Source: Candidatus Saccharimonadota bacterium (GTDB lineage: Bacteria > Patescibacteriota > Saccharimonadia > Saccharimonadales > UBA4665). From it: a stretch of DNA of 63,808 bases. Below the pieces are notes generated by a model. That model worked only from the letters and a program-made list of their open reading frames with translations, was not told the origin of the DNA and ran no database searches. Both the position numbers and the translations under genes were made by a program. Below, piece by piece: positions 1-63,808 of this stretch; position 1 is the stretch's first letter; each line of letters begins with the position of its first letter. The DNA lies in the NCBI GenBank assembly GCA_024635495.1, contig JAGXIT010000001.1, positions 1 through 63,808 of the forward strand. Direction: 5' to 3'.

Positions 1-106
1 CCACCATAATATGAACTTCATCTTTACGATGGAGTTTTTATTTGGAAATAAATACTAGATTAAATACTAGTATTCCCCATGTTTTTCATCTGTTGTTTGG
101 TCGAGT

Positions 107-135
107 ACCTAGTGGATGAACCGGTATGAACGTGC
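107..135 (-). repeat. degenerate copy of the rsmA 3' end
   Basis: On the minus strand this stretch resembles the last codons and stop of rsmA (677-706): a 12-bp identical block spanning the stop codon, then CCGGTA and CGTGC blocks at matching positions. The copy reads Tyr-Arg-Phe-Ile-His-stop against Tyr-Arg-Ala-Ile-His-stop in rsmA, and a one-base deletion breaks the frame further upstream. It lies about 570 bp beyond the real rsmA end, with the 156-602 gene in between. Confidence 0.65.
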
Positions 136-155
136 ACTTCTCTGCTGAAAATATC

Positions 156-602
156 TTATCCTATCGCAGGATGTTCTTCGCTGTTCGAGAGAGAGTCCTT
201 TTGCCTAGAAGAATCATATATCATGCCCGTCTGTGAATCCATGTCTATTCCTCTACCCATCATATCCATATAAATGATGTTCGTCCTTGCGGAGCCAGAG
301 ATGCCGGGATAATCACTTTTGAGCTGATCAAATAACTCTGCTGGCCTCACCCGCGAGAGGCCGACGATACGCAGAACTGCGGCCTTGCCTAGCGAAGTCA
401 TGGCTATATTTTCTTGTCTGCGACGAGTTGTCTCTGTGAGCCCTGTTAACCCTTGCTCAGCCTCCGTAAGTGGTCCCATTATGAATGGTACGTTATTCTC
501 ATCACTCAAAAGACCATCAAGTATATCCTGACGTCGAGGGTCGTCAGGGTCTGATTGTGCTGCAACACCTTCGTAAAAATCAACCATAACTGTTCGCGCC
601 AT
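156..602 (-). CDS. hypothetical protein, 148 aa
   Basis: Function not recognised. The protein is soluble, with no signal peptide or membrane segment; the middle third (EAEQG, TETTRRRQENIAM, VGLSRVRPAELFDQL) looks helical. The chosen start is ATG at 602, giving MARTVMVD, because GGGAG lies 5 nt upstream; an in-frame TTG four codons earlier is less likely. It sits downstream of rsmA on the same strand, behind a 31-bp palindrome at 635-665 that could serve as its own operator. It is flanked by the rsmA 3' end and a degenerate copy of it, so it may be an inserted gene. No database family can be named from the sequence alone. Confidence 0.55.
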   Translation of the reverse strand: MARTVMVDFYEGVAAQSDPDDPRRQDILDGLLSDENNVPFIMGPLTEAEQGLTGLTETTRRRQENIAMTSLGKAAVLRIVGLSRVRPAELFDQLKSDYPGISGSARTNIIYMDMMGRGIDMDSQTGMIYDSSRQKDSLSNSEEHPAIG

Positions 603-634
603 ACTCACTCCCAACTTCGTTAGATTATTTACGC

Positions 635-665
635 AATATGGCTAATATAACATATTAGCCATATT
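635..665. promoter_or_regulatory. perfect 14-bp inverted repeat, operator or terminator candidate
   Basis: AATATGGCTAATAT and its exact reverse complement are separated by three bases (AAC). It lies between the rsmA stop and the start of the 148-aa gene. There is no long T tract on either side, so a protein-binding operator for the downstream small gene seems at least as likely as an rsmA terminator. Confidence 0.5.
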
Positions 666-678
666 TTACTGGGGGGAC

Positions 679-1485
679 CTAGTGGATGGCCCGGTAGAGG
701 GCGTGCCACTGGTCGATAGTAAGTGATTGGGCTCGAGCGCCGGGGTCTATCTGAGCAGACTCCAGGTATCCCCTGGCTTCGTCCTTCGATATCGCCAGCC
801 CGCCACTCAGCGAATTGAGGAGTGTTTTGCGCTTCTGACTGAAGCCTGCGCGCACGATGCGGAAGAATTGCTTGGTATCGACATCTGCATATAGTGGCTC
901 GTTGCGGAACTTCAGCACGAGCACTTGGCTATCAACTTTTGGCGGTGGCGTGAAGAGCTCGGCTGACACGAAATCGCCCAGTGACACTTCGCAGTAGTAC
1001 TGAGTGCTGACGCTCAGTAGCGACATCTTGCCCTGCCCCGCCACGACCCGCTCGGCGACTTCCTTTTGGATAAGCAGGACTGCTTGGCTGAATGGATTAG
1101 TGCTCTCGCACAGAACGCGGATAAGATTGCTGGTGAGGTAATACGGTATATTTGCTACGACTTTGTAGCCTGCTGGTAGCGTGGTGAGGTCAAAGCTCAA
1201 AATATCGCTCTCCACCACCGTGAGGTTATCAACCAGCTTCGGGCTTATCGAGCCACTCCTCAGGAGTCTAGCCTGAAGGTTGGAAGCGAGAATTTTATCA
1301 AACTCGACTGCGGTGACCTTCGCCTTGCGCGTCAGAAGTTTACGGGTGAGTGTGCCGAGACCTGGACCGACTTCGAGCACCGCATCGCCGGACTGGACAT
1401 CGGCACTTTCACAAATGCCCTCGAGGGTTAGCTCGTCGTACAGCCAGTGCTGGCCCATTGATTTCTTCGGTATAGCGTCTTTCAT
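679..1485 (-). CDS. rsmA: 16S rRNA (adenine1518/1519-N6)-dimethyltransferase
   Basis: RsmA (KsgA) dimethylates two adjacent adenines in the 3' terminal hairpin of 16S rRNA during late small-subunit assembly, using S-adenosylmethionine. The 268-aa product has the family N-terminus (SMGQHWLYDE), the SAM-binding glycine loop VLEVGPGLGTLTRKLL near residues 37-52, and the catalytic NIPYYLTSN motif. A basic, helical C-terminal domain follows, and the length is normal. The start is ATG 1485 rather than the preceding GTG, because a TACAAT -10 element ends 8 nt upstream, implying a leaderless transcript. The 3' end is partly repeated at 107-135. Confidence 0.95.
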   Translation of the reverse strand: MKDAIPKKSMGQHWLYDELTLEGICESADVQSGDAVLEVGPGLGTLTRKLLTRKAKVTAVEFDKILASNLQARLLRSGSISPKLVDNLTVVESDILSFDLTTLPAGYKVVANIPYYLTSNLIRVLCESTNPFSQAVLLIQKEVAERVVAGQGKMSLLSVSTQYYCEVSLGDFVSAELFTPPPKVDSQVLVLKFRNEPLYADVDTKQFFRIVRAGFSQKRKTLLNSLSGGLAISKDEARGYLESAQIDPGARAQSLTIDQWHALYRAIH

Positions 1486-1493
1486 CACCCCTT

Positions 1494-1499
1494 ATTGTA
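1494..1499 (-). promoter_or_regulatory. -10 element of rsmA
   Basis: TACAAT on the minus strand ends 8 nt before the rsmA ATG, so transcription would begin at or next to the start codon. Confidence 0.5.
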
Positions 1500-1866
1500 C
1501 CTCAAGGTGGACATTTTACTCACTAAGGCTGAAAGAGCAGCCTGCCACCTATTTCGATTTCATCCGGAATCTCCACAGTGCCGATCAATCTCATTAGAAT
1601 TTCCGTTTGGTTTTGTGGCCATGCGGATGCTCCTGGCCTTGGCTGTTGTCGGGCTCAACAACTTCCTGAAAGGTGATGCGAGTTGTTTAAGGCAAGCTAT
1701 GCTTGGGCGAGTTCTCGCATTGGTTGTTGAACCGAGCAATTAGCCAACCAAGAGAAATAGCCTTTGGCCTTGAACTTTTGCTTACTTTTGTTTCAAGACA
1801 AAAGTAAGGTTACTTTGCGGTATAGCAAAAAAAGAATGAATAAAGTTCGGTTGTCCCATTACAGTC
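1500..1866. other. gene-free stretch with a hairpin, possible interspersed repeat
   Basis: No convincing gene. At 1781-1790 and 1799-1808 there is a perfect 10-bp inverted repeat (CTTACTTTTG with its complement) with an 8-nt loop; the same CTTTTG core also precedes it, and TTTCAAGACAAA recurs at 3217-3228. Short open frames here lack a ribosome-binding site and any domain signature. The stretch reads like a non-coding repeat rather than a decayed gene, but its family is not recognised. Confidence 0.35.
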
Positions 1867-3108
1867 CTACCACCATCCTTGTCTGAGCCACGCATTGTAC
1901 GCACCCGCCCAAGTATCGTAGCGACGAGTCGCATACCCCGTAAAGAACTTCGTCTGACAGACTGCGTCGGTCTGCCACTTCGGACAACTTGCGCTCAGGG
2001 CACCCTCATTCGTCTGCCCCAGACCGACATATTTGCCCGTGGCGTTGACTGCAGCAGTATTCCAGCGTGATTCACGTGAGAAGATATAGTCCACGTACGG
2101 ATAATCACTCTCACTAATGCCTGCTGCAGCCATCACCGCCTTCTTATCGGACGGTATATTCACGGTATTACCCTTCACGATGATTCGCTCGACTGGCTGC
2201 ACTGTCACCACAGATTGAATAAGTGTGCGCGAGACTTCCCGCCCGTCTTCAATGACAACCTTGTATGTCCTAACCTTGGTGCCGTCACTTCCCTCTTGTC
2301 GCACCGCCTGGCTACCGAACGATAGCGAGGTATCGATGATGACACGTACTGGCGCCGCGATAGTCTCATTGACCGTCACCGTCTGGACGCCGTCACGGAC
2401 AATGGCTATTTTCATGCCAGTGCTGAGTTTGGTTTCGAGACCCGGCTTGACGGTATCTTTGTCGGTGAGCTGCAGTTTGGATTGTTTGACCCATTCGCCA
2501 ACGGTCGTAGCTTGGGTGCGAAAAGTGATTGGATCTGCGCTATACAGGCTCACGCTAATCGGGGTGGCTCTATCGACTGTGATACGGTAGCCGAGACTAC
2601 CATTTATGAGTGTCTCACTTGGTGCTGAACTCAAGGTATCTGCCGTATAAAGTTCGACACCAGCTTGCGTCACCATACTGCGAAGCGTGCCGCCAGCGTT
2701 GGCGGTTTGGATGACCCGCTTGCCATCGATGACAGTTACAGGGGCAGAACGATACACATTGATGAGGAAATTATCGACTGCGATAGCCGCTGAAGCGGCT
2801 GGTTCAACCCTATCGCCTTCAGCTAGCTTGATATCGAGCTTGCTGAGCAGCTCGCCGACGGTCTTTGCATCTGTCGGGACTACTCTATCTTCGCCATCGA
2901 CACGTACGTGAACGATGCGGTTTTCTTCTGGATCAACAGTGAGAACTTGGCTGTCGTGTTGTAGGCCAAAATATATCGCGAAGAAGCCAATCACGAAGAG
3001 CGTGACGAATAGTCCCACGGCCAGTGCTGCGGGGTGTTTACGAAACCCTCGGGCGCGTTGCTTGTCGGCATTGTAACGGGTACGAATCTTTCGTGTAAGT
3101 CTCTTCAT
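1867..3108 (-). CDS. YabE-type DUF348/G5 cell-wall protein with lysozyme-like C-terminus
   Basis: Probable secreted peptidoglycan-active protein, 413 aa. After a short basic cytoplasmic tail, one membrane segment (about residues 28-48, AVGLFVTLFVIGFFAIYFGL) anchors it. Three DUF348-like modules follow (e.g. VRVDGEDRVVPTDAKTVGELL), then a G5 domain (about 270-320, with TYKVVIEDGREVSRTLIQS). The C-terminal 90 residues resemble the lysozyme-like end of resuscitation-promoting and aggregation-promoting factors: FSRESRWNTAAVNATGKYVG contains the likely catalytic Glu, ending in AGAYNAWLRQGWW. Domain order matches B. subtilis YabE and Rpf proteins. Substrate and partners are inferred. It sits alone between two gaps. 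Confidence 0.8.
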   Translation of the reverse strand: MKRLTRKIRTRYNADKQRARGFRKHPAALAVGLFVTLFVIGFFAIYFGLQHDSQVLTVDPEENRIVHVRVDGEDRVVPTDAKTVGELLSKLDIKLAEGDRVEPAASAAIAVDNFLINVYRSAPVTVIDGKRVIQTANAGGTLRSMVTQAGVELYTADTLSSAPSETLINGSLGYRITVDRATPISVSLYSADPITFRTQATTVGEWVKQSKLQLTDKDTVKPGLETKLSTGMKIAIVRDGVQTVTVNETIAAPVRVIIDTSLSFGSQAVRQEGSDGTKVRTYKVVIEDGREVSRTLIQSVVTVQPVERIIVKGNTVNIPSDKKAVMAAAGISESDYPYVDYIFSRESRWNTAAVNATGKYVGLGQTNEGALSASCPKWQTDAVCQTKFFTGYATRRYDTWAGAYNAWLRQGWW

Positions 3109-3170
3109 AATTATTCTGGCGAGCTAAGCGCCAGTGCTTATGTCTAAGTATAGCAAAGTAGCGGTTACAA

Positions 3171-3209
3171 CTTCTCTAACGGAGCAAATGCTATGTTCAG
3201 TTTCTTCAT
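3171..3209 (-). repeat. exact 39-bp copy of the helicase gene 3' end
   Basis: Identical over 39 bp to 3302-3340, the terminal 13 sense codons before the last Leu of the helicase gene. The copy also continues into a Leu codon and stop (TTG TAA), whereas the real gene ends CTA TAA, so the match in meaning runs further than the match in bases. It lies 131 bp beyond the real gene end, in non-coding DNA. Confidence 0.9.
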
Positions 3210-3295
3210 ACACTACTTTCAAGACAAACCTACGGTTTTTCTCGACGCGCCGGCAAAAAGACGTGACTTTTTGGCGGGCTGCTCTTTTCCCTTCT

Positions 3296-5473
3296 TTATA
3301 GCTTCTCTAACGGAGCAAATGCTATGTTCAGTTTCTTCATGCCTTTACCGTTGAAGTAGATAGCGGCGGTATCCCCCTGGAGTTCGACGATGGTACCCTT
3401 GCCGAAAAGGTGGTGTTGTACCACGTCGCCCTCATTGAGATCGGGTACGTAGCGCGGCTCGTCACTCTGCACGGTCGACGACACGCCAGTAGATGGCTCC
3501 ATCGAATCGAATGTATCGAAATTGACCCGCCCGAAACTCGGCATGATGGTTTCTTCTTGGACGTGATCGGCGGCTATTTCAGAGAGGAAACGGCTCGGTG
3601 TATTGTGCTGTGCCATGCCATACAGTGTGCGTGAGGTGGCATACAGCATGTACAAATCCTCGCGGGCGCGAGTCATCCCGACGTAACAGAGCCGACGCTC
3701 TTCCTCCATCTCGGACTGATCATATAGTGCACGCGAATGCGGTAGTATTGATTCCTCGAGTCCTACCATAAATACCACAGGGAATTCGAGACCCTTGGCA
3801 GCGTGTAGTGTCATGAGCGTGACTGCATCGTCACCAAGCTCGGCGGTATCGAGATCACTGATGAGTGCGACCTCTTCGAGTAGTGTCGCGAGTCCCATAT
3901 CGTGATAACCCTTAGCTACGCCGATAAGTTCTCTCACGTTTTCTTGGCGACTGTCACCCTGCGGTGTTTTGTCGTCAAGATACGCCATGTAGCCGATGCG
4001 CTTCACAAGCGACTCGAGCAAAATATCGGGAGCCAGCTCTTCGGCCTGAGCAGCAAATGATTCGACAACATGTTGGAGCTCGGTAATCGCCTTTTTGGCG
4101 CGCGGCGTCAGACTGTCACATTCCTCGACCGTTTTCATCGCCTCGGACAATGACTTACCGTGGACGGTCATCCAACCCATGAAATTCTCAATACTCTTGG
4201 CTCCGACTGCTCTCGTTGGTACATTCGCAATACGTTCGAAACTCGCTCGGTCGTTTGGCTGATAAATGAGTCGCAGGTAGGCGATAATATCCTTGATCTC
4301 TTTGCGATCATAGAAGCGTACACCGCCGACGACGCGATACGGAATACCATACTGGACAAACACTTCCTCTATGGAGCGGCTCTGGGCGTTGGTGCGGTAG
4401 AGCGCGGCGAAATCACCATAGCGTCGATTGCCGCTATCAACTGCCAAACGAATCGTGCGCAAGATGAGCTCTGCTTCTGCTCGCTCGGTCATTACCTGTC
4501 TGACCTGAACAAGTCGGCCATCGCCCTCGTCTGTCCACAGCTCCTTCTCGCTCCGCTGCGTGTTGCGTGTAATGATGCCGTGGGCAGCATCGAGTATGTG
4601 TTTGGTGCTGCGATAATTCTGCTCCAGCTTGATAACGGTACAATCCTTGTAATCAGCCTCAAAACGTAGAATGTTACGAAAATCAGCACCCCGCCAACTA
4701 TAAATCGATTGCCAGTCATCGCCAACGACGGCAAGATTGCGCTTACTGTCGACGAGCAGTTTGATGAGCTTGTATTGAGCGGCGTTGGTATCCTGATATT
4801 CATCGATGAGGATGTGCGAGAAGCGCTGCTGCCACTTGGCTCGCACTTCTTTGTGAGCCTCGAGCAGCTGGACACTTCGCCAAATTAAATCGTCGAAGTC
4901 GAGCGCCACAGCGTCCTTGAGGGCCGCTTGATAGAGGGGATAGATGTCCGCCACGACACGAGCGGTCGGGCTAGCGGCGGTAATCGCATATTCCTTAGGC
5001 GTCACCATATCATTTTTAGCAGTACCGATATAACTGGAGATAGTACGGGGTGGAAAGGCCTTTTCGTCGACGTGCTGTTGCTTGCAGAGACGCTTAATGA
5101 TGCTCAGCTTGTCTGTTTCGTCGAAGATAACGTAGCTACTCGGAACTTCTATGTATTCGCCGTCCATGCGCAGGAGTTTCACGCAAATACTGTGAAACGT
5201 ACCCATCCACGGCATGAAACGGCGATCATCGGCCGATTGACCGAGCAGGCCCGCAACGCGTTCACGCATTTCTCGGGCAGCCTTGTTGGTGAACGTCACG
5301 GCGAGCACGCTCGATGGTGTTGCCAGCCCAGCTGCTATCAAATAGGCGATACGGTGGGTCAATGTTTTTGTCTTGCCACTACCCGCTCCAGCTTGAATTA
5401 ACAGTGGGCCGTCAGTCGTGAGCACGGCCCGACGCTGCTCAGCATTGAGCTCATTGGTTAGATAATCATACAT
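3296..5473 (-). CDS. pcrA: UvrD/PcrA-family DNA helicase
   Basis: ATP-dependent 3'-5' superfamily 1A helicase used in excision repair and in clearing recombination intermediates. At 725 aa it has normal length. Visible motifs are the Q-motif region LNAEQRRAV, Walker A AGAGSGKTKTL (about residues 28-38), motif II LIDEYQDTN, motif III VVGDDWQSIYSWRGAD, motif IV EQNYRST and motif VI YVGMTRARE. The C-terminal Tudor-like RNA-polymerase-binding segment is present (GDVVQHHLFGKGTIVEL). The ATG at 5473 is preceded by TACAAT ending 9 nt upstream, suggesting a leaderless mRNA. With uvrA and uvrC elsewhere in the window it supports nucleotide excision repair. The last 39 sense bases are duplicated downstream. 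Confidence 0.95.
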   Translation of the reverse strand: MYDYLTNELNAEQRRAVLTTDGPLLIQAGAGSGKTKTLTHRIAYLIAAGLATPSSVLAVTFTNKAAREMRERVAGLLGQSADDRRFMPWMGTFHSICVKLLRMDGEYIEVPSSYVIFDETDKLSIIKRLCKQQHVDEKAFPPRTISSYIGTAKNDMVTPKEYAITAASPTARVVADIYPLYQAALKDAVALDFDDLIWRSVQLLEAHKEVRAKWQQRFSHILIDEYQDTNAAQYKLIKLLVDSKRNLAVVGDDWQSIYSWRGADFRNILRFEADYKDCTVIKLEQNYRSTKHILDAAHGIITRNTQRSEKELWTDEGDGRLVQVRQVMTERAEAELILRTIRLAVDSGNRRYGDFAALYRTNAQSRSIEEVFVQYGIPYRVVGGVRFYDRKEIKDIIAYLRLIYQPNDRASFERIANVPTRAVGAKSIENFMGWMTVHGKSLSEAMKTVEECDSLTPRAKKAITELQHVVESFAAQAEELAPDILLESLVKRIGYMAYLDDKTPQGDSRQENVRELIGVAKGYHDMGLATLLEEVALISDLDTAELGDDAVTLMTLHAAKGLEFPVVFMVGLEESILPHSRALYDQSEMEEERRLCYVGMTRAREDLYMLYATSRTLYGMAQHNTPSRFLSEIAADHVQEETIMPSFGRVNFDTFDSMEPSTGVSSTVQSDEPRYVPDLNEGDVVQHHLFGKGTIVELQGDTAAIYFNGKGMKKLNIAFAPLEKL
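3302..3340 (-). repeat. 39-bp direct repeat, copy inside the helicase gene
   Basis: C-terminal coding end of the helicase gene (MKKLNIAFAPLEK), identical to 3171-3209. Confidence 0.9.
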
Positions 5474-5482
5474 CTACCATCT

Positions 5483-5488
5483 ATTGTA
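5483..5488 (-). promoter_or_regulatory. -10 element of pcrA
   Basis: TACAAT on the minus strand ends 9 nt before the ATG; no Shine-Dalgarno sequence is present. Confidence 0.5.
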
Positions 5489-5515
5489 CCATTCTTAAGG
5501 AGTTAAAACTGGAGA

Positions 5516-6298
5516 TTACTTCACAAAGAAATTGGTCGAAGGCAGCCCAAATGGCAAACTGAGTACTTCCATATCCGCCAGTACGTCAACGACGATGAGC
5601 GCGACTACCACGACAAGCAAGATGGTCAAGAAAACCCATGATCGTCGTCGCTTAGCGCCATTAATCGGAACAGCATATGTCCCGGCAGCTATCATGCGCT
5701 CAAGCTCTGCCTCCCGAGCTTGTTGCTCTGAGTCGTCTTGATTTGGCTGCGATTCGGGCATCTTTATGACTGCTGTGATAGGATCACCGCCAACATTGAC
5801 ATTTTCCTGGGCTTGGCTTGTTTCGTCATCAGTCACCGTTGCTTCTGGCACTTCCTCTGGGGCTTCTTTTGAAGCGTCTTCTTCCTCTGGGGGATTTATG
5901 ACTAGTGGTTCAGCTAGCTCTGGCTTGGAGTCAGCTGATTCGGGCACCGTTGGTTCGGTGGGGCTTGGCTCTTCTTGAGACGTTTCTGTAGGAGCTGTAT
6001 CTACAGCTGTTTCGCTTGACTTAATCTCTTCTTTGGGGCCATCCTTTTTGTCAGTTTCGTCTTCCGGCTTTTGGATATTTGTATCAACTACTTTTTCTCC
6101 GGCAGATTTCGGTTGCTCGGGGCTTGTGGTTTGCTCGGGTGGCTCCTCGACAGTAGTATTGATCATTGGATCATTCTTTATATACCTATGATTAGCAACA
6201 ATCGTTGGCCTACTATTACTACTTGGGCGGGGGTTGCTGCCTGCCGGATGGACTGCGTCCATAACCTTGGGTGTTTTGTCGTCGGGTGCACCAGCCAT
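5516..6298 (-). CDS. acidic low-complexity protein with one C-terminal membrane segment
   Basis: 260 aa, function not recognised. Residues about 45-190 are rich in Glu, Pro, Thr and Ser (EEPSPTEPTVPE, NPPEEEDASKEAPEE), probably disordered. A basic stretch AKRRRSW precedes a single membrane helix (VFLTILLVVVVALIVVDVLA, about residues 222-241) and a short tail. The orientation suggests a long cytoplasmic acidic arm anchored at its C-terminus. Its ATG follows the tpiA stop with no spacer (TAG ATG), so translation is probably coupled to tpiA. Whether it has any role with glycolytic enzymes is unknown. Confidence 0.7.
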   Translation of the reverse strand: MAGAPDDKTPKVMDAVHPAGSNPRPSSNSRPTIVANHRYIKNDPMINTTVEEPPEQTTSPEQPKSAGEKVVDTNIQKPEDETDKKDGPKEEIKSSETAVDTAPTETSQEEPSPTEPTVPESADSKPELAEPLVINPPEEEDASKEAPEEVPEATVTDDETSQAQENVNVGGDPITAVIKMPESQPNQDDSEQQAREAELERMIAAGTYAVPINGAKRRRSWVFLTILLVVVVALIVVDVLADMEVLSLPFGLPSTNFFVK

Positions 6299-7087
6299 CT
6301 AAGACTTCCTCTCGGTTTGTATCTGATGTGCAGCATCGACGATACCGGTAAACTGTAAATAATTGAGGCTTGCCGCACCGACCAAGACGCCATCGACTTC
6401 TGGCAGTTCGAGGTAGCTCCGTGCATCGTGTTCATTCACGCTACCACCGTAGAGTATTCGCATGTGTTTGGCAGCACGGTCACCATACAATTCACTGACT
6501 TGTTGACGGATAAAGGAGATTGCTTTTTGGGCATCTTCTGGCTTGGCGGTGACGTTTTTATTGAAGGCGCTAATTGCCCATAGTGGCTCATAGGCGATGA
6601 CAATCTTTTCGATATCTTTACTGGTGACATTCATGAGCGCAGTTGTCACTTGATCATGAAGTACTTGCCTGGTTTCATGTGCATCGCGTTCTTGCTGTGT
6701 TTCGCCGACACATATGATTGGCATGATATCGTTACGGATAGAGGCTTGGACTTTATCCCTGACAGTATCGAGCGTCTCGCCGAAGAAAAGTCGGCGCGAG
6801 GAGTGGCCAATAATGGCGTACTGTACTAAATCTCCAAGCATTGCAAAGCTAACCTCACCAGTGTAGCCTCCTTCGTCTTTGAAATAGGCGTCTTGAGCGC
6901 AAAGCTTAAACCGTCGCTTATCGAGCTCTACGCTAATCGGCTGCAGCACAAGCATGCTTGGCGCTAATACGACTTCGATATCCCGATGTGTCTTGATGTG
7001 CTGTTGTAGTCGGTGTACGAGCAAGCTCGATTGGTGCACGGTGAGGTGCATTTTCCAGTTTCCGACGATGAGTAATTGCTTGTTCAT
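6299..7087 (-). CDS. tpiA: triosephosphate isomerase
   Basis: Interconverts dihydroxyacetone phosphate and glyceraldehyde 3-phosphate in glycolysis. The 262-aa product carries the substrate-binding GNWKMH (Lys), the catalytic His in AIIGHSSRR, the catalytic Glu in IAYEPLWAI and the phosphate-binding LYGGSVN. Full length for the family. A gap of about 29 bp separates it from pgk upstream on the same strand, and it is directly followed by the acidic membrane protein. TACAAT lies about 22 nt before the ATG, with an AGGA ribosome site between. Confidence 0.96.
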   Translation of the reverse strand: MNKQLLIVGNWKMHLTVHQSSLLVHRLQQHIKTHRDIEVVLAPSMLVLQPISVELDKRRFKLCAQDAYFKDEGGYTGEVSFAMLGDLVQYAIIGHSSRRLFFGETLDTVRDKVQASIRNDIMPIICVGETQQERDAHETRQVLHDQVTTALMNVTSKDIEKIVIAYEPLWAISAFNKNVTAKPEDAQKAISFIRQQVSELYGDRAAKHMRILYGGSVNEHDARSYLELPEVDGVLVGAASLNYLQFTGIVDAAHQIQTERKS

Positions 7088-7116
7088 AATAATCCTGCTT
7101 ACGCTTATTGTAACAC

Positions 7117-8406
7117 TTAGGCGCTGTTGAGTGCCTCCACCCCTGGTAATTTACGACCGCTCATCAGCTCAAGGCTGGCGCCACCACCCGTCGAAACGTG
7201 ATCAAAACTACCAGTCAGCTTGCGATCCTGGATAAATCCGACTGTATCACCGCCGCCAACTACACTAAATGGATGATTACCAAACTGGCCAAGCATCGCT
7301 TCGATAAGCAGTTCGCTGCCGTGTGCAGTTGGTCCAACTGGGCCTTGTAGGCTCTTTGTTTCGGTCACGCCCATCGTGCCATTCCACACAACTGTGCCAG
7401 CAAGCTGTAACAGCCCCGCGATAAATGCGCCACTAAACGGACCTATGTCTAGAATCATCTCGTCGTCTTTGACCTGGCTTGCATCGTGTACCGCGCGCTT
7501 TGGATATGCTTCGATATCTGCAATGATATGCGCGCTCCAGTCGACAATACGGGTTGGCGCAGCCTTATCAACTTTGTTTGCCACCACACCATCTTGCGGG
7601 AGGTAAAAGACGAGGTCGCGTTCTTTTTGTATCTCACGCACTTTGTGCAGAATCTCTTTGGCGAGCGGTAGCTCATCGGGTTCAACCTTGCTCTTCCCCA
7701 CCTGTACGCCAGCGGCATGCAAGAACGTATTCGCCATTGCACCGCCCACGGCTACTGCATCGGCGATTTCTAAGAAACGATTGAGAATTTCGATTTTGTC
7801 GGTTATTTTTGCGCCGCCCACGATGGTCACTAATGGTCTGTCGGGTTTCTGCATAACGTTTGTGATAGTATCGACTTCATGTTCAAGCAATAGCCCGGCA
7901 ACGCTCGGCAAGTGGTGAGTCACCGCTTCGGTACTGGCGTGCGCCCGATGTACGACACCAAACCCGTCTTGCACGAACACATCTGCAAGGCTAGCTAGTT
8001 CTTTTGCAAACGTATTGTCATTAGCCTCTTCTTCGCTGTGAAAACGCAGGTTTTCAAGCAAGAGGACGCTACCTGGTTTGAGGCTCTCAGCGGCTTTCTT
8101 GGCCCGATCACCGACACAGTCGGTAGCAAACTCAACATCTTTGCCCAGCAAGTCTTGGAGCCGCTTTGCGACTGGGAAAAGGCTCTCTTTGGGACTCACC
8201 TTGCCTTTCGGGCGACCAAGGTGTGAACATATGATGACAGCAGCATTATGCTCGAGTAGGTACTGCACCGTCGGCAAGCTCTGTTGGATACGATAATCAT
8301 CTGTAATAGTACCGTCGCCATCGAGAGGTACATTGTAGTCGGCGCGCAGCAAAACACGCTTACCGTCGACGTCAATATCTTTGATAGTCTTTTTCGTAAA
8401 ACTCAT
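7117..8406 (-). CDS. pgk: phosphoglycerate kinase
   Basis: Transfers phosphate from 1,3-bisphosphoglycerate to ADP, an ATP-yielding step of glycolysis. The 429-aa product shows the N-terminal signature RVLLRADYNVPLD, the substrate-binding CSHLGRPKG, the hinge ENLRFHSEEE, VTIVGGAKITDKI, and the C-terminal nucleotide-binding VVGGGDTVGF and STGGGASLE. The length is slightly above the usual ~390-400 aa. A TACAAT -10 element lies about 40 nt upstream, and GGTGGG precedes the ATG, so this gene has a short leader rather than a leaderless start. Confidence 0.97.
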   Translation of the reverse strand: MSFTKKTIKDIDVDGKRVLLRADYNVPLDGDGTITDDYRIQQSLPTVQYLLEHNAAVIICSHLGRPKGKVSPKESLFPVAKRLQDLLGKDVEFATDCVGDRAKKAAESLKPGSVLLLENLRFHSEEEANDNTFAKELASLADVFVQDGFGVVHRAHASTEAVTHHLPSVAGLLLEHEVDTITNVMQKPDRPLVTIVGGAKITDKIEILNRFLEIADAVAVGGAMANTFLHAAGVQVGKSKVEPDELPLAKEILHKVREIQKERDLVFYLPQDGVVANKVDKAAPTRIVDWSAHIIADIEAYPKRAVHDASQVKDDEMILDIGPFSGAFIAGLLQLAGTVVWNGTMGVTETKSLQGPVGPTAHGSELLIEAMLGQFGNHPFSVVGGGDTVGFIQDRKLTGSFDHVSTGGGASLELMSGRKLPGVEALNSA

Positions 8407-8486
8407 CCCACCACTACTGGCTTATATCAGCCATTACCCTTATGTTTCTATTGTACCGTTGATTCTATAAAAACCAAACTGAATTA

Positions 8487-9926
8487 CTACTCAAACTGAC
8501 GAACTTTGATCGTATCGGTCGTGCCGACAACGCCAGGATGCTGGCCACTGACCATTACTACGACATCGCCCTTTTCAAACACTTGGTTTTGACGCAAAAA
8601 ATCGGTCAATTCATGTGCCGCGCTTTTGCTGACAGGTCGTACATAACTACCGACATCATAGACGATGGCGAGCTGCTGTGCGGTTCGAGCACTATCTGTT
8701 ACGGCAATCAGGGGCATACCTGGTCGCTCTGAGGCGATTGTATAGACAGTGGCACCAGTCTTGGTCTCTGCCACGATAGCCTTGGCATGGATGCTGTGTG
8801 AAAGGCTGATGACGCCGCGGCTGATGGCGACTTGTCTTGAGGGGTGTTTATCGGATTGACCCTTGAAAGTCACATCCAATATGTCGTGTGACTGCGCGTA
8901 CATGATGATGCGCTTCATCATTCTGACTGCGTGGTGTGGGTACTTGCCCATAGCAGTTTCGTCGCTGAGCATGACACAGTCGGCGCCGAGATACACTGCT
9001 GTCGCTACGTCTGAGACTTCTGCTCGACTTGGTTCAGGGGTTTCGGTCATACTCGCCAGCATTTGAGTTGCAACAATTGTAGGCTTGCCATACTGTAAGC
9101 CGAAACTGATAATGCGTCGCTGCGCTACTGGTACAACTTCTGGACTAACCTCGACTGCCATATCACCGCGAGCAACCATGGCAAGATCAGTTGCTTGCAT
9201 GATTTCTTCGAGATTATCGATAGCAAGTTTGGTCTCAAGCTTGGCGATAATTTTGCGATCTCCACCAAGGTTTTTGATAGTTTTACGCATGTTCTCGATA
9301 TCAGTAGCAGTCTGAATGAAGCTCATGGCGACATAATCGATGTCTTGTGTGCTCCCGTAAGCCAAGTCTGCTTTGTCCTTTTCGGTAATCACATCACCGG
9401 CAAAATCTGTGTCTGGTAGGTTGATACCTTTGCGCTTGAGTAGTACGCCGTCGTTCTGGACTTCCACGTAGACGATACCGTCACGAACATTGGTGATTTT
9501 GGTGCGGACACGGCCGTCGAACATGTAGAGTCGCTCGCCACGCTTCACCTTCTTGGTCAGGTCATATTGCGTCGGGATGATACCATCCTCAACCCAATTA
9601 GCGTTATAGGCAAGCCGAAGTGTCTGGCCGGTTTGTACCGGGATGATATCGTCGAATTCACCGAGGCGTATTTTTGGACCTTGCAAGTCCTGGATGATGG
9701 CCACAGGTTTTTTGAGCTCTTTGCTCGCTCTGCGTATCCATTTGATTTGCTTGGTACGTTCCTCGTGACTGCCGTGGCTGAAGTTTAGACGAATACCGTC
9801 TGCCCCATCAGAGATGAGGAGACGAATCGCGTCATAACTATCGGTCGCTGGACCGAGGGTTGCAATTATTTTTGTCCGTTTGAACCGTGATAGCGGCGCT
9901 GACCGCTCAGATGTAGATGTTGTCAT
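8487..9926 (-). CDS. pyk: pyruvate kinase
   Basis: Converts phosphoenolpyruvate and ADP to pyruvate and ATP. The 479-aa protein begins MTTSTSERS; this start is chosen because TACACT ends 9 nt upstream, although an in-frame start exists six codons earlier. Motifs are KIIATLGPATDS, the substrate and metal residues RLNFSHGS, the active-site segment MVARGDMAVEV, and ATQMLASM. The C-terminal allosteric domain is present through VVVMVSGQHPG. It lies in the glycolysis cluster beside ppsA, which runs the opposite reaction. Confidence 0.96.
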   Translation of the reverse strand: MTTSTSERSAPLSRFKRTKIIATLGPATDSYDAIRLLISDGADGIRLNFSHGSHEERTKQIKWIRRASKELKKPVAIIQDLQGPKIRLGEFDDIIPVQTGQTLRLAYNANWVEDGIIPTQYDLTKKVKRGERLYMFDGRVRTKITNVRDGIVYVEVQNDGVLLKRKGINLPDTDFAGDVITEKDKADLAYGSTQDIDYVAMSFIQTATDIENMRKTIKNLGGDRKIIAKLETKLAIDNLEEIMQATDLAMVARGDMAVEVSPEVVPVAQRRIISFGLQYGKPTIVATQMLASMTETPEPSRAEVSDVATAVYLGADCVMLSDETAMGKYPHHAVRMMKRIIMYAQSHDILDVTFKGQSDKHPSRQVAISRGVISLSHSIHAKAIVAETKTGATVYTIASERPGMPLIAVTDSARTAQQLAIVYDVGSYVRPVSKSAAHELTDFLRQNQVFEKGDVVVMVSGQHPGVVGTTDTIKVRQFE

Positions 9927-9935
9927 ATAGTCATT

Positions 9936-9941
9936 AGTGTA
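9936..9941 (-). promoter_or_regulatory. -10 element of pyk
   Basis: TACACT on the minus strand ends 9 nt before the ATG at 9926 and supports that start codon. Confidence 0.45.
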
Positions 9942-9992
9942 CACGAATGAAAGTGGCTATTCAAATGAACTGAGCCCTGTTCACGCGTGATG

Positions 9993-12365
9993 TTAGCGCC
10001 CAAGTCGCTCTTCGGTTTTTTTGAGGTCAATGGTCGTTTTGATGATAGTGTCTGGCGCGAGCGAAATACTATCGATACCAATTTCAACGAGGAACCTGGC
10101 AAATTCTGGATAGTCTGATGGGGCTTGCCCACAAATACCGACTTTCACGCCCTTCTTCTTGGCAACATGGACGACTTCACGAATCATCGATTTCACAGCT
10201 TCGTTATTCTCGTCGTAATCATGTGCGACCATGTAGTTGTCTCTGTCGACTCCCAGCGTTAGCTGTGTAAGGTCATTACTGCCGATAGAGAATCCGTCGA
10301 ATAGTTCGGCAAACTGCTCAGCCAAAATAACGTTACTTGGAATCTCAACCATCATGTAGGCTTCGAATCCGTTGTCGCCACGGCGCAAACCTTGCTCGGC
10401 CATGATATCGAGGACCTTGTGTGCCTCCTCTAGTGTGCGGCAGAATGGCACCATCGCTTTGATGTTGGTGAGACCCATTTCGTCGCGAACCCTCTTAAAT
10501 GCCTGACACTCGAGTTCAAAGGCAGCTTTGTAGCGCTCGTCGTAATAGCGGCTTGCACCACGCCAGCCAATCATTGGATTGTTCTCGACTGGTTCAAACT
10601 GCGTGCCACCGATAAGGTTGGCGTATTCGTTGGTCTTAAAATCGCTGAACCTTATGATGACATCATTTGGATAGAAGGCAGCACCAAGAATACTGATGCC
10701 TTCGGCTAGTTTATCGACGAAGTATTGAGATAAGTCATCGTAACCCTTGGTCAATGCGCGAATCTGCGCACGAAGAGCTTTGTCTTTGACCTGATCAAAA
10801 TGGAGAAGTGCTAATGGGTGAATCTTGATATGTGAATCGATGATGAACTCTTCACGAGCCAAACCGACACCATCATTCGGAATGAGTGAATACGCGAAAG
10901 CCTGGTCAGGTGAACCAATGTTCATCATGATGCGCGTCTTTGTGCGCGCAAGGTCAGTTATGTCGGTGCGGTTGACGTCGAAGTGTAGGATGCCTTCATA
11001 GACAGTACCTTCGTCACCACCACCGCCACAGTTGACGGTAATTTCTTGGCCATCTTCAATAAGCTCAGATGCATTACCTGTGCCGACTACACAAGGGATG
11101 CCGAGCTCACGCGAAACGATAGCTGCGTGACAAGTACGACCGCCTTTATCGGTTACGATAGCACTGGCAATCTTCATGATTGGTACCCAGTCTGGGTCAG
11201 TCATTTCGGTGACAAGGACATCGCCCTCTTTGAAATCATCGATATCAGCTACGCTCATAATCTTGCTCGCCTTGCCAGCGCCAATCTTACTACCAACACT
11301 TGTACCAGTGGCAATTAACTTACCCTCTTCGGTGAGCTTGTATTCTTCTACGACATTGACATTACGGCGAGACTGGACTGTCTCGGCACGAGCTTGGACG
11401 ATATAGAGCTGGCCGTCATCTTCGTCGAGAGCCCATTCGATATCCATTGGGTGACCATAGTGCTCCTCGATGAGCATACCCCAATGGGCGAGCGTTTTGA
11501 CTTGGTCGTCGGTAATCGAAAACCTGTCTTGGTCATGTTGCGTGACAGGAATGTTCTTTGTCTGGCTGTGACCGGTTGGTATCATTTTCAGCTTCTTTGT
11601 ACCTAGTCGGTGCTTGAGTATTGCCATGGTTGGTTTGAAGACGATAAAGTCGTCTGGGCTAACATGACCTTGCACGATATTTTCGCCTAATCCGTAGATT
11701 GAACTGACAACGACGGCATTTTTGAAGCCAGATTCGGTATCAATAGTAAACATCACACCGGCACACTCGGAGCGTACTGCAACCATCTGTTGAATGCCAA
11801 CAGATAGAGCAACTTTCATATGGTCAAATCCATTCGTTACGCGGTAGACAATGGCACGATCGGTAAAAAGTGAGGCGATACATTCTTTGACCGCACTCAA
11901 AACATTGGTATCGCCCTTGATATTAAGGAATGTTGCCTGCTGACCAGCAAATGATGCGTCTGGCAAATCCTCTGCAGTTGCAGATGAGCGAATGGCGACT
12001 ACAAGGTCACTCTTGTCGTGACCACATTTTTGGCTGAGTTCATTGTAGCCACGCTTGATTTCTTCTTCAAAATCAGCCGGCAAATTGGCGTTCGTGATAA
12101 TATCTCGAATCGCTTTACCACATGCTGCGAGTTCATGCATGTTGGTGACGTCGAGGCCTTCAAGCGTATCGGTGATGGCTTGATTGATACCAGCTTCTTG
12201 CAAGAAATAGCGATAGGCGTCGGCGGTGGTGGCTACGCCATTTGGTAGGTTGACTCCTTGGGGCTTTAAGTGACGATACATCTCTCCTAGGCTGGCATTC
12301 TTGCCTCCTACCTCAGGAATATCATCGATAGAAAGCTCCTCAAAGAATTTTAGATACTTGTACAT
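9993..12365 (-). CDS. ppsA: phosphoenolpyruvate synthase
   Basis: Makes phosphoenolpyruvate from pyruvate with ATP hydrolysed to AMP. The 790-aa length is typical. The N-terminal ATP-grasp domain starts GGKNASLGEM with the ATP-binding IRSSATAEDLPDASFAGQQ. The swivelling domain carries the phosphorylated His in GGRTCHAAIVSRELG. The C-terminal TIM barrel carries the catalytic Cys in GICGQAPSD. AAGGTGGG precedes the ATG, with TAATAT further upstream. Beside pyk and the lower glycolytic genes it may allow sugar phosphate formation from pyruvate or may run in reverse; the sequence alone cannot decide. Confidence 0.95.
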   Translation of the reverse strand: MYKYLKFFEELSIDDIPEVGGKNASLGEMYRHLKPQGVNLPNGVATTADAYRYFLQEAGINQAITDTLEGLDVTNMHELAACGKAIRDIITNANLPADFEEEIKRGYNELSQKCGHDKSDLVVAIRSSATAEDLPDASFAGQQATFLNIKGDTNVLSAVKECIASLFTDRAIVYRVTNGFDHMKVALSVGIQQMVAVRSECAGVMFTIDTESGFKNAVVVSSIYGLGENIVQGHVSPDDFIVFKPTMAILKHRLGTKKLKMIPTGHSQTKNIPVTQHDQDRFSITDDQVKTLAHWGMLIEEHYGHPMDIEWALDEDDGQLYIVQARAETVQSRRNVNVVEEYKLTEEGKLIATGTSVGSKIGAGKASKIMSVADIDDFKEGDVLVTEMTDPDWVPIMKIASAIVTDKGGRTCHAAIVSRELGIPCVVGTGNASELIEDGQEITVNCGGGGDEGTVYEGILHFDVNRTDITDLARTKTRIMMNIGSPDQAFAYSLIPNDGVGLAREEFIIDSHIKIHPLALLHFDQVKDKALRAQIRALTKGYDDLSQYFVDKLAEGISILGAAFYPNDVIIRFSDFKTNEYANLIGGTQFEPVENNPMIGWRGASRYYDERYKAAFELECQAFKRVRDEMGLTNIKAMVPFCRTLEEAHKVLDIMAEQGLRRGDNGFEAYMMVEIPSNVILAEQFAELFDGFSIGSNDLTQLTLGVDRDNYMVAHDYDENNEAVKSMIREVVHVAKKKGVKVGICGQAPSDYPEFARFLVEIGIDSISLAPDTIIKTTIDLKKTEERLGR

Positions 12366-12472
12366 GGGCCCACCTTTCTTACTCTAGAATATTATTGTGT
12401 TGTCTTAATCATAACGCTTATAGTTAGCTTTTGCAAAAATGTAATATGCATTACAGCCACCTTGGCGCAGCC

Positions 12473-14131
12473 TTATGCATTTGGCGGTTGTGTATCGATA
12501 TGTGCTTCACGTTTATCATGCATATGACCTTCTTCGTCGATGTCGTAAGCGAGTATATTGCCGAATGGCATTTCCAATTCTTCGACACCAGCGTCACTAA
12601 TTGTCTCGACGTATTTCATGAGGGCCCGCAGACTATTGCCATGTGCGACGATGAGGATATTTTTACCTTCTTTGAGTTTCGGCACGATTTCATTCTGATA
12701 GAATGGCACGACTCGCTCATACACCATCTTGAGGGTTTCACCTTTTGGCAGAGGGTGGTCCCATCCGCGACGAATGCCATTGAATTCTTCTTCGCCGACG
12801 AGTTCTTTCATATCCCACTTGTTCTTGCCGGTGTACTCGCCGTAATCACGCTCATTGATTTCATCGTGTCGTGAGACCGGTACCTCGAACTGTTGTGAGG
12901 CATTGAGAATCCCTTCGAGTGTTTCGAGTGTACGAACCTGCTGGGAACAAAATGCTTGGTCTACATTGATCTCGAGATTCTTAAGGGCGATGCCGAGCAG
13001 TGACGCTTCGTGAAAGCCTTTTTCGCTCAGGTGCACATCGGTCAGGCCAGTCCATTTGCCGGTAGCGTTCCATTCGGACTCAGCGTGTCGAGCCAGCAGT
13101 AACTTTCCGGCTGTTGTTTTGCCTGCTTGGACGCGGTTCGGTATATCACCGTACCAAAACTGAATAATATTCTGGCAAGCTGTGCCATTTATACGGCCGA
13201 TAGCCTCTTCGGTATTAAAGGCATTGTGTGGAGTGAGGATGACATTGGGCATCTTATTAAGCGCCATTAGCGTTACGCTATCCTCTGCGGTTGAACTTGG
13301 CAATGAACCACTGCGCAGCAAAGCGACCTCTTCGTGCAGGTCAAAGAGTTGTTCGCCTTCAAGCACGTCAAGTGCGGCACCGGCTATCTTGTGCGCATCG
13401 AGAATCTCGGCAAGCGCGCTTGTGTCGACAAGTTCACCGCGGGCGGTATTAATGAGGATTGCATTTGGTTTCATGAGCTCAAGGTTATCGGCATTCAGCA
13501 GGTGCTTATTCTCTGGTGTCAGCGGCGCATGAAGTGTCACGATATCGCTCGCCCTGAGCAAGTCCTCGAGCGAAACGTAGTCAAAGCCAAGACTCTGCGC
13601 CAGCTCTTCCTTGGCGAATGGATCGAATGCGATGACACGCATCTCAAAGCCATTTGCAATCTTGATAGTGTGTTGTCCGATGTGTCCAGTACCGATGACA
13701 CCGATTGTTTTGCCGTGTAAGTCATGGCCCATCATATATTCTGGGTCGTATTCGTGATTCAAAAATCCGAGACTAGCTGGAATTTTGCGCATCAGCGACA
13801 GCATAAGTGTGAAAGCATACTCTGCAACCGTCGACTCACCGTACGTTGGCACGTTTACAACTGCAATGTCTCGCGCTGTTGCTGCCTTCAGATCGATATT
13901 ATTGAAGCCGGTCGAGCGACAAGCGATTAGCTTGAGATTTGGCATCGCCTCAATCATTTCGGCCGTGACCGTACTCGTCACAAATACCGAGATAACCTCT
14001 GCATCTTCTTTAAGATTTGTAGTGCTCGTGGATTCCTCGATAAAATCCCATTGATGATCAGTGTCCTTCATTCCCTCGGTAAGCTGTTGCTTATCAAGTT
14101 CTGAGGTATCGTAAAAATATATATGTGCCAT
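12473..14131 (-). CDS. fused D-lactate dehydrogenase and phosphoglycerate mutase
   Basis: A 552-aa two-enzyme fusion. Residues about 1-335 form a D-2-hydroxyacid dehydrogenase most like D-lactate dehydrogenase: NAD loop VIGTGHIGQHT, catalytic Arg in INTARGELV (231), Glu in DVLEGE and His in LTPHNAF (302). After a short linker (AGKTTAGK), residues about 343-545 form a cofactor-dependent (2,3-bisphosphoglycerate) phosphoglycerate mutase: phosphorylated His in LLARHAESEWN (349), NERDYGEYTG with the acid-base Glu, and the second His in VAHGNSLRAL (497). Both catalytic sets look intact and there is no stop or frameshift at the junction. No separate gpm or ldh gene is seen here. It is divergent from eno, the next glycolytic step. 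Confidence 0.93.
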   Translation of the reverse strand: MAHIYFYDTSELDKQQLTEGMKDTDHQWDFIEESTSTTNLKEDAEVISVFVTSTVTAEMIEAMPNLKLIACRSTGFNNIDLKAATARDIAVVNVPTYGESTVAEYAFTLMLSLMRKIPASLGFLNHEYDPEYMMGHDLHGKTIGVIGTGHIGQHTIKIANGFEMRVIAFDPFAKEELAQSLGFDYVSLEDLLRASDIVTLHAPLTPENKHLLNADNLELMKPNAILINTARGELVDTSALAEILDAHKIAGAALDVLEGEQLFDLHEEVALLRSGSLPSSTAEDSVTLMALNKMPNVILTPHNAFNTEEAIGRINGTACQNIIQFWYGDIPNRVQAGKTTAGKLLLARHAESEWNATGKWTGLTDVHLSEKGFHEASLLGIALKNLEINVDQAFCSQQVRTLETLEGILNASQQFEVPVSRHDEINERDYGEYTGKNKWDMKELVGEEEFNGIRRGWDHPLPKGETLKMVYERVVPFYQNEIVPKLKEGKNILIVAHGNSLRALMKYVETISDAGVEELEMPFGNILAYDIDEEGHMHDKREAHIDTQPPNA

Positions 14132-14205
14132 ATCGTTTCATTATTACACAAGCATAAGCAGTAAAAAAGCGTAAACTGTTGGCGAGTTTATTGAAAATAT
14201 GCAAC

Positions 14206-14211
14206 TATAGT
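14206..14211 (+). promoter_or_regulatory. possible -10 element of eno
   Basis: TATAGT lies only 4 nt before the enolase ATG at 14216. The spacing is tighter than at other genes here, so the assignment is tentative. Confidence 0.25.
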
Positions 14212-14215
14212 GCTT

Positions 14216-15487
14216 ATGGATATACAATCAATCACCGCACGACAAATATTAGATTCACGGGGTAACCCAACGGTTGAGGCTGATGTGACACTCTCTAGTG
14301 GCATCATGGGCCGCGCAGCAGTACCATCCGGTGCTTCTACCGGTAGTCACGAGGCTTGTGAGCTTCGCGACGAAGATGCCTCCCAGTACAGCGGCAAATC
14401 CGTCACAAAAGCAGTGGCAGCCGTGAATACCGAGATACAAGATGCGCTTGCCGGTAAACCTGCCGACGACCAATTCCAAATCGATAAAATTATGATGGAA
14501 CTCGATGGCACGCCCAACAAATCTCGTTTAGGGGCAAATGCCATCCTCGCCGTCTCACTCGCCTGCGCCCGAGCCGCTGCAGCCGAACGTAAACTGCCAC
14601 TCTACCGCCACCTCAATGACATCGCCGGCAATCCCGACATGAGCATCCCGATGCCGATGATGAATATTGTCAATGGCGGCAAACATGCTCTGGGCGGAGC
14701 CGACATCCAAGAAGGTATGATTATCCCCCATGGCGCTCAATCGATTATAGACGCCGTCCGCATGGGTGCCGAGATTTTCCACGCACTGCAGAAGCAGCTC
14801 GCCAGCGAACATTTATCAACACAGGTTGGTGACGAAGGTGGCTTTGCGATTGCTGTCGATGAGAACACTCATGTGCTCGAAATACTCAAGCAGGCAACCG
14901 AGGCTGCTGGCTATACTCCAGGCCAAGACGTCTTGTTCGCTCTAGATGTCGCCGCAGCCGAACTCTACAAAGACGATGCGTACGTACTAGAGCGCGAAGG
15001 TAAGACCCTGTCGGCGAGCGAGCTCATCGATTGGTATACAACCCTCGTCGAGCAATACCCACTGGTATCTATCGAGGACGGACTCGGCGAAGACGATTGG
15101 GAAAACTGGCGAGCACAGACCGAGAAGCTTGGCCACATTCAACTCGTCGGCGACGACCTACTCGTCACAAACCCCGAGCGACTGACCCACGCCATCGAAG
15201 AGAAATCATGTAATGCCATCCTCATTAAGTTGAACCAGATCGGAACACTCACCGAAACTATCCAGGTTATCAACCGCTCACACCAAGCTGGCTTCAATAC
15301 GGTCATCTCACACCGTAGTGGCGAGACAGAAGATGTCTTCATAGCGCACCTCGCCGTCGGCACTGGCGCCGGGCAAATCAAGACTGGCTCACTGTCTCGT
15401 AGCGACCGTGTCGCAAAATACAATGAGCTCATCCGCATCAGCGAAGCAGCCCCCGAACTCCCCCTCGCTCATCCGTTTAGCCACTAA
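14216..15487 (+). CDS. eno: enolase
   Basis: Dehydrates 2-phosphoglycerate to phosphoenolpyruvate. The 423-aa product begins MDIQSITARQILDSRGNPT, the standard enolase N-terminus; an in-frame GTG two codons earlier is ignored. Motifs are VPSGASTGSHEA, the catalytic Glu in GDEGGFA, the metal ligand in SIEDGLGEDDW, and SHRSGETED near the C-terminus. Full length for the family. It diverges from the ldh-gpm fusion, so the phosphoglycerate mutase, enolase and pyruvate kinase steps are encoded within about 7 kb. Confidence 0.97.
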   Translation: MDIQSITARQILDSRGNPTVEADVTLSSGIMGRAAVPSGASTGSHEACELRDEDASQYSGKSVTKAVAAVNTEIQDALAGKPADDQFQIDKIMMELDGTPNKSRLGANAILAVSLACARAAAAERKLPLYRHLNDIAGNPDMSIPMPMMNIVNGGKHALGGADIQEGMIIPHGAQSIIDAVRMGAEIFHALQKQLASEHLSTQVGDEGGFAIAVDENTHVLEILKQATEAAGYTPGQDVLFALDVAAAELYKDDAYVLEREGKTLSASELIDWYTTLVEQYPLVSIEDGLGEDDWENWRAQTEKLGHIQLVGDDLLVTNPERLTHAIEEKSCNAILIKLNQIGTLTETIQVINRSHQAGFNTVISHRSGETEDVFIAHLAVGTGAGQIKTGSLSRSDRVAKYNELIRISEAAPELPLAHPFSH

Positions 15488-15507
15488 CCAAAAGCACTCC
15501 TTAAATA

Positions 15508-15536
15508 TTGTATTTTTATAGTAATTATGCTATAAT
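15508..15536 (+). promoter_or_regulatory. extended -10 promoter for the 107-aa gene
   Basis: TTGTAT and TATAAT are separated by 17 bp, and TGC sits just before the -10 (extended -10). The predicted transcript has a leader of about 75 nt containing the GAGACA/TGTCTC hairpin at 15551-15566. Confidence 0.6.
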
Positions 15537-15550
15537 TATACGGTTTTGTA

Positions 15551-15566
15551 GAGACAAATCTGTCTC
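15551..15566 (+). promoter_or_regulatory. leader hairpin
   Basis: A perfect 6-bp stem (GAGACA with TGTCTC) closed by AATC lies near the predicted 5' end of the transcript for the 107-aa gene. Confidence 0.4.
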
Positions 15567-15617
15567 CGAACGTTAACATTCTCAGCCCAGTCCCACTACC
15601 CAGATTGGAATTTCATC

Positions 15618-15941
15618 ATGGAAGCAGGAACAAGCGTAAAAATCAGCGTCACAGCTAACGTAAGTATCCACGCGATACTCGTACTCATGTACGGCAACGA
15701 CAAGGTGATCACAAGCTCCTACCCCGGAGACCTAGATGCAGGTCTTGAAGCGGGACACTTCCTGGTCGCCATCAAGAGCATTCTCGAGCCCACCGACAAG
15801 CAGTTCATCAAGGTTCTCACCCCGAGCGGCGAGTTTTGCCAGTTCGGTATCAGCCACGAGATCAACAGCAAGAACGGTGATGAGATCGGAGACTACGTCC
15901 TCGAGCTCGAAGACATCGACCCGAACTACTCAGAGGGCTGA
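15618..15941 (+). CDS. hypothetical protein, 107 aa
   Basis: Not recognised. The protein is small, acidic and soluble with alternating beta-like segments (VKISVTANVSIHAILVLMY, HFLVAIKSILEP), ending in an acidic tail (ELEDIDPNYSEG). There is no signal peptide. Codon use is visibly GC-rich (AAG, CTC, ATC, AAC favoured), similar to the island genes at 20.5-22.2 kb. A strong upstream promoter and bracketing hairpins suggest a single-gene, well expressed transcript. GGAA lies about 8 nt before the ATG, a weak ribosome site. Confidence 0.6.
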   Translation: MEAGTSVKISVTANVSIHAILVLMYGNDKVITSSYPGDLDAGLEAGHFLVAIKSILEPTDKQFIKVLTPSGEFCQFGISHEINSKNGDEIGDYVLELEDIDPNYSEG

Positions 15942-15952
15942 GGACACCGCGA

Positions 15953-16035
15953 GGTGGAGAACGGTGACGTGAGTGTCGAGAAAGTAGCGCCTAATAACGC
16001 AACCCTCTCGACATTCCGTCGCCGCCTCCTCCACC
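15953..16035 (+). terminator. long nested hairpin after the 107-aa gene
   Basis: Nested inverted repeats: GGTGGAG (15953-15959) pairs with CTCCACC (16029-16035), GACG with CGTC, and TGTCGAGA (15974-15981) with TCTCGACA (16006-16013). There is no clear T tract, so it may be a processed 3' end or a structured RNA rather than a simple terminator. Confidence 0.45.
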
Positions 16036-16115
16036 TTGCATTTCTCATTGTCCATCATCACAAAATAGATGGTGGCCAGCGTGAAATTAAAATAACGTGC
16101 CAGATACGTGAGCAA

Positions 16116-16144
16116 TTGTCATACCGCCTCTGTTATGCTACAAT
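16116..16144 (+). promoter_or_regulatory. promoter of tRNA-Glu
   Basis: TTGTCA, 17 bp, then TACAAT preceded by TGC, about 30 nt before the tRNA. The segment from TGCTACAATT to CGAAGT is shared with the tRNA-Lys promoter at 31702-31730. Confidence 0.75.
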
Positions 16145-16174
16145 TTTGTTCGAAGTGCGCACAGGCTTCGACAA

Positions 16175-16249
16175 GGCCCCATCGTCTATCGGTTAGGACA
16201 TCAGGTTTTCATCCTGGCAAGAGGAGTTCGACTCTCCTTGGGGTCACCA
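16175..16249 (+). tRNA. tRNA-Glu (UUC)
   Basis: The sequence folds as a standard cloverleaf. The 7-bp acceptor stem pairs GGCCCCA with TGGGGTC, followed by discriminator A and an encoded CCA. The anticodon loop TTTTCAT has anticodon TTC, and the T-loop is TTCGACT. Anticodon and stem agree with glutamate. Confidence 0.96.
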
Positions 16250-16257
16250 ATAAAAAC

Positions 16258-16283
16258 AGATCACTCCAGGGTGGTCTTTTTTT
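16258..16283 (+). terminator. terminator of tRNA-Glu
   Basis: AGATCAC pairs with GTGGTCT (one G-T pair) around a 6-nt loop, followed directly by a run of T. Confidence 0.8.
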
Positions 16284-16449
16284 ATTGGTTATGTTCAGAC
16301 TGAGACGAACTCCGTCGAGCGAGCAACGCGAACGGGGAGTGCGATAATCAAGGCCACGTACAGAAGCTTACTTCGAGCATGGTCGCTGAGTATATGCGTG
16401 CAGGCGCCATACTCTCCCAGGTTGCCCCAGAAAACATTCCACGGATATA
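16284..16449. other. non-coding 3' flank of tRNA-Glu
   Basis: No gene seen. It contains GAGCGAGCAACGCGAACGG (16316-16334), resembling GAGCGAAGCGAACGG in the 3' flank of tRNA-Arg. Nothing else is recognised before the promoter at 16450. Confidence 0.4.
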
Positions 16450-16478
16450 TTGACGCAAATAGTTAAAAGTTTTATAAT
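16450..16478 (+). promoter_or_regulatory. near-consensus promoter of a leaderless gene
   Basis: TTGACG, 17 bp, then TATAAT ending 8 nt before the ATG at 16487. The predicted transcription start coincides with the start codon. Confidence 0.75.
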
Positions 16479-16486
16479 CAAATTCA

Positions 16487-16786
16487 ATGTCTGAGAATAT
16501 TAATGCAAATGCCATACCCCCCACAGCGAATCCAGCGATGGCTCAACGCTGGACTGACTTAGCCGATGGTGGAAGTGCAATAGATATACATAGGATCTTC
16601 CAAGCGCGGCGCGGATATGAGGCGTTCCTTGATAGGCGGAGTAGCACGATGTTACCACGAAAACGCGAGCAAATTACTGCCGATATAGCATTCATAGATG
16701 AACTTATCACTGAAAGAGAACTCGTAGATCCTTCGCGCACCAAACGTCTGGCTGCATTTGTTATGCAGAAAATCCACAAATCATAG
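16487..16786 (+). CDS. hypothetical protein, 99 aa
   Basis: Not recognised. The N-terminus is Asn/Pro/Ala rich (MSENINANAIPP); the remainder looks helical and charged (RRGYEAFLDRRSS, IAFIDELITERELV) without membrane segments. It has a strong promoter and no leader, so it is probably expressed as a single gene. It converges with the large surface-protein gene, with terminator 16794-16816 between them. Confidence 0.6.
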   Translation: MSENINANAIPPTANPAMAQRWTDLADGGSAIDIHRIFQARRGYEAFLDRRSSTMLPRKREQITADIAFIDELITERELVDPSRTKRLAAFVMQKIHKS

Positions 16787-16793
16787 ACATATG

Positions 16794-16816
16794 AAAAACC
16801 CGCCAAGGGTGGCGGG
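16794..16816 (-). terminator. terminator of the 501-aa surface protein gene
   Basis: On the minus strand CCCGCC pairs with GGCGGG around a 6-nt loop and is followed by TTTTT. On the plus strand there is no T tract. Confidence 0.8.
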
Positions 16817-16828
16817 CTCACATAAGTC

Positions 16829-16841
16829 TGAGCGGTCAGTC
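16829..16841 (-). repeat. shared 3' UTR motif, copy 1
   Basis: GACTGACCGCTCA on the minus strand, between the stop codon of the 501-aa surface protein and its terminator. The same 13-mer occupies the same position after the 476-aa surface protein (18538-18550). Confidence 0.7.
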
Positions 16842-16925
16842 ATGATTACTCAAAATGTATTACCCGCAAGTATAGCACAAACGGTATAAAAATACAACAC
16901 CCTGGCCCGCTCTAGCGGCGGTTAT

Positions 16926-18431
16926 TTAGAATTGTCGACGCTTGCGGAAACTGCTACGAACCGGCTCCGGCTCGACAGGAGTGCCAGCAAGTGGCTTCTC
17001 GTCATTGAGCGCATCGGCGAGTGGTAATGGTGAAGCGCCTGAATCTGCAGCATTGTAGGCCCGCTTATGTTTGCGGAATAGGATGTGTCGGTAGCCGAGG
17101 AAGCCTCCGACAAGCGCGATGGTACTTATAGCGATAACATTGCCTGCACCGGTATTTGGCAGCTCGGTGACTGGTGCTTCACAGCGCCTATCATCAGCTG
17201 GAATACTTGCATCGTATTTACATGGAGTACAGCGGATATCACCGACTGGTATGCCCGGTTTACACTGTGGCACTGGCGGCTTAGTGGGAGTGACTACCGC
17301 AAGACAAGTTGGCGCTGTCACCGTCTCACCGTCTACCGTGAAACGTAGCACCGCACTGGCACTATAATTCCCCGCCTTCACATATGAATGCTCTGTAGAG
17401 ACTGTTGCGCCGTCTGTAGATTTCACGCCTGTCTTCGTCTCGCCATCACCGAAGTCAAAATCTGCTGAAATGAACTGAGCGCCGTTGCCATACTCAATCG
17501 TCGCGGTAAAGCGATAACTATAGGTTTTCTGGTCGAGTATCTCTCCACCCAGCTGGCCACATAGATAGTACGGAAGCTTGACGGTGATGTCCTTTTGGCA
17601 GCCAGTGGTTGAAGATGTAATGGTTGTACTGCCTGGTGCGCTGGCATAGACCGTAACTTTTGCAGTAAAGGTGCCCTCCTTGGTGTACTTATGATTCACC
17701 GTTGAGCTACCGCTCGATTTCGTCACGGTACTACTGCCATCGCCAAAGTCATAGACGTACTTGGTGATACTTGCGAGGCCAGAGGTTGAGCCTTTTGACG
17801 TAAAGTCGTAGGTATTGAGCTTACCCGAAACAACTGTGTAGCTTAGTGCGTCACACACGGCGCTCGACTTCACAACCTTGGCAGTAATAGGGTTACCACA
17901 CGAATCAACCACCATAAACTCTGGAGTGCCAGTGCTGTCGAACAGCACATAGCCAGTCATGTAGCTGTAGCCAACGAAAGTTTGAGTCGTATAGTTGCCA
18001 TAGATCGTCGTGCCACCCCCACTCACTGTTTTCATATCTGGACCCGTATGGGTACTTTGCCATCGACCGTAGCTAAATGCCTCAGTCGCCACAGTCTTTC
18101 CATCTACGACGACACGACCATCTTTATAAAATAATGCTGGCTTGGCAGAGCTTACAAAACGGTCGTAATCACTTGAGGTAAAGCCAAACGCAGCATAGAG
18201 ACCTGCAAGGTCCTTGTGCCCCCTGCTGTCGCCATTTTTTATCTGCGCGATAAAGTCACTCTTTGAGCTAAAACCACAGTTCATAACTGAGTTGGTATTA
18301 CACTCCATCTGACGCGCAAAAACGTGCGGCGAGAGCTGTGTAACGGTGAATGTGCCGATTGCGAGTACTAAGCTAAGACCGACGGTAAACGCTAGCTTGC
18401 GGCGAAGTGATCCTGAGAATAGTTTTTTCAT
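16926..18431 (-). CDS. secreted PKD-domain surface protein with LPNTG motif
   Basis: A 501-aa probable cell-surface protein. The signal peptide (KLAFTVGLSLVLAIGTFTVTQ) is followed by a unique N-terminal region containing Cys pairs (MECNTNSVMNCGF). Two PKD-like beta-sandwiches have the typical cores YDFGDGSST...NHKYTKEG and FDFGDGETK...EHSYVKAG. A Pro-rich linker leads to the sortase-type motif TELPNTGAG, a membrane helix and a basic stretch (RKHKR), then an unusually long cytoplasmic tail of about 40 residues. The start is placed at MKKLFSG because AGGA lies 9 nt upstream of that ATG. PKD domains usually mediate adhesion; the binding partner is unknown, and no sortase gene is in the window. 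Confidence 0.85.
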   Translation of the reverse strand: MKKLFSGSLRRKLAFTVGLSLVLAIGTFTVTQLSPHVFARQMECNTNSVMNCGFSSKSDFIAQIKNGDSRGHKDLAGLYAAFGFTSSDYDRFVSSAKPALFYKDGRVVVDGKTVATEAFSYGRWQSTHTGPDMKTVSGGGTTIYGNYTTQTFVGYSYMTGYVLFDSTGTPEFMVVDSCGNPITAKVVKSSAVCDALSYTVVSGKLNTYDFTSKGSTSGLASITKYVYDFGDGSSTVTKSSGSSTVNHKYTKEGTFTAKVTVYASAPGSTTITSSTTGCQKDITVKLPYYLCGQLGGEILDQKTYSYRFTATIEYGNGAQFISADFDFGDGETKTGVKSTDGATVSTEHSYVKAGNYSASAVLRFTVDGETVTAPTCLAVVTPTKPPVPQCKPGIPVGDIRCTPCKYDASIPADDRRCEAPVTELPNTGAGNVIAISTIALVGGFLGYRHILFRKHKRAYNAADSGASPLPLADALNDEKPLAGTPVEPEPVRSSFRKRRQF

Positions 18432-18460
18432 ATTATGCATCCTGCTTGTATATAGTTCTC

Positions 18461-18490
18461 AGTATAGCTCTATCTGGTACTCTTTCGCAA
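18461..18490 (-). promoter_or_regulatory. promoter of the 501-aa surface protein
   Basis: TTGCGA (18485-18490), 18 bp and TATACT (18461-18466) on the minus strand, immediately after the terminator of the preceding gene, so the two surface proteins are transcribed separately. Confidence 0.5.
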
Positions 18491-18499
18491 ATATGCAAA

Positions 18500-18527
18500 A
18501 ACACCCCGCCGAAATGGGCGGGGTGTT
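18500..18527 (-). terminator. strong terminator of the 476-aa surface protein gene
   Basis: An 11-bp perfect stem (AACACCCCGCC with its complement) around a 6-nt loop, flanked by A and T tracts so that it can act in both directions. Confidence 0.9.
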
Positions 18528-18537
18528 TTGCTAGGTT

Positions 18538-18550
18538 TGAGCGGTCAGTC
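18538..18550 (-). repeat. shared 3' UTR motif, copy 2
   Basis: GACTGACCGCTCA on the minus strand, just before the terminator at 18500-18527, identical to 16829-16841. Confidence 0.7.
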
Positions 18551-18572
18551 TTGCTCGCCAAACGAATAACTA

Positions 18573-20003
18573 TTATTCATTGCCGAGGGACTTGCGACCC
18601 AAGAACAACCGATAGCCAATTGTGCTAACTATAGCAACTGCACCGAAGATTCCGATGACATCACCAGCACCAGTGTTTGGTAGCTCAGGTGGGGTCTCTG
18701 GAGTCGTAAAGGTTACTGTTGCTGCACAGCCTTCGCTTGTGATGCCAGATACGTCATTCTCATCGACGATGCTAAATGTTAGCTTCGTAGAGATACCGTA
18801 TGTACCATCAGCCGCGTAGGTATGTGTTGCACTCAACTTGTCGGTAGTGACAACTTTGCCATCACCGAAATTGAATGTAACTAGCTTGAGGGTTGCACCG
18901 TTCTTGGCAGTGTAGCCATCGAGGCTAGCTGTCACAGTACGGTTGTCGCCCTTCGTAACCTTCAAGAGGTCACAGCTGTAAACAGGCTTTTCAGTCGTCG
19001 TACATTCCTTGTTCACTGTCACGTCAGCCGTGTTGTAGTAGTAGTTCATACCACTTGGCTGAATGTATGCAATGTTGCGGAACTTATTTGTACCACACTC
19101 AAGCTTGCTGAGTGCTGGGGTTTTCGCCTCAAACAGTACATAGCCGGCTGAGCCTGGGTTGTATGTACCGATTATGACACCGTTGCTTCCTACAATTGCG
19201 TCGCTAATTTGCGTTGCATTTGGGAAGTTAGTGTTCTTCAAAAGCGCAGAACCAGCTACATATGTCATGCCTGCTGGAAGCTGATCACGAGCGACGACAT
19301 CAGTCTGGACACTGTTGCCAGTGTTCTTGTATGCAATCTCGTACTGAACAGTTTCGCCAGGCTTTGCGGTAATACTTCGTTTCCACTCGGTATCACCCTT
19401 GATACGAACATACTTGTCTACACTCACACCAGGTACCATGACACGTGCAAGCACGGTTACAGTTGCCGAGAAGTTATAGCAAGGCTTTTCATCTTCGAGG
19501 GTAAGGCCAGAACCACTTGAAACAATACTGTCAGAAATGACCGTATCGGTCCAAATTGGAGCGTCATTTGTGCCGGTGTTGTGGCGCCATACTGCGCTAC
19601 CTGGGAGGTATTGCAAGTATGCGTCTGAACGGTCCAAATTGACGGTTGTTTTTGCGGTTACAGTGTTAGTATTATCGCCACTAATTGTGGCTGTTTGGGT
19701 TTGGGTCTTACCAGCCGTGCTCGGGATATCAATTTTTACATTGAGATTCTTTGCAATTTTACCTGAATCGGGCAATTCTCGGTTGTGGTAATAGACCTCG
19801 ATTTTCACTACGTCGTTGTAACTTGCGTTTGTAGATTTGCTGTACGTTGTAGCGCCAGCAGTCTTGTTTGCTACACCCATTGTCCCTTCGATGCTAACTG
19901 ATGCAGCCATCGCTTGTGACATAGGTACAAACATTGCAAGAGCAACGATAGCGCCGGCGACTACTCGCTTCTTGGCACTATTGAATAACTTTGAAATATT
20001 CAT
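18573..20003 (-). CDS. secreted DUF11/PKD surface protein with LPNTG anchor
   Basis: A 476-aa probable major surface protein. The signal peptide is VVAGAIVALAMFVPMSQAMAA. The middle (about residues 225-330) contains a DUF11-type isopeptide-like repeat (VQYEIAYKNTGNSVQTDVVARDQLPAGMTY split over two strands). It is followed by a PKD-like module (TFNFGDGKVV...SATHTYAADG) and the anchor PELPNTGAG, membrane helix and short basic tail. AAGGAG lies 7 nt before the ATG. A perfect consensus promoter and a roughly 150-nt leader point to very high expression. Parallel architecture with the neighbouring 501-aa protein suggests a functional pair. Confidence 0.87.
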   Translation of the reverse strand: MNISKLFNSAKKRVVAGAIVALAMFVPMSQAMAASVSIEGTMGVANKTAGATTYSKSTNASYNDVVKIEVYYHNRELPDSGKIAKNLNVKIDIPSTAGKTQTQTATISGDNTNTVTAKTTVNLDRSDAYLQYLPGSAVWRHNTGTNDAPIWTDTVISDSIVSSGSGLTLEDEKPCYNFSATVTVLARVMVPGVSVDKYVRIKGDTEWKRSITAKPGETVQYEIAYKNTGNSVQTDVVARDQLPAGMTYVAGSALLKNTNFPNATQISDAIVGSNGVIIGTYNPGSAGYVLFEAKTPALSKLECGTNKFRNIAYIQPSGMNYYYNTADVTVNKECTTTEKPVYSCDLLKVTKGDNRTVTASLDGYTAKNGATLKLVTFNFGDGKVVTTDKLSATHTYAADGTYGISTKLTFSIVDENDVSGITSEGCAATVTFTTPETPPELPNTGAGDVIGIFGAVAIVSTIGYRLFLGRKSLGNE

Positions 20004-20015
20004 AGTCTCTCCTTA

Positions 20016-20033
20016 GACACCTCTAGGGGTGTC
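20016..20033 (-). promoter_or_regulatory. leader hairpin next to the ribosome-binding site
   Basis: GACACC pairs with GGTGTC around a 6-nt loop directly upstream of the AAGGAG of the 476-aa surface protein. It could stabilise the mRNA 5' end or modulate ribosome access. Confidence 0.45.
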
Positions 20034-20091
20034 GTGATTATTAATTCATTAATTAATCTATACCTTGTGATATAGATAGAAAATTCTAAAA

Positions 20092-20113
20092 ACTATCGAT
20101 TGTTGCTTGTTAA
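20092..20113 (+). repeat. direct repeat around the surface-protein promoter, copy 1
   Basis: ACTATCGATTGTTGCTTGTTAA, matched by ACTATCGGTTGCTTGTAAAA at 20213-20232 apart from a 3-bp gap and one substitution. The copies bracket the consensus promoter, one in the leader and one upstream. Confidence 0.5.
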
Positions 20114-20162
20114 ATAACATCGGTGTGTATAATTTCCACCTCACACACACGTACTACAACAT

Positions 20163-20191
20163 ATTATAGTACTAATGCTGTTATTTGTCAA
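20163..20191 (-). promoter_or_regulatory. perfect consensus promoter of the 476-aa surface protein
   Basis: Minus strand TTGACA (20186-20191), exactly 17 bp, then TATAAT (20163-20168). It is the best sigma-70-type promoter noticed in the window. Confidence 0.9.
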
Positions 20192-20212
20192 GCTTATGCT
20201 TTTCGTATATTT

Positions 20213-20232
20213 ACTATCGGTTGCTTGTAAAA
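20213..20232 (+). repeat. direct repeat around the surface-protein promoter, copy 2
   Basis: Second copy of the 20092-20113 motif, upstream of the consensus promoter; a candidate operator pair. Confidence 0.5.
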
Positions 20233-20258
20233 GTGCGCAGTCTCAAACCGCTGTACGG

Positions 20259-20276
20259 ATAAATCAGATCATTACA
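20259..20276 (+). repeat. left 18-bp inverted repeat of the island
   Basis: ATAAATCAGATCATTACA, exactly repeated in inverse orientation at 22832-22849. GTACG also occurs a few bases outside each copy. The pair encloses about 2.6 kb. Confidence 0.75.
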
Positions 20277-20280
20277 AGAC

Positions 20281-20537
20281 ATATAGGGTTGGGTAATGCG
20301 TGGTGATGGTGATGAAAAGAGAGTTTGTAGAAAGGCTAATGCCAATCTAAAGCTCATCTCCTCATCGACCATCACCACGCAAATGCGTAGCGTTACGCAT
20401 GCACATTCTGCATCCCAAAATACTAGAAGTTACACGGGCCAGGAGGCCGTGAGTCTTATGGACACCGAAGTGGCCAGTCAGAACTCACGACCTCCGTGAT
20501 GTACCCTACCCTGGAGGGGCAGGAGTACAAGTAGTGG
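20281..20537. other. hairpin-rich left flank of the island
   Basis: No gene supported. Perfect 13-bp inverted repeats GCGTGGTGATGGT (20298-20310) and its complement (20368-20380) enclose 57 bases. Next is a 7-bp hairpin ATGCGTA/TACGCAT at 20383-20400. Then a 12-13 bp stem with one mismatch (about 20441-20453 with 20485-20497) encloses an inner CGAA-capped hairpin. The density of structure suggests an RNA element or a recombination end rather than ordinary spacer. Confidence 0.5.
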
Positions 20538-21827
20538 CTAAAAGCCGCCAGAATCTCCACTTACCGGAGGCTGGGTCGGACCGGGGTCCGGGGTGCCAGT
20601 CTGGCCGGGTTGTGTCGTGCTACCACCACTGAGTCCACCGTCGACAGGGTCGGCGGGGTCGGCCGTAACAGCAGGCACCACAGGGTTCGGCGCAGGTGCG
20701 GTACTCGGAACTTCCGGGGGTTGCACTTGGGCTTCAGCCTGTCCTCCACGATCGGTCTGCACGTCTTGCGACTGCGGGCCCGAATCGAGCGATGTGCCTG
20801 TCACCACCCACCTGATGATGCACCCCTTCGCGTTCTTTACGGACGCGTAGATGTGCTCAGCATCGTGAGGCTTGGCGACATCAACACAAGGCACGGGCGG
20901 CGGAGTGCAGTTTGACGTGCACGGCGGCGTCGTCGGCGGTGGCGTTGACGTAGGCGGCTTACTACAGTCGGGCGTAAACAATTCCGGACGCTTGTCCTGG
21001 AGGTTTACGCCGAACTCAGACACCGAACAACCGTTCTTCTCCGTGAAGGAGAAAACCAGCGCCGGCAACCTGTCGACCTTGGGGTCAAGTCCGACAGCGG
21101 GCAGAGCACCAACAACAGGGCCAATGACGTGGTACGTCACTGAGCTGTTACGGGTCTCTACATCCAGGGCTTCGTACCGCTCAAGCAAGGTATTCAGACG
21201 TGAAGCCTGATCCTGCCAGTCGCGGTTCTTAGCCAAAGCGGCATCGATTTGCTCAGCAGATGGATCGCTGATGTCGAGAAGCGGGATATACCCACCTGCG
21301 ACGGTCGCGATGTCCGCATCCACAAACTCCTTCAACCACGGATTGAGTTCGACGATGTCGATCCCCTCCTTCTTGAAGGTGTCTGCAACCTGGTTTGCGA
21401 AGAACGCTCCCCAAGTCGAACCAAGCAGCGGGTCCTCGCAAATGGAGGATTGCAACTCGGCACGGATGTCGGCCGGCTCGGTCGCCTTGAATGGCGTCGA
21501 AATCGCATCAGCGGTCTTCCGTGGAGGAATACCCTTCAGCGCTGCGACGTCAAACTCGACGATGTCGTACTGGTCCGTCTCACATTGAGCCGTATCACTG
21601 ATGGTCGAAACCGTCAGCAATTTGATGAGCTCGGGATCGAGCGCATCGGCGGCCGCACTGGGCGACGGTGACGGTGAAGCACTGGGCGACACCACCGACG
21701 GGGTCGGCTGTGCTGCGTCAGCACTGGGCTGAGAGCCTACAGCTGACCATGCAAGCAGAGCAACCGCCACGACTGTGGAGGTTGCTGCGATGAGAACATT
21801 GCGTCCTCGTTTTGACTTTGCAGACAT
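20538..21827 (-). CDS. island gene: exported Pro-rich protein, 429 aa
   Basis: Function not recognised. After a basic N-terminus there is a signal peptide or anchor (VLIAATSTVVAVALLAWSAVG, residues about 11-31). A Ser/Pro linker follows (SPSASPSPSPSAAA), then a predicted globular region of about residues 60-290 with no known motif, two Pro/Thr/Cys-rich linkers (PPTTPPCTSNCTPPPVP) and a disordered Gly/Pro tail. There is no LPXTG motif. AGGAGGAG lies just before the ATG and overlaps the stop of the upstream gene, so the two genes are translationally coupled. Base composition is clearly GC-richer than the neighbouring genes, hinting at transfer. Confidence 0.75.
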   Translation of the reverse strand: MSAKSKRGRNVLIAATSTVVAVALLAWSAVGSQPSADAAQPTPSVVSPSASPSPSPSAAADALDPELIKLLTVSTISDTAQCETDQYDIVEFDVAALKGIPPRKTADAISTPFKATEPADIRAELQSSICEDPLLGSTWGAFFANQVADTFKKEGIDIVELNPWLKEFVDADIATVAGGYIPLLDISDPSAEQIDAALAKNRDWQDQASRLNTLLERYEALDVETRNSSVTYHVIGPVVGALPAVGLDPKVDRLPALVFSFTEKNGCSVSEFGVNLQDKRPELFTPDCSKPPTSTPPPTTPPCTSNCTPPPVPCVDVAKPHDAEHIYASVKNAKGCIIRWVVTGTSLDSGPQSQDVQTDRGGQAEAQVQPPEVPSTAPAPNPVVPAVTADPADPVDGGLSGGSTTQPGQTGTPDPGPTQPPVSGDSGGF

Positions 21828-21835
21828 GACTCCTC

Positions 21836-22246
21836 CTAAGAAGTCTGGGTGGTGCTTGTGGTGGACTGGGTGGATCGGCTGGCCTTGACACGTGTAACGG
21901 CTTCAGCGGCAGCCTTCTTCTCTTCTTCCTTGTCGAGCTTGCGCTGTTCAAGGTTCTGCCGCCAGGTTGGCCGCTCCTCCGACTCGGTGTGGTTGGTCTC
22001 GGTGACGACCCAGGGGTGCATCAACAGACCAAAGCCAATCACCATGCCGGCGATAGCGATGCCGAACAGCAAAGCGAGCCAGAAGCTCGAATGGGCGTTG
22101 TAGTAGTAGACGAAGAAAGCCAGAAGGCCAATGATGGCAGCCAGCAGACTGAGAAGGAACGGAATACGATCCTGCTCTTTCATCTGCTCGCGCTCATCTT
22201 CCAGTTTGGTCACGCGCTCGGTGAGGGTAGGCTTGTTTGTAGCCAT
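21836..22246 (-). CDS. island gene: small two-pass membrane protein, 136 aa
   Basis: Not recognised. The N-terminal coiled-coil-like segment TLTERVTKLEDEREQMKEQ is followed by two membrane helices (about residues 28-47 and 53-75, including PFLLSLLAAIIGLLAFFVYY). A charged, helical cytoplasmic tail ends it (EQRKLDKEEEKKAAAEAV). AAGGAG stands 9 nt before the ATG. It is the first gene of a two-gene unit with the exported 429-aa protein, so the two may form one envelope complex; this is inference from coupling only. Confidence 0.75.
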   Translation of the reverse strand: MATNKPTLTERVTKLEDEREQMKEQDRIPFLLSLLAAIIGLLAFFVYYYNAHSSFWLALLFGIAIAGMVIGFGLLMHPWVVTETNHTESEERPTWRQNLEQRKLDKEEEKKAAAEAVTRVKASRSTQSTTSTTQTS

Positions 22247-22831
22247 GATGTTTCTCCTTGAGTTGTAGTGTGGTTCCCATTACGGGAGGTGGCTGCTTCG
22301 AGAAGCAGCGGTTTGAGTCTCCCGCAGGGAGTAACTCACCGGATAGCCGAATATCGGCTGCCCAGTGAGTTACTCCAAAGGTAATCATTCTATCTATCTC
22401 AGAGAAGTTTCTAGTAATTTGGTTTGCATGCTTGATAGCATGCGTACGCTACAGTTCTGCGCACCGGGAACAGCAGAGGTAATAAATCACCTCGACACCG
22501 CTCAACCAGAGCAGAGTACTACAGATGTGAGTGACCAGAAGTAACAAGGGTAGTAAAGCACTACTAGCTTGCTCTATGGCGAACAGAGATAAACGCTAGC
22601 CATCTAGTGCTAGCATTGCTACTGCCTCTGTTATATTGATCAATCTCATCATCTGCAGTACTCTGCTCTAGCCTTTCCAGCCCGCAGCCCCTCCTACTTC
22701 ATGTCGGACCCCTTACCCTGGCAAATGAGCCGAAGGGGATGAGGCGAAAGCCGAACTTTAGAGCAGGAGGAGAGCTGTTCCGAATTCACTTCGAAACAGC
22801 GAGGAGGACTAGGTCCTCCCGTAGTTATGTA
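22247..22831. other. about 0.6 kb of consecutive hairpins upstream of the island genes
   Basis: No gene supported. Inverted repeats in order: GCTGCTTC/GAAGCAGC (22292-22309); a 12-bp stem at 22328-22339/22365-22376 enclosing AGCCGA/TCGGCT; GCATGC twice (22426-22431, 22438-22443); GAGGT/ACCTC (22476-22493); and a 20-base stem with one mismatch (22508-22527 with 22650-22669). The last encloses GTAGT/ACTAC, AACAGAG/CTCTGTT and GCTAGC/GCTAGC pairs. Then come CCCCTT/AAGGGG (22709-22738), a GGC-GAAA-GCC hairpin, GCTGTT/AACAGC (22774-22800) and GGAGGAC/GTCCTCC (22803-22819). It could be a large structured RNA, a long 5' UTR of the minus-strand genes, or a recombination or replication region. Confidence 0.55.
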
Positions 22832-22849
22832 CTGTAATGATCTGATTTA
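22832..22849 (-). repeat. right 18-bp inverted repeat of the island
   Basis: TGTAATGATCTGATTTAT on the plus strand, the exact reverse complement of 20259-20276. Confidence 0.75.
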
Positions 22850-23067
22850 TTAACGTACCCCTGTTACGATACTCCCGGGTACAGATGGCAACGAAGCACA
22901 AAACAGCGGTCTAAACGTCCGCTGAATCTTTGTTTCGTATTGCCCACCTGTTAAGAATGGTTTCCCACTCACGCCCGGTTCTGGAGTTATCTCTTACGCA
23001 CCACAACCTAGGATGCTTACAATATATCAGATAATTGCGCTTTTGTCAATAAACAAGCAGAAGCTTT
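22850..23067. other. gap between island and histidine kinase gene
   Basis: No gene. Two small hairpins are seen: GTACCC/GGGTAC (22855-22882) and AGCGG/CCGCT (22905-22923). Nothing else is recognised. Confidence 0.35.
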
Positions 23068-25245
23068 TTACTTATCCTCTTCTTTGTGTTCTAGCGCGTG
23101 ACTCGCCTTCGAGAAGCGGAAGCCGAAGGTACTGCCCTTGCCTTCTTCACTATCAAATATAATTGCGCCATTCTGTGTCGCCACTACCTTCTTGGACATG
23201 AAGAGTCCAAGACCCGTGCCATCTGGTCGGATCTTGCGCGCATTTCCCGCTCGGTAGAATTTGCCGAATAGGTGCTTCTGGTCGGCTCGTGGTACGCCGA
23301 TGCCACTATCCTTCACACTGAACTCTACGGCTGTTTCCGTCTCATCGAGCTCAATTGTGACTGTGCCGCCAGGTGACGTGTAGTAAATGGCATTGTCCAT
23401 GAAATTCATGACTACTTGGTGAATCTTAGTCTCGTCGAGCATGAGCGTCGGGTAATTTTCTGGCGCTTCATAGTTGATGGTTATATCTCGAGCTTTGGCG
23501 GTCTCACGCAGTTGGTTAATCTCAGCGTCGACGATATCGCGCAAATCTACCGGCGACGGATCGATGACGAACTTGCCGGTGTTGATCCGCGAGAGGTTGA
23601 GTAGATCGGAGATGAGATAGACCATACGCTGTGAGCTCACGTACGCCTGATTGAGCATCTGCTTTTGCGTATCAGTCACATTGCCTGCATCGCCCTCCAG
23701 AACCATGCTCAAGTAACCCTTGATGCTCGTGAGTGGCGTGCGCAACTGATGTGAGGCCATACTGATGAACTCGTCTTTGGCTTCATCGAGCTTGCGGAGC
23801 TTATCATTGCTTGTCCGCAACTTCTTAGTAGCATCATCGATCTTTTCCTGGAGGGTTACGTTAAATTTCTGAATTTCTTCATACTGCAGCGCGTTCTGCA
23901 AGGCAATAGAGAATTCACCCATGACAACTCGGATTGTTTCTTTATCTTGGCTGTCGTAAGCAACACCGCTCTTTTTTGTGCCCAATATCAATAAGCCGTA
24001 CTTGCTCTCTTGAGCATCTGAGCGCAATACAATTCGCTGTATGAAGCTAATGCGCATATCGGACATCAATTCATGCAGCTCTGGGCTATCTTCTATAACC
24101 TCGTCGGCCAAAATCGTATCCATGCCTAGTTGAGTCATTATTTTCTCAAGCTCTTCGATCTTACTTTCGTCAGGGATATGATGTACGTCACCGAGGAGCC
24201 TTCGCCCCACATACGCCGTTGGGGATAGGTCAAACACCACATATTGCGGTTTAATCGAATCGAGAATAATCGTGCTGGTCCTCGACACTAACATATCGAT
24301 ATCTATAGACACCACTGCTGCTCGATTCGCTCGAACTAAGACATCTTGTGGGTCGTATGCGTCACGAAAGAATAATTTGTTTGAAAGCCGATCAAACCAC
24401 GAACGAACTTTTGAATAATTCGTAGCCAAGACCGTCGCAGCAATAATAGTGATGAGCAACTCATTGAGCTCGAGCTTTGCACCAATCAACCGGGTGATGA
24501 TGTATACACCCGGCGCGACATACACAGCACCGAGCGCAACAACTGTAAGAGAATAAGCTAGCGCGCGAACAACGTAGAATCGTATATCAAAAAGTTTGTG
24601 TCTAATAATGGCTATAGATGTAAAGAGCGAAAATACAATAACAAACACCGGTGCGTAGGCAACACTATTTGAATTACCTAATGCGGGCAAAATTGCACTC
24701 AGTATAATTCCGGGGACAACCGAAAAAATAAAGCCTAGAAGTATGTACTGCAATTGCTGCCGTACCTTTTGGTTGGCATGACTATACTGCTTCGCCAGCA
24801 AAACACTGCCAATCGAGAAATAGACTAGAAGAGTCATAATCAGAATTGGGTAAGCAACGCCAGTTATGAGAGACACGCCATCTGTACTAATAGCTTTAAT
24901 ATTGTAGCTTGTCGGTACCAGGGCAAGAAGCAGGGCCGTTGGCATAAACAGCATTACTCGCAACAGAGGCGCAACGTGCCGGTTTGCGTATGCTAGAGAA
25001 AACAGCAAAAAGCTCGTTGGTAGAAGTGCAGGACCAGCTAACGCCAAACGAGAGAAAAACAGATACTTAGCGCTGTCACCCATAAAGACATTGGCGAATA
25101 GGTTCGCAATCAGCCACAGCAAACCAGCAAACATGAATACACTCAGCCAGCGGTTAACTGACGCTTTTGGGTTACTGTACAGCACAACTGCTATCAAAGC
25201 GATGAGGCTGATTCCGGAGGTAATGAGAATAATAGTCGTAAGCAT
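23068..25245 (-). CDS. multi-pass membrane sensor histidine kinase
   Basis: A 725-aa sensor kinase. Residues about 1-270 hold roughly eight or nine membrane helices, resembling the 7TM-type or ComP-like histidine-kinase sensor region, including the family-like HKLFDIRFYVVRAL. A GAF-like domain follows (about 300-455), then a short coiled coil (LQEKIDDATKKLRTSNDKLRKL). HisKA carries the phospho-acceptor His in ASHQLRTPLTSIKGY, and HATPase_c has MNFMDNAIYYT, DSGIGVP and GTGLGLFMSKK. TAGAAT ends 12 nt before the ATG, so it may have its own near-leaderless promoter. It follows the GNAT gene by 24 bp; no receiver lies on its strand, but two stand-alone receivers lie across the divergent region. 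Confidence 0.92.
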   Translation of the reverse strand: MLTTIILITSGISLIALIAVVLYSNPKASVNRWLSVFMFAGLLWLIANLFANVFMGDSAKYLFFSRLALAGPALLPTSFLLFSLAYANRHVAPLLRVMLFMPTALLLALVPTSYNIKAISTDGVSLITGVAYPILIMTLLVYFSIGSVLLAKQYSHANQKVRQQLQYILLGFIFSVVPGIILSAILPALGNSNSVAYAPVFVIVFSLFTSIAIIRHKLFDIRFYVVRALAYSLTVVALGAVYVAPGVYIITRLIGAKLELNELLITIIAATVLATNYSKVRSWFDRLSNKLFFRDAYDPQDVLVRANRAAVVSIDIDMLVSRTSTIILDSIKPQYVVFDLSPTAYVGRRLLGDVHHIPDESKIEELEKIMTQLGMDTILADEVIEDSPELHELMSDMRISFIQRIVLRSDAQESKYGLLILGTKKSGVAYDSQDKETIRVVMGEFSIALQNALQYEEIQKFNVTLQEKIDDATKKLRTSNDKLRKLDEAKDEFISMASHQLRTPLTSIKGYLSMVLEGDAGNVTDTQKQMLNQAYVSSQRMVYLISDLLNLSRINTGKFVIDPSPVDLRDIVDAEINQLRETAKARDITINYEAPENYPTLMLDETKIHQVVMNFMDNAIYYTSPGGTVTIELDETETAVEFSVKDSGIGVPRADQKHLFGKFYRAGNARKIRPDGTGLGLFMSKKVVATQNGAIIFDSEEGKGSTFGFRFSKASHALEHKEEDK

Positions 25246-25257
25246 TTTACAACTGTT

Positions 25258-25263
25258 ATTCTA
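25258..25263 (-). promoter_or_regulatory. -10 element of the histidine kinase
   Basis: CTGTTAGAATA on the minus strand (extended -10 TG-T-TAGAAT), ending 12 nt before the ATG. The identical 11-mer precedes alaS and mnmA. It lies within CTGTTA/TAACAG dyad symmetry. Confidence 0.45.
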
Positions 25264-25269
25264 ACAGAA

Positions 25270-26613
25270 CTATTTATCTGATGCGCGTAATTTCAGCTTC
25301 GTAAACCAAAAATGCGTAATGAATTTCTTATCATGCATGTGTTTATCGACTTCTTCGAGGTCCATGACGTGGGCTGCACAGTCCCCGCCCTGGTATTCCT
25401 TGACATCGCCAAGCTGCTCAAACGTAAAACCGTGTTTATCATTCATATGCTGGACACGCTCGGGCTCCATGATGATACCCCAGTATTTTATACCCCGCTC
25501 TCTTGCGTCACGATAGGCAAGGCGCCAAAGCCTTGTATTCGCTCCTTTGCCACGATGGTTTACAGCTACAGCAGCTAGAGCAAGCTCTTCGAGCTCACCG
25601 TTGCTGTACAGGGTTGCCAGTTCTTCTTTTTTTGATTCATCATAAAATGACATATCCTTGATAAATGGTGGCTGCTTCTCGGTATTACGGAAGATACGTG
25701 ACATCCCCACACACTCTTCGCCTTCAAACGCTACAATAACCCGGCTTTCAGGGAAATATTCGGTATAGCCTTCTTGCTCAAGGTTGCCGTAGTCGTTTTC
25801 ATCCCATACCGCCTGTTCGAGTATCGCGGCTTTTTCGCGCTCAATCGAGTCATCGGTGATACCGTATTTCAAACCGTGCTTATCCCGGTCAGCCCACTGC
25901 TCGACTGGGTTACGTTTGCTTTCGATCGAGCTCTTCTGAATATTCCTGACTGCAGCGACGCCACTTCCAACGGCCAAAACTGCCCCAGTGGTTATAAGGT
26001 TATCAGTGGCCAGTTCAACAAGCTTGGGCCCAGCCAAACCTAACGTTCCCAAAACCGCAGAAAGCCCGAGGGCAGTCCTGATACCATGGCTACGCAGTTC
26101 TTTCTTCGTAATATTTGGTGAATCGTATTTCTTCATCACCATACTGACTGCACTGCCGCCTATAAGCGCTGCTGTCGCATACGTTGTTTTGGAAAATTTG
26201 TCGTCCTCTCGTCGAGAGAAATGGCGTTCCATAAATTGGCGCGCAGAGGTTATCCCCTTGCTCGCCGTGTTTGTGTCTAGTAGTGGTGCAGCAGCGACAG
26301 CAGCAGCACCTTCAACCAACAGGGTTGAGCCGCCAAATGCGATCGCAGAGGCAATTGGGCTGTGAGACACACCCGCCACGCCAAGTGTCATTGCACCGCG
26401 AATCAACTCATTGGCCGGGCTAACCTCTGCCGCGATGACCGCCCCACTGAGAATATGTGTCATGCGTTTGCGCCACGAGAGTTTGATAGTCTCGGCTTCA
26501 GCGCTTTCGGGTGCTATAGGTTGCTCAATATGCTCAACAACTAAACCATCAGCGCCTTGAGTGGCACGTATTTCTGGTGGTACCGGGAATGGTAAGGCCG
26601 ACGGTTGAGTCAT
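25270..26613 (-). CDS. membrane protein with C-terminal GNAT acyltransferase domain
   Basis: 447 aa, probable acyltransferase. Residues about 50-225 contain four hydrophobic Ala/Gly-rich segments that are probably membrane-embedded. Residues about 260-425 form a GNAT-like domain. Its pattern (WDENDYG, then ECVGMSRIFRNTEKQPPF, ELEELALAAVAV, RGKGANTRLWRLAYRDARERGI, HGFTFEQLG) resembles in layout the LuxI/FeeM branch of N-acyl synthases as well as ordinary N-acetyltransferases. Substrate unknown. It starts 5 bp after the arginine decarboxylase gene, so acylation of agmatine or a related amine is a reasonable hypothesis but unproven. Confidence 0.7.
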   Translation of the reverse strand: MTQPSALPFPVPPEIRATQGADGLVVEHIEQPIAPESAEAETIKLSWRKRMTHILSGAVIAAEVSPANELIRGAMTLGVAGVSHSPIASAIAFGGSTLLVEGAAAVAAAPLLDTNTASKGITSARQFMERHFSRREDDKFSKTTYATAALIGGSAVSMVMKKYDSPNITKKELRSHGIRTALGLSAVLGTLGLAGPKLVELATDNLITTGAVLAVGSGVAAVRNIQKSSIESKRNPVEQWADRDKHGLKYGITDDSIEREKAAILEQAVWDENDYGNLEQEGYTEYFPESRVIVAFEGEECVGMSRIFRNTEKQPPFIKDMSFYDESKKEELATLYSNGELEELALAAVAVNHRGKGANTRLWRLAYRDARERGIKYWGIIMEPERVQHMNDKHGFTFEQLGDVKEYQGGDCAAHVMDLEEVDKHMHDKKFITHFWFTKLKLRASDK

Positions 26614-26618
26614 TTTAC

Positions 26619-27101
26619 TTAACTACTCCAGGTTTCATTCTGATATACCGCCACAGCCATAGCGCATACTGGCAGACTATCGCAGACTTCCGAAACAACC
26701 TTCATATGAATCTCACCAAAATCAATGTCTCTGGTTTTCATTAGTGTCTTCAGGCTACGACGAATAAGCTCTGCAACTTCGTCTGGGCTATGACCTTCAT
26801 GCTCTACAAACAGACCCTTCTTTGTCTTGGGATCTTGCACCCAACCTACGCCAGCGCTCACCATTTCACCATGCACGGACGTCCGCTTCTGGGCCATAAC
26901 CACGTAGAGCTTATCACCCCAAGTGCCCGGGAGTTCGACCTTAATACCGCCGTCATGCAAGATAAGATCGCTCTTGGGCGGTATAACTGAGCTCAGATAG
27001 ATAAGGTTGTAGTTGGCAATGCCCGCGTTAAACAAGGCTGTGTCAAAAGCAGATAGCTCTGTTTCTCCCTTACCTGCGCTTGTCCCGATGTGTATATTCA
27101 T
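26619..27101 (-). CDS. pyruvoyl-dependent arginine decarboxylase
   Basis: Decarboxylates arginine to agmatine, the first step of one polyamine route, using a pyruvoyl group made by self-cleavage. The 160-aa product matches the PvlArgDC family: IGTSAGKGETELSAFD near the N-terminus, then NLIYLSSVIPP with Ser37-Ser38 as the likely cleavage site, and GEMVSAGVGWVQD. Full length for this small family. It is first in a tight unit with the GNAT gene (5-bp gap) and the sensor kinase. A hairpin (AAATTCTA/TAGAATTT) lies in its leader. Confidence 0.9.
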   Translation of the reverse strand: MNIHIGTSAGKGETELSAFDTALFNAGIANYNLIYLSSVIPPKSDLILHDGGIKVELPGTWGDKLYVVMAQKRTSVHGEMVSAGVGWVQDPKTKKGLFVEHEGHSPDEVAELIRRSLKTLMKTRDIDFGEIHMKVVSEVCDSLPVCAMAVAVYQNETWSS

Positions 27102-27138
27102 ACTATTTCCGAATATTCCTTGTATTACTATTTATATG

Positions 27139-27158
27139 AAATTCTATGTTTAGAATTT
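27139..27158 (-). promoter_or_regulatory. leader hairpin of the decarboxylase gene
   Basis: Perfect 8-bp stem AAATTCTA/TAGAATTT with loop TGTT, about 40 nt upstream of the start codon. Confidence 0.4.
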
Positions 27159-27232
27159 GTGCAAAATAAAAAACCACCCCAAACCGTGCCCTTTCAGGCG
27201 AGTTTGCGATGATTTGTCTACTAAGGTTCATA

Positions 27233-27266
27233 TGTAACTTTGTATATTTTAGTATAAAATGTTACA
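27233..27266. promoter_or_regulatory. dyad operator candidate in the divergent region
   Basis: TGTAAC and GTTACA separated by 22 bp, with an inner ATTTTA/TAAAAT pair. It lies between the decarboxylase unit and the two receivers and could bind a dimeric regulator acting on both. Confidence 0.4.
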
Positions 27267-27374
27267 AAAGTCAAGTTTATTTTGCTTTTTAGCTTTTTGA
27301 CTCGGTTTCATTTTATCACCCTGCCACCGGTAGCGACAATCAACCGTGTAGATATCGCAACGATATGAATGTGT

Positions 27375-27380
27375 TACTAT
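27375..27380 (+). promoter_or_regulatory. -10 element of the first receiver
   Basis: TACTAT ends 8 nt before the ATG at 27389 and supports that start over one 24 nt earlier. Confidence 0.4.
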
Positions 27381-27388
27381 TTCATCAT

Positions 27389-27793
27389 ATGGATGCAACT
27401 GCGAAAAAAATCGCAATTATAGAAGATGAGGTTGCAATTCGGCGGCTGTATCAGACCAAGCTCGAGCTTGAGGGCTTTACGGTAAGCACGGCACAAGATG
27501 GACGCGAAGGCTACCAGCTCCTCAAGAATACAAAACCAGATTTGGTCCTGCTCGACCTACGCATGCCTGGCATGAACGGCGATGAGCTGCTGGCAAAAGT
27601 CCGTACCACCGATTGGGGTGCTGACTTGCGCGTGATAATCCTGACGAATATCAGCCGAGACGAGGCACCACACTCGCTTCGAATATTGCATGTCGATAGA
27701 TACATCGTGAAGGCACATTACACTCCGGCACAGGTTACGGAAGTCGCGCGTGAAGTGCTTGGTATCAAGAATCTGTCCTCGGGCAAAAATTAA
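27389..27793 (+). CDS. stand-alone response-regulator receiver, copy 1
   Basis: A 134-aa CheY-like receiver without an output domain. IAIIEDEVA supplies the acidic pocket, the phospho-acceptor Asp is in LVLLDLRMPGMNG, the Thr is in VIILTNIS, and the conserved Lys is in YIVKAHYTP. It is closely paralogous to the next gene. With no DNA-binding domain it must act by protein contact or phosphotransfer. The likely kinase partner is the membrane sensor kinase on the opposite strand. Start chosen from the -10 spacing. Confidence 0.9.
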   Translation: MDATAKKIAIIEDEVAIRRLYQTKLELEGFTVSTAQDGREGYQLLKNTKPDLVLLDLRMPGMNGDELLAKVRTTDWGADLRVIILTNISRDEAPHSLRILHVDRYIVKAHYTPAQVTEVAREVLGIKNLSSGKN

Positions 27794-27803
27794 CCAAAAA
27801 GGG

Positions 27804-27809
27804 TATACT
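27804..27809 (+). promoter_or_regulatory. -10 element of the second receiver
   Basis: TATACT ends 6 nt before the ATG at 27816, suggesting a separate leaderless transcript for the second receiver. Confidence 0.4.
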
Positions 27810-27815
27810 GAAGCT

Positions 27816-28184
27816 ATGACGAAAATTGCTATTATCGAAGATGATCAAGCTATCAGCCACATGTACCGCATGAAATTTGAAGCGGAAGGCTACAGTGTCG
27901 AAACAGCTGCCAATGGTAAAATCGGACTAGAGCTCGCCGAATACCAGAAACCAGATGTCATCCTGCTCGATCTCATGATGCCTGAGATGAATGGCGACGA
28001 AATGCTGCAAAAACTCCGCGAAACGAGCTGGGGCAAAGATATCCACGTTATCATCCTGACCAATATGGGCGAACAAGAGGCGCCAGACATACTCAAGACG
28101 CTCGGCGTCGAGAAGTTCATCGTCAAGGCAGAAATGACCCCCCGACAGGTCGCCGAAATGGTAAAGGCGGAACTGGACTCGTAA
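27816..28184 (+). CDS. stand-alone response-regulator receiver, copy 2
   Basis: 122-aa CheY-like receiver, tandem paralogue of the preceding gene. Motifs are IAIIEDDQA, VILLDLMMPEMNG with the phospho-acceptor Asp, VIILTNMG and FIVKAEMTP. The start is ATG 27816 (MTKIAIIED), because TATACT ends 6 nt upstream and the longer reading overlaps the previous gene. murD follows 9 bp downstream. Confidence 0.92.
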   Translation: MTKIAIIEDDQAISHMYRMKFEAEGYSVETAANGKIGLELAEYQKPDVILLDLMMPEMNGDEMLQKLRETSWGKDIHVIILTNMGEQEAPDILKTLGVEKFIVKAEMTPRQVAEMVKAELDS

Positions 28185-28193
28185 TACTCGCCT

Positions 28194-29507
28194 ATGCCAC
28201 GAAACGTTGCAATTCTCGGCTACACTGACCAGGGCAAAAGCGCCGTAGACTACTGGCGCGCACTTGGTGACACTGTCACTGTCTGCGATTCACGCACTGA
28301 TATTGATATCCCCAGCGATTTCCAGATGAAACTCGGCGAGCAGTACCTCGAGAAACTCGACGCATTTGATGTGATCGTACGCGGAGCACCGACGATCCAC
28401 CCTCGTGAGATTGTCGCTGCCAATGACGAATCTATCCTCGCAAAAGTGACGAGCAATACCAATGAGTTCCTGCGCGTTTGCCTGACGAAAAACGTCATCG
28501 GCGTGACTGGTACCAAAGGCAAAGGCACAACGAGCACACTTATCGCTCGCATGCTCGAAGCAGCAGGCCAGCGCGTGCATCTCGGTGGTAACATCGGTAT
28601 ACCACCACTTGAACTATTGAAAAACGATATCCAACCCGATGATTGGGTTGTTCTGGAGCTTGCGAACTTCCAGCTGATAGACCTCGCGTATTCACCGCAT
28701 ATCGGCGTCTGCTTGATGATTGCGCCAGAGCACCTGAACTGGCACAAAGACATGCAAGAATACCTCACTGCAAAGAGCCAACTTTTTGCCCATCAAACAT
28801 CCGAAGATATCGCCGTCTACCTTGCGAATGATGAAAACTCCAAAGAAATTGCCGAAACTGGCGCCGGCAGAAAGATACCCTACTTTGCCTCGCCCGGGGC
28901 TTGGGTGAATGGCAATATGGTCACCATAGACGGACAAGAAATATGTACGACTGATGAGATTAGCCTGCTCGGCGAGCATAACTGGCAAAATATCTGTGCG
29001 GCTATCACGGCTGTCTGGCACGCAGGAGTCCAAAATGGTGCGGCCATTCGCTCCATAGTCACCTCATTTTCCGGGCTCGAGCATCGACTCGAATTTGTCC
29101 GAGAACTCGACGGTGCACGCTACTACGACGACAGTTTCGGCACGACACCAGAGACCGCCATCGTTGCACTACAAGCCTTCGACGAGCCAAAGGTTATTAT
29201 CCTTGGGGGATCAGACAAAGGCGCTGATTATAACGAATTAGCGAAAACTATTGCGACACAGAATGTACGCAAAGTCATCCTCATCGGTGACCAAGCAGAA
29301 AAAATCGGTGAAGCGCTTGAGGCTGCAGACTATAGCGAAACGACCGCAAATCTGAATAACATGATAGAAATGGTCGACGCAGCCCGAGCTGCTGCAGAGC
29401 CAGGTGACATCGTCTTACTCTCGACTGCGTGCGCCAGCTTCGACATGTTCAAAGACTACAAGGACCGCGGTGATCAATTCAAAACTGCCGTTCTTACACT
29501 GAAATAA
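28194..29507 (+). CDS. murD: UDP-N-acetylmuramoyl-L-alanine:D-glutamate ligase
   Basis: Adds D-glutamate to UDP-MurNAc-L-Ala in cytoplasmic peptidoglycan precursor synthesis. 437 aa, normal length. The N-terminal Rossmann domain begins VAILGYTDQGKSAVDYW. The ATP-binding loop is VTGTKGKGTTST, the Mur-ligase Glu is in LELANFQL, and the C-terminal domain has YYDDSFGTTPET, GGSDKGADY and LLSTACASFDMFKDY. It is placed directly behind the two receivers, possibly in one transcript. Presence of murD implies the cell makes its own wall. Confidence 0.94.
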   Translation: MPRNVAILGYTDQGKSAVDYWRALGDTVTVCDSRTDIDIPSDFQMKLGEQYLEKLDAFDVIVRGAPTIHPREIVAANDESILAKVTSNTNEFLRVCLTKNVIGVTGTKGKGTTSTLIARMLEAAGQRVHLGGNIGIPPLELLKNDIQPDDWVVLELANFQLIDLAYSPHIGVCLMIAPEHLNWHKDMQEYLTAKSQLFAHQTSEDIAVYLANDENSKEIAETGAGRKIPYFASPGAWVNGNMVTIDGQEICTTDEISLLGEHNWQNICAAITAVWHAGVQNGAAIRSIVTSFSGLEHRLEFVRELDGARYYDDSFGTTPETAIVALQAFDEPKVIILGGSDKGADYNELAKTIATQNVRKVILIGDQAEKIGEALEAADYSETTANLNNMIEMVDAARAAAEPGDIVLLSTACASFDMFKDYKDRGDQFKTAVLTLK

Positions 29508-29572
29508 CCCCCTGGATTTTATACAATTTCTGTAATCTATACCGCTTGTGTTTTTAGAGTAATGGGAGTTTA

Positions 29573-30049
29573 ATGAGAATTGTTATGAGCGTAGAAACAA
29601 TACGTCGCTCTGAAAGCAAAAATAAACATCCTTTTCAAAAAGATAGTGGCCTTGATGATGCCACAGCTATCAAAGAAATACTGACAATAGAATATAACGT
29701 ACTAGACCGGTTTACCGTCAGAGAGCAGCTTGAAGACGGGCTTGGAAACAACTATCTGTGGCTAGTCACTCGGTCATCTGAGCGTGACATCGCCCGGCTT
29801 GCCTGCTGGTCTTTGCGGTACAAAAAAAAGCCCCTACGACACGGGAAAGAAGAAATATTCGAATTCGACAGGAGTTGGCCACCAGGCGAGCTCAGTGAAT
29901 CAGACCGCGAACACGCTCGTTTGGTTGGTCAATACGCCATCACTAAAGTGTTGCTGAGTGAGGCCATATTATATGAGGAAGTTCCACAGCAAGATGGAGC
30001 GTTTGAGCAGACATACGAAGAAGCCAGCTTATTACAGCAAGCTGCTTGA
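29573..30049 (+). CDS. hypothetical protein, 158 aa
   Basis: Not recognised. The soluble charged protein has an aromatic, basic middle (YLWLVTRSSERDIARLACW, RYKKKPLRHGKEE) and a helical acidic C-terminus. Two starts are possible: ATG 29573, with GGGAG 4 nt upstream, or ATG 29585 (MSVETIRR), with GAGA 7 nt upstream. TACAAT at about 29522-29527 could be the -10. It converges with folD with a 4-bp gap and no terminator. Confidence 0.6.
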   Translation: MRIVMSVETIRRSESKNKHPFQKDSGLDDATAIKEILTIEYNVLDRFTVREQLEDGLGNNYLWLVTRSSERDIARLACWSLRYKKKPLRHGKEEIFEFDRSWPPGELSESDREHARLVGQYAITKVLLSEAILYEEVPQQDGAFEQTYEEASLLQQAA

Positions 30050-30053
30050 GGGA

Positions 30054-30869
30054 CTAGCCGTTTTCATTCGTGGCTATCTGAGCCGCTCGAATCACGTTGT
30101 CGAATAGTGCACAGATAGTGAGTGGACCGACACCGCCCTTCTCTGGGGTGATTGTCAGGTCTATGCGCTCACGCACGTCATCGGCGAGATCACCGACTGT
30201 TTTGCCTTCTTCACCCGCTACGCCTGCATCAACAACCACTGCGTGGGGTGGAATCATCGCCGAGCTTACGATGCCCGGCTGGCCGGTTGCGGTGATGATG
30301 ACCTCTGCCCCCTCGAATGCTTCGGCGATATCTGGTGTGTTTCGGTCTATCACGGTCACGTCATAACCCTCTTCGTGGAAAATACGCTCAAGTGGCGCAC
30401 CGACTAACTTCCCGCGACCAACGAGTACAATACGCTTGCCAGCGAGCTCGATATTGTAGCCAGCCAGTAGCCAGCGAATAGCCAGGGGGGTAGCTGGCTC
30501 ATAGAGCGCTCGCTCGCCCAGCGCATCAACATCTTTCTCGGGTGCGACTAGATTCACAATTTCCTCGGTCTGGCTCGGGTCAGCTAGCGGCAACTGCACG
30601 ATAATGCCGTACACGCTTGCGTCATCATTAAGCTGCTCGAGCAGCTCGGGTACTTCCGTTTGCTCAACACGATGAACCTCGACGTCGATCATGATTTCAG
30701 CACCGTAGCGCTTCTTCATACGCACATAGGTATCAATGGCGGGGTGGTCTATCGTGACTACTATCGCAAGCTTTGGTGCGACGTCGCTAGCCTGGCGCAA
30801 CCCACGCACCTGCTTCGCCTGCCGTTCTTGGATAAACTCTGCGAGTTCTGTACCGTTTAGTATTTTCAT
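30054..30869 (-). CDS. folD: methylenetetrahydrofolate dehydrogenase/cyclohydrolase
   Basis: Bifunctional enzyme interconverting 5,10-methylene- and 10-formyl-tetrahydrofolate. 271 aa. Visible signatures are the substrate Tyr and Lys in TYVRMKKRYG, the QLPL loop in GIIVQLPL, the NAD(P)-binding VLVGRGKLVGAPL and the C-terminal GGVGPLTICALFDN. The start is ATG 30869 (preceded by an in-frame GTG) because TACAAT ends 8 nt upstream. With folC in the same window it indicates use of folates even if they are imported. Confidence 0.94.
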   Translation of the reverse strand: MKILNGTELAEFIQERQAKQVRGLRQASDVAPKLAIVVTIDHPAIDTYVRMKKRYGAEIMIDVEVHRVEQTEVPELLEQLNDDASVYGIIVQLPLADPSQTEEIVNLVAPEKDVDALGERALYEPATPLAIRWLLAGYNIELAGKRIVLVGRGKLVGAPLERIFHEEGYDVTVIDRNTPDIAEAFEGAEVIITATGQPGIVSSAMIPPHAVVVDAGVAGEEGKTVGDLADDVRERIDLTITPEKGGVGPLTICALFDNVIRAAQIATNENG

Positions 30870-30875
30870 CACTGT

Positions 30876-31631
30876 CTATTGTAGCAGTTCGGCTTGTGCT
30901 TGTGGGGGGAGTTCAGGAAATGGGCTCGCAGGACGTGTTTGAACTAAAGTTATTATCCGACTTCCGATTGTTTTTAGATCAATAAGATCACTCGCTTTTA
31001 CTTCGGCGCTATGTCTGATAAGAGAGCGTATTTTTTTGCCGTTTACCAGCGTATATTCATGAAATTCGTTTATTGATGGGTCATAATTGCCGTGCCTATC
31101 TATAGAGCCCCCTATAAGTATCGCCCACCTTGCGGCTATACTGCTAAGCCCACCCTCGACTAAAGCTTTAGTAAGGAGTTGAACACCGAGTTCCCGAACA
31201 GCTTGATCGTGAGCACCAATTCTTTGCAGGTCCCTTACTAATGCAATCTGTTCCCTCCTCGGGGTCGCATGCATGTCATCCCCTAGCGGAATAATGTTTA
31301 GCCTTTCTCCATCCGGCAAAATTTGGTCTTTTTCATTACGTACGAACAGTCGATGTACTAACTGAAGCTCGTGAGTAAACGAATTGGCTATCGCTATTCG
31401 TGCGCTATGTTGCTTTCTTGTTTCATCTCCAGGCCTCAAACTTATGACATCCTTGAGTGCACGGCTACTTACACTACTTAGATCTCGATATAGAACCCCT
31501 AAATCCAACGGAGGCCTTTCTGATTCGGCTGGGTCTACAGAAAAACGTAAAGCGTCTGATATTCCTTCAGCGTATTGTGTAAATGAGTCTGTATCATCAA
31601 TCGGCTTGAAGCCTGTGGCGGTTTCGGACAT
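30876..31631 (-). CDS. hypothetical protein, 251 aa
   Basis: Not recognised. The soluble, mostly helical protein has no signal peptide; segments include LGVLYRDLSSVSSRALKDV, HELQLVHRLFVRNEKDQ and a Pro-rich C-terminus (PASPFPELPPQAQAE). AGGAG lies 6 nt before the ATG. It is the last gene before the tRNA-Lys region, running toward folD on the same strand with a 6-bp spacer, so the two may be co-transcribed. Confidence 0.6.
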   Translation of the reverse strand: MSETATGFKPIDDTDSFTQYAEGISDALRFSVDPAESERPPLDLGVLYRDLSSVSSRALKDVISLRPGDETRKQHSARIAIANSFTHELQLVHRLFVRNEKDQILPDGERLNIIPLGDDMHATPRREQIALVRDLQRIGAHDQAVRELGVQLLTKALVEGGLSSIAARWAILIGGSIDRHGNYDPSINEFHEYTLVNGKKIRSLIRHSAEVKASDLIDLKTIGSRIITLVQTRPASPFPELPPQAQAELLQ

Positions 31632-31701
31632 TTTTTCTCCTAAATAATTCTTGGTCTATAATACAATTTATTGAAGTTATTGTAAATAGATGTAAGCTCT
31701 A

Positions 31702-31730
31702 TTTACAGAGGCGATGCTTTTTGCTACAAT
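31702..31730 (+). promoter_or_regulatory. promoter of tRNA-Lys
   Basis: TTTACA, 17 bp, then TACAAT preceded by TGC. It shares TGCTACAATT and the following CGAAGT with the tRNA-Glu promoter. Confidence 0.75.
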
Positions 31731-31758
31731 TCTGTCCGAAGTACCTCCCATGTTTCAT

Positions 31759-31835
31759 GGGCCATTAGCTCAGCTGGTTAGAGCATCGGCCTCTTAAGCC
31801 GAGTGTCCTGGGTTCGAGTCCCAGATGGCCCTCCA
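31759..31835 (+). tRNA. tRNA-Lys (CUU)
   Basis: The acceptor stem pairs GGGCCAT with ATGGCCC, with discriminator T and an encoded CCA. The anticodon stem TCGGC/GCCGA closes loop CTCTTAA with anticodon CTT. The T-loop TTCGAGT is standard. Confidence 0.96.
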
Positions 31836-31844
31836 AATTTAGAG

Positions 31845-31864
31845 CCCCACGAAAGTGGGGTTTT
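31845..31864 (+). terminator. terminator of tRNA-Lys
   Basis: CCCCAC-GAAA-GTGGGG hairpin followed by TTTT. Confidence 0.85.
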
Positions 31865-32008
31865 AAATTTGGAAGCTTTCTCAGATTTGAACCCAGATCT
31901 TTTGCGTTTGCAAAAGTGGGTGCGGTGGAGCGAGGATGTGCGCGGAAGTTTGCTATAGATTTCTTGTATATGTGAGCGCATAATAAAAACATTAATAAGA
32001 GGTACATT

Positions 32009-32512
32009 ATGGGCAAAGATAATCAACTACTCAAGCTCGTTTATACGTTATTTATCGGGGTATTATTGTCGATATTTATTGGCGTCGGCATCAGTACTTT
32101 CTACCCGAGCCCCGAGGCACCCGGCTATGTTGAGTTTTCAAATCCCGAGGGTAAAGTTACGACTGCGCAAGAAGAACAGCAGTGGAGTGAATATGATAAA
32201 AAATCTCGTGCATATGAAGAAGCTATCAAACCATATAGCCGAAATGTTTCGATCATAGCTCTAATTGCAGCTGTACTACTACTCGCTAGCAGTGCCTACG
32301 CTGAGAAGCGTAAAATTGGCGTCATCGCAGACGGCATTATGCTGGGCGGGTTCTTTACCCTGCTCTACAGTCTTGGCAGAGGTTTTACTGCACAGGATGA
32401 CAAGTATGTATTCTTAGTCGTCACCGTTGGCCTAGCCTTTGCGCTGTATGTCGGCTATCACCGGTTTGCCACAGACACAGCGCTCAAGACATCAAAAGCT
32501 AAAAAGAAATAA
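32009..32512 (+). CDS. hypothetical membrane protein, 167 aa
   Basis: Not recognised. It has four membrane segments: residues about 10-30 (VYTLFIGVLLSIFIGVGI), 80-98, 106-124 and 133-150. A charged loop between the first two (EGKVTTAQEEQQWSEYDKKSR, with Trp and Tyr) probably lies outside, and the C-terminus is Lys-rich (SKAKKK). AGAGG precedes the ATG. It appears to stand alone downstream of tRNA-Lys. Confidence 0.7.
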   Translation: MGKDNQLLKLVYTLFIGVLLSIFIGVGISTFYPSPEAPGYVEFSNPEGKVTTAQEEQQWSEYDKKSRAYEEAIKPYSRNVSIIALIAAVLLLASSAYAEKRKIGVIADGIMLGGFFTLLYSLGRGFTAQDDKYVFLVVTVGLAFALYVGYHRFATDTALKTSKAKKK

Positions 32513-32626
32513 CTATTTCTGTAGGCTGGGCTTACAAAAACCGGCATTTTAGTAAGATCTGTAACATAACCATATTGACAGATATGCTACTTGGGGTTAG
32601 TTTGTATGTAAGGATTTAAAATAAAT

Positions 32627-33139
32627 ATGTCCGTAGAAACTCAAGCTCCAATAGCCCATTTCCCAGCAGAACAAATAGAACAACCCTATACAGTTGCCTC
32701 GGATTATATGAGCGCACAGGCAAGAGCAGATGCGGCAGAAGCGGCTGGTATTAACCTTAGACCTAACGAAAATGAAAGTCCTGCGGATAAAGCTGAAGAT
32801 CCTGCTCTACCTCTACCAAATCTACTATCTTCTAGAGGTAGGGCAGCTGCATTAATAGCAGCTGGTGCTCATATTGAAATCAGTGAAGATGATGGGCCTA
32901 TAGAAATAAACAGCAAAATAACTGAAGCCTACGGTGACGCTACAGTATTAGTAATTGAATCATTGGGCGCACATATAGACGTAAAACGAAATGGGCTACT
33001 AGAGGTGCAGCCAACAGAGCATAGAGTGAGACAAATTACACAAGGTCTTCGAGACCAAAGACACGAAAAATCTCCTTTTCATGCATTCTACAAGCTTGGG
33101 AACATGATTGTAGGACGCACCGTTAGCACTAGTAGCTGA
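32627..33139 (+). CDS. hypothetical protein, 170 aa
   Basis: Not recognised. The protein is soluble. Two related segments contain Ala-rich helices followed by beta strands (ARADAAEAAGINLRP and GRAAALIAAGAHIEI), suggesting an internal repeat. Codon use is more A/T-rich than in its neighbours. AAGGAT lies about 10 nt before the ATG. TTGACA at 32575-32580 may be its -35 element, with a poor -10 (TAGTTT) 17 bp on. Confidence 0.55.
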   Translation: MSVETQAPIAHFPAEQIEQPYTVASDYMSAQARADAAEAAGINLRPNENESPADKAEDPALPLPNLLSSRGRAAALIAAGAHIEISEDDGPIEINSKITEAYGDATVLVIESLGAHIDVKRNGLLEVQPTEHRVRQITQGLRDQRHEKSPFHAFYKLGNMIVGRTVSTSS

Positions 33140-33160
33140 TTAGCTCGGTGTTTTGTTTGA

Positions 33161-33895
33161 CTATTCTGTGCGGCGAATAGTCAGCGATGCCAGTAGGAGT
33201 GCGACGGCGCCATATGCGCCCACTATCAATAGATCCTTCGTCAGTTCACCCGTCCAAGTGGCGTTCATCGTAACTTGTTTCATAGCATCGACACTATAGG
33301 TCAGCGGCATCACGTCTGCGAACCACTGCAAAACCGGTGCCATCTGATCACGAGCAACGAACAAGCCACAAACTAGAAGCTGTGGCAAAATAAATGCCGG
33401 CATAAATTGCACTGCCTGAAATTCTGAGGTAGCGAACGCACTCATAAATAAGCCTAGCGCCGTACCGAGAAGTGCGGATGCGACCACCCCAATGATTACC
33501 GCAATAGTTCCGCCCATCACCGTCACCCCGAGCAGACCGAGTACAACAGCGGTTGCGATAACCGCCTGAAGAAATGCCAATATTGCGAATGCTATTGCGT
33601 AACCGAAAATGAAGTCTAGCTTTGATATCGGATACGTCATAAGCCTATCAAGTGTGCCAATACTACGCTCTCTGAGCGTGGCGATAGAGGTAATGATAAA
33701 CATAATCGTCAGCGGGAAGATGCCGAGTATCATTGGGGCAACCTGGTTGAATACTTGCGGTTGGCCGTCGTAAACATATTTCAAAATAATCAACAAGAAG
33801 CTTGGTACAACCATAATAAGCGCAAGTGTACGGCGATCATGGCTTAGTTGCTGCAAGACACGCAGTGCTGTGGCGAAGGTTTTGCGCAAGCTCAT
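33161..33895 (-). CDS. ABC-2 type transporter permease
   Basis: Membrane half of an ABC exporter, 244 aa with six membrane segments. The ABC-2 signature region TLRERSIGTLDRLMTYPISKL lies between helices 2 and 3. The gene overlaps the ATPase gene by 4 bp (ATGA), so the pair is co-translated. The substrate is not evident; related pairs export drugs, lipids or polysaccharide. Confidence 0.9.
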   Translation of the reverse strand: MSLRKTFATALRVLQQLSHDRRTLALIMVVPSFLLIILKYVYDGQPQVFNQVAPMILGIFPLTIMFIITSIATLRERSIGTLDRLMTYPISKLDFIFGYAIAFAILAFLQAVIATAVVLGLLGVTVMGGTIAVIIGVVASALLGTALGLFMSAFATSEFQAVQFMPAFILPQLLVCGLFVARDQMAPVLQWFADVMPLTYSVDAMKQVTMNATWTGELTKDLLIVGAYGAVALLLASLTIRRTE

Positions 33896-34617
33896 GCTGC
33901 ACTCCTCACGAGTTTCAAAAAACTTTCTTCGACTGACTTGGTGTGGGTACGTTCACGTAATTCTGCCGGCGTACCTTGGGCTAATACCTTTCCGTCTCGT
34001 ACAAGCACGAGGCTATCACAACGCTCAGCTTCATCCATAACGTGACTTGAGATAATTAGTGAAGTTCCCTGCTTTGTTAATTTGCGAAACAAATCCCATA
34101 TTTGCTCTCGAAGTACTGGGTCAAGTCCAACGGTTGGCTCGTCAAGCACCATCAGCTCCGGTTTTGCGATAAGTGCCGCGGCAAGGGACACTCGCTGCTT
34201 TTGACCGCCTGAAAGGCTACTAATGAGCTGGTCTGTTTGTGGCTGCATGTCAACCATATCAACTAGATCGCAAATTTGCTGTTTCATGTCAGCACGCTTA
34301 ACTCCATACATCGTGGCAAAATACCGCAGACATTGGCGCACGGTCAGGTCTGGGTAGATAGAGTTCTCCTGTGTCATATAGCTCATTCGAGCTCGTAGCT
34401 CTGCTGCGCCCGCCGGGAGTCCAAGTACTTCGATAGTGCCTTTGGCGATTTTTTGTCTGCCGACAATAGCTCTAATCAGCGTTGTTTTACCGGCGCCAGA
34501 TGGTCCGATAAGGCCAATTACTTGTCCGGCTGCAAGTTCAAGGCTGACATCATCAAGCGCCACAAACCTATCGCCAAACATGACTGATACGTTTTTAACC
34601 CTAATCACGACTGTCAT
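33892..34617 (-). CDS. ABC transporter ATP-binding protein
   Basis: 241-aa nucleotide-binding subunit powering the adjacent permease. It has Walker A GPSGAGKTTLIRAI, Q-loop MTQENSIY, signature LSGGQKQRVSLAAALI, Walker B LMVLDEPTVGLDP and H-loop ISSHVMDEAERC. The start is placed at MTVVIRVKN; the longer reading adds 12 residues that do not fit the family. Confidence 0.93.
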   Translation of the reverse strand: MTVVIRVKNVSVMFGDRFVALDDVSLELAAGQVIGLIGPSGAGKTTLIRAIVGRQKIAKGTIEVLGLPAGAAELRARMSYMTQENSIYPDLTVRQCLRYFATMYGVKRADMKQQICDLVDMVDMQPQTDQLISSLSGGQKQRVSLAAALIAKPELMVLDEPTVGLDPVLREQIWDLFRKLTKQGTSLIISSHVMDEAERCDSLVLVRDGKVLAQGTPAELRERTHTKSVEESFLKLVRSAA

Positions 34618-34710
34618 ATGCACCAGTATGCCGCTGAGCGAAATAAGTTGCAAGAAGGAATAATACCTAACGGCTTTTGATTACGCTCGAAGTCGATAAA
34701 ATAAATTTGC

Positions 34711-34968
34711 TTATTGATTCAAGAGAATCGTTGCTTTTGTATCGGCAAGTAGCTGACGGGCTTCAGGTGAGTGTATACATTGGCTTGGACTCAAATTAAC
34801 ATATGTAGTGGGTCCGACTGCGATAATATCGACAGTGCACAACAGTGGTCTAATCGTCTGAGAAAAACCGACGTTGGTTGCAGCCGAAACTTGACCAACT
34901 GCAAAGTTAGCCTGCAAAGCCAAAATTAGGCATACTGCAAAAAGTCCAATACTTGCCACACGTCTCAT
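34711..34968 (-). CDS. small secreted protein, 85 aa
   Basis: Not recognised. The signal peptide MRRVASIGLFAVCLILALQANFAVG ends near VSAA. The mature part of about 60 residues has two Cys (PLLCTVD, SQCIHSP) that may form a disulfide. The start at 34968 is chosen because it gives a proper signal peptide and TATGAT ends 9 nt upstream; a longer reading would run into the divergent gene. It is divergent from the 176-aa exported protein, so the two may be co-regulated. Confidence 0.5.
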   Translation of the reverse strand: MRRVASIGLFAVCLILALQANFAVGQVSAATNVGFSQTIRPLLCTVDIIAVGPTTYVNLSPSQCIHSPEARQLLADTKATILLNQ

Positions 34969-35095
34969 ACCACTAGCATCATAGCATGAATGACCAACGT
35001 CGATTAGGTCGTTCAGGTGATTCTCATATATAAGGTCTACTCTTCTCACGTTGTCCGGATACAACAGGTACAGCAATATAATTGGAGGAATATGT

Positions 35096-35626
35096 ATGAA
35101 TAAACATCTAGCAGTAGTTGGTGTCACCGTAGCAGTCGCCCTTGCAGGGGTCACTGGCGTTGGAGTAGCAAATGCGGCCACTACAAATACCGGCTCTGAC
35201 TCAAGAATGACAAGTCTAGTACAGGCCGTCGCCAGCAAATTTAATCTCAAAACAACTGACGTTCAAGCCGTGTTCGACACACAACGAAGTAAAGATCAAG
35301 CAACGCGGACCGCAGAGGTTACGAGTGAGCTAAAACAACTCGTGAGTGATGGCAAGCTCACACAAACTCAATCAGACGCGATACTGGCCAAACGAGCTGA
35401 GCTCATAAGTGCACGTGATTCGAACAAAACAAGCATGAAAGATATGACAAGCAGCGAACGCAAGGCTGCCATGGATGAACGAAAAGCGACAATGGACGCT
35501 TGGTTTAGTGACAACAACATATCGACCGATTATCGATATCTCATAGGTGGTGAGCATGGTGGTCCCGAGGGACATCGTGGGCCGGATGGTGCCCCAAACA
35601 GATCCACAGATTCTGACGCAAGTTAG
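35096..35626 (+). CDS. exported protein, DUF2680-like, 176 aa
   Basis: Signal peptide HLAVVGVTVAVALAGVTGVGVANAA. The mature part has a short helical module (ASKFNLKTTDVQAVFDTQR...LVSDGKLTQTQSDAIL) like DUF2680/YckD proteins, then a charged helix (SSERKAAMDERKATMDAW) and a Gly/His/Pro-rich tail (GGEHGGPEGHRGP) that could bind metal. GGAGGA precedes the ATG. Its position upstream of a two-component system suggests it is an envelope sensor accessory or a target of that system. Confidence 0.7.
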   Translation: MNKHLAVVGVTVAVALAGVTGVGVANAATTNTGSDSRMTSLVQAVASKFNLKTTDVQAVFDTQRSKDQATRTAEVTSELKQLVSDGKLTQTQSDAILAKRAELISARDSNKTSMKDMTSSERKAAMDERKATMDAWFSDNNISTDYRYLIGGEHGGPEGHRGPDGAPNRSTDSDAS

Positions 35627-35648
35627 AAAATCGCAGCACACTACACTC

Positions 35649-35678
35649 GAGAAGGGGCTACATAAACCGCCCCTTCTC
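35649..35678 (+). terminator. hairpin between the exported protein and the two-component genes
   Basis: 10-bp perfect stem GAGAAGGGGC/GCCCCTTCTC with a 10-nt loop. There is no strong T tract, and TATAAT (35682-35687) follows at once, so it may be an attenuator plus internal promoter. Confidence 0.55.
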
Positions 35679-35717
35679 AGTTATAATTCAGACAAGCTCC
35701 GTAGACTTGAGATTATT

Positions 35718-36401
35718 ATGAAAGTATTACTCGTAGAAGATGAACCTAAAATTGCACGCGCTATTAAGATGGGGCTTGAACAAGAACGCTCAACTGTTGA
35801 AGTTGTGCACGACGGCCCGAGTGGGCTTGCCAGTGCAATAGCCGAGGATTACGATGTCATTATTCTCGATAGAATGTTACCGGGTGGCATGGACGGACTC
35901 GAAATCTGTGAAAAAATCCGAGCAAAAGGCATCAAAACGCCAGTATTGATGCTCACCGCAAAGGGTCAAATACGCGACCGAGTAAATGGCCTAAACGCCG
36001 GCGCGGATGACTACCTCGTCAAACCATTTTCTTTCGAAGAATTGCTCGCTCGCTTACGTGCACTGACTCGGCGCCCACAAGAAACAAATGTGGCCGAGCT
36101 ACATGTGGCCGATCTCAAGCTTGATACAATTTCGTACGATGTCAAACGAGCCGGTACACGAATCAATCTTTCTCAGACTGAGTATTCCCTGCTTGAATAT
36201 TTGATGCGTAATAAAAACCGAGTACTCAGCAAGTCAAACATTATCAATCATGTCTGGGACTTTGATGCAGACGTTTTACCTAATACCGTTGAGGCATATA
36301 TAGGGTACCTGCGCACCAAGGTGGATAAGCCATTTGACGGGCCACTCATCCACACCGTACGTGGATTTGGCTATCGTGTCGGAGACACGACGGAGGATTA
36401 A
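35718..36401 (+). CDS. OmpR-family response regulator
   Basis: 227 aa. The N-terminal receiver has LLVEDEPKIA, the phospho-acceptor Asp in VIILDRMLPGG, LMLTAKG and the Lys in DYLVKPFSF. The C-terminal winged helix has INLSQTEYSLLEYLMRNKN, TVEAYIGYLRTKVD and IHTVRGFGYRV. It is a DNA-binding regulator paired with the kinase whose ATG overlaps its stop (TAATG). Confidence 0.95.
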   Translation: MKVLLVEDEPKIARAIKMGLEQERSTVEVVHDGPSGLASAIAEDYDVIILDRMLPGGMDGLEICEKIRAKGIKTPVLMLTAKGQIRDRVNGLNAGADDYLVKPFSFEELLARLRALTRRPQETNVAELHVADLKLDTISYDVKRAGTRINLSQTEYSLLEYLMRNKNRVLSKSNIINHVWDFDADVLPNTVEAYIGYLRTKVDKPFDGPLIHTVRGFGYRVGDTTED

Positions 36402-37405
36402 TGAAAAACTTATTCCAGTCAACGACATTACAACTGACAGCTTGGTACACACTCATTTTGATGGTGATTAGCTTGATATTCAGTATTGTGGTATTTCAGG
36501 TTTCATATTCTGAGCTTCAATATGGTTTTCGAGTTAGTCCTGGTACTCAGGCGCAGAATTTTTTTGAATTCGGTGATTTGGGCACACTTGAATCTTGGCG
36601 TAATGATCGCATCCAAGAGTCTAAGTCTCACCTCATAGGAAGTTTAGTACTTTTCAATGTATTTGTTTTAGCCGCTGGCGCCGCTGGGAGCTACATGCTT
36701 GCTCGCCGCACGCTCAAGCCAGTCGAAGAAGCCATGCAAGTCCAAGCGCGCTTCAGCAGTGACGCAGCTCACGAGCTACGTACCCCCCTTACTGTCATGC
36801 AATCTGAAATAGAAGTCGGGCTACGCAGCAAAGAATCGAGTAAAGCTGGCTATGGTGAATTATTGAGGAGTAATCTCGAGGAAATACAGCACATGCGCAC
36901 CCTGACCGACAGACTACTCCTACTGGCGAACCAGAACGAATTGTCGATGCAACCAACGTCTCTTGAACAAATTGCGATAGAGGCAATGAACCGTGGTATT
37001 CCTCTTGCACAAAAAAAGCATATTGAGATACAGAACGATATTGGACCAATCCAGGTAAATGGAAATGCCGATAGCCTGACCGACACGCTCTATATCCTTA
37101 TTGATAACGCTATCAAATACTGCCCACGAAAGTCACTCATAAAACTTACTGCAGCGAAAAAAGGTCATCGGGTTGAACTTCGCATACGAGATAATGGCCC
37201 CGGCATTACAGCAGATGATTTGCCGCATATTTTTGACCGCTTTTATCGAGCAGATATGTCTCGTAGTAATCAAAATGTCAGTGGACACGGCCTCGGACTT
37301 TCGATTGCCCAACGTGTCATCAAAGCACATGACGGCACTATAAGTGCGAAGAATAATGCCCGCGGCAAGGGTGTCACATTCCTCATAACCCTGCCCCTTG
37401 CGTAG
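36401..37405 (+). CDS. sensor histidine kinase of the two-component pair
   Basis: 334 aa. Two membrane helices (about residues 9-30 and 79-98) flank a short extracytoplasmic loop of about 50 residues. HisKA holds the phospho-acceptor His in SSDAAHELRTPLTVMQ. HATPase_c has LIDNAIKYCP, IRDNGPGI and GHGLGLSIAQRVI. The small sensor loop and the exported gene upstream suggest sensing of an envelope signal. Confidence 0.94.
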   Translation: MKNLFQSTTLQLTAWYTLILMVISLIFSIVVFQVSYSELQYGFRVSPGTQAQNFFEFGDLGTLESWRNDRIQESKSHLIGSLVLFNVFVLAAGAAGSYMLARRTLKPVEEAMQVQARFSSDAAHELRTPLTVMQSEIEVGLRSKESSKAGYGELLRSNLEEIQHMRTLTDRLLLLANQNELSMQPTSLEQIAIEAMNRGIPLAQKKHIEIQNDIGPIQVNGNADSLTDTLYILIDNAIKYCPRKSLIKLTAAKKGHRVELRIRDNGPGITADDLPHIFDRFYRADMSRSNQNVSGHGLGLSIAQRVIKAHDGTISAKNNARGKGVTFLITLPLA

Positions 37406-37435
37406 TATTTTTCCCTTTGGGCCGATTCTATCTGT

Positions 37436-37441
37436 TATAAT
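37436..37441 (+). promoter_or_regulatory. TATAAT upstream of tRNA-Arg
   Basis: Perfect -10 hexamer without a clear -35. About 110 nt separate it from the tRNA; this leader has no gene and only short hairpins. Confidence 0.4.
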
Positions 37442-37551
37442 ATGCCGGCAAGCGACCGTAACTCAGCGCCAAGGTGAAGCCGATAAATGATGGCAGAGAG
37501 ACTCTAATCCACTGAGTGAGGGCTTAACAATGTATAGTGTATGTAGTATAT

Positions 37552-37628
37552 GCGCCCGTAGCTCAGCGGATTAGAGTACTTGGCTTCGAACCAAGGGGTC
37601 GCAGGTTCGAATCCTGCCGGGCGCACCA
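37552..37628 (+). tRNA. tRNA-Arg (UCG)
   Basis: The acceptor stem pairs GCGCCCG with CGGGCGC, with discriminator A and an encoded CCA. The anticodon stem CTTGG/CCAAG closes loop CTTCGAA with anticodon TCG. The T-loop TTCGAAT is standard. Confidence 0.96.
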
Positions 37629-37668
37629 AATTAAGACAGTCAGTGAAAGCTGGCTGTTTTAATTTGGT
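37629..37668 (+). terminator. terminator of tRNA-Arg
   Basis: Long stem: AATTAA, ACAG and CAG pair with CTG, CTGT and TTAATT around a short loop, with TTTT inside the 3' arm. Confidence 0.7.
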
Positions 37669-37806
37669 CTGTTCCGACGAAATGAGAACCGTAAAAGTGA
37701 GCGAAGCGAACGGAAGGTTCGGTGTAGTGGGGACGCGCGCAGGAATATATTCCGAGCACGCCGGAGCGGAAAAGAACAAAGTCCGCTATCCTGCCGGTTG
37801 TACGTT
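37669..37806. other. non-coding 3' flank of tRNA-Arg
   Basis: No gene supported. It contains GAGCGAAGCGAACGG (37697-37711) and GGGGACGCGCGCAGGAA. The first resembles the tRNA-Glu 3' flank, and the second resembles GAGGATGTGCGCGGAA in the tRNA-Lys 3' flank. Confidence 0.4.
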
Positions 37807-37826
37807 TTATCCACAAGTTATGCACA
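37807..37826 (+). promoter_or_regulatory. two DnaA-box-like sites
   Basis: TTATCCACA (37807-37815), a perfect consensus DnaA box, and TTATGCACA (37818-37826), separated by 2 bp in the same orientation, in a gene-free region just upstream of the four-hairpin element. Confidence 0.45.
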
Positions 37827-37879
37827 CCATAAAATGCTTATAGTTGCAATAGCATATAGCTAGGTGTAATCTTAGTAAT

Positions 37880-37970
37880 ACCACCGTGAGGTGGTGATCA
37901 CCGCAAGGTGATGAGCGGCAACCAGAAATGGTTACCGTGAAAATAACCCAGGCAACTGGGTTATTTTTTA
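37880..37970 (+). ncRNA. candidate structured RNA: four GNRA-capped hairpins with terminator
   Basis: Four consecutive hairpins, all with GNRA tetraloops: ACCACC-GTGA-GGTGGT (37880-37895); ATCACC-GCAA-GGTGAT (37897-37912); CGG/AACCA-GAAA-TGGTT/CCG with one mismatch (37916-37937); and AATAACCCAG-GCAA-CTGGGTTATT (37942-37965), which is followed by a T-rich tract and acts as terminator. No coding frame fits. The transcript start is unclear but should lie near 37860-37880. Not recognised as RNase P, tmRNA, 6S or SRP RNA. Confidence 0.6.
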
Positions 37971-38031
37971 TTTCGTGTCGATCTTATCCATCTTTCACTC
38001 CGCTAAAAAGGAAGCATAATCTGCCTTACTG

Positions 38032-38037
38032 TATACT
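38032..38037 (+). promoter_or_regulatory. -10 element of the phosphatase gene
   Basis: TATACT ends 9 nt before the ATG at 38047; leaderless pattern. Confidence 0.45.
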
Positions 38038-38046
38038 TAACTAGTC

Positions 38047-38502
38047 ATGACCATTCACTACATATGTCGGGGAAACGCGTTTCGGAGCATTATCGCAGAT
38101 GCTTACACAAAATCCCTGAATATCTCAGATCTGTCAGTGTTTTCAAGCGGAAGTTCAGCTGCTGCACATAAAGAAATAAACATCCCCACATACAAAAGAA
38201 CCCTCGAGTTACTTAGCGACCACGACATAAAGGACTACGCAAAAGATCATTATGCCGATGACACAACCCAGGAGCTGATAGATGCCTCCGATATGGTCGT
38301 ATGTGTTAACCAAATCGTTTTCGATGAGCTGGTAGCAAATGGCCTTCGGTTGCCAATAGATACCTACTTATGGGATATTACAGACATCGGCGAGCCTGGT
38401 CGCATAACGAAGGATGACACTACCCTATCTTCCTATTATGAAGATGTGTTTGTAGAGATATCAACCAACATTGATAAACTCCTGCGAGAGCTTACCGTGT
38501 AG
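38047..38502 (+). CDS. low-molecular-weight protein-tyrosine-phosphatase-like protein
   Basis: 151 aa. The P-loop C-X5-R-S is seen in HYICRGNAFRS right at the N-terminus, as in LMW phosphatases and the related arsenate reductases. The usual DP general acid is replaced by a WDITDIGEP segment, so the acid may be one of those Asp residues. It probably removes phosphate from tyrosine or arginine residues or a small molecule; the true substrate is open. It stands alone and converges with folC. Confidence 0.75.
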   Translation: MTIHYICRGNAFRSIIADAYTKSLNISDLSVFSSGSSAAAHKEINIPTYKRTLELLSDHDIKDYAKDHYADDTTQELIDASDMVVCVNQIVFDELVANGLRLPIDTYLWDITDIGEPGRITKDDTTLSSYYEDVFVEISTNIDKLLRELTV

Positions 38503-38563
38503 TAAGACTTTGCTTTTTATGTGCAGGAATACTGGCTACTGTTTCGATTCTAGCGATACAGGC

Positions 38564-39844
38564 TCATCGTAATTCTGAATGATTACCACGTACTTGCGCA
38601 ATCAAAAAAAACGAACCCGTTATGATCTTCAGTTCTGATGGTTTTGCCATAAAATGCTTATATGCTTTTTCTTGGTCAGCTATAGATTCAACCCGGGCAA
38701 TACCGGCTCTCTTTAGTGCGTCCGCAACCTTATTTACTTTCATGGATGTAATCGGCAAATCTTGGATTTTCGAAAAGGTCGTAACAACAACCTCAGAGGC
38801 AATCTCGGCGACGAGTGGAGCGATAGCTTCGATCTCTTTGCCTTGTTTGGCTGCAAGCAGGACTGGTACTTTATTGTCAGGATACAGTGATTGAAAGCTT
38901 TGCACGAAGGCCCGCATCTTCTGCTCATTATGAGCACCATCCATAATCACGAAGCTAGTGTGAACCTTGCGTATATCCATCCTGGCGGGCACCTGAAGCT
39001 TTTGCGTTTTCCGCATATCTTCAAGGGAGCAAGCTTCAAATTTATCACGCCGCGCTAAGAATAAATAAGCGGCGAAGGCAAGCAGCCAGTTTCGCTTCTG
39101 ATAATCGGGCAACCTTGGAACAAATCTTCCTTTATACACCTTGTCGAGCATTGATTGCTCAAATGTGTACACCTCTGTCTCTTCCTGTTGTGAGGCCCAA
39201 TATCTGACTACTTGCATAATTTCTGTACCTTGTTCGAAGAGCAATACATCGTTATTGTCGTGAATGATGCCGGCCTTTTGATATGCAATCTGTTCGATAC
39301 GATTACCGAGAATACTTGTATGATCGAAGCCAATATCTGTAATTACACAGAGCTTGTCAGCACGAGTTAGAATATTCGTCGCATCATGAAGCCCACCGAG
39401 CATCGTCTCGACCACTATATAATCAAGCTTTTCTTTCGCAAATGCCCAAAATGCAAAACCAATAATACATTCAGACCATGTAGGAGCATCTTCTATATCA
39501 TCTATAATCTCTAAAAACTCAGCAAGGTATGAGCAGAATTTTTTGTCACTAATTGGCTTGCCGTTAAGCTGTACTCTTTCGGTGATACTATCTATGTGCG
39601 GTGAAACCGTCAATCCTACCCTCAAGCCTGAGGATTGCAATAGTGTCGCAATATAGTAGGCTGTAGAAGTTTTTCCGCTCGTACCTGCCACGTGCACCGC
39701 CCGAAGCTTGCGCTCTGGATTACCCAGATGCTTCATGAGCTTTTCGGTGCGGCCAACAGTAATATCCTTGCCAATCACCTTCTCGGTGATGCCATAATAT
39801 TTTTCAAGTGCCGTTTCTGCCTCAGCAACCGTATTGAATTTCAT
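38564..39844 (-). CDS. folC: folylpolyglutamate synthase / dihydrofolate synthase
   Basis: Mur-ligase-fold enzyme adding glutamate to folates. 426 aa. The ATP loop is VAGTSGKTSTAYYIA; the folate and Mg region is SPHIDSITERVQLNGKPIS, then VVVETMLGGLHDATN and FDHTSILG. The C-terminal domain has IMDGAHNEQKMRAF. Whether it also acts on dihydropteroate cannot be told. Presence of folC and folD without visible folate biosynthesis genes fits a cell that retains imported folates. Confidence 0.9.
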   Translation of the reverse strand: MKFNTVAEAETALEKYYGITEKVIGKDITVGRTEKLMKHLGNPERKLRAVHVAGTSGKTSTAYYIATLLQSSGLRVGLTVSPHIDSITERVQLNGKPISDKKFCSYLAEFLEIIDDIEDAPTWSECIIGFAFWAFAKEKLDYIVVETMLGGLHDATNILTRADKLCVITDIGFDHTSILGNRIEQIAYQKAGIIHDNNDVLLFEQGTEIMQVVRYWASQQEETEVYTFEQSMLDKVYKGRFVPRLPDYQKRNWLLAFAAYLFLARRDKFEACSLEDMRKTQKLQVPARMDIRKVHTSFVIMDGAHNEQKMRAFVQSFQSLYPDNKVPVLLAAKQGKEIEAIAPLVAEIASEVVVTTFSKIQDLPITSMKVNKVADALKRAGIARVESIADQEKAYKHFMAKPSELKIITGSFFLIAQVRGNHSELR

Positions 39845-39896
39845 CCCTTATACCTTAGCATACCCCTGTAGTTTTACGCCATCTGGCCTTGCAATT

Positions 39897-41387
39897 TTAA
39901 CCCAGATATTGACGAAGGACGACTGCCTTCTTGGAACCGACAATCTTTGAGAGTTCATTTTGAGATGCTGCTTTTACGCCACGAGTACTGCCGAACTCGC
40001 GTATGAGTCGCTTCCTTGTAACCGGACCGATGCCAGGGACCTCGTCGAGTATACTTGCTGTTTGCTGCCTATTTTTAAGTGTAGAGTGATAGGTAACAGC
40101 GAAACGGTGAGACTCATCGCGAATTCGTTGCAGCAGCTTCACTAGGTTTGTATTGTGGGGTAGATTTACCAAGATAAAATCATCCGTCTCCGTAGTGAAG
40201 CCACCGAGTTTATGCAACACATCAATATTAAGGTTTACATTGCTTAAGTCTTTTTTAATAACAATTTGTTCCTCACGCTTGGCGAGCCCGATAAACAGTA
40301 GATCATCCTGCCCCGCTTCATGTCGTGCTCGAATCGCTGCATCCAACTGGCCCTTTCCGCCATCAATCAAAAATAGTGACGGGCGACCCCATTGTTTTAT
40401 GTTTTTCTCAGACAGACGTCTCGAAATAGTTTCATGCATGTTATAGAAATCATCATTGTGCTCTTTACGCGTCTTAAACTTACGATATTCACTTTTGTCA
40501 CTAACACCATTGGTAAATACGACCATACTCGCAACGACATTTGTACCCTGCATGTGCGAAATATCATACCCTTCTATGCGTCGTGGAAATTTGGGTAAGC
40601 TCAAGAGATCAACGAGCTCACTAAGCGCATGATCTTTTGAGATATCTAGGAATTCCTTGTCGCTGAAAATTACATGCTTTCCCAGGCTTTGCAACGAATT
40701 TAGTTGGTTACGAAGTTTTGCGGCTAGTTCAAAGTTTTGCGATTTACTCGCAATTTTCATATCTTTTTCTAGCTCTTTGGCAACTCCAGCTCGCTTACCT
40801 TCAATCACTGATATCAATTTACGCAAGTTTGCTCGGTATTCCTGTAAATTTGTTCGACCTTCTTCCAAGCCTGGATCTAGCCCAAGGTGATAGTGTAGGT
40901 TTGCTCGCTTCTGACCGACAACACGACGAGTCGCGAAGGGAAATACACGCCTCAATAGTTTCAGTGCTTGCCGTACGGCAGCTACCGAAAAATACGGGCC
41001 AAAATATCGTGCACCGTCATCGAGCGGACGTCGTGTGGTCGAAACAGTCGGGTAATCACTATCATAGTCAATTCGTATATAGCTCAGCGCCTTGTCATCT
41101 CTGAGTAGTATATTGAAGCGTGGCATATACCGACGTATCATTTCAGCCTCAAGAAACAATGCTTCTAGCTCGCTCTCTACTACCATCCAATCAGTGTCGA
41201 TAATTTCGGCTACGAGTGCTTCTGTCTTCGGGTCACGTGTGCGTGACTGTTGGAAATATTGGCGTACTCGATTACGAAGCACCGCCGCCTTACCTACATA
41301 GATAATCTCACCGGCAGCATCCTTATGAAAATATACCCCAGGCTCTTTTGGTAATGTAGATAGTTTTTTTTGAAGTGCTTCGGTCAT
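39897..41387 (-). CDS. uvrC: excinuclease ABC subunit C
   Basis: Dual-incision nuclease of nucleotide excision repair. 496 aa, shorter than the usual ~600 but with all domains: GIY-YIG nuclease (GVYFHKDAAGEIIYVGKAAVL), UVR segment (DMKIASKSQNFELAAKLRNQL), the RNase H-like second nuclease (YDISHMQGTNVVASMVVF, LFLIDGGKGQLDAA), and helix-hairpin-helix DNA binding (LDEVPGIGPVTRKRLIREFG). The start is ATG 41387, 6 nt after TACAAT and 4 nt after the trhO stop; a longer reading is rejected. Confidence 0.94.
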   Translation of the reverse strand: MTEALQKKLSTLPKEPGVYFHKDAAGEIIYVGKAAVLRNRVRQYFQQSRTRDPKTEALVAEIIDTDWMVVESELEALFLEAEMIRRYMPRFNILLRDDKALSYIRIDYDSDYPTVSTTRRPLDDGARYFGPYFSVAAVRQALKLLRRVFPFATRRVVGQKRANLHYHLGLDPGLEEGRTNLQEYRANLRKLISVIEGKRAGVAKELEKDMKIASKSQNFELAAKLRNQLNSLQSLGKHVIFSDKEFLDISKDHALSELVDLLSLPKFPRRIEGYDISHMQGTNVVASMVVFTNGVSDKSEYRKFKTRKEHNDDFYNMHETISRRLSEKNIKQWGRPSLFLIDGGKGQLDAAIRARHEAGQDDLLFIGLAKREEQIVIKKDLSNVNLNIDVLHKLGGFTTETDDFILVNLPHNTNLVKLLQRIRDESHRFAVTYHSTLKNRQQTASILDEVPGIGPVTRKRLIREFGSTRGVKAASQNELSKIVGSKKAVVLRQYLG

Positions 41388-41391
41388 GTAG

Positions 41392-42300
41392 TTATTGTAC
41401 AACGGGTGCGATACGCTGCGATGCTTGTAGGCATTCACTCGAATCATATAACTTAGCTGGATCTTGCGTGCACTCGTCACAAATCAGGACAAGATTATTG
41501 CAGCTCGCTAGTGCACAGTTCTCATAATTACTGGTTTTGCCGCCGCAATGTATACATTCACCAATTACTTTTGCATGGTCAGAAAAATCCACACCCATAC
41601 GACTATCAAATACGTACAAATTACCTTCCCAGAGTCCATCGTCGCCGTACTTTTCACCATATTTCACAATACCGCCGTCCATCTGATAAACATCATTAAA
41701 ACCGCGTTGTTTCATCATCGCACTGAGTAACTCACATCGAACACCACCAGTGCAATAAGACACTATTTTTTTATCCTTGAGCTCATCATATTTACCACTA
41801 TCTAGCTCTCGTTTGAAGTCGCGACTTGTACGGGTATCGGGCACAATAGCATTCTTAAAGCGTCCAACTTTTGCCTCATACTGATTACGCCCGTCAAAAA
41901 ATACTACGTCTTCACCATGCTTATCGACAAGCTCATGTAATTGTTCGGGCTTGAGGTGCGTACCGCCACCGACGACACCATTTTCGTCAATTTGAATGTC
42001 ATCATACGTCTCAAAAGCAACCAGCTCTTTCTTGACCTTCACGCTCATACGTGGAAAGTTTTCGCGCCCGCCCTCACTCCACTTGAAAACGGTTTTTTTA
42101 AATCCAGGGAATTGCTTCGTTGATTTGATATAGGCTTTGACATCATCGATATCACCACCGACCGTTCCATTTATTCCCTGAGGGCTCACAAGAATACGAC
42201 CACGCAAGTTCAGACTATCGCAAAGCATCTTCTGCCACAGTTTCATAAGCTCGACGTCTTTGACGGGGGTAAAGTTATAGTACAGTATCACCTTTTGCAT
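41392..42300 (-). CDS. trhO: tRNA uridine(34) 5-hydroxylase, rhodanese family
   Basis: TrhO (YceA) catalyses oxygen-dependent hydroxylation of U34 in some tRNAs. The 302-aa protein has the N-terminal acylphosphatase-like domain (NLRGRILVSPQGINGTVGG), a rhodanese domain with the active Cys in YCTGGVRCE, and a Cys-rich C-terminus (CIHCGGKTSNYENC, CDECTQD) that probably binds zinc. The start is ATG 42300 (MQKVILYYN) because TATAAT ends 7 nt upstream. It shares a tight divergent promoter with the 91-aa gene. Confidence 0.9.
   Translation of the reverse strand: MQKVILYYNFTPVKDVELMKLWQKMLCDSLNLRGRILVSPQGINGTVGGDIDDVKAYIKSTKQFPGFKKTVFKWSEGGRENFPRMSVKVKKELVAFETYDDIQIDENGVVGGGTHLKPEQLHELVDKHGEDVVFFDGRNQYEAKVGRFKNAIVPDTRTSRDFKRELDSGKYDELKDKKIVSYCTGGVRCELLSAMMKQRGFNDVYQMDGGIVKYGEKYGDDGLWEGNLYVFDSRMGVDFSDHAKVIGECIHCGGKTSNYENCALASCNNLVLICDECTQDPAKLYDSSECLQASQRIAPVVQ
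41394..41399 (-). promoter_or_regulatory. -10 element of uvrC
   Basis: TACAAT ends 6 nt before the uvrC ATG, inside the last codons of trhO, giving uvrC its own potential leaderless transcript. Confidence 0.4.
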
Positions 42301-42307
42301 GCACCAT

Positions 42308-42322
42308 ATTATAGCGTACAAT
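42308..42322. promoter_or_regulatory. back-to-back -10 elements of trhO and the 91-aa gene
   Basis: Minus-strand TATAAT (42308-42313) and plus-strand TACAAT (42317-42322) are only 3 bp apart. Their spacing to the two ATGs (7 and 10 nt) fits leaderless transcripts in both directions. RNA polymerase could not occupy both at once. Confidence 0.6.
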
Positions 42323-42332
42323 GCTGGGTATT

Positions 42333-42608
42333 ATGGCACGCGATGATGAATTTGACGGCACTACCTATGTCAGCCACAGCGATGATACTGTAGACTCTGA
42401 TGTTTCAACAGATGCATCTGGTGGCAAAGAAGATACATCCGCCCCAGTTGACCAAGCCAGTATCGAGGCAAGACTTGCCGCACTGGAAGAAGACTTCGCG
42501 CTGTACAAAGAACAAACCGAAAAGAAATTCAGAATCATCGAGAAGATTGCCAAAAAACAAAGCTTGAGCTCCTCCGAACGAATCTTCATGATTCAAGAAG
42601 AAGTCTAA
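42333..42608 (+). CDS. hypothetical acidic coiled-coil protein, 91 aa
   Basis: Not recognised. The N-terminal half is an acidic Asp/Ser/Thr-rich stretch (SHSDDTVDSDVSTDAS); the C-terminal half is a predicted coiled coil (ARLAALEEDFALYKEQTEKKFRIIEKIAKKQS). No membrane segment. The start at MARDDEF is set by the -10 spacing. It ends at a shared terminator facing rplY. Confidence 0.65.
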   Translation: MARDDEFDGTTYVSHSDDTVDSDVSTDASGGKEDTSAPVDQASIEARLAALEEDFALYKEQTEKKFRIIEKIAKKQSLSSSERIFMIQEEV

Positions 42609-42622
42609 AACTGCTTACTATA

Positions 42623-42653
42623 AAAAACCCACTTGTTGTTAGTGGGTTTTTTA
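42623..42653. terminator. bidirectional terminator
   Basis: CCCACT/AGTGGG hairpin with a 7-nt loop, flanked by AAAAAA and TTTTTT, between the convergent 91-aa gene and rplY. Confidence 0.9.
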
Positions 42654-42667
42654 GCGAGACAAAGACC

Positions 42668-43411
42668 TTAGTTCTTTTCTGGGTTACGTCCCTGATCTTT
42701 ACTCTCTTTTTGTTCTTTGCCACCAGGGCTAATTTCATCCTCACTCGTACCGGCTTCTGCACCACTCTCATTCTCTGAGTCGACTTCGGTTTCATCACCT
42801 TCTTCTGCGTCACCGGCTGCGGCTTCATTTGCTGCTGCAAGGGCGCTTGGCTCAAATACGGTTGCAATAGCGTGATTTTCTTCTGTTTCGATAACGACAC
42901 CAGCAGGAACATCTAAATCTACGACTGTGACGCGATCGCCAACGAGAACAAGCTTCTCGGCATCATATAAAAGTTGATCCGGTAAATCCTTCGGCAATGC
43001 TTTAACTTCTACTTCTTCAAGTTGGGCAAGCACAATCAATCCCGAGCGTTCCGCAGGGCTAGCTTCATTACCTTCACTATAACGAGGACCAATAGGTATA
43101 CTTGCAACAACCTTTTGATTTGCCTGTACCGCATTGAACACCACGTGAATTACAGTGTTGAGCTGTGGGTCAATTGCAACGTTCTTGATAAGTGTCGTGT
43201 ATTTTTTCCCACCGATAGAAATCTCAACGGGGTGGTGCCGACCTGCGGCATGAAACGCCTTAGTTACAGCCTGGAAATCAGCCTGAATATGGATAGAGGC
43301 TTTGCCGTGATCATGAATCACAGCTGGCACAATTCCTTCTTTTCGTAATCTTTTTACAGCCTTACCCAGCGTATCGCGGGCAGCCACATCAAGCGTAATT
43401 GTATCTGACAT
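42668..43411 (-). CDS. rplY: 50S ribosomal protein L25/CTC
   Basis: 5S rRNA-binding ribosomal protein of the long CTC type. 247 aa. The N-terminal L25 beta-barrel starts ITLDVAARDTLGKAVKRLRKEGIVPAV; the TL5-like C-terminal domain follows, and the last ~55 residues form a very acidic tail (AAAGDAEEGDETEVDSENESG). AAGGA precedes the chosen ATG at 43411. The acidic tail is an unusual but common extra in long L25 forms. Confidence 0.93.
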   Translation of the reverse strand: MSDTITLDVAARDTLGKAVKRLRKEGIVPAVIHDHGKASIHIQADFQAVTKAFHAAGRHHPVEISIGGKKYTTLIKNVAIDPQLNTVIHVVFNAVQANQKVVASIPIGPRYSEGNEASPAERSGLIVLAQLEEVEVKALPKDLPDQLLYDAEKLVLVGDRVTVVDLDVPAGVVIETEENHAIATVFEPSALAAANEAAAGDAEEGDETEVDSENESGAEAGTSEDEISPGGKEQKESKDQGRNPEKN

Positions 43412-43518
43412 GTATAGTTTCCTTCTCTTATAATCAATCCATAGTGTAGCACATTTTAGCGCCATCGACAAAGATACATAAGCTGCACTAACCACTAGGT
43501 AAGCACCCTCTATTGCGG

Positions 43519-43524
43519 TACAAT
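43519..43524 (+). promoter_or_regulatory. -10 element of the DedA gene
   Basis: TACAAT ends 7 nt before ATG 43532 and only 1 nt before an in-frame ATG at 43526, so it favours the second start. Confidence 0.45.
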
Positions 43525-43531
43525 AATGCCT

Positions 43532-44152
43532 ATGTTTGATGTCACGCATCTCGTCGAGACCGGCGGCTTACTGCTTATTGCCCTGATTATTTTTTCAGAA
43601 TCAGGCATGATGATTGGCCTTTTTTTTCCAGGTGATACACTCTTATTTTCTGCGGGCATTTTGGCTGCGGCCGGCAATCTACCGATTGGACTGACGTTAC
43701 TTGTGATTGCCGGTGCAGCTATTCTCGGAGACAATATCGGCTTTCTGATCGGAAAGCGTCTCGGACCTCGTTTATTCAAAAAAGATAGTGTGATATTCCG
43801 GCACGATTACATCATGAAAGCAGAACGATTTTTTGAAAAATATGGCAGTAAAACAATGTTAGTAGCACACTATATACCCATCGTGCGTTCATTTGCACCC
43901 GTCACCGCTGGCGCCGGCAGCATGAATCACAAACAATTCATATTCTTTGATACTATTGGTGTAATTTCTTGGGTATTGATCGTAACGTTGTCAGGCTACT
44001 ATATCGGCAGCCGCATCCCGGGCATCGAAAAACTTATTGAACCTATTCTCATCGGCATAGTGTTAGTTTTCCTATTACCAACAATCTATCACGCACTCAA
44101 AGATCCAAGAATCCGAACGATCATTCGAAAAAAGATTTCTTTCAAAAAATAA
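43532..44152 (+). CDS. DedA-family membrane protein
   Basis: 206 aa with about five membrane or re-entrant segments. Family motifs are ESGMMIGLFFPGDTLLF, GDNIGFLIGKRLG, FFEKYGSKTMLVAHYIPIVRSFAPVTAGAG and the C-terminal helices. DedA proteins are lipid-carrier flippases or scramblases, some recycling undecaprenyl phosphate for wall synthesis; this role is inferred. It converges with uvrA with an 8-bp gap. Confidence 0.9.
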   Translation: MFDVTHLVETGGLLLIALIIFSESGMMIGLFFPGDTLLFSAGILAAAGNLPIGLTLLVIAGAAILGDNIGFLIGKRLGPRLFKKDSVIFRHDYIMKAERFFEKYGSKTMLVAHYIPIVRSFAPVTAGAGSMNHKQFIFFDTIGVISWVLIVTLSGYYIGSRIPGIEKLIEPILIGIVLVFLLPTIYHALKDPRIRTIIRKKISFKK

Positions 44153-44160
44153 ATCAGAAG

Positions 44161-46974
44161 TTACAGCATTCGTTTGAGATATTGCCCAGTAAATGAGCTG
44201 GCGGTTTTAGCTACTTGCTCTGGCGTGCCTTCAGCGACGATACTACCACCCGCATTACCGCCCCCTGGGCCCATATCTATAAGCCAGTCGGCACACTTAA
44301 TAACGTCCAAGTTATGTTCGATGACTATCATACTATTCCCAGTCTCGACAAGAGCGTGCATGACGCCGAGCAGTTTTTCTACGTCTGCAATATGGAGGCC
44401 GGTGGTGGGTTCGTCAAGAATATAGAGTGTACGGCCTGTTGCACGACGGCTCAGTTCACTCGCAAGCTTGATACGTTGCGCCTCACCACCGCTCAGTGTC
44501 GTTGCTGGCTGACCAAGTGTAATATAGCCAAGCCCAACGTCAACGAGGGTTTGCAGTTTGCGAGCGATAGCAGGTATATTCTCAAAAAACTCAAAAGCTT
44601 GCTCACAGGTCATTTCAAGCACATCAGAAATGGTTTTACCTTTGTAGTGAATATCGAGTGCTTCACGGTTGTAGCGCTTGCCGTGGCACACTTCGCATGG
44701 TACGTAGACATCTGGTAAAAAGTGCATTTCTATCTTGATAATTCCATCCCCTGAACAGTTTTCACAGCGGCCACCCTTCACGTTGAAGCTAAAACGTCCC
44801 GGTGAATAACCACGCAATTTTGCCTCTGGCACACTCGCAAAAAGTTCGCGAATAGGTGTAAAAAGACCAGTATACGTTGCCGGGTTACTGCGCGGCGTAC
44901 GCCCGATCGGCGACTGATCGATGACGATAGCCTTGTCGAGATTATCAATACCTTCTATATCTTCGTGGCGGCCAGGTACCGTATTTGCGCGGTGTAGTCG
45001 TGCTTGGAGCTCTTTGGCTAGAATGTCATTAATCAAGCTCGATTTGCCCGAGCCGCTCACGCCACTCACGACGACAAGCTTGCCGAGCGGTATTTCGACC
45101 GTAATATCTTTGAGATTGTTTTCTTTGGCCCCAACAATGCGGATTTGTTTACTATTACCTTTGCGCCGTTTCTTAGGCACAGCAATTTTCCTGGTACCAC
45201 TCAAATACTGCCCAGTAATACTTGCTGCAACTTTCTCAACCTCCGCAGGTGTACCCTCTGCGACAACATGTCCGCCATGAATACCCGCACCGGGGCCGAT
45301 ATCAAGCAAGTAGTCTGCTGTGCGAATAGTCTCTTCATCATGCTCAACTACTAACACAGTGTTCCCGAGATCTCGCAAGCGTTTAAGCGTTTCTATGAGC
45401 CGGGCATTGTCTCGTTGATGCAGGCCAATACTTGGTTCGTCGAGAACATAGAGCACGCCCATGAGCCCAGAACCAATTTGGGTTGCCAGTCGTATGCGCT
45501 GTGCTTCACCACCACTCAGTGTTTTTGCACCTCGCAAAAGTGTTAAGTAGTTCAAGCCCACATCTACCAAGAATTGCAGTCGTGAGGCTATTTCCTTCAA
45601 CACTAGCTTTGCGATTTTTGTTTCAACTTCGTTGAGCTTAATCTTCTGGAAGTATACGAGCGCATCATCGATAGATAATTCACAGATGTCCATGATCGAT
45701 CTGCCGTTGATCGTTACCGCCAAAACCTCTGGGCGCAACCGCAATCCGCCACAAGCAACACATGGTTTTTGCTGCATGAAACGCTCGATGTCCCGTCGCA
45801 TAAATTCACTTTCTGTTTCTTTATGCCGACGTTCAAGATTTGGCACCACGCCTTCGTAGGTCGTATTGAACGAGCGTCCACCACCGAGAGTGACGCTGTA
45901 CATTTCATCGCCAGTACCATACAAGATTCGCTGCATGTTCTCTGCACTAATGCTGGCAGTTGGCTCATGCAAATCGAACCCATACCTATCAGCTAGTGCT
46001 TGAAGTTTCTTTATGTACCAATTGTCCATATTGATACGGTTATATGGGCGTATAGCACCCTCGGCAATCGTGAGACGCCCATTCGGGATAACAAGCTCAG
46101 GGTCAACGACCTGTCGGCTACCAAGCCCCGTGCAAACAGGACAGGCACCGTGAGGACTATTGAAACTAAAGGTGCGTGGCTCGAGCTCGGGAATACTAAC
46201 ATCTGGATGGTTTGGACAAGCATACATAAGGCTGTAGGTTGATTCTTCTGAGTTATCGGCGTTAAAGATTGTGAGTTTACCCTCTGCAACATCGAGCGCT
46301 TGTTCGACACTCTGGGCTAGTCGTGTCCGCGCATCATCTTCATTGACGAGTCGATCGACGATTATCTGGATATTGTGACGGACGTTTTTATCGAGTTCTG
46401 GGAATTCATCGAGCGCATAGACGACACCATCCACTCGTACGCGAGCGAATCCAGCCCGCATGTATTGCTCGGGGATGTGTTCAAATGCTCCCTTCTTGTC
46501 TACCACGACGGGCGCAAGCACCATCAAGCGGGCGCCCTTAGGTTGCGCCGCGACTTTATCGACGATGTTTGCCGTCGTCTGGCGGACAACCGGTTCACCA
46601 CAAACCGGACAGTGTGGCTGGCCGATACGCGCAAATAACAGACGCAAATAATCATAAATCTCTGTGACAGTAGCAACAGTACTACGAGGGTTACGGCTTG
46701 TTGACTTCTGATCGATTGATATTGCTGGGCTGAGGCCATCTATCTGGTCAACATCTGGCTTTTCCATGAGCCCTAAGAATTGGCGGGCATAAGCACTGAG
46801 TGATTCGACATAGCGCCGTTGCCCTTCTGCATAAATCGTATCAAACGCTAGACTTGATTTGCCGGAACCGCTAAGTCCGGTAATAACGACAAGTTTTTCG
46901 CGAGGAATCGAGACATCAATATTCTTGAGATTATGCTCTCGCGCGCCCTTAACCGTGATCTCATTGTGCTCCAT
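44161..46974 (-). CDS. uvrA: excinuclease ABC subunit A
   Basis: Damage-recognition ATPase of nucleotide excision repair. 937 aa, full length. Two ABC modules: Walker [20 protein letters not shown] and [18 protein letters not shown]; signatures [15 protein letters not shown] and [15 protein letters not shown]. Zinc-binding Cys pairs occur in [26 protein letters not shown] and [15 protein letters not shown] ends 10 nt before the ATG, so it has a leaderless-type start. Confidence 0.97.
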
Positions 46975-46984
46975 AAGTCGGTAC

Positions 46985-46990
46985 AGTATA
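46985..46990 (-). promoter_or_regulatory. -10 element of uvrA
   Basis: TATACT on the minus strand ends 10 nt before the ATG. Confidence 0.4.
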
Positions 46991-47010
46991 CACTTTCTAT
47001 CTGTTTTTTT

Positions 47011-47919
47011 CTAGGGCGTGTCTAGTGCTAGACTGCCCAAACTCGCCCAGGAGTGCGCAACGCCCAGACTTTCAGTCGGCGCATCACGATAGAGCTTCAC
47101 GTCTATAATTGGGTCGCCAAACATAGCGCCCTCAACTGCAATATCTGCCAATCTAGTACGGACAGTATGCAGTTCTTTTTTTCCTATTGTATTTTTTGCA
47201 CGAGCAATTGTTACGTGTGGCGTCGTAATAAGACCATCTGTATCAAGTCCATCTTCGCCGTATGCCAGTGCGAATGCACCTACTACTAGTCTTCGCTCAG
47301 CTTGAAGTAATGCTAGAGTATTCATATTGCCTGTATACAAATCTGGACGCCAAGAACTGCCGACCGATTCATTCATAGCGCCCGCAAGCGCACCGGTTGT
47401 ATAGCCTCCGTAGTGAGCCTTGTCACCATGCCAGCCAGCAATCTCATATGCGAGCGAGTTGTCTCTACTGCCAAACCTTCCCAACTTGCCTAATGGCACT
47501 TCAAGCGGTGAGCTCGCGCTCCTCTGAAAATCAGTCAGTTGATCTTGTAAGCTCACCGCTAAATTCCAGATATCTTCTGGGTCGGGGTGAATATCCGCTT
47601 TTCGCATATTGTGTATGAGCGCTTTTTGTTCGATTACCTTTATGGAAATATCCTCTGGTTGAGCTGCACTATAAACACGCCCTAGACGTTGTTTCACTTG
47701 TTTTTGACTTGCAGTCCAAGCTTCCTCTTCAGTGCGATACAAGTGTCTGCGAATCGAAAAAGACGGTACGAAATATGATTCGTCCGCCTCTGGATCTTTC
47801 CAATCATCTAACGCTACAACTTTTCCAACTTCTGCGTTGTGGTGCTCTGGCGATAATCTGCCACGAATATGTGGATATTTAATTTGACGAGCCCGACCCA
47901 ATTCAGCATATTTTCCCAT
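47011..47919 (-). CDS. hypothetical protein, possibly 2H phosphoesterase-like
   Basis: 302 aa, soluble. One HxT motif is visible in [10 protein letters not shown] near residue 255, in a beta-strand context typical of the second motif of 2H (LigT-like) RNA phosphoesterases. A convincing first HxT motif was not found, so the assignment is weak. The N-terminus ([22 protein letters not shown]) and the middle are unassigned. AGGAG lies 6 nt before the chosen ATG 47919; a longer reading adds 14 residues without support. Confidence 0.5.
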
Positions 47920-48018
47920 AAGGTCTCCTGTTTTTGTTATCCCCTTTTCACTCCGTCTCACCCTATAGCTTCAGGGTATCGCAATATTAATGTTTATGTC
48001 AATCTCGCACGCATATAT

Positions 48019-48024
48019 TACAAT
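48019..48024 (+). promoter_or_regulatory. -10 element of the PGPGW-like gene
   Basis: TACAAT ends 9 nt before ATG 48034 and decides that start. Confidence 0.45.
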
Positions 48025-48033
48025 ACCTGCAGT

Positions 48034-48447
48034 ATGAATTTTATTTCGAGAAACGCGAAGCGTATTGGCATCGATGCGGCAGGTTATCTGCTCATTATTT
48101 TAGCTGGCCTTACCGGCTGGCTGCCTGGGCCCGGTGGTATTCCACTCTTCATCGCAGGGCTCGGACTCTTGAGCATCAACAATAAATGGGCGAAGGATTT
48201 ACGAGAGTACGTGCTGGATCACGGTGGAAAAATACTGAAAATTATCTTCCCGAAGCATCAAGTAGCACAGTGGGCGTATGATATTGTGGCCCTGGCGCTT
48301 TTCGCAGTCGCAGCCTATCTTGGCTGGCGCCATGCAGCTATATGGCAGGTTAGCCTGGCTGCAAGCGCATTCATACTCGCTACCTTTGTCTCGCTTATGA
48401 ACCGTGACCGCCTCGCGAGTATGCGGGCTCGCAAAAAGAAAAAATAA
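48034..48447 (+). CDS. PGPGW-like membrane protein, 137 aa
   Basis: Small membrane protein. The LPGPGGIPLFIAGLGLLS segment resembles the PGPGW family of putative transmembrane proteins (the final W replaced by G), with a helix before it, two more helices (about residues 86-120) and a basic C-terminus (RARKKKK). Function unknown for the family. The start is set by the -10 spacing; a much longer open frame upstream overlaps the neighbouring gene and is not believed. Confidence 0.75.
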   Translation: MNFISRNAKRIGIDAAGYLLIILAGLTGWLPGPGGIPLFIAGLGLLSINNKWAKDLREYVLDHGGKILKIIFPKHQVAQWAYDIVALALFAVAAYLGWRHAAIWQVSLAASAFILATFVSLMNRDRLASMRARKKKK

Positions 48448-48544
48448 GCATAAAACTACATAAGCATTATTAGCAATAATATTGTATAGTTATACATTTT
48501 CTGCTAGAATCCAGTTAGAATAGATCGTAACTGGAGTAGTGGTT

Positions 48545-48751
48545 ATGCAGGAAATGATTGTTCTCGGAGAAATACCGGGTACCTCAACTCAACTAAGTTT
48601 TACCGCATGGGCTTTTACAAGCGTAGCGATATTATTGTTCGTCTTGTTTCTACTATTACTTCCAGATATACGACAGGTCATCGACGCGCATCTCGCAAAT
48701 TCACGTGCCAAAAAAGCACTTGAGTTATTGATTCACTATCACACGATATAG
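48545..48751 (+). CDS. small single-pass membrane protein, 68 aa
   Basis: Not recognised. One membrane helix (about residues 21-41, AWAFTSVAILLFVLFLLLLP) with a short outside part and a charged cytoplasmic end (RQVIDAHLANSRAKKALELL). GGAG stands 8 nt before ATG 48545, which favours this start over the GTG two codons earlier. It converges with sbcB with a 3-bp gap. Confidence 0.65.
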   Translation: MQEMIVLGEIPGTSTQLSFTAWAFTSVAILLFVLFLLLLPDIRQVIDAHLANSRAKKALELLIHYHTI

Positions 48752-48754
48752 CAT

Positions 48755-50212
48755 TTATGCGACATCGATTGCCGGCATGATGCTCTCGGCGTAAAGCTTC
48801 AACTCTTCTAGCAGATACTTGGTATCCGAGTCGATTTGTTTTTCGGTTGCGAGCTCATTCAGGCGATGCATATAGCGAGCCAAACGACTGCTCGCCCCAC
48901 CATCCATGAGTACAACATGTCGGTGTTCTTCCCAGACTGCCCTCTCTTCGTCGGTGAGAAACTTGGTATAATTTCGAGCTTTGTATAAAGGCAGCATCGC
49001 TTGCAGGCGCTTATCTTTGAAGTCGTCCGCCAGACCGCTCAATTCTTCCGGTGCAGCAGCACGGACCACTGACATCTTGGTCTTATCACCTGCCGGGAAA
49101 AATCCATCGTATAGTTGACTGTCGACGGATGGTGTTTTGCCAGCTTGCCTGCTAACCTGTTCTTCGTCGAGTATTTCAACTGCTGCTAGCACGTTATTTT
49201 TGAATTCGACCGCTCCTTCGAGTATTGCTTGGTGTTTTTTTAGTTGGTCTAGGTTAATAGCAAGTCTATCTCGTGAAAGCGCATCAAGCACTGAGTATGG
49301 CGCTACAGCAGGACAACGATTGTACTGCATGGTCTTCACGGGAAGACGAGTAGGCGCGTCGGCGTCTTTCGTCCAGCGCCAACGCTCTGCAAGCTCCTCT
49401 GGGGACATCTTGAGAAATTCCGTCGGGTCGTGCCTCAAATCATATACCAAGGCACCCTGTTTCTTCGGATGAGTAGCAAATCTTATAGCAACTGTCGTCT
49501 TTTCTGTCTCTGCGGCGTATTTTCCACTGCTATAGACAAATGGTTCATCCTTTTCGATAAGTGAAGCTGTCTTGTGCTTATCACGATACTCGAGTAGCCA
49601 CGCAAATAGCTTTGGTTGCTTAGTCTGAATCAGTTTCGCGAGTGCGATAAGGGCGCGAACGTCCGCTAGCGCATCGTGAGCACCACTATGTTCGATATCG
49701 TTAGCTTTGGTGAGTTGCTCGAGTCTGTTGCTTGGCTTGCCATCTACGATTGGCCATTTTATACCCTGTGGTCGCAGCGCTCGAGTCATTCTAACTACAT
49801 CGAGTAAGTCCCACTTGCTTCGCCCTTCCTGCCATTGCCACTCATATGCATCATAGAAATTGCGATAGTGCAGGTAGCGCATAAATTCGTCGTCGAAGCG
49901 AATACTATTGAACCCAACAAAAATAGTGCCAGGTTTCACAACTTCATCGTGTAAATAGTGCAAAAATTCAACCTCAGTCAGGCCGTCGGCGATAGTTTGC
50001 TGAGGCGTGATACCGGTTATGAAGATTGCATCCGGTGATGGCAGTATATCCTCACTAAGACGCACCAGTACATTTACTGGTTCGCCTATCGGGTTAAGAT
50101 TCATATCAGTTCGCTGTCCAGCGAACTGCATAATCCGATCCTCGCGCGGGTTCACCCCAGTCGTCTCTAGATCGTACCAGAAGAATGTTTGCTCAGCATC
50201 AACTTTGCCCAT
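48755..50212 (-). CDS. sbcB: exodeoxyribonuclease I
   Basis: Single-strand-specific 3'-5' DNA exonuclease used in recombination and mismatch repair. 485 aa, normal length. The DEDDh nuclease core shows WYDLETTGVNPREDRIMQFA (first acids), FVGFNSIRFDDEFMRY, and HSGAHDALADVRALIALA with the final His and Asp. The SH3-like and helical C-terminal domains follow. TACACT ends 7 nt before the ATG. Confidence 0.92.
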   Translation of the reverse strand: MGKVDAEQTFFWYDLETTGVNPREDRIMQFAGQRTDMNLNPIGEPVNVLVRLSEDILPSPDAIFITGITPQQTIADGLTEVEFLHYLHDEVVKPGTIFVGFNSIRFDDEFMRYLHYRNFYDAYEWQWQEGRSKWDLLDVVRMTRALRPQGIKWPIVDGKPSNRLEQLTKANDIEHSGAHDALADVRALIALAKLIQTKQPKLFAWLLEYRDKHKTASLIEKDEPFVYSSGKYAAETEKTTVAIRFATHPKKQGALVYDLRHDPTEFLKMSPEELAERWRWTKDADAPTRLPVKTMQYNRCPAVAPYSVLDALSRDRLAINLDQLKKHQAILEGAVEFKNNVLAAVEILDEEQVSRQAGKTPSVDSQLYDGFFPAGDKTKMSVVRAAAPEELSGLADDFKDKRLQAMLPLYKARNYTKFLTDEERAVWEEHRHVVLMDGGASSRLARYMHRLNELATEKQIDSDTKYLLEELKLYAESIMPAIDVA

Positions 50213-50219
50213 ATAACTC

Positions 50220-50225
50220 AGTGTA
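50220..50225 (-). promoter_or_regulatory. -10 element of sbcB
   Basis: TACACT on the minus strand ends 7 nt before the ATG. Confidence 0.4.
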
Positions 50226-50253
50226 GCATGTAGGCTCTACTCGCACACGAGCG

Positions 50254-51534
<1,281 letters not shown>

Positions 51535-51536
51535 TC

Positions 51537-51542
51537 AGTATA
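51537..51542 (-). promoter_or_regulatory. -10 element of obg
   Basis: TATACT on the minus strand ends 8 nt before the ATG. Confidence 0.45.
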
Positions 51543-51554
51543 ACAGAGGTAGCA

Positions 51555-52664
51555 CTAATTGCGCGTAATATAGCTCGGATACGTACTGATCGGTATAGTC
51601 GCAGTGCCTACCCTGCCCCAGCCAGCGACACCATTCATGTCACTAATTTTCATTGTCCCGTTGTCGTATACTTCTTCGACAATACCGACGTGTCCAGCCC
51701 AACCAGCAGGCGTCTGGAAGATTGCACCGGCTGTTGGAGTCGAGCGGACTTTCCAACCACTGATCCGTGCATAGTACGCCCAGGTATTTGCATTTCCCCA
51801 GTTGCTTGGTGCGCCACCAACTGCTGCGGCGTAATACGTACACCAGCCGAAGTCATAGCCGTTTGAACCATAGCGTGGGATAAAACTATTCGAGAAATAG
51901 CTATTTGAGTTAACACTAGTTTGCACCTTGCCATCTGGGATGATGACACGCCGCCCGACAACGAGACCCTTCTCGCCATCATTGTACTGTGTAATCTTTT
52001 CGGTACTTGCACTGTATTTTTCGGCGAGCGTTTGCGGCGTATCACCACGCACAACTGTGTGGACTATGCCGGAAATTGGCGGAATAATAAGTTTATTGCC
52101 AGTGCTCAAATAATTACCAGAGATGCCATTTGACCAACGGATACTGTTTGAACTTACGCCAAACTTTTGTGCCAGGGTTGAGACGGTGTCACCAGACTGT
52201 ACTTTGTATTCAAAGATATCCTGCCAGCTCTTTAGGGCCGTCGAGACGACCTGCGGTTTCATGGAGATACCAGCCTCGCTCGTCGTAACCGATGCGGCGG
52301 TAACCTTCGCACTCTGTGCTTGGTTGATTATTGGTGTCTTCTCTGGCAAATTTGCGGTTTTTGCTATGTTCGCAGCAACATCATATGACGTAAGCCTGTC
52401 GACTGGGCTAACAACTTCAGAATTATCGGCATTTGTTGCCACGGCAGCGACGGTTGGACGCTCCTGCTGAGCGCTCGTTATAACAAATACAAGCACTGCA
52501 GCCAAGACAAACACGTTGCCCGCTACAAGCCCGGCACGAATAAAACGCTTCCTGATTATCTTGCGCTTAAGTGTTCTTTTGAGACGACTACTTGCGAGCT
52601 GTCGTCCTCTCTGTAATTTCTGGATTCTACCGGCCGTAACTGACCCAGTTGGTATCGTACTAAT
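51555..52664 (-). CDS. LysM and CHAP domain peptidoglycan hydrolase, probable ATT start
   Basis: 369 aa if read from ATT 52664. A strongly basic cytoplasmic N-terminus (GRIQKLQRGRQLASSRLKRTLKRK) precedes one membrane helix (AGLVAGNVFVLAAVLVFVITSA). Two LysM modules follow (YKVQSGDTVSTLAQKFGVS; HTVVRGDTPQTLAEKYSAS), then a CHAP domain with the catalytic Cys in FGWCTYYAAA and His in AGHVGIVEEV. It is probably an amidase or endopeptidase at the wall. AGGAG lies 7 nt before ATT, and no ATG, GTG or TTG occurs in frame until GTG 52514, which would cut the membrane helix and has no ribosome site. Confidence 0.85.
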   Translation of the reverse strand: MSTIPTGSVTAGRIQKLQRGRQLASSRLKRTLKRKIIRKRFIRAGLVAGNVFVLAAVLVFVITSAQQERPTVAAVATNADNSEVVSPVDRLTSYDVAANIAKTANLPEKTPIINQAQSAKVTAASVTTSEAGISMKPQVVSTALKSWQDIFEYKVQSGDTVSTLAQKFGVSSNSIRWSNGISGNYLSTGNKLIIPPISGIVHTVVRGDTPQTLAEKYSASTEKITQYNDGEKGLVVGRRVIIPDGKVQTSVNSNSYFSNSFIPRYGSNGYDFGWCTYYAAAVGGAPSNWGNANTWAYYARISGWKVRSTPTAGAIFQTPAGWAGHVGIVEEVYDNGTMKISDMNGVAGWGRVGTATIPISTYPSYITRN

Positions 52665-52686
52665 TTCTATTCTCCTGTAGCGATTT

Positions 52687-52703
52687 CCCTTATATGATAA
52701 GGG
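52687..52703 (-). promoter_or_regulatory. leader hairpin upstream of the ATT-start gene
   Basis: Perfect 7-bp stem CCCTTAT/ATAAGGG with a 3-nt loop, about 10 nt upstream of the AGGAG ribosome site. Confidence 0.45.
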
Positions 52704-52835
52704 CTATTACTTACGGATATATGTATGCACAAGGGGTTATAGCAAAACGACTATAACATAGCCTTAAAAAGCTACTCGCCAATCATAGCAAATACGCCTA
52801 TTCTATGCAAGCTATCGGTAGTCTTACAGCCCCCG

Positions 52836-53888
52836 TTATTTGCACAATTCAATGCAGTACTTTGCGGCGGCAGCTTCGTGTTCTGCTTGCGTACGAGTAA
52901 AATGAGTCACGCCATCATCTCCGGCAACAAAAAATAGCCAATCGGTATTCGCTGGATATGCCACCGCCATAAGCGTGCTTTCGCTGACATTACTAATAGG
53001 TGTTGGCGGCAAGCCGGTATGCAAACGAGTATTATATGGCGTGTCATAGAGCACACTTTGGCCTTTTCCGGCCAGCTCTGACCCGTAAAAGGCCGTCACG
53101 TCACTGCCTAGCTGCATGTCTAGTTGTATCCGCTTCAAGAACACTTGCGCAGCTTGTTCTCTATCTGATTGTGTTACAACTTCCTTTTCGACGATCGAGG
53201 CAAGGATCATACCTTGATACACAGAGAGGCCCTCTTGTGTAAAACGCTTTTTGATCGCGGGCGTTACATGAGACTGAAACTCAGCGAGCGATTGCTGAAT
53301 GATGTCTTTTGCAGTTGACTGACTAGTGCGTTCGTAGGAGTCTGGATAGAGATACCCCTCAAGATTGTTGCCTGCAGGTTTACTCGCGAGCGCGGCGCTG
53401 TTCTCGTACTGAGTGGGCTCAAGCGCCGCGTCAACAGATGCAGCCGAGAATCCCTGCTCTATGAGTGCTTCTCTAATTTGATCAAGCCGTTGCCCGGGCA
53501 ATATAGTCACTAAGCTTGTCGCGACCTTACCGTGTGTCAGCTGCGCGATGATGGCAGGTACACTTTGTGACTGGCTAAATTCGTACGTACCGGCCTGAAG
53601 GTACTGCGCAGCATGGTGAATGCGGGAGTATAACTCAAATGACCATGTCGAATGTATAAGGTTCGCCTGCTGTAAATCTGCCGCAATAGACGAAGGACTC
53701 GCACCCTCTTTGATGCTAATGGTCGTGGTTGTACTTGAAGTGTCCGCGACTGGGCGCAAATCACGATTATAGCTGTAGGCAGCGAATACAGCCCCCAAGA
53801 TCACAAGCCCCACAAGGACACCGAGAGATATAAGAGTGAATCGCTTCCACGCAAATTTTGACCGTCCATCGTACATACGATATGTCAC
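52836..53888 (-). CDS. mltG: endolytic murein transglycosylase MltG
   Basis: Cleaves nascent glycan strands in the membrane-proximal wall, setting strand length. 350 aa. One N-terminal membrane helix (LISLGVLVGLVILGAVFAAY), a LysM-like region, then the YceG catalytic core: LEGYLYPDSYE, ASIVEKEV with the catalytic Glu, YNTRLHTGLPPTPISN, and FVAGDDGVTHFTRTQAEH. The start may be GTG 53888 (GGAGG upstream) or ATG 53876; the GTG directly follows the ruvX stop. It lies in a unit with ruvX and the FtsA-like pair. Confidence 0.93.
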   Translation of the reverse strand: MTYRMYDGRSKFAWKRFTLISLGVLVGLVILGAVFAAYSYNRDLRPVADTSSTTTTISIKEGASPSSIAADLQQANLIHSTWSFELYSRIHHAAQYLQAGTYEFSQSQSVPAIIAQLTHGKVATSLVTILPGQRLDQIREALIEQGFSAASVDAALEPTQYENSAALASKPAGNNLEGYLYPDSYERTSQSTAKDIIQQSLAEFQSHVTPAIKKRFTQEGLSVYQGMILASIVEKEVVTQSDREQAAQVFLKRIQLDMQLGSDVTAFYGSELAGKGQSVLYDTPYNTRLHTGLPPTPISNVSESTLMAVAYPANTDWLFFVAGDDGVTHFTRTQAEHEAAAAKYCIELCK

Positions 53889-54311
53889 CTACGCCTCCAA
53901 TTCTTCGTTGAAATATCGTTCCAATATGAGCGCTGCTGCAACTGCATCAATATCACCTTTTTTGCCCGGGATGCCTCTATCTTGTCTGTCAAGAATTTGC
54001 TCCGCCTCCACACTCGTCAATGTTTCGTCGACGACCGTGATCGGTACATCTAATGTTTTTTGCAATTTCTCTATGAATGCTTCGACAACTTCTCCCTGTT
54101 TCTGAATGGTGCCATCCATACTACGGGGTAGGCCAACCACAACGCGCAGTACATCTTCAGCCCGCACGATGTGCTGCAACTCAGTGAAAATGTCACCGGT
54201 CGCATCAAGTGTCGTAAGTGGTCGCGGCAAGCGAGCAATACCATGAGCAATCGCTACCCCAATACGCTTTGCGCCATAGTCTATTCCGAGTACGTATTCA
54301 GGTTGAGCCAT
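53889..54311 (-). CDS. ruvX: RuvX/YqgF family nuclease
   Basis: RNase H-fold protein, implicated in 16S rRNA 5' maturation or Holliday junction processing. 140 aa. Motifs are GIDYGAKRIGVAIA with the first Asp, VVGLPRSMDG, VDETLTSVEAE and KGDIDAVAAALIL with the last Asp. It lies immediately between the 582-aa membrane protein and mltG; ruvX and mltG are often neighbours in bacteria. Confidence 0.92.
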   Translation of the reverse strand: MAQPEYVLGIDYGAKRIGVAIAHGIARLPRPLTTLDATGDIFTELQHIVRAEDVLRVVVGLPRSMDGTIQKQGEVVEAFIEKLQKTLDVPITVVDETLTSVEAEQILDRQDRGIPGKKGDIDAVAAALILERYFNEELEA

Positions 54312-54312
54312 A

Positions 54313-56061
54313 TTAGACCCCCGATGGTTTCACTATATCGATAGTGATTTTGTTCACATTGCTTGGTGCTGTTGTGACCCAAAACGGACTATACGTTACA
54401 TCGACCTTCGTCACACCGGGCATTTTACTGAGTAGCTCCTTGATATCGCCTGCCTTCTTGCCAGCTACTAATTCTTTGAGAGATTTCAGATTAAGTTCAG
54501 GTCCCGCCACAGATTCTACCGAGACCCCCACAACTGCATTCGTGGCAGTCGGGTCATCCTGTTTCGTAAACTTCGCCGTACTGACGCCGTCCTCTAGAAT
54601 CTTCTGTTTGTCATTGTCGATTTGGAGCTTCACATTCTCTCTCACAATTGTGCTGACATCGGACGCCTTCACACCGAGCATCGTATACGGCACCACGACC
54701 GTTACTGTTACTTTGTCGGCCTTGTCACCAGCCTTAGCGCTCGTGGTCAGCTCTTCGCTGCCCCCAGAAAGCGTGATGGCCACTGGCAGTAGGTTTTTCG
54801 CCCGTAAGGCAGTTTCGAGATCTTGGCTCACCACAGACGTATCTTGCTTAAGGGCTTTAGCCTTTGCATTATCGATATCTGTTTGTGATACAACCTTGCT
54901 GATGTCGTCGGTGCCACCACTCGCAGAACCAGTCGCAATACCAGCACCGGTAAACTTCGAGTCAGCCGGCAAATTATAGGCTGTACCACCTTTGAGTGCA
55001 CGTATCGTTATCTCATTTGAAGTGTACACCGCACAGGTTGGACTCGAGAAGCTATCAAAGCTATAAACCGCCTCTTCTTGAGTTATAAACGTCAAGCCAC
55101 TACTCGTGATGCTTGAACCAACTGGTACTGAGTCAGGCGTTAATCCTGGTGTCGTACATTCGGTGGCACTGAACGTAGCTGTACCTGTGGCGCGATCGCC
55201 GTTATTGACCTCACCGGTAGTGTCGGCCTCTTGGGTATAAGTCTTTTTAAGGGTTTCGGCGGTTGCAGGTAGAATCTTGTTCTCGGCATCAACCGATTTG
55301 GTAGCAGTATCGAGCGTGAGGCTTAGTTTCGTATCTATAACCTGCGAATCTGTCTGGATGCTTATGGCTGCTTTCGGCAATACTTTTGTCGCGAATATAC
55401 CACCGATTATCAGCAGGATGATAATGAGACTGCCCAGGATAAGCCCTACTCGAAATTTCGTAAAGCTCGGTATCTTGAGTTTATTATTCTTTTTTACAGG
55501 GGTGACATTCGGTACATTTGAGTCATCATCGAGCATAATCTCTTCCTCGACATTGCCAACCATAGCAGCACCACCAGCAGCAGATGCCAACTCACCAATC
55601 GGTACATCACTGACTTTGTCGGGATCAAAATCATCAACAGCCGCAGTACCATCCGCAATTGCAATTGGCTCGTCAATACTTTCGACTTCATCACTAATTT
55701 GTTCTGGTTCTGGCGGGATTATCGGACGGCTCGTCGGCGTATCGGCCACGTGCAGCCCGACTAGACCGGCAAGCGGTAGCAGGCTTGCTTCTGTTGTCAC
55801 TAGTACGAGATTCTTGCCTGCAGTAGTCGCACTGCGCTTGAGTAGCTTCATGTTTACGATACTCTGCAACATCGTTGCTCGCTTTGGCAATACCAAGGCG
55901 ATTATCTTGCCCTTTGCAGTCTTGACCTTCTCAATGATTGCCGTGATTTCGTCATCAACATCGATATAAATGGTCTCTTTTGCGCTCGTGCTCGAAATAG
56001 TCGCCAGTTTGGGGCTATCGGATGAATTGTTCATAGTATCGAGCTTGATCTTGTTAGACAT
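54313..56061 (-). CDS. single-pass membrane protein, 582 aa, partner of the FtsA-like ATPase
   Basis: Not firmly recognised. The N-terminal ~95 residues form an alpha/beta region (IYIDVDDEITAIIEKVKTAKGKIIALVLPK...). An acidic disordered linker with Asp/Glu clusters follows, then a basic patch and one membrane helix (about residues 213-236, LILGSLIIILLIIGGIFATK). A long outside region of beta modules follows, vaguely like baseplate-J or adhesin modules (GTATFSATECTTPG, ITIRALKGGTAYNLPA). The gene overlaps the FtsA-like gene by 8 bp, a strong sign of a joint complex linking cytoplasm to wall. A possible internal start is MNNSSDS. Confidence 0.65.
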   Translation of the reverse strand: MSNKIKLDTMNNSSDSPKLATISSTSAKETIYIDVDDEITAIIEKVKTAKGKIIALVLPKRATMLQSIVNMKLLKRSATTAGKNLVLVTTEASLLPLAGLVGLHVADTPTSRPIIPPEPEQISDEVESIDEPIAIADGTAAVDDFDPDKVSDVPIGELASAAGGAAMVGNVEEEIMLDDDSNVPNVTPVKKNNKLKIPSFTKFRVGLILGSLIIILLIIGGIFATKVLPKAAISIQTDSQVIDTKLSLTLDTATKSVDAENKILPATAETLKKTYTQEADTTGEVNNGDRATGTATFSATECTTPGLTPDSVPVGSSITSSGLTFITQEEAVYSFDSFSSPTCAVYTSNEITIRALKGGTAYNLPADSKFTGAGIATGSASGGTDDISKVVSQTDIDNAKAKALKQDTSVVSQDLETALRAKNLLPVAITLSGGSEELTTSAKAGDKADKVTVTVVVPYTMLGVKASDVSTIVRENVKLQIDNDKQKILEDGVSTAKFTKQDDPTATNAVVGVSVESVAGPELNLKSLKELVAGKKAGDIKELLSKMPGVTKVDVTYSPFWVTTAPSNVNKITIDIVKPSGV

Positions 56062-57352
56062 GTAAAATCCTATCGATTTTTTCTTTTACGGTATCGCCGT
56101 TCTTGCCCGTATATTGTACCGTATCAAGTCCTACGCGTAGTAGTCCCATAGCGGTGATAAAGGTATGATCAGTAACCTTACCGGTTGTATCGGTGATGCC
56201 GACAACTTGTTCTGGGTGAATGTATTCCACGATAGGCTTACGAGTAAACGGCAGTGTACTGTACCAGTTTGTGTCGTGTAGCCTGTCTTTGAGCATTTGT
56301 AGGCTCGAACCTCCGCCACACAGATATACTCGGTGTGGAAGATGGTCAAGCGCTGTAAATTCGCTGAGTGCGAGCTCAACACCACTCATCCAGACATTCA
56401 GGACTTTATCGAGCGATGCTTCAACTTCTTTTGCTTTTTTTGCAGATAAATCGCCTTCGGCTAGGCCAACCTTGAGCTCTTCAGCCTTCTCAAATTCAAT
56501 AGCGAGGTCTCGTTCAACGGTCCTCGTGTAGGCTCGTCCACCGATACCAAACATTTTAGTACCTTGGACTCCACCATCATTAACGACAGCGATATCGGTT
56601 GTGCCGCCGCCGACGTCCATCAATATCGCACTCATACTGGCAGATTGATCATCGCCGATCACCGATCGTGCGACGGCGAATGGTTCAGCCGCAACTGCAA
56701 CAAGGTCAAGGTCGAGCTGTTGTGCTGTTCGCTCAAGTGCCCCAATGTGAATGAGTGGCGCAAATGCAGTGTATAACTGCACCGTCACATCACGACCCTG
56801 GAATCCCACGGGGTTCGTAACAGTATAGCCATCGATTTCGATACCGACGAGTGCGCTGTTTACGAGCTTGACTTCGACTTGTTTACCGCCGAGCTCCCAC
56901 GCAAGTTGCTGTTTGGCTTTTGCGGCGGCGCGTTTCTGGACAAGTCCAATAATCCGCTCAACCTCAGGTAAATCGAGTGCCGTGTCGGGGTCTTTGCGCA
57001 CAACTCGGACAGTTGTTGTGGTGCCCTTCACGAGTTCACCAGCGATGCCAATAACTGCGCTTCGCACACTTACTCCTGCTTGTTGCTCAGCTTCATTGAG
57101 TGCAGTGTCACAATTTTCGACGACGCCACCAATATCGGCAATGGCACCAGCTTGCATATCACTGAGCTTTTGGTGAGCACGGCCTGCCCCGATAACTTCG
57201 ATACCCCCGTCAGTCACCTTACCGATGAGCGCCTTAACATACTCGGTACCGATATCGAGTGCAACGAGGTATTTATCTGGGCTTTCGGCTGTCTTACTCA
57301 TCTTCACTCGAGCAACGGCGGCCGTCTTGAGGTCCTTTATCTTATCAAGCAT
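56054..57352 (-). CDS. FtsA/PilM-like actin-fold ATPase
   Basis: 432 aa. Actin-superfamily signatures: phosphate-1 YLVALDIGTEYVKALIGKV, phosphate-2 AILMDVGGGTTDIAVV and adenosine motif VYLCGGGSSLQ. SHS2-like segments lie between (SVRSAVIGIAGELVKG). FtsA recruits the divisome to FtsZ, and PilM works with pilus assembly. No pilN, pilO or ftsZ gene is adjacent here, so the choice is open; the overlapping membrane partner is the best clue. TAAAAT ends 9 nt before the ATG. Confidence 0.85.
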   Translation of the reverse strand: MLDKIKDLKTAAVARVKMSKTAESPDKYLVALDIGTEYVKALIGKVTDGGIEVIGAGRAHQKLSDMQAGAIADIGGVVENCDTALNEAEQQAGVSVRSAVIGIAGELVKGTTTTVRVVRKDPDTALDLPEVERIIGLVQKRAAAKAKQQLAWELGGKQVEVKLVNSALVGIEIDGYTVTNPVGFQGRDVTVQLYTAFAPLIHIGALERTAQQLDLDLVAVAAEPFAVARSVIGDDQSASMSAILMDVGGGTTDIAVVNDGGVQGTKMFGIGGRAYTRTVERDLAIEFEKAEELKVGLAEGDLSAKKAKEVEASLDKVLNVWMSGVELALSEFTALDHLPHRVYLCGGGSSLQMLKDRLHDTNWYSTLPFTRKPIVEYIHPEQVVGITDTTGKVTDHTFITAMGLLRVGLDTVQYTGKNGDTVKEKIDRILHV

Positions 57353-57361
57353 ATCCGCTTT

Positions 57362-57367
57362 ATTTTA
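57362..57367 (-). promoter_or_regulatory. -10 element of the FtsA-like gene
   Basis: TAAAAT on the minus strand ends 9 nt before the ATG. Confidence 0.35.
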
Positions 57368-57432
57368 GCACATTCAAGGTCACTTCACCGAAAGAGAGAT
57401 GAAGATTTTTCACCCCAAGAAGAACGGTGTGT

Positions 57433-59313
57433 CTAGGCTAACACCGCTTTGACGCGACGGATACCAGCACTTGACGATTCTTCTTTGGTGATTTTGAAGT
57501 GTTTGCCGCCTTCACCAAGTTGGCCGGTGCGATCGACGTGCGGGCCCCCACAAATTTCGAGTGAAACAATATGGTCATCTTCGCCCATTTGGTACACCTT
57601 TACCGTATCGCCATAGCGTTCACCGAACGGTCCAATTGCACCCATATCAAGGGCTTCCTGTGTTGGGTATTCCGTAAATTTCACCGGTACGTCTTCTACG
57701 ATCCAGCCATTTACAAGCTCCTCGGCTTGGGTTATTTCTTCTGGCGTCACTTTGCGGTCTAGGTTAAAGTCGAATCGCAAGCGCTCTTCGGTGATGTTAC
57801 TACCGTGTTGACGAAGTTCTGGCCCGAGTATTTGACGCAAAGCTGATTGCAATAAGTGCGTGGCGGTGTGGTACTTCTTGTGAATATCATCCTGTCCGCC
57901 CAATCCGCCCCTGAAAGCGCCCTTCGCTGCCGTCCGACTGCGTTCGCGCTGTTCTTGCATCTTTGTGTCGAACTCTGCCCGCCAGTTATCTGACAGCTTC
58001 AAATCACGTTTGAAAGCTTCTTCTGTACTGAGTTCAACCGGGAAGCCGAATGTATCGTAAAGCGTAAATAATTCATCGCCGGTTAGACCGTTTTCGGCAA
58101 AGCGCTCAAGCTGATGTAGCCCCTTTCGTAATGTCTGGCGGAAGACTTTTTCTTCTTTTACAAGTACCGCAATCACCTCATCGCGATTCGCCTTTACCTC
58201 TGGGAAATCAGCCTCGTACATATCAGCGATAACCGGCACAACCTCTTCGAGGAAGTTCTGTTCGATACCGAGCTCAAAGCTATAGCGAATCGCCCGGCGT
58301 AGCAGACGTCGCATCACATAGCCCTGTTCCTTATTGCTTGGCTTGCAGCCGTCTACAGCGAGGAATGTCGCTGCACGTAAGTGGTCTGCAATCACACGCA
58401 TACTCTCGGTATGGCTTTCGTAGTTTTTAGCAGAGAGGGTTTGCAGTTTTTCGATAATTGGCCACATGAGGCTGATTTTGAAGACGTCTGGATTGCCTAG
58501 TTTCGCTGCGGCGATGCGTTCAAGCCCTGAGCCGTGGTCAATATTCGGCTTCTCGAGTGGTTCAAAGGTGCCCTCGGCTACTTTTTTGTACGCCATGAAG
58601 ACATTGTTACCAATCTCCATGAATCGCCCACAATCGCAGTTTGGATGGCAATGCGCTCCAAAATCTGGGTTGTGTGGTGTCCCAAAATCATAGAACATCT
58701 CACTATCAGGGCCACACGGGTCACCAACCGGTGTCGTTTCGGGCCCGCCATTGCGGCTCCACCAGTTTTTACTGCCGTCGTAGTAGAAGATACGCTCGCC
58801 ATCTTTAATGCCTCGTGCATAGCCATCTTCCTCTGAGCCAATTTCTGCCTCGCCATGTGATAACTTGTGCTTTTTGTATAATCGCGCCCAGACAGCTGCG
58901 GCTTCGGTATCCTTAGGGATATCGTAGCGTTTTTCACCGATGTAACACGTGATATACACCTTCGACATATCGAGTCCGACCACATCACTCAGAAATTCAA
59001 ACATCCACTCAATCTGCTGCTCTTTGAAGTAGTCACCCATGCTCCAGTTGCCTAGCATTTCAAAAAATGTTGTGTGGCGATTATCACCGATAGCATCAAT
59101 GTCCTGTGCTCGCAGGCACGTTTGGCTATTAGTTATTCGATTACCTTCTGGGTGTGGTTTGCCGAGTAGATACGGGATCATTGGCTGCATGCCACTTCCT
59201 GTGAATAGCGTCGTCGGGTCACCTTCTAATACGAGTGGTGCACGAGCAACGACAGCGTGCCCACGCTTTTTATAAAAATCGATATACGAGTTCCGGATGT
59301 CCTGTGCATTCAT
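57433..59313 (-). CDS. alaS: alanyl-tRNA synthetase, short form
   Basis: Charges tRNA-Ala. 626 aa against about 870 in most bacteria. The catalytic domain is intact (RNSYIDFYKKRGHAVV, FTGSGMQPMIPYL, ETTPVGDPCGPDSEMF, DHGSGLERIAA), as is the tRNA-binding helical region. The editing domain is present with HxxxH in HTATHLLQSAL and the Cys/His pair in EICGGPHVDRTGQLG. It ends at SSSAGIRRVKAVLA, so the oligomerisation and C-Ala region is missing. TAGAAT with extended -10 ends 8 nt before the ATG. Confidence 0.96.
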   Translation of the reverse strand: MNAQDIRNSYIDFYKKRGHAVVARAPLVLEGDPTTLFTGSGMQPMIPYLLGKPHPEGNRITNSQTCLRAQDIDAIGDNRHTTFFEMLGNWSMGDYFKEQQIEWMFEFLSDVVGLDMSKVYITCYIGEKRYDIPKDTEAAAVWARLYKKHKLSHGEAEIGSEEDGYARGIKDGERIFYYDGSKNWWSRNGGPETTPVGDPCGPDSEMFYDFGTPHNPDFGAHCHPNCDCGRFMEIGNNVFMAYKKVAEGTFEPLEKPNIDHGSGLERIAAAKLGNPDVFKISLMWPIIEKLQTLSAKNYESHTESMRVIADHLRAATFLAVDGCKPSNKEQGYVMRRLLRRAIRYSFELGIEQNFLEEVVPVIADMYEADFPEVKANRDEVIAVLVKEEKVFRQTLRKGLHQLERFAENGLTGDELFTLYDTFGFPVELSTEEAFKRDLKLSDNWRAEFDTKMQEQRERSRTAAKGAFRGGLGGQDDIHKKYHTATHLLQSALRQILGPELRQHGSNITEERLRFDFNLDRKVTPEEITQAEELVNGWIVEDVPVKFTEYPTQEALDMGAIGPFGERYGDTVKVYQMGEDDHIVSLEICGGPHVDRTGQLGEGGKHFKITKEESSSAGIRRVKAVLA

Positions 59314-59321
59314 ATGGAATT

Positions 59322-59327
59322 ATTCTA
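59322..59327 (-). promoter_or_regulatory. extended -10 element of alaS
   Basis: CTGTTAGAATA on the minus strand, with TAGAAT ending 8 nt before the ATG. The same 11-mer precedes mnmA and the membrane histidine kinase. Confidence 0.55.
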
Positions 59328-59351
59328 ACAGAGGTGACGAAAGGAACAAAA

Positions 59352-60395
59352 TTAGATAACAATGCCGCCGCCAACGACACGATTACCGTCATAGAAAACG
59401 GCAGACTGGCCAGGTGTAATTGCTCGCATAGCGCTCTCTAGTTGTACTACAGCCGTTTTCTCGTCTAGGGCGACCGTGCAATCGATAAGCTCAGCGCGGT
59501 AGCGTGTGCGCACCTGATAGGTTTTGCCCGCCTCGGGCGCTTCGTTTATCCAGTGTAGCTCCGTGAGCTTCAGGCTATCATGCCAAAGCTTGTCATCCTG
59601 CAAGTCCGTCGTGACATAGACCTCGTTTTTTGTCATGTCCTTGCCGGTGACGTAATAGGGCAAACCCCCACCCGCACCAAGCCCAGAGCGCTGTCCTATG
59701 GTATAAAATATCGCGCCATCATGTTTACCGACGTATACACCGTGTTGATCAAAAATATCGCCGTGGGCTTGCTCACCCAGCTCGTGCAATAAAAAGTCTT
59801 TGATACCGACCTTACCAACGAAGCAGATGCCCTGACTATCCTTTTTCTGTGCAGTGGCAAGCCCGAGTCGGGCCGCTTCTGCCCGCACCTCGCCCTTCGT
59901 ATCAAATTCACCGATTGGCATCAATGAGTGGGCTAGTGCGTCCTCGGTCACCCGATACAAGAAATATGTCTGGTCTTTTTCGACATTTGCGGCCGCGAGG
60001 AGCCGCCCATCTTTCGTTTTTGCATAATGCCCGGTCGCGATCATATCAGCACCATCTGCAAGTGCTGTTTCGAGGAATAGTTTGAACTTCACTTCTTGAT
60101 TGCACATGATGTCTGGGTTAGGCGTAAGCCCCTTGCGATAGCCGTCGAGCATGTAGTCGACAACCCGCTGGCGATATTCCGTCTCGAAGTCGTACATCTT
60201 GAATGGTATGCCGAGTTGCACTGCTACTCGTTTGGCATCTTGATAATCATCTTTCCATGGACATACCATACCCGGCAGGTCTTGGCTCCAGTTCTTCATG
60301 TATACGCCCGTGACGGCATAACCCTGCTCCAGCAGCTTTGCTGCGGTCACTGAGCTATCGACACCACCACTAAGTCCAACGTATACCTGTTTCAT
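59352..60395 (-). CDS. mnmA: tRNA-specific 2-thiouridylase
   Basis: Thiolates U34 of tRNA-Lys, -Glu and -Gln. 347 aa. PP-loop VGLSGGVDSSVTAAKL, first catalytic Cys in PDIMCNQEVKFK, ATGHYAKTKDG, and second Cys in KDSQGICFVGK; C-terminal barrel present. TAGAAT (extended -10) ends 9 nt before the ATG. Two of its likely substrates' families, tRNA-Glu(UUC) and tRNA-Lys, have genes in this window, though the Lys tRNA here has a CUU anticodon. Confidence 0.96.
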   Translation of the reverse strand: MKQVYVGLSGGVDSSVTAAKLLEQGYAVTGVYMKNWSQDLPGMVCPWKDDYQDAKRVAVQLGIPFKMYDFETEYRQRVVDYMLDGYRKGLTPNPDIMCNQEVKFKLFLETALADGADMIATGHYAKTKDGRLLAAANVEKDQTYFLYRVTEDALAHSLMPIGEFDTKGEVRAEAARLGLATAQKKDSQGICFVGKVGIKDFLLHELGEQAHGDIFDQHGVYVGKHDGAIFYTIGQRSGLGAGGGLPYYVTGKDMTKNEVYVTTDLQDDKLWHDSLKLTELHWINEAPEAGKTYQVRTRYRAELIDCTVALDEKTAVVQLESAMRAITPGQSAVFYDGNRVVGGGIVI

Positions 60396-60404
60396 ACGTC
60401 ACCT

Positions 60405-60410
60405 ATTCTA
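60405..60410 (-). promoter_or_regulatory. extended -10 element of mnmA
   Basis: CTGTTAGAATA on the minus strand, with TAGAAT ending 9 nt before the ATG. Confidence 0.55.
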
Positions 60411-60460
60411 ACAGACCCTGGTAAAGCTATATAGTTTTGTACTATCGTAGGGGTTTGGGA

Positions 60461-61390
60461 TTATTTTTGGATTTCTTTTTCATACATCTCAGATTGCTTT
60501 TCAATCTGTTTGTGGATCGCGACGAGCTCATAGCGCTTACCAACCCAGAACATTGCCAAAATGATTGGTATCATCAGCAATATCGGCCACCACACGTAGA
60601 TATACTGGATCGTTCCACCGCCAGCATCGTCGCTTGTAGCGCTACCGGTGCTCGTTTGACCCACTTCGCCATTACCGACACCGACAAGTTGCAGGAACGC
60701 CGATGCACCAGTGGAATCTGTCGCTTTCGCTACCACTCGGTAAACACCAGCACTTTTATAGACATGGGTAATGTTGAACGTACCGGCAAATGGTTGGCTT
60801 TGTAGCGCGGGAGAAGATCCATCGCCCCAATCCACACTGATTGCGTACGGACCAGTGCCGCCACTCAAGACGATTGGCCAGGTCAATTTACTACCGACAG
60901 CCGCACCAAGCTTTGCAACAGTGCTCGTCAGGCTTACTCGCTGGCCAAAAGCCGCAAAGGTAGCATCCTGGAAGGTGACGGTGACTGAGTTGCTGTCTGG
61001 GCCTGCTTGGTCGAGCGCGTCATAGACGATCGCGATGATTTTGTTCTCGCCACTAAACAGATCTATCTGTAATTCATAGCTGCCATTCGTACATTGTGCC
61101 GACCCGACGAAGATATTATTACTAAATATCTTCACAAGAAGGTCGGTCGTACATAGACCATTGATAGTAATTGGGCTAGTCGTGAATGTCCGACCACCGA
61201 CGGGAGTCGAGATAGTTGCAGCAGTAGTTGGTGGGGGGCTGGGGATTGTTCCCTGTAAGCCGGTACTGCCTGACTGCTGCGGATCAGAACTACCTATAGC
61301 CTGGCCGTGCGCACGACTCACGTTTCCGAGCACCAGCAATAGACTGAGGACTAAGACTGGTAGTAATAGTGGAAAGTATTTGCGTTTCAT
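60461..61390 (-). CDS. membrane-anchored PKD/Ig-like surface protein
   Basis: 309 aa. Signal peptide YFPLLLPVLVLSLLLVLGNVS, a Pro/Thr linker, an Ig-like beta domain (about residues 60-135, TSPITINGLCTTDLLVKIF), then a PKD domain with ISVDWGDGSS and NITHVYKSAGVY. A Gly-rich spacer leads to a C-terminal membrane helix (WWPILLMIPIILAMFWVG) and a charged cytoplasmic tail that may form a coiled coil. The start is MKRKYF, with TACAAT ending 5 nt upstream. It belongs to the surface-protein group at the end of the window. Confidence 0.8.
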   Translation of the reverse strand: MKRKYFPLLLPVLVLSLLLVLGNVSRAHGQAIGSSDPQQSGSTGLQGTIPSPPPTTAATISTPVGGRTFTTSPITINGLCTTDLLVKIFSNNIFVGSAQCTNGSYELQIDLFSGENKIIAIVYDALDQAGPDSNSVTVTFQDATFAAFGQRVSLTSTVAKLGAAVGSKLTWPIVLSGGTGPYAISVDWGDGSSPALQSQPFAGTFNITHVYKSAGVYRVVAKATDSTGASAFLQLVGVGNGEVGQTSTGSATSDDAGGGTIQYIYVWWPILLMIPIILAMFWVGKRYELVAIHKQIEKQSEMYEKEIQK

Positions 61391-61459
61391 GGGAGATTGT
61401 AAGTGGCTTATGCTTCTTTTAGCATACCCGATACTGGGCAATACCGCCACTTTTGCTCC

Positions 61460-62464
61460 TTATTTACGGCGATTTGCTTTACGGACGACATCTTGGTTGT
61501 AGCGCTTGATAGCACGTGGCAGTAAGAAGATTGCAGCAACAATAAGACCAATGATACCGAGACCGATCAAGATTGGAACGAGCGGGATGACATAGAATGA
61601 AGTGCTTCCGCTGATGAGCTGGCCACTGGTACCATAGCCGAAGTTACCCGTAACAGTATATTTACCCCAGAGACCGACTTTATCGAGATTGACACTAAAT
61701 CGACGCGTGCTATCTGGCAGTACGTTACCCGGTAAATCAGCATTGTTAATTTCGATAGTTTGCAACACTTCATTTCCACGCTTCAGAACAACTTTACCAA
61801 ATGGCTGTTCGTGCACGTTACCGTTGTTTTCGAATCGAGCTACGGCGTAGAGGTTATTGTTTGACATGAAAATCGAGCTAGCCTTGTTTGTTGTCTCGCT
61901 AGTACGTACGTCGAAACTGCTGAGCAGTAGGCTTTCCTTAAGATCACCAGGAACCTTCACGAGAATAAGCGAGCCAACACTTGCAGATAGAGTGACGTTT
62001 TTGGTGCCATCTTCGCTACCAGCGGGTGTAAAGCGAACCGCACCATAGTAACCACCGGCTGCAGCATCCTTAGGGATAGTAATTGTTACCTTTACTTGCT
62101 TCGAACCACCAGCTGGAATAAATACGTTCGGTACTTCGCTCATGAAACGCTTGAGGCTATGGCTTGGAGCATACTTATCAGCATCAAGAATCAGCGCTGG
62201 CTGACCCTGCTCATTATTACCGGCCACAAAGTCATTCTCAATCGCCTGAAATTCGGCATCACCTGACGTGATGTTCTGTACGGTTAGCGTAACAGTACTT
62301 GTTTGCCCTGGTTCTATAGTGAGATCAGTTCTAACTGGCGAAACACGGATACCGTTTCCTCCCGCTCCAGTGCTTTGTGCACTGGCAAGTGAGCCAACGA
62401 GGCTAATAGTAAGCATCGAGACCGCTAAAAGCAGTAGTGATAGACGTTTTGTAATTTTTTGCAT
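61460..62464 (-). CDS. DUF916-like membrane-anchored envelope protein
   Basis: 334 aa. Signal peptide LSLLLLAVSMLTISLVGSLASA. The N-terminal beta domain (IRVSPVRTDLTIEPGQTSTVTLTVQN) is like the peptidoglycan-binding WxL-interacting (DUF916) fold. A second Ig-like domain (LYAVARFENNGNVHEQPFG) is followed by a C-terminal membrane helix (VPILIGLGIIGLIVAAIFLLP) and basic tail. GAGGAA precedes the chosen ATG at 62464. In Firmicutes such proteins sit in operons with secreted WxL proteins; the flanking beta-sandwich proteins here may play that part, which is inference. Confidence 0.7.
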   Translation of the reverse strand: MQKITKRLSLLLLAVSMLTISLVGSLASAQSTGAGGNGIRVSPVRTDLTIEPGQTSTVTLTVQNITSGDAEFQAIENDFVAGNNEQGQPALILDADKYAPSHSLKRFMSEVPNVFIPAGGSKQVKVTITIPKDAAAGGYYGAVRFTPAGSEDGTKNVTLSASVGSLILVKVPGDLKESLLLSSFDVRTSETTNKASSIFMSNNNLYAVARFENNGNVHEQPFGKVVLKRGNEVLQTIEINNADLPGNVLPDSTRRFSVNLDKVGLWGKYTVTGNFGYGTSGQLISGSTSFYVIPLVPILIGLGIIGLIVAAIFLLPRAIKRYNQDVVRKANRRK

Positions 62465-62554
62465 AAGATTCCTCTTTTTTACCTTTAGCAGTATATTATC
62501 AGAGATTATACCATTTACCAAAGTTATACGTTGTATATTTTTCAATGACTTTAC

Positions 62555-63610
62555 CTAGAATGTAGCCAAAGCTACATATTGCAGAGTGCTCACATATACA
62601 CCTGCCGCTTGCTGACTATCAACATTTACAATGTAGCTTACGGTGAATAACCTGAAATAGTCAGGACTGGTTGAGCTTACCAGCACATCGCCTGGTACAA
62701 ACTTATAAAAATTCGGTGTGCTATACCCTGCCGCTACAGTACCTGTGCCAGCCCCCTGCACATTGCTTCCAGTGGGCGGAGTAGCGTTTGCCCGTAGATT
62801 GAGCCCGAACTGGCTGACGCCTATTCTCGAGACATCTTGAGATGCGAGCCCTGTAATCGTGTTCGTACCTGAGGTCAGCGTCGTACCGAGCACGCGAATA
62901 GTGTAGCCAAACCCAGCATTAGTCGCCACGATGAATTTCGTCTGTCCAGTGGCGGTCTTGGTCGTGCTGAAGTTCCCAAAATCGATATAACTACCTGCGG
63001 CAGATGAGCAGTCAAACGCTGTTATTGTGTTACCGACACAAAAGAGCAGATACGGCGGTACAACTGTCTGCACGCTAACTTGTGCCGGCAGAATCGAAAA
63101 CGCCAAACCCGAACCATCGTGCCGCGCACCAGTAGCATCGTCTGTCGCGAACGTCTCGAGACGGCCGAAGTACGAGCCTGCGGTATCTGGGTTCGCTACA
63201 CCACTTAGCACAAAGGTAACCGTCCCAGGTACGCTTGCAGCCGGCACGCGAGTAAGTATCAGCTCGTTAGCGGTTGTACTAGGGTGGATACTAAACCCAG
63301 TCATCCCAGTTTGAGTGTCAAGGGTCGCCCCTAAGAAATCAAGACCACTAGGCCCAGTACACGGTTCGCCCGGAAACGGATCTTCGACACAGAGTTGGAG
63401 TCGCACGGACCCAACTGCCCCGGCAGATTGACCAGACATAGTTATCTTGTATGTCGTTGTCGCTCCCGCAATGTTAGTTGCAGTATGAAGTTCTCTTGTG
63501 GCTAGGTTTGCGCCAGACACTTGGGAAACGCGCAACGGTCCTGCTAGTAGTAGCAAGACCGTTATGAGGCTGATGGGCACAAGCCCGATGAGTAGCCTTT
63601 CGAGGCGCAT
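62555..63610 (-). CDS. secreted beta-sandwich surface protein, 351 aa
   Basis: Not assigned to a family. Signal peptide LLIGLVPISLITVLLLLAGPLRVSQVSGA, then a cohesin-like or WxL-like beta-rich region (ATTTYKITMSGQSAGAVGSVRLQLC) with a Cys pair, and a second beta domain ending AAGVYVSTLQYVALATF. There is no membrane anchor, so it may attach to the adjacent anchored proteins. AGGAG precedes ATG 63610. The C-terminus resembles that of the next, truncated gene, which makes them tandem paralogues. Confidence 0.75.
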   Translation of the reverse strand: MRLERLLIGLVPISLITVLLLLAGPLRVSQVSGANLATRELHTATNIAGATTTYKITMSGQSAGAVGSVRLQLCVEDPFPGEPCTGPSGLDFLGATLDTQTGMTGFSIHPSTTANELILTRVPAASVPGTVTFVLSGVANPDTAGSYFGRLETFATDDATGARHDGSGLAFSILPAQVSVQTVVPPYLLFCVGNTITAFDCSSAAGSYIDFGNFSTTKTATGQTKFIVATNAGFGYTIRVLGTTLTSGTNTITGLASQDVSRIGVSQFGLNLRANATPPTGSNVQGAGTGTVAAGYSTPNFYKFVPGDVLVSSTSPDYFRLFTVSYIVNVDSQQAAGVYVSTLQYVALATF

Positions 63611-63635
63611 TATTTCTCCTGTTGTACTTGTTTGA

Positions 63636-63808
63636 CTAGAATGTACCGACACCGATTAGGGTGAAGCTCTCGGAGTAGATACCAGCTGGAGTCACTGGGC
63701 TGGCGACTGCGGCAAACGTAAGTGTGTTGTTGACACTGTTAGCTTGGTACGGCGCACCAGTTGTTTCAGCAATCTTACTTCCGTAAGTACTGAGGACGTT
63801 GTCACTAG
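63636..63808 (-). CDS. partial gene: tandem paralogue of the secreted surface protein
   Basis: The last 57 codons of a gene that runs off the right edge, stop TAG at 63636-63638. It ends PAGIYSESFTLIGVGTF, matching the AAGVYVSTLQYVALATF end of the neighbouring protein in length and spacing. It also contains NNTLTFAAVASPVTP. The start and signal peptide lie outside the window. Confidence 0.75.
   Translation of the reverse strand, partial: SDNVLSTYGSKIAETTGAPYQANSVNNTLTFAAVASPVTPAGIYSESFTLIGVGTF

Follow-up and report, generated by a model that had tools for sequence, protein, structure and literature searches.

A probable signal synthesis and sensing locus beside murD in Saccharibacteria, with enzyme cassettes exchanged on a conserved kinase frame

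We analysed a window of 63,808 nucleotides (contig JAGXIT010000001.1) from the ultra-small genome of a Saccharibacterium (820 kb, 99.8% complete). Three packed genes on its minus strand encode a pyruvoyl-dependent arginine decarboxylase (PvlArgDC), a protein in which a membrane domain is fused to a GNAT acyltransferase domain, and a 7TM sensor histidine kinase, while two lone receivers (RR1 and RR2) and murD lie on the opposite strand (Table 1). The five ORFs of the locus are intact where the original prediction had placed them, and the gaps of this minus-strand trio were the same when re-measured, 24 bp between kinase and GNAT and 5 bp between GNAT and decarboxylase. No known RNA was found with Rfam in the 22.2-23.0 kb gap of the window.

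Table 1. Features of the locus, in coordinates of the window.
Feature	Coordinates	Strand	Basis
Pyruvoyl-dependent arginine decarboxylase, 160 aa	26619..27101	-	Pfam PvlArgDC 5.4e-28
Membrane + GNAT fusion protein, 447 aa	25270..26613	-	Pfam Acetyltransf_1 5.9e-6
Hydrophobic N-terminal membrane domain, residues about 50-225	25939..26466	-	Genome search
GNAT acyltransferase domain, predicted FeeM/LuxI fold, residues 236-447	25270..25908	-	AlphaFold2, Foldseek, VIA
7TM sensor histidine kinase, 725 aa	23068..25245	-	Pfam HisKA_7TM, HisKA, HATPase_c
7TM sensor domain of kinase, residues 1-221	24583..25245	-	Sliding covariation test
HisKA phospho-acceptor domain (SHQLRTPL) of kinase	23575..23781	-	Pfam
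HATPase_c catalytic domain of kinase	23110..23436	-	Pfam
34-bp dyad TGTAAC...GTTACA, candidate operator	27233..27266	.	14-nt arms 86% complementary
Sigma-70-like promoter TTGACT-17-TAAAAT, decarboxylase operon	27246..27274	-	Consensus match only
Lone receiver RR1, CheY-like	27365..27793	+	Response_reg 1.6e-21
Lone receiver RR2, 122 aa	27816..28184	+	Response_reg 6e-22
murD	28194..29507	+	TIGR01087 4.9e-102

The decarboxylase matches PF01862 over most of its length (residues 7-153) with 98.4 bits against a cut-off of 22.7, and PDB entry 1n2m at 2e-12; it scores under the cut-off of the NCBIfam equivalog TIGR00286 (74.6 vs 106.95). Its LSSVIPP self-cleavage site is intact, and S37, S38, D20, N32 and E100 are invariant in an alignment with 15 relatives and the M. 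jannaschii enzyme, S38 (codon 26988-26990) being the predicted pyruvoyl serine. The profile match and the intact Ser-Ser processing site bear out the identification made originally. Enzymes of this family have metabolic and acid-tolerance roles in archaea and Chlamydia. The window enzyme shares their family and self-processing site but differs from them in its linkage to a GNAT and a sensor and in its genome, where no agmatine-using pathway genes were found: agmatinase, agmatine deiminase and spermidine synthase were all undetectable, and a role of the locus in a polyamine pathway was rejected on that ground.

The N-terminal half of the fusion protein is hydrophobic and forms a membrane domain without known family. 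When 149 genomes of the order were searched with the fusion, all non-self matches fell on this membrane part, which lies beside PvlArgDC in six other genomes; in these relatives it is a separate gene adjoining the decarboxylase, and in loci L049 and L107 the membrane and GNAT halves are two separate, adjacent genes. Of 295 genomes searched, just 3 had a FeeM-like GNAT, each time next to decarboxylase, membrane domain and kinase. The window GNAT falls below the curated cut-off of the Pfam FeeM profile (0.0017, 18.6 bits, cut-off 27), as does its L049 orthologue (0.00027, 21.2 bits), and a PDB profile search by sequence with the three window-type GNATs returned nothing relevant, so that the class was resolved only by fold search. 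The AlphaFold2 model of the domain (pLDDT 78, pTM 0.78) had FeeM as its top Foldseek match (5.6e-9), and VIA gave Z scores of 17.3 for FeeM, 16.2 for LasI and 15.0 for both TofI and BjaI, compared to at most 14.4 for GNATs that are not autoinducer synthases. The predicted fold is nearer to FeeM than to generic GNATs, and among solved structures FeeM and the autoinducer synthases come closest to it, ahead of ordinary acetyltransferases, the outcome for which the original prediction had called. FeeM, an N-acyl amino acid synthase from soil metagenomes (PDB 2g0b), superimposes over 171 residues with an rmsd of 2.5, but identity is 16-18% and only the window GNAT is fused to a membrane domain and placed beside an arginine decarboxylase and a kinase. 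LuxI-family AHL synthases (LasI, TofI, BjaI, RpaI) share the fold (Z 15-16.2) and the GxxR motif, whereas their ExDxxD and E-x-[S/G]-R motifs are absent from the window GNAT, which has no match to PF00765 (Autoind_synth) at E up to 1. We rejected an AHL synthase on these missing signature motifs; of the LuxI/FeeM-like motif layout first proposed, the LuxI-like part is therefore valid for fold and layout and not for the AHL reaction. Comparison by hhalign, which involved few sequences, detected no homology of the window GNAT to the tandem/Actinobacterial, DUF2156, c38 or c40 GNAT classes.

The kinase matches HisKA_7TM (2.4e-17), HisKA (5.5e-19) and HATPase (2.3e-26) in Pfam, its 7TM region belonging to the HisKA_7TM family. 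Of the multi-TM kinase with a GAF domain that had been predicted, the 7TM kinase stands; no GAF domain can be detected in the protein of the window itself, and GAF_3 matches in the middle region of 6 of 11 orthologues make the GAF call reasonable but indirect. Both receivers consist of Response_reg with no output domain, in line with the original description, and keep the Lys and the phospho-acceptor Asp motif (LLDLRMP in RR1). The probable start of RR2 is the ATG at 27816 instead of 27750, and the start of RR1 may be 27365 or 27389. The gene murD begins 9 bp past RR2, its neighbourhood is the same across the order, and it belongs to the locus unit as a conserved anchor. The dyad announced earlier is real, is present as a single copy in the window and overlaps the sigma-70-like promoter, with a candidate role as operator; a search of the sequence upstream of the decarboxylase did not recover it in 18 related loci, and promoter-like sites are no more frequent than in shuffled sequences.

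The gene order recurs in other Saccharibacteria, with decarboxylase, membrane domain, acyltransferase, 7TM kinase, receivers and murD, as the original prediction required. A 7TM kinase lies near murD in 53 of the 80 murD neighbourhoods fetched from the order (loci L113-L192), and in 72 of 101 loci once the decarboxylase-selected set is added; six murD neighbourhoods sampled from f35, the largest family, lacked the locus. The slot between receiver and kinase is filled by gene sets that are replaced wholesale across Saccharibacteria. Three unrelated amino-acid decarboxylases occur there: PvlArgDC in 15 loci, an AdoMetDC-like pyruvoyl decarboxylase in four (L119, L121, L145 and L165) and an ODC-like PLP decarboxylase in three, with a GNAT or DUF2156 gene also in the cassette in 20 of these 22 decarboxylase loci; PvlArgDC itself is paired with several GNAT classes. 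Other contents are a LuxI-like gene (K14) with a ThiF-like enzyme, methyltransferases, ThiF/nitroreductase/aminotransferase sets and, in one cassette class, ABC-transporter-like genes with a methyltransferase. The K14 alleles retain ExDxxD and E-x-[S/G]-R. Most cassettes count between one and four genes, among which none for resistance or self-protection was identified, and the window cassette has no dedicated exporter.

Every Saccharibacterial decarboxylase locus whose flanks are long enough has a sensor kinase within about 3.3 kb (L069 being judged from its locus map). There are only five HisKA kinases in the whole 820 kb of the window genome, and a kinase at every decarboxylase locus is thus beyond chance. 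These data bear on the simplest account, in which the enzymes serve the usual metabolism of arginine or polyamines, for acid tolerance, for making agmatine or polyamines or for SpeG-like acetylation, and stand next to a two-component system by coincidence. PvlArgDC does serve such roles elsewhere, as in archaea and in the aaxABC system of Chlamydia (PMC2720952). We nevertheless hold this account very improbable, given the kinase linkage, the missing agmatine-using enzymes, the swapping of enzymes while gene order stays, and a sensor that varies together with the cassette.

This last property was quantified across 59 loci, where mean identity is 78% for HisKA, 70% for HATPase_c and 21% for the 7TM domain. 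Identity of the 7TM domain was 27.8% within a cassette type and 20.7% between types, an excess that amounts to 0.0825 when corrected for kinase and murD identity (permutation sd 0.005, p about 0.0005). By contrast, kinase domains showed no excess (72.9% within vs 73.2% between, p 0.25), and murD identity was 51.6% vs 51.2%. In a sliding test, z was 7-14 across kinase residues 1-225 and dropped to about 0 across residues 406-720. The 7TM domains nearest to that of the window come from L030, L049 and L048, all PvlArgDC loci, although the PvlArgDC group is among those with a weaker excess (24.5% within-group identity). The 7TM domains of the three decarboxylase classes are no closer to one another than to the rest (p 0.31), and a link between these classes through similar 7TM domains was rejected. 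A 7TM domain that covaries with the cassette, while kinase core and murD do not, is the pattern that marks a signal and receptor as a matched pair. In all 59 loci the cassette lies 5' of the kinase (same direction in 53, median gap 43 bp), and since the 7TM-coding end thus always adjoins it, the covariation could come partly from block recombination. That recombination alone carries both parts as a block, free of any functional specificity, seems improbable, for the effect ends near the end of the 7TM domain, no other part of the kinase comes near this domain in divergence, and hitchhiking leaves unexplained why the sensor is retained beside unrelated enzymes.

On balance we consider it fairly probable that the locus both produces and senses a small-molecule signal and is one allele of a polymorphic locus with mutually private signals. 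The window genes probably make a modified arginine-derived amine that the adjoining membrane sensor probably detects, and the best reading of the window allele is a private-signal, quorum-sensing-like system whose product would be an acylated agmatine-like amine. In such a scheme PvlArgDC would convert arginine to agmatine, and the FeeM-like GNAT, bound to the membrane, would acylate this amine or a similar amino compound there. The acylated product might leave the cell or stay in the membrane, where the 7TM domain of the neighbouring kinase would bind and read it; the kinase would then pass phosphate to one or both lone receivers, divergently transcribed ahead of murD, and the response may depend on cell density. 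With kinase core, receivers and murD fixed, exchange of a synthase cassette and its matching 7TM domain as a pair would create mutually private signals. The synthesis-plus-sensing reading of the original prediction is supported by gene order, by the GNAT fold and by the covariation, while the absence of AHL-synthase motifs counts against its LuxI aspect. More tentatively, and with somewhat less than even confidence, we propose a chemically polymorphic communication locus, in which unrelated cassettes (decarboxylase + acyltransferase, LuxI-like, methyltransferase, ThiF/nitroreductase/aminotransferase, transporter) and matching 7TM domains are swapped on one frame, so that lineages would differ in signal chemistry.

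Two other functions were weighed against signalling. The decarboxylase and membrane acyltransferase could make an amine-bearing lipid or wall decoration, with the 7TM kinase monitoring the envelope: the locus is anchored by murD, its acyltransferase is fused to a membrane domain, several cassettes contain DUF2156 (LPG synthase C-terminal) proteins, and some carry ABC-transporter-like genes and a methyltransferase. We judge this unlikely, as the sensor domain varies with the enzyme set and the kinase does not, many cassettes include soluble small-molecule enzymes without evident lipid link, and the GNAT fold is nearest to FeeM and autoinducer synthases. A bioactive compound, either a secreted antagonist or a host-manipulating molecule, sensed by the kinase for autoinduction or immunity and not for census, is mechanistically close to a signal. 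The cassettes indeed look like small biosynthetic gene clusters with a kinase and receivers, one class has ABC-transporter-like genes, and cultured Saccharibacteria are epibionts of Actinobacteria. Their small size, the lack of an identified self-protection gene and the fact that the best-matching acyltransferases produce signals or lipid-like amides make this quite unlikely.

We then compared the signal reading with known systems. Bernard et al. 2020 (PMC7567580) predicted quorum sensing in CPR genomes from 18 LuxI-homologue/kinase and 51 CqsA/CqsS-like kinase adjacencies; their LuxI cases may include some K14 alleles, but the main text of that paper does not mention decarboxylase, GNAT, 7TM or murD, and we saw in it neither a polymorphic locus nor sensor covariation. 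Our search of the open-access literature found no paper on decarboxylase + acyltransferase + kinase loci in CPR. In ComQXP(A) of Bacillus, synthase, signal and multi-TM kinase adjoin as they would here, and ComP combines a highly variable N-terminal membrane part with a conserved cytoplasmic part, defining specificity groups (PMC4008528). ComQXP nevertheless has one enzyme family and a peptide signal, whereas at the Saccharibacterial locus the enzyme family changes and no gene for a peptide was identified. Histidine kinases sense small-molecule signals in LuxM/LuxN, CqsA/CqsS and PhcB/PhcS (PMC8895600, PMC8578825). The methyltransferase and kinase pair PhcB/PhcS resembles in layout the methyltransferase alleles of the locus, but all three systems have a fixed chemistry and identified downstream regulators. 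Their kinases belong to families other than that of the window kinase. SpeD-derived pyruvoyl ornithine/arginine decarboxylases are linked to polyamine synthesis clusters (PMC10407285), while AdoMet_dc-family genes in the slot of the four AdoMetDC-like loci are accompanied by a sensor kinase and by GNATs or DUF2156. Known pherotype systems vary the signal within one enzyme family; at this locus the kinase frame is fixed and the enzyme family is what changes.

A related PvlArgDC abuts a GNAT in about 15 Actinobacteria loci, with a multi-TM GGDEF-EAL sensor or a 7TM-PAS kinase less than 1 kb from the decarboxylase. A LuxI/FeeM-like nature of this GNAT was rejected, its predicted fold (pLDDT 88) matching generic GNATs (NatD, PaiA) with no preference for FeeM. 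The type-B 7TM protein c10 matches the N-terminus of the Actinobacterial sensor (hhalign 77%, E 2e-5) and has no match to the window-type 7TM; this sequence similarity is no more than suggestive of kinship with the Actinobacterial sensor. Since Actinobacteria include known hosts of Saccharibacteria and some decarboxylases of Saccharibacteria branch within the Actinobacterial set, epibiont-host cross-talk is possible. The same decarboxylase/GNAT/sensor logic occurs in cultivable Nocardioides and Pilimelia, which makes the chemistry directly testable; in Nocardioides ferulae (L077) kinase, decarboxylase, GNAT and receiver form an operon in this order.

Environmental Saccharibacteria are mostly uncultured, and the ways in which CPR bacteria sense one another and their hosts still have to be worked out. 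Where a sensor covaries with a synthase cassette, one can predict both the genes that would make a signal and the domain that would read it, and the pattern is as expected for a family of chemical languages on one shared receiver. If the locus is polymorphic in this sense, related lineages would speak different signal chemistries, and epibionts and their hosts might overhear each other.

In the window, which belongs to a Saccharibacteria genome of 820 kb (5 contigs, 99.8% complete), the genes for the pyruvoyl-dependent arginine decarboxylase (PvlArgDC), the membrane + GNAT protein and the 7TM histidine kinase follow one another on the minus strand, separated by 5 and 24 bp. Beyond a dyad, the plus strand carries two lone CheY-like receivers (RR1 and RR2), then murD after 9 bp. 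The original prediction had placed and named these genes correctly apart from the start of RR2, which probably lies at 27816, and the GAF domain that it attributed to the kinase was seen solely via orthologues.

Features of the window and related groups of fetched gene neighbourhoods (L-numbers)
Feature	Position or loci	Strand	Remark
Two paralogous repeat-rich surface-type proteins	16926-18440, 18573-20003	-	
Stretch of ~770 nt	22250-23060		no convincing gene
Sigma-70-like promoter, TTGACA-17-TATATT	23049-23021	-	good match, just past kinase stop
7TM histidine kinase	23068-25245	-	725 aa
Membrane + GNAT protein	25270-26613	-	447 aa
Pyruvoyl arginine decarboxylase	26619-27101	-	
Dyad (34 bp) and overlapping promoter-like site	together 27233-27274		
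Second receiver/kinase pair	35547-37405	+	
K20 AdoMetDC-family pyruvoyl enzymes	L119, L121, L145, L165		beside GNATs or DUF2156 and sensor kinase
Type-B loci with separate multi-TM c10 and shorter kinase	L042, L047, L056, L064, L068, L069, L080, L118, L145		
GNAT + PvlArgDC beside large multi-TM signalling protein	L061, L072, L076, L078, L081-L083, L085, L087, L089, L095, L096		

The gene set recurs around PvlArgDC in other Saccharibacteria, with receivers and murD on one side and, on the other, a cassette partner (membrane domain and/or GNAT, tandem GNAT-like protein, DUF2156 or EamA) and then the sensor kinase. We also picked murD neighbourhoods regardless of the decarboxylase: 284 of 368 genomes yielded a murD, and 80 neighbourhoods were fetched (L113-L192). 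A kinase lay near murD in 53 of them, mostly with one to three lone receivers, and the genes between receivers and kinase (the cassette) were replaced wholesale from locus to locus. The 238 cassette genes of 72 loci clustered into recurrent types, identified by Pfam as ThiF-like enzymes (K1), class I methyltransferases (K7), nitroreductases (K8), class I/II aminotransferases (K15), GNATs, and ODC-like PLP (K22) and AdoMetDC-like pyruvoyl (K20) decarboxylases. Sequence inspection alone suggests an AMP-forming ligase for K6 and an ABC ATPase for K10. K14 is LuxI-like: all five proteins match Acetyltransf_5 (best 7.8e-9) and have the ExDxxD and E-x-S-R motifs, and two match Autoind_synth. Around PvlArgDC a second form of the locus, type B, was seen in L056, L060, L064, L068, L069 and Kerfeldbacterium L080: the kinase is shorter, and a distinct 7TM protein (c10) and a small conserved protein (c12) accompany it. 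In the type-B loci of the table, c10 has a PxPSxxDxxYF motif, c12 (~92 aa, no known family) is present in most, and the decarboxylase is PvlArgDC, ODC-like or AdoMetDC-like. The murD-linked 7TM-kinase locus was absent from six sampled neighbourhoods (L186-L188, L190-L192) of f35, the largest family of the order, although in one f35 genome (L055/L106) the locus is present at a site not linked to murD.

The Ser-Ser processing site is intact in the window decarboxylase, as are the residues that it shares with the M. jannaschii enzyme. Searches validated on control genomes detected no agmatinase/arginase-family gene, agmatine deiminase or spermidine synthase in the window's genome; any agmatine from this enzyme thus lacks an obvious route into polyamines. 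Within the order, PvlArgDC has a scattered distribution (24 of 393 genomes, 22 genera), and none was found in the genus-mates searched, as expected of a mobile gene. Three unrelated decarboxylase families occupy the same slot, and 20 of the 22 cassettes concerned include a GNAT or DUF2156 gene. Such convergence gives good grounds to think that these alleles serve to produce an amine and modify it afterwards. The K20 enzymes are possibly amino-acid decarboxylases rather than AdoMetDC.

The window membrane + GNAT protein is a fusion, its halves being separate adjoining genes in two other loci (L049 and L107). Only 3 of 295 genomes have a GNAT of this type, each time next to the decarboxylase, the membrane domain and the kinase. 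An AlphaFold2 model built from two sequences only (pLDDT 78, pTM 0.78) was compared with known structures. The top match was FeeM, an N-acyl amino acid synthase, both in Foldseek (5.6e-9) and in VIA-align (Z 17.3, 171 residues, rmsd 2.5), followed in the latter by LasI, TofI, BjaI, RpaI and MesI (Z 16.2 to 14.4), at or above the best generic GNAT (Z 14.4). The LuxI/FeeM likeness originally proposed holds for the fold; the motifs of AHL synthases, ExDxxD and E-x-[S/G]-R, are absent. The domain is best described, from its modelled fold, as a FeeM-type N-acyltransferase. Acylated agmatine would be the most economical guess for the product of this allele, albeit a tentative one and less certain than the reading of the locus as a whole.

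Matching of sensor to cassette was assessed on 59 complete 7TM kinases, with cassette types set from cassette genes alone. Mean pairwise identity was 21% for the 7TM domain, 36% for the GAF-like region, 78% for HisKA and 70% for HATPase. The 7TM domains were more alike within a cassette type (27.8%) than in other pairs (20.7%), whereas kinase domains (72.9% versus 73.2%) and murD (51.6% versus 51.2%) were not. With kinase and murD identity regressed out, a 7TM excess of 0.0825 remained (permutation sd 0.005, p about 0.0005); the permutation test ignores the tree, and murD identity shows no confounding. The excess persisted among distant pairs, with z of 7 to 14 over residues 1-225 and near zero over residues 406-720, and the three 7TM domains nearest to the window's all came from PvlArgDC loci. 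Passive block exchange would also couple sensor and cassette: the cassette adjoins the 7TM-coding end of the kinase gene in 59 of 59 loci, so block recombination contributes and may account for part of the covariation.

In ~15 Actinobacterial loci, a decarboxylase from this subfamily lies directly next to a GNAT. By hhalign, the GNATs concerned are homologues of the Saccharibacterial tandem GNATs (99.7%, 3e-26), but their predicted fold resembles ordinary acetyltransferases. Two Nocardioides loci (L077, L097), from cultivable actinomycetes, form a compact operon of 7TM-PAS kinase, decarboxylase, GNAT and lone receiver. A multi-TM GGDEF-EAL protein lies within 1 kb of the decarboxylase in Acidimicrobiales, Pilimelia and Friedmanniella. 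In the 12 loci of Acidimicrobiales and other Actinobacteria listed in the table, the signalling proteins scanned carry GGDEF-EAL, often with PAS, a possible amine-linked c-di-GMP input. Decarboxylase loci of Actinoplanes and Kineosporia are exceptions: no GNAT of this family and no sensor was seen close by. A tree of the decarboxylases places those of type-B Saccharibacteria among the Actinobacterial ones (moderate support, 97/75), suggesting that the gene was transferred between these groups.

Other features of the window were recorded. The stretch beyond the kinase gave no Rfam match and is possibly an unannotated non-coding RNA. Both surface-type proteins have a sortase-like LPNTGAG motif near the C-terminus; similar proteins (cluster d4) occur at ~12 decarboxylase loci of Saccharibacteria, in many cases on the far side of the kinase, and are possibly an output of the system or just a widespread protein type. 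The kinase of the second receiver/kinase pair is among just five HisKA kinases genome-wide.

Bernard et al. 2020 (PMC7567580) had already predicted quorum sensing of the LuxI and CqsA kinds in CPR, encoded next to kinases, so the general idea of CPR quorum sensing is not new. We found no account in the open-access literature searched of a decarboxylase-based system, a murD-anchored polymorphic locus or sensor covariation. ComQXP likewise combines a variable membrane part with a conserved core, but its variation stays inside one enzyme family (PMC4008528). Envelope modification, a secreted bioactive compound, passive block exchange and ordinary metabolism are rival explanations for the locus. 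On balance, we think it probable that the window locus serves signal synthesis and sensing, as one allele of a polymorphic series.
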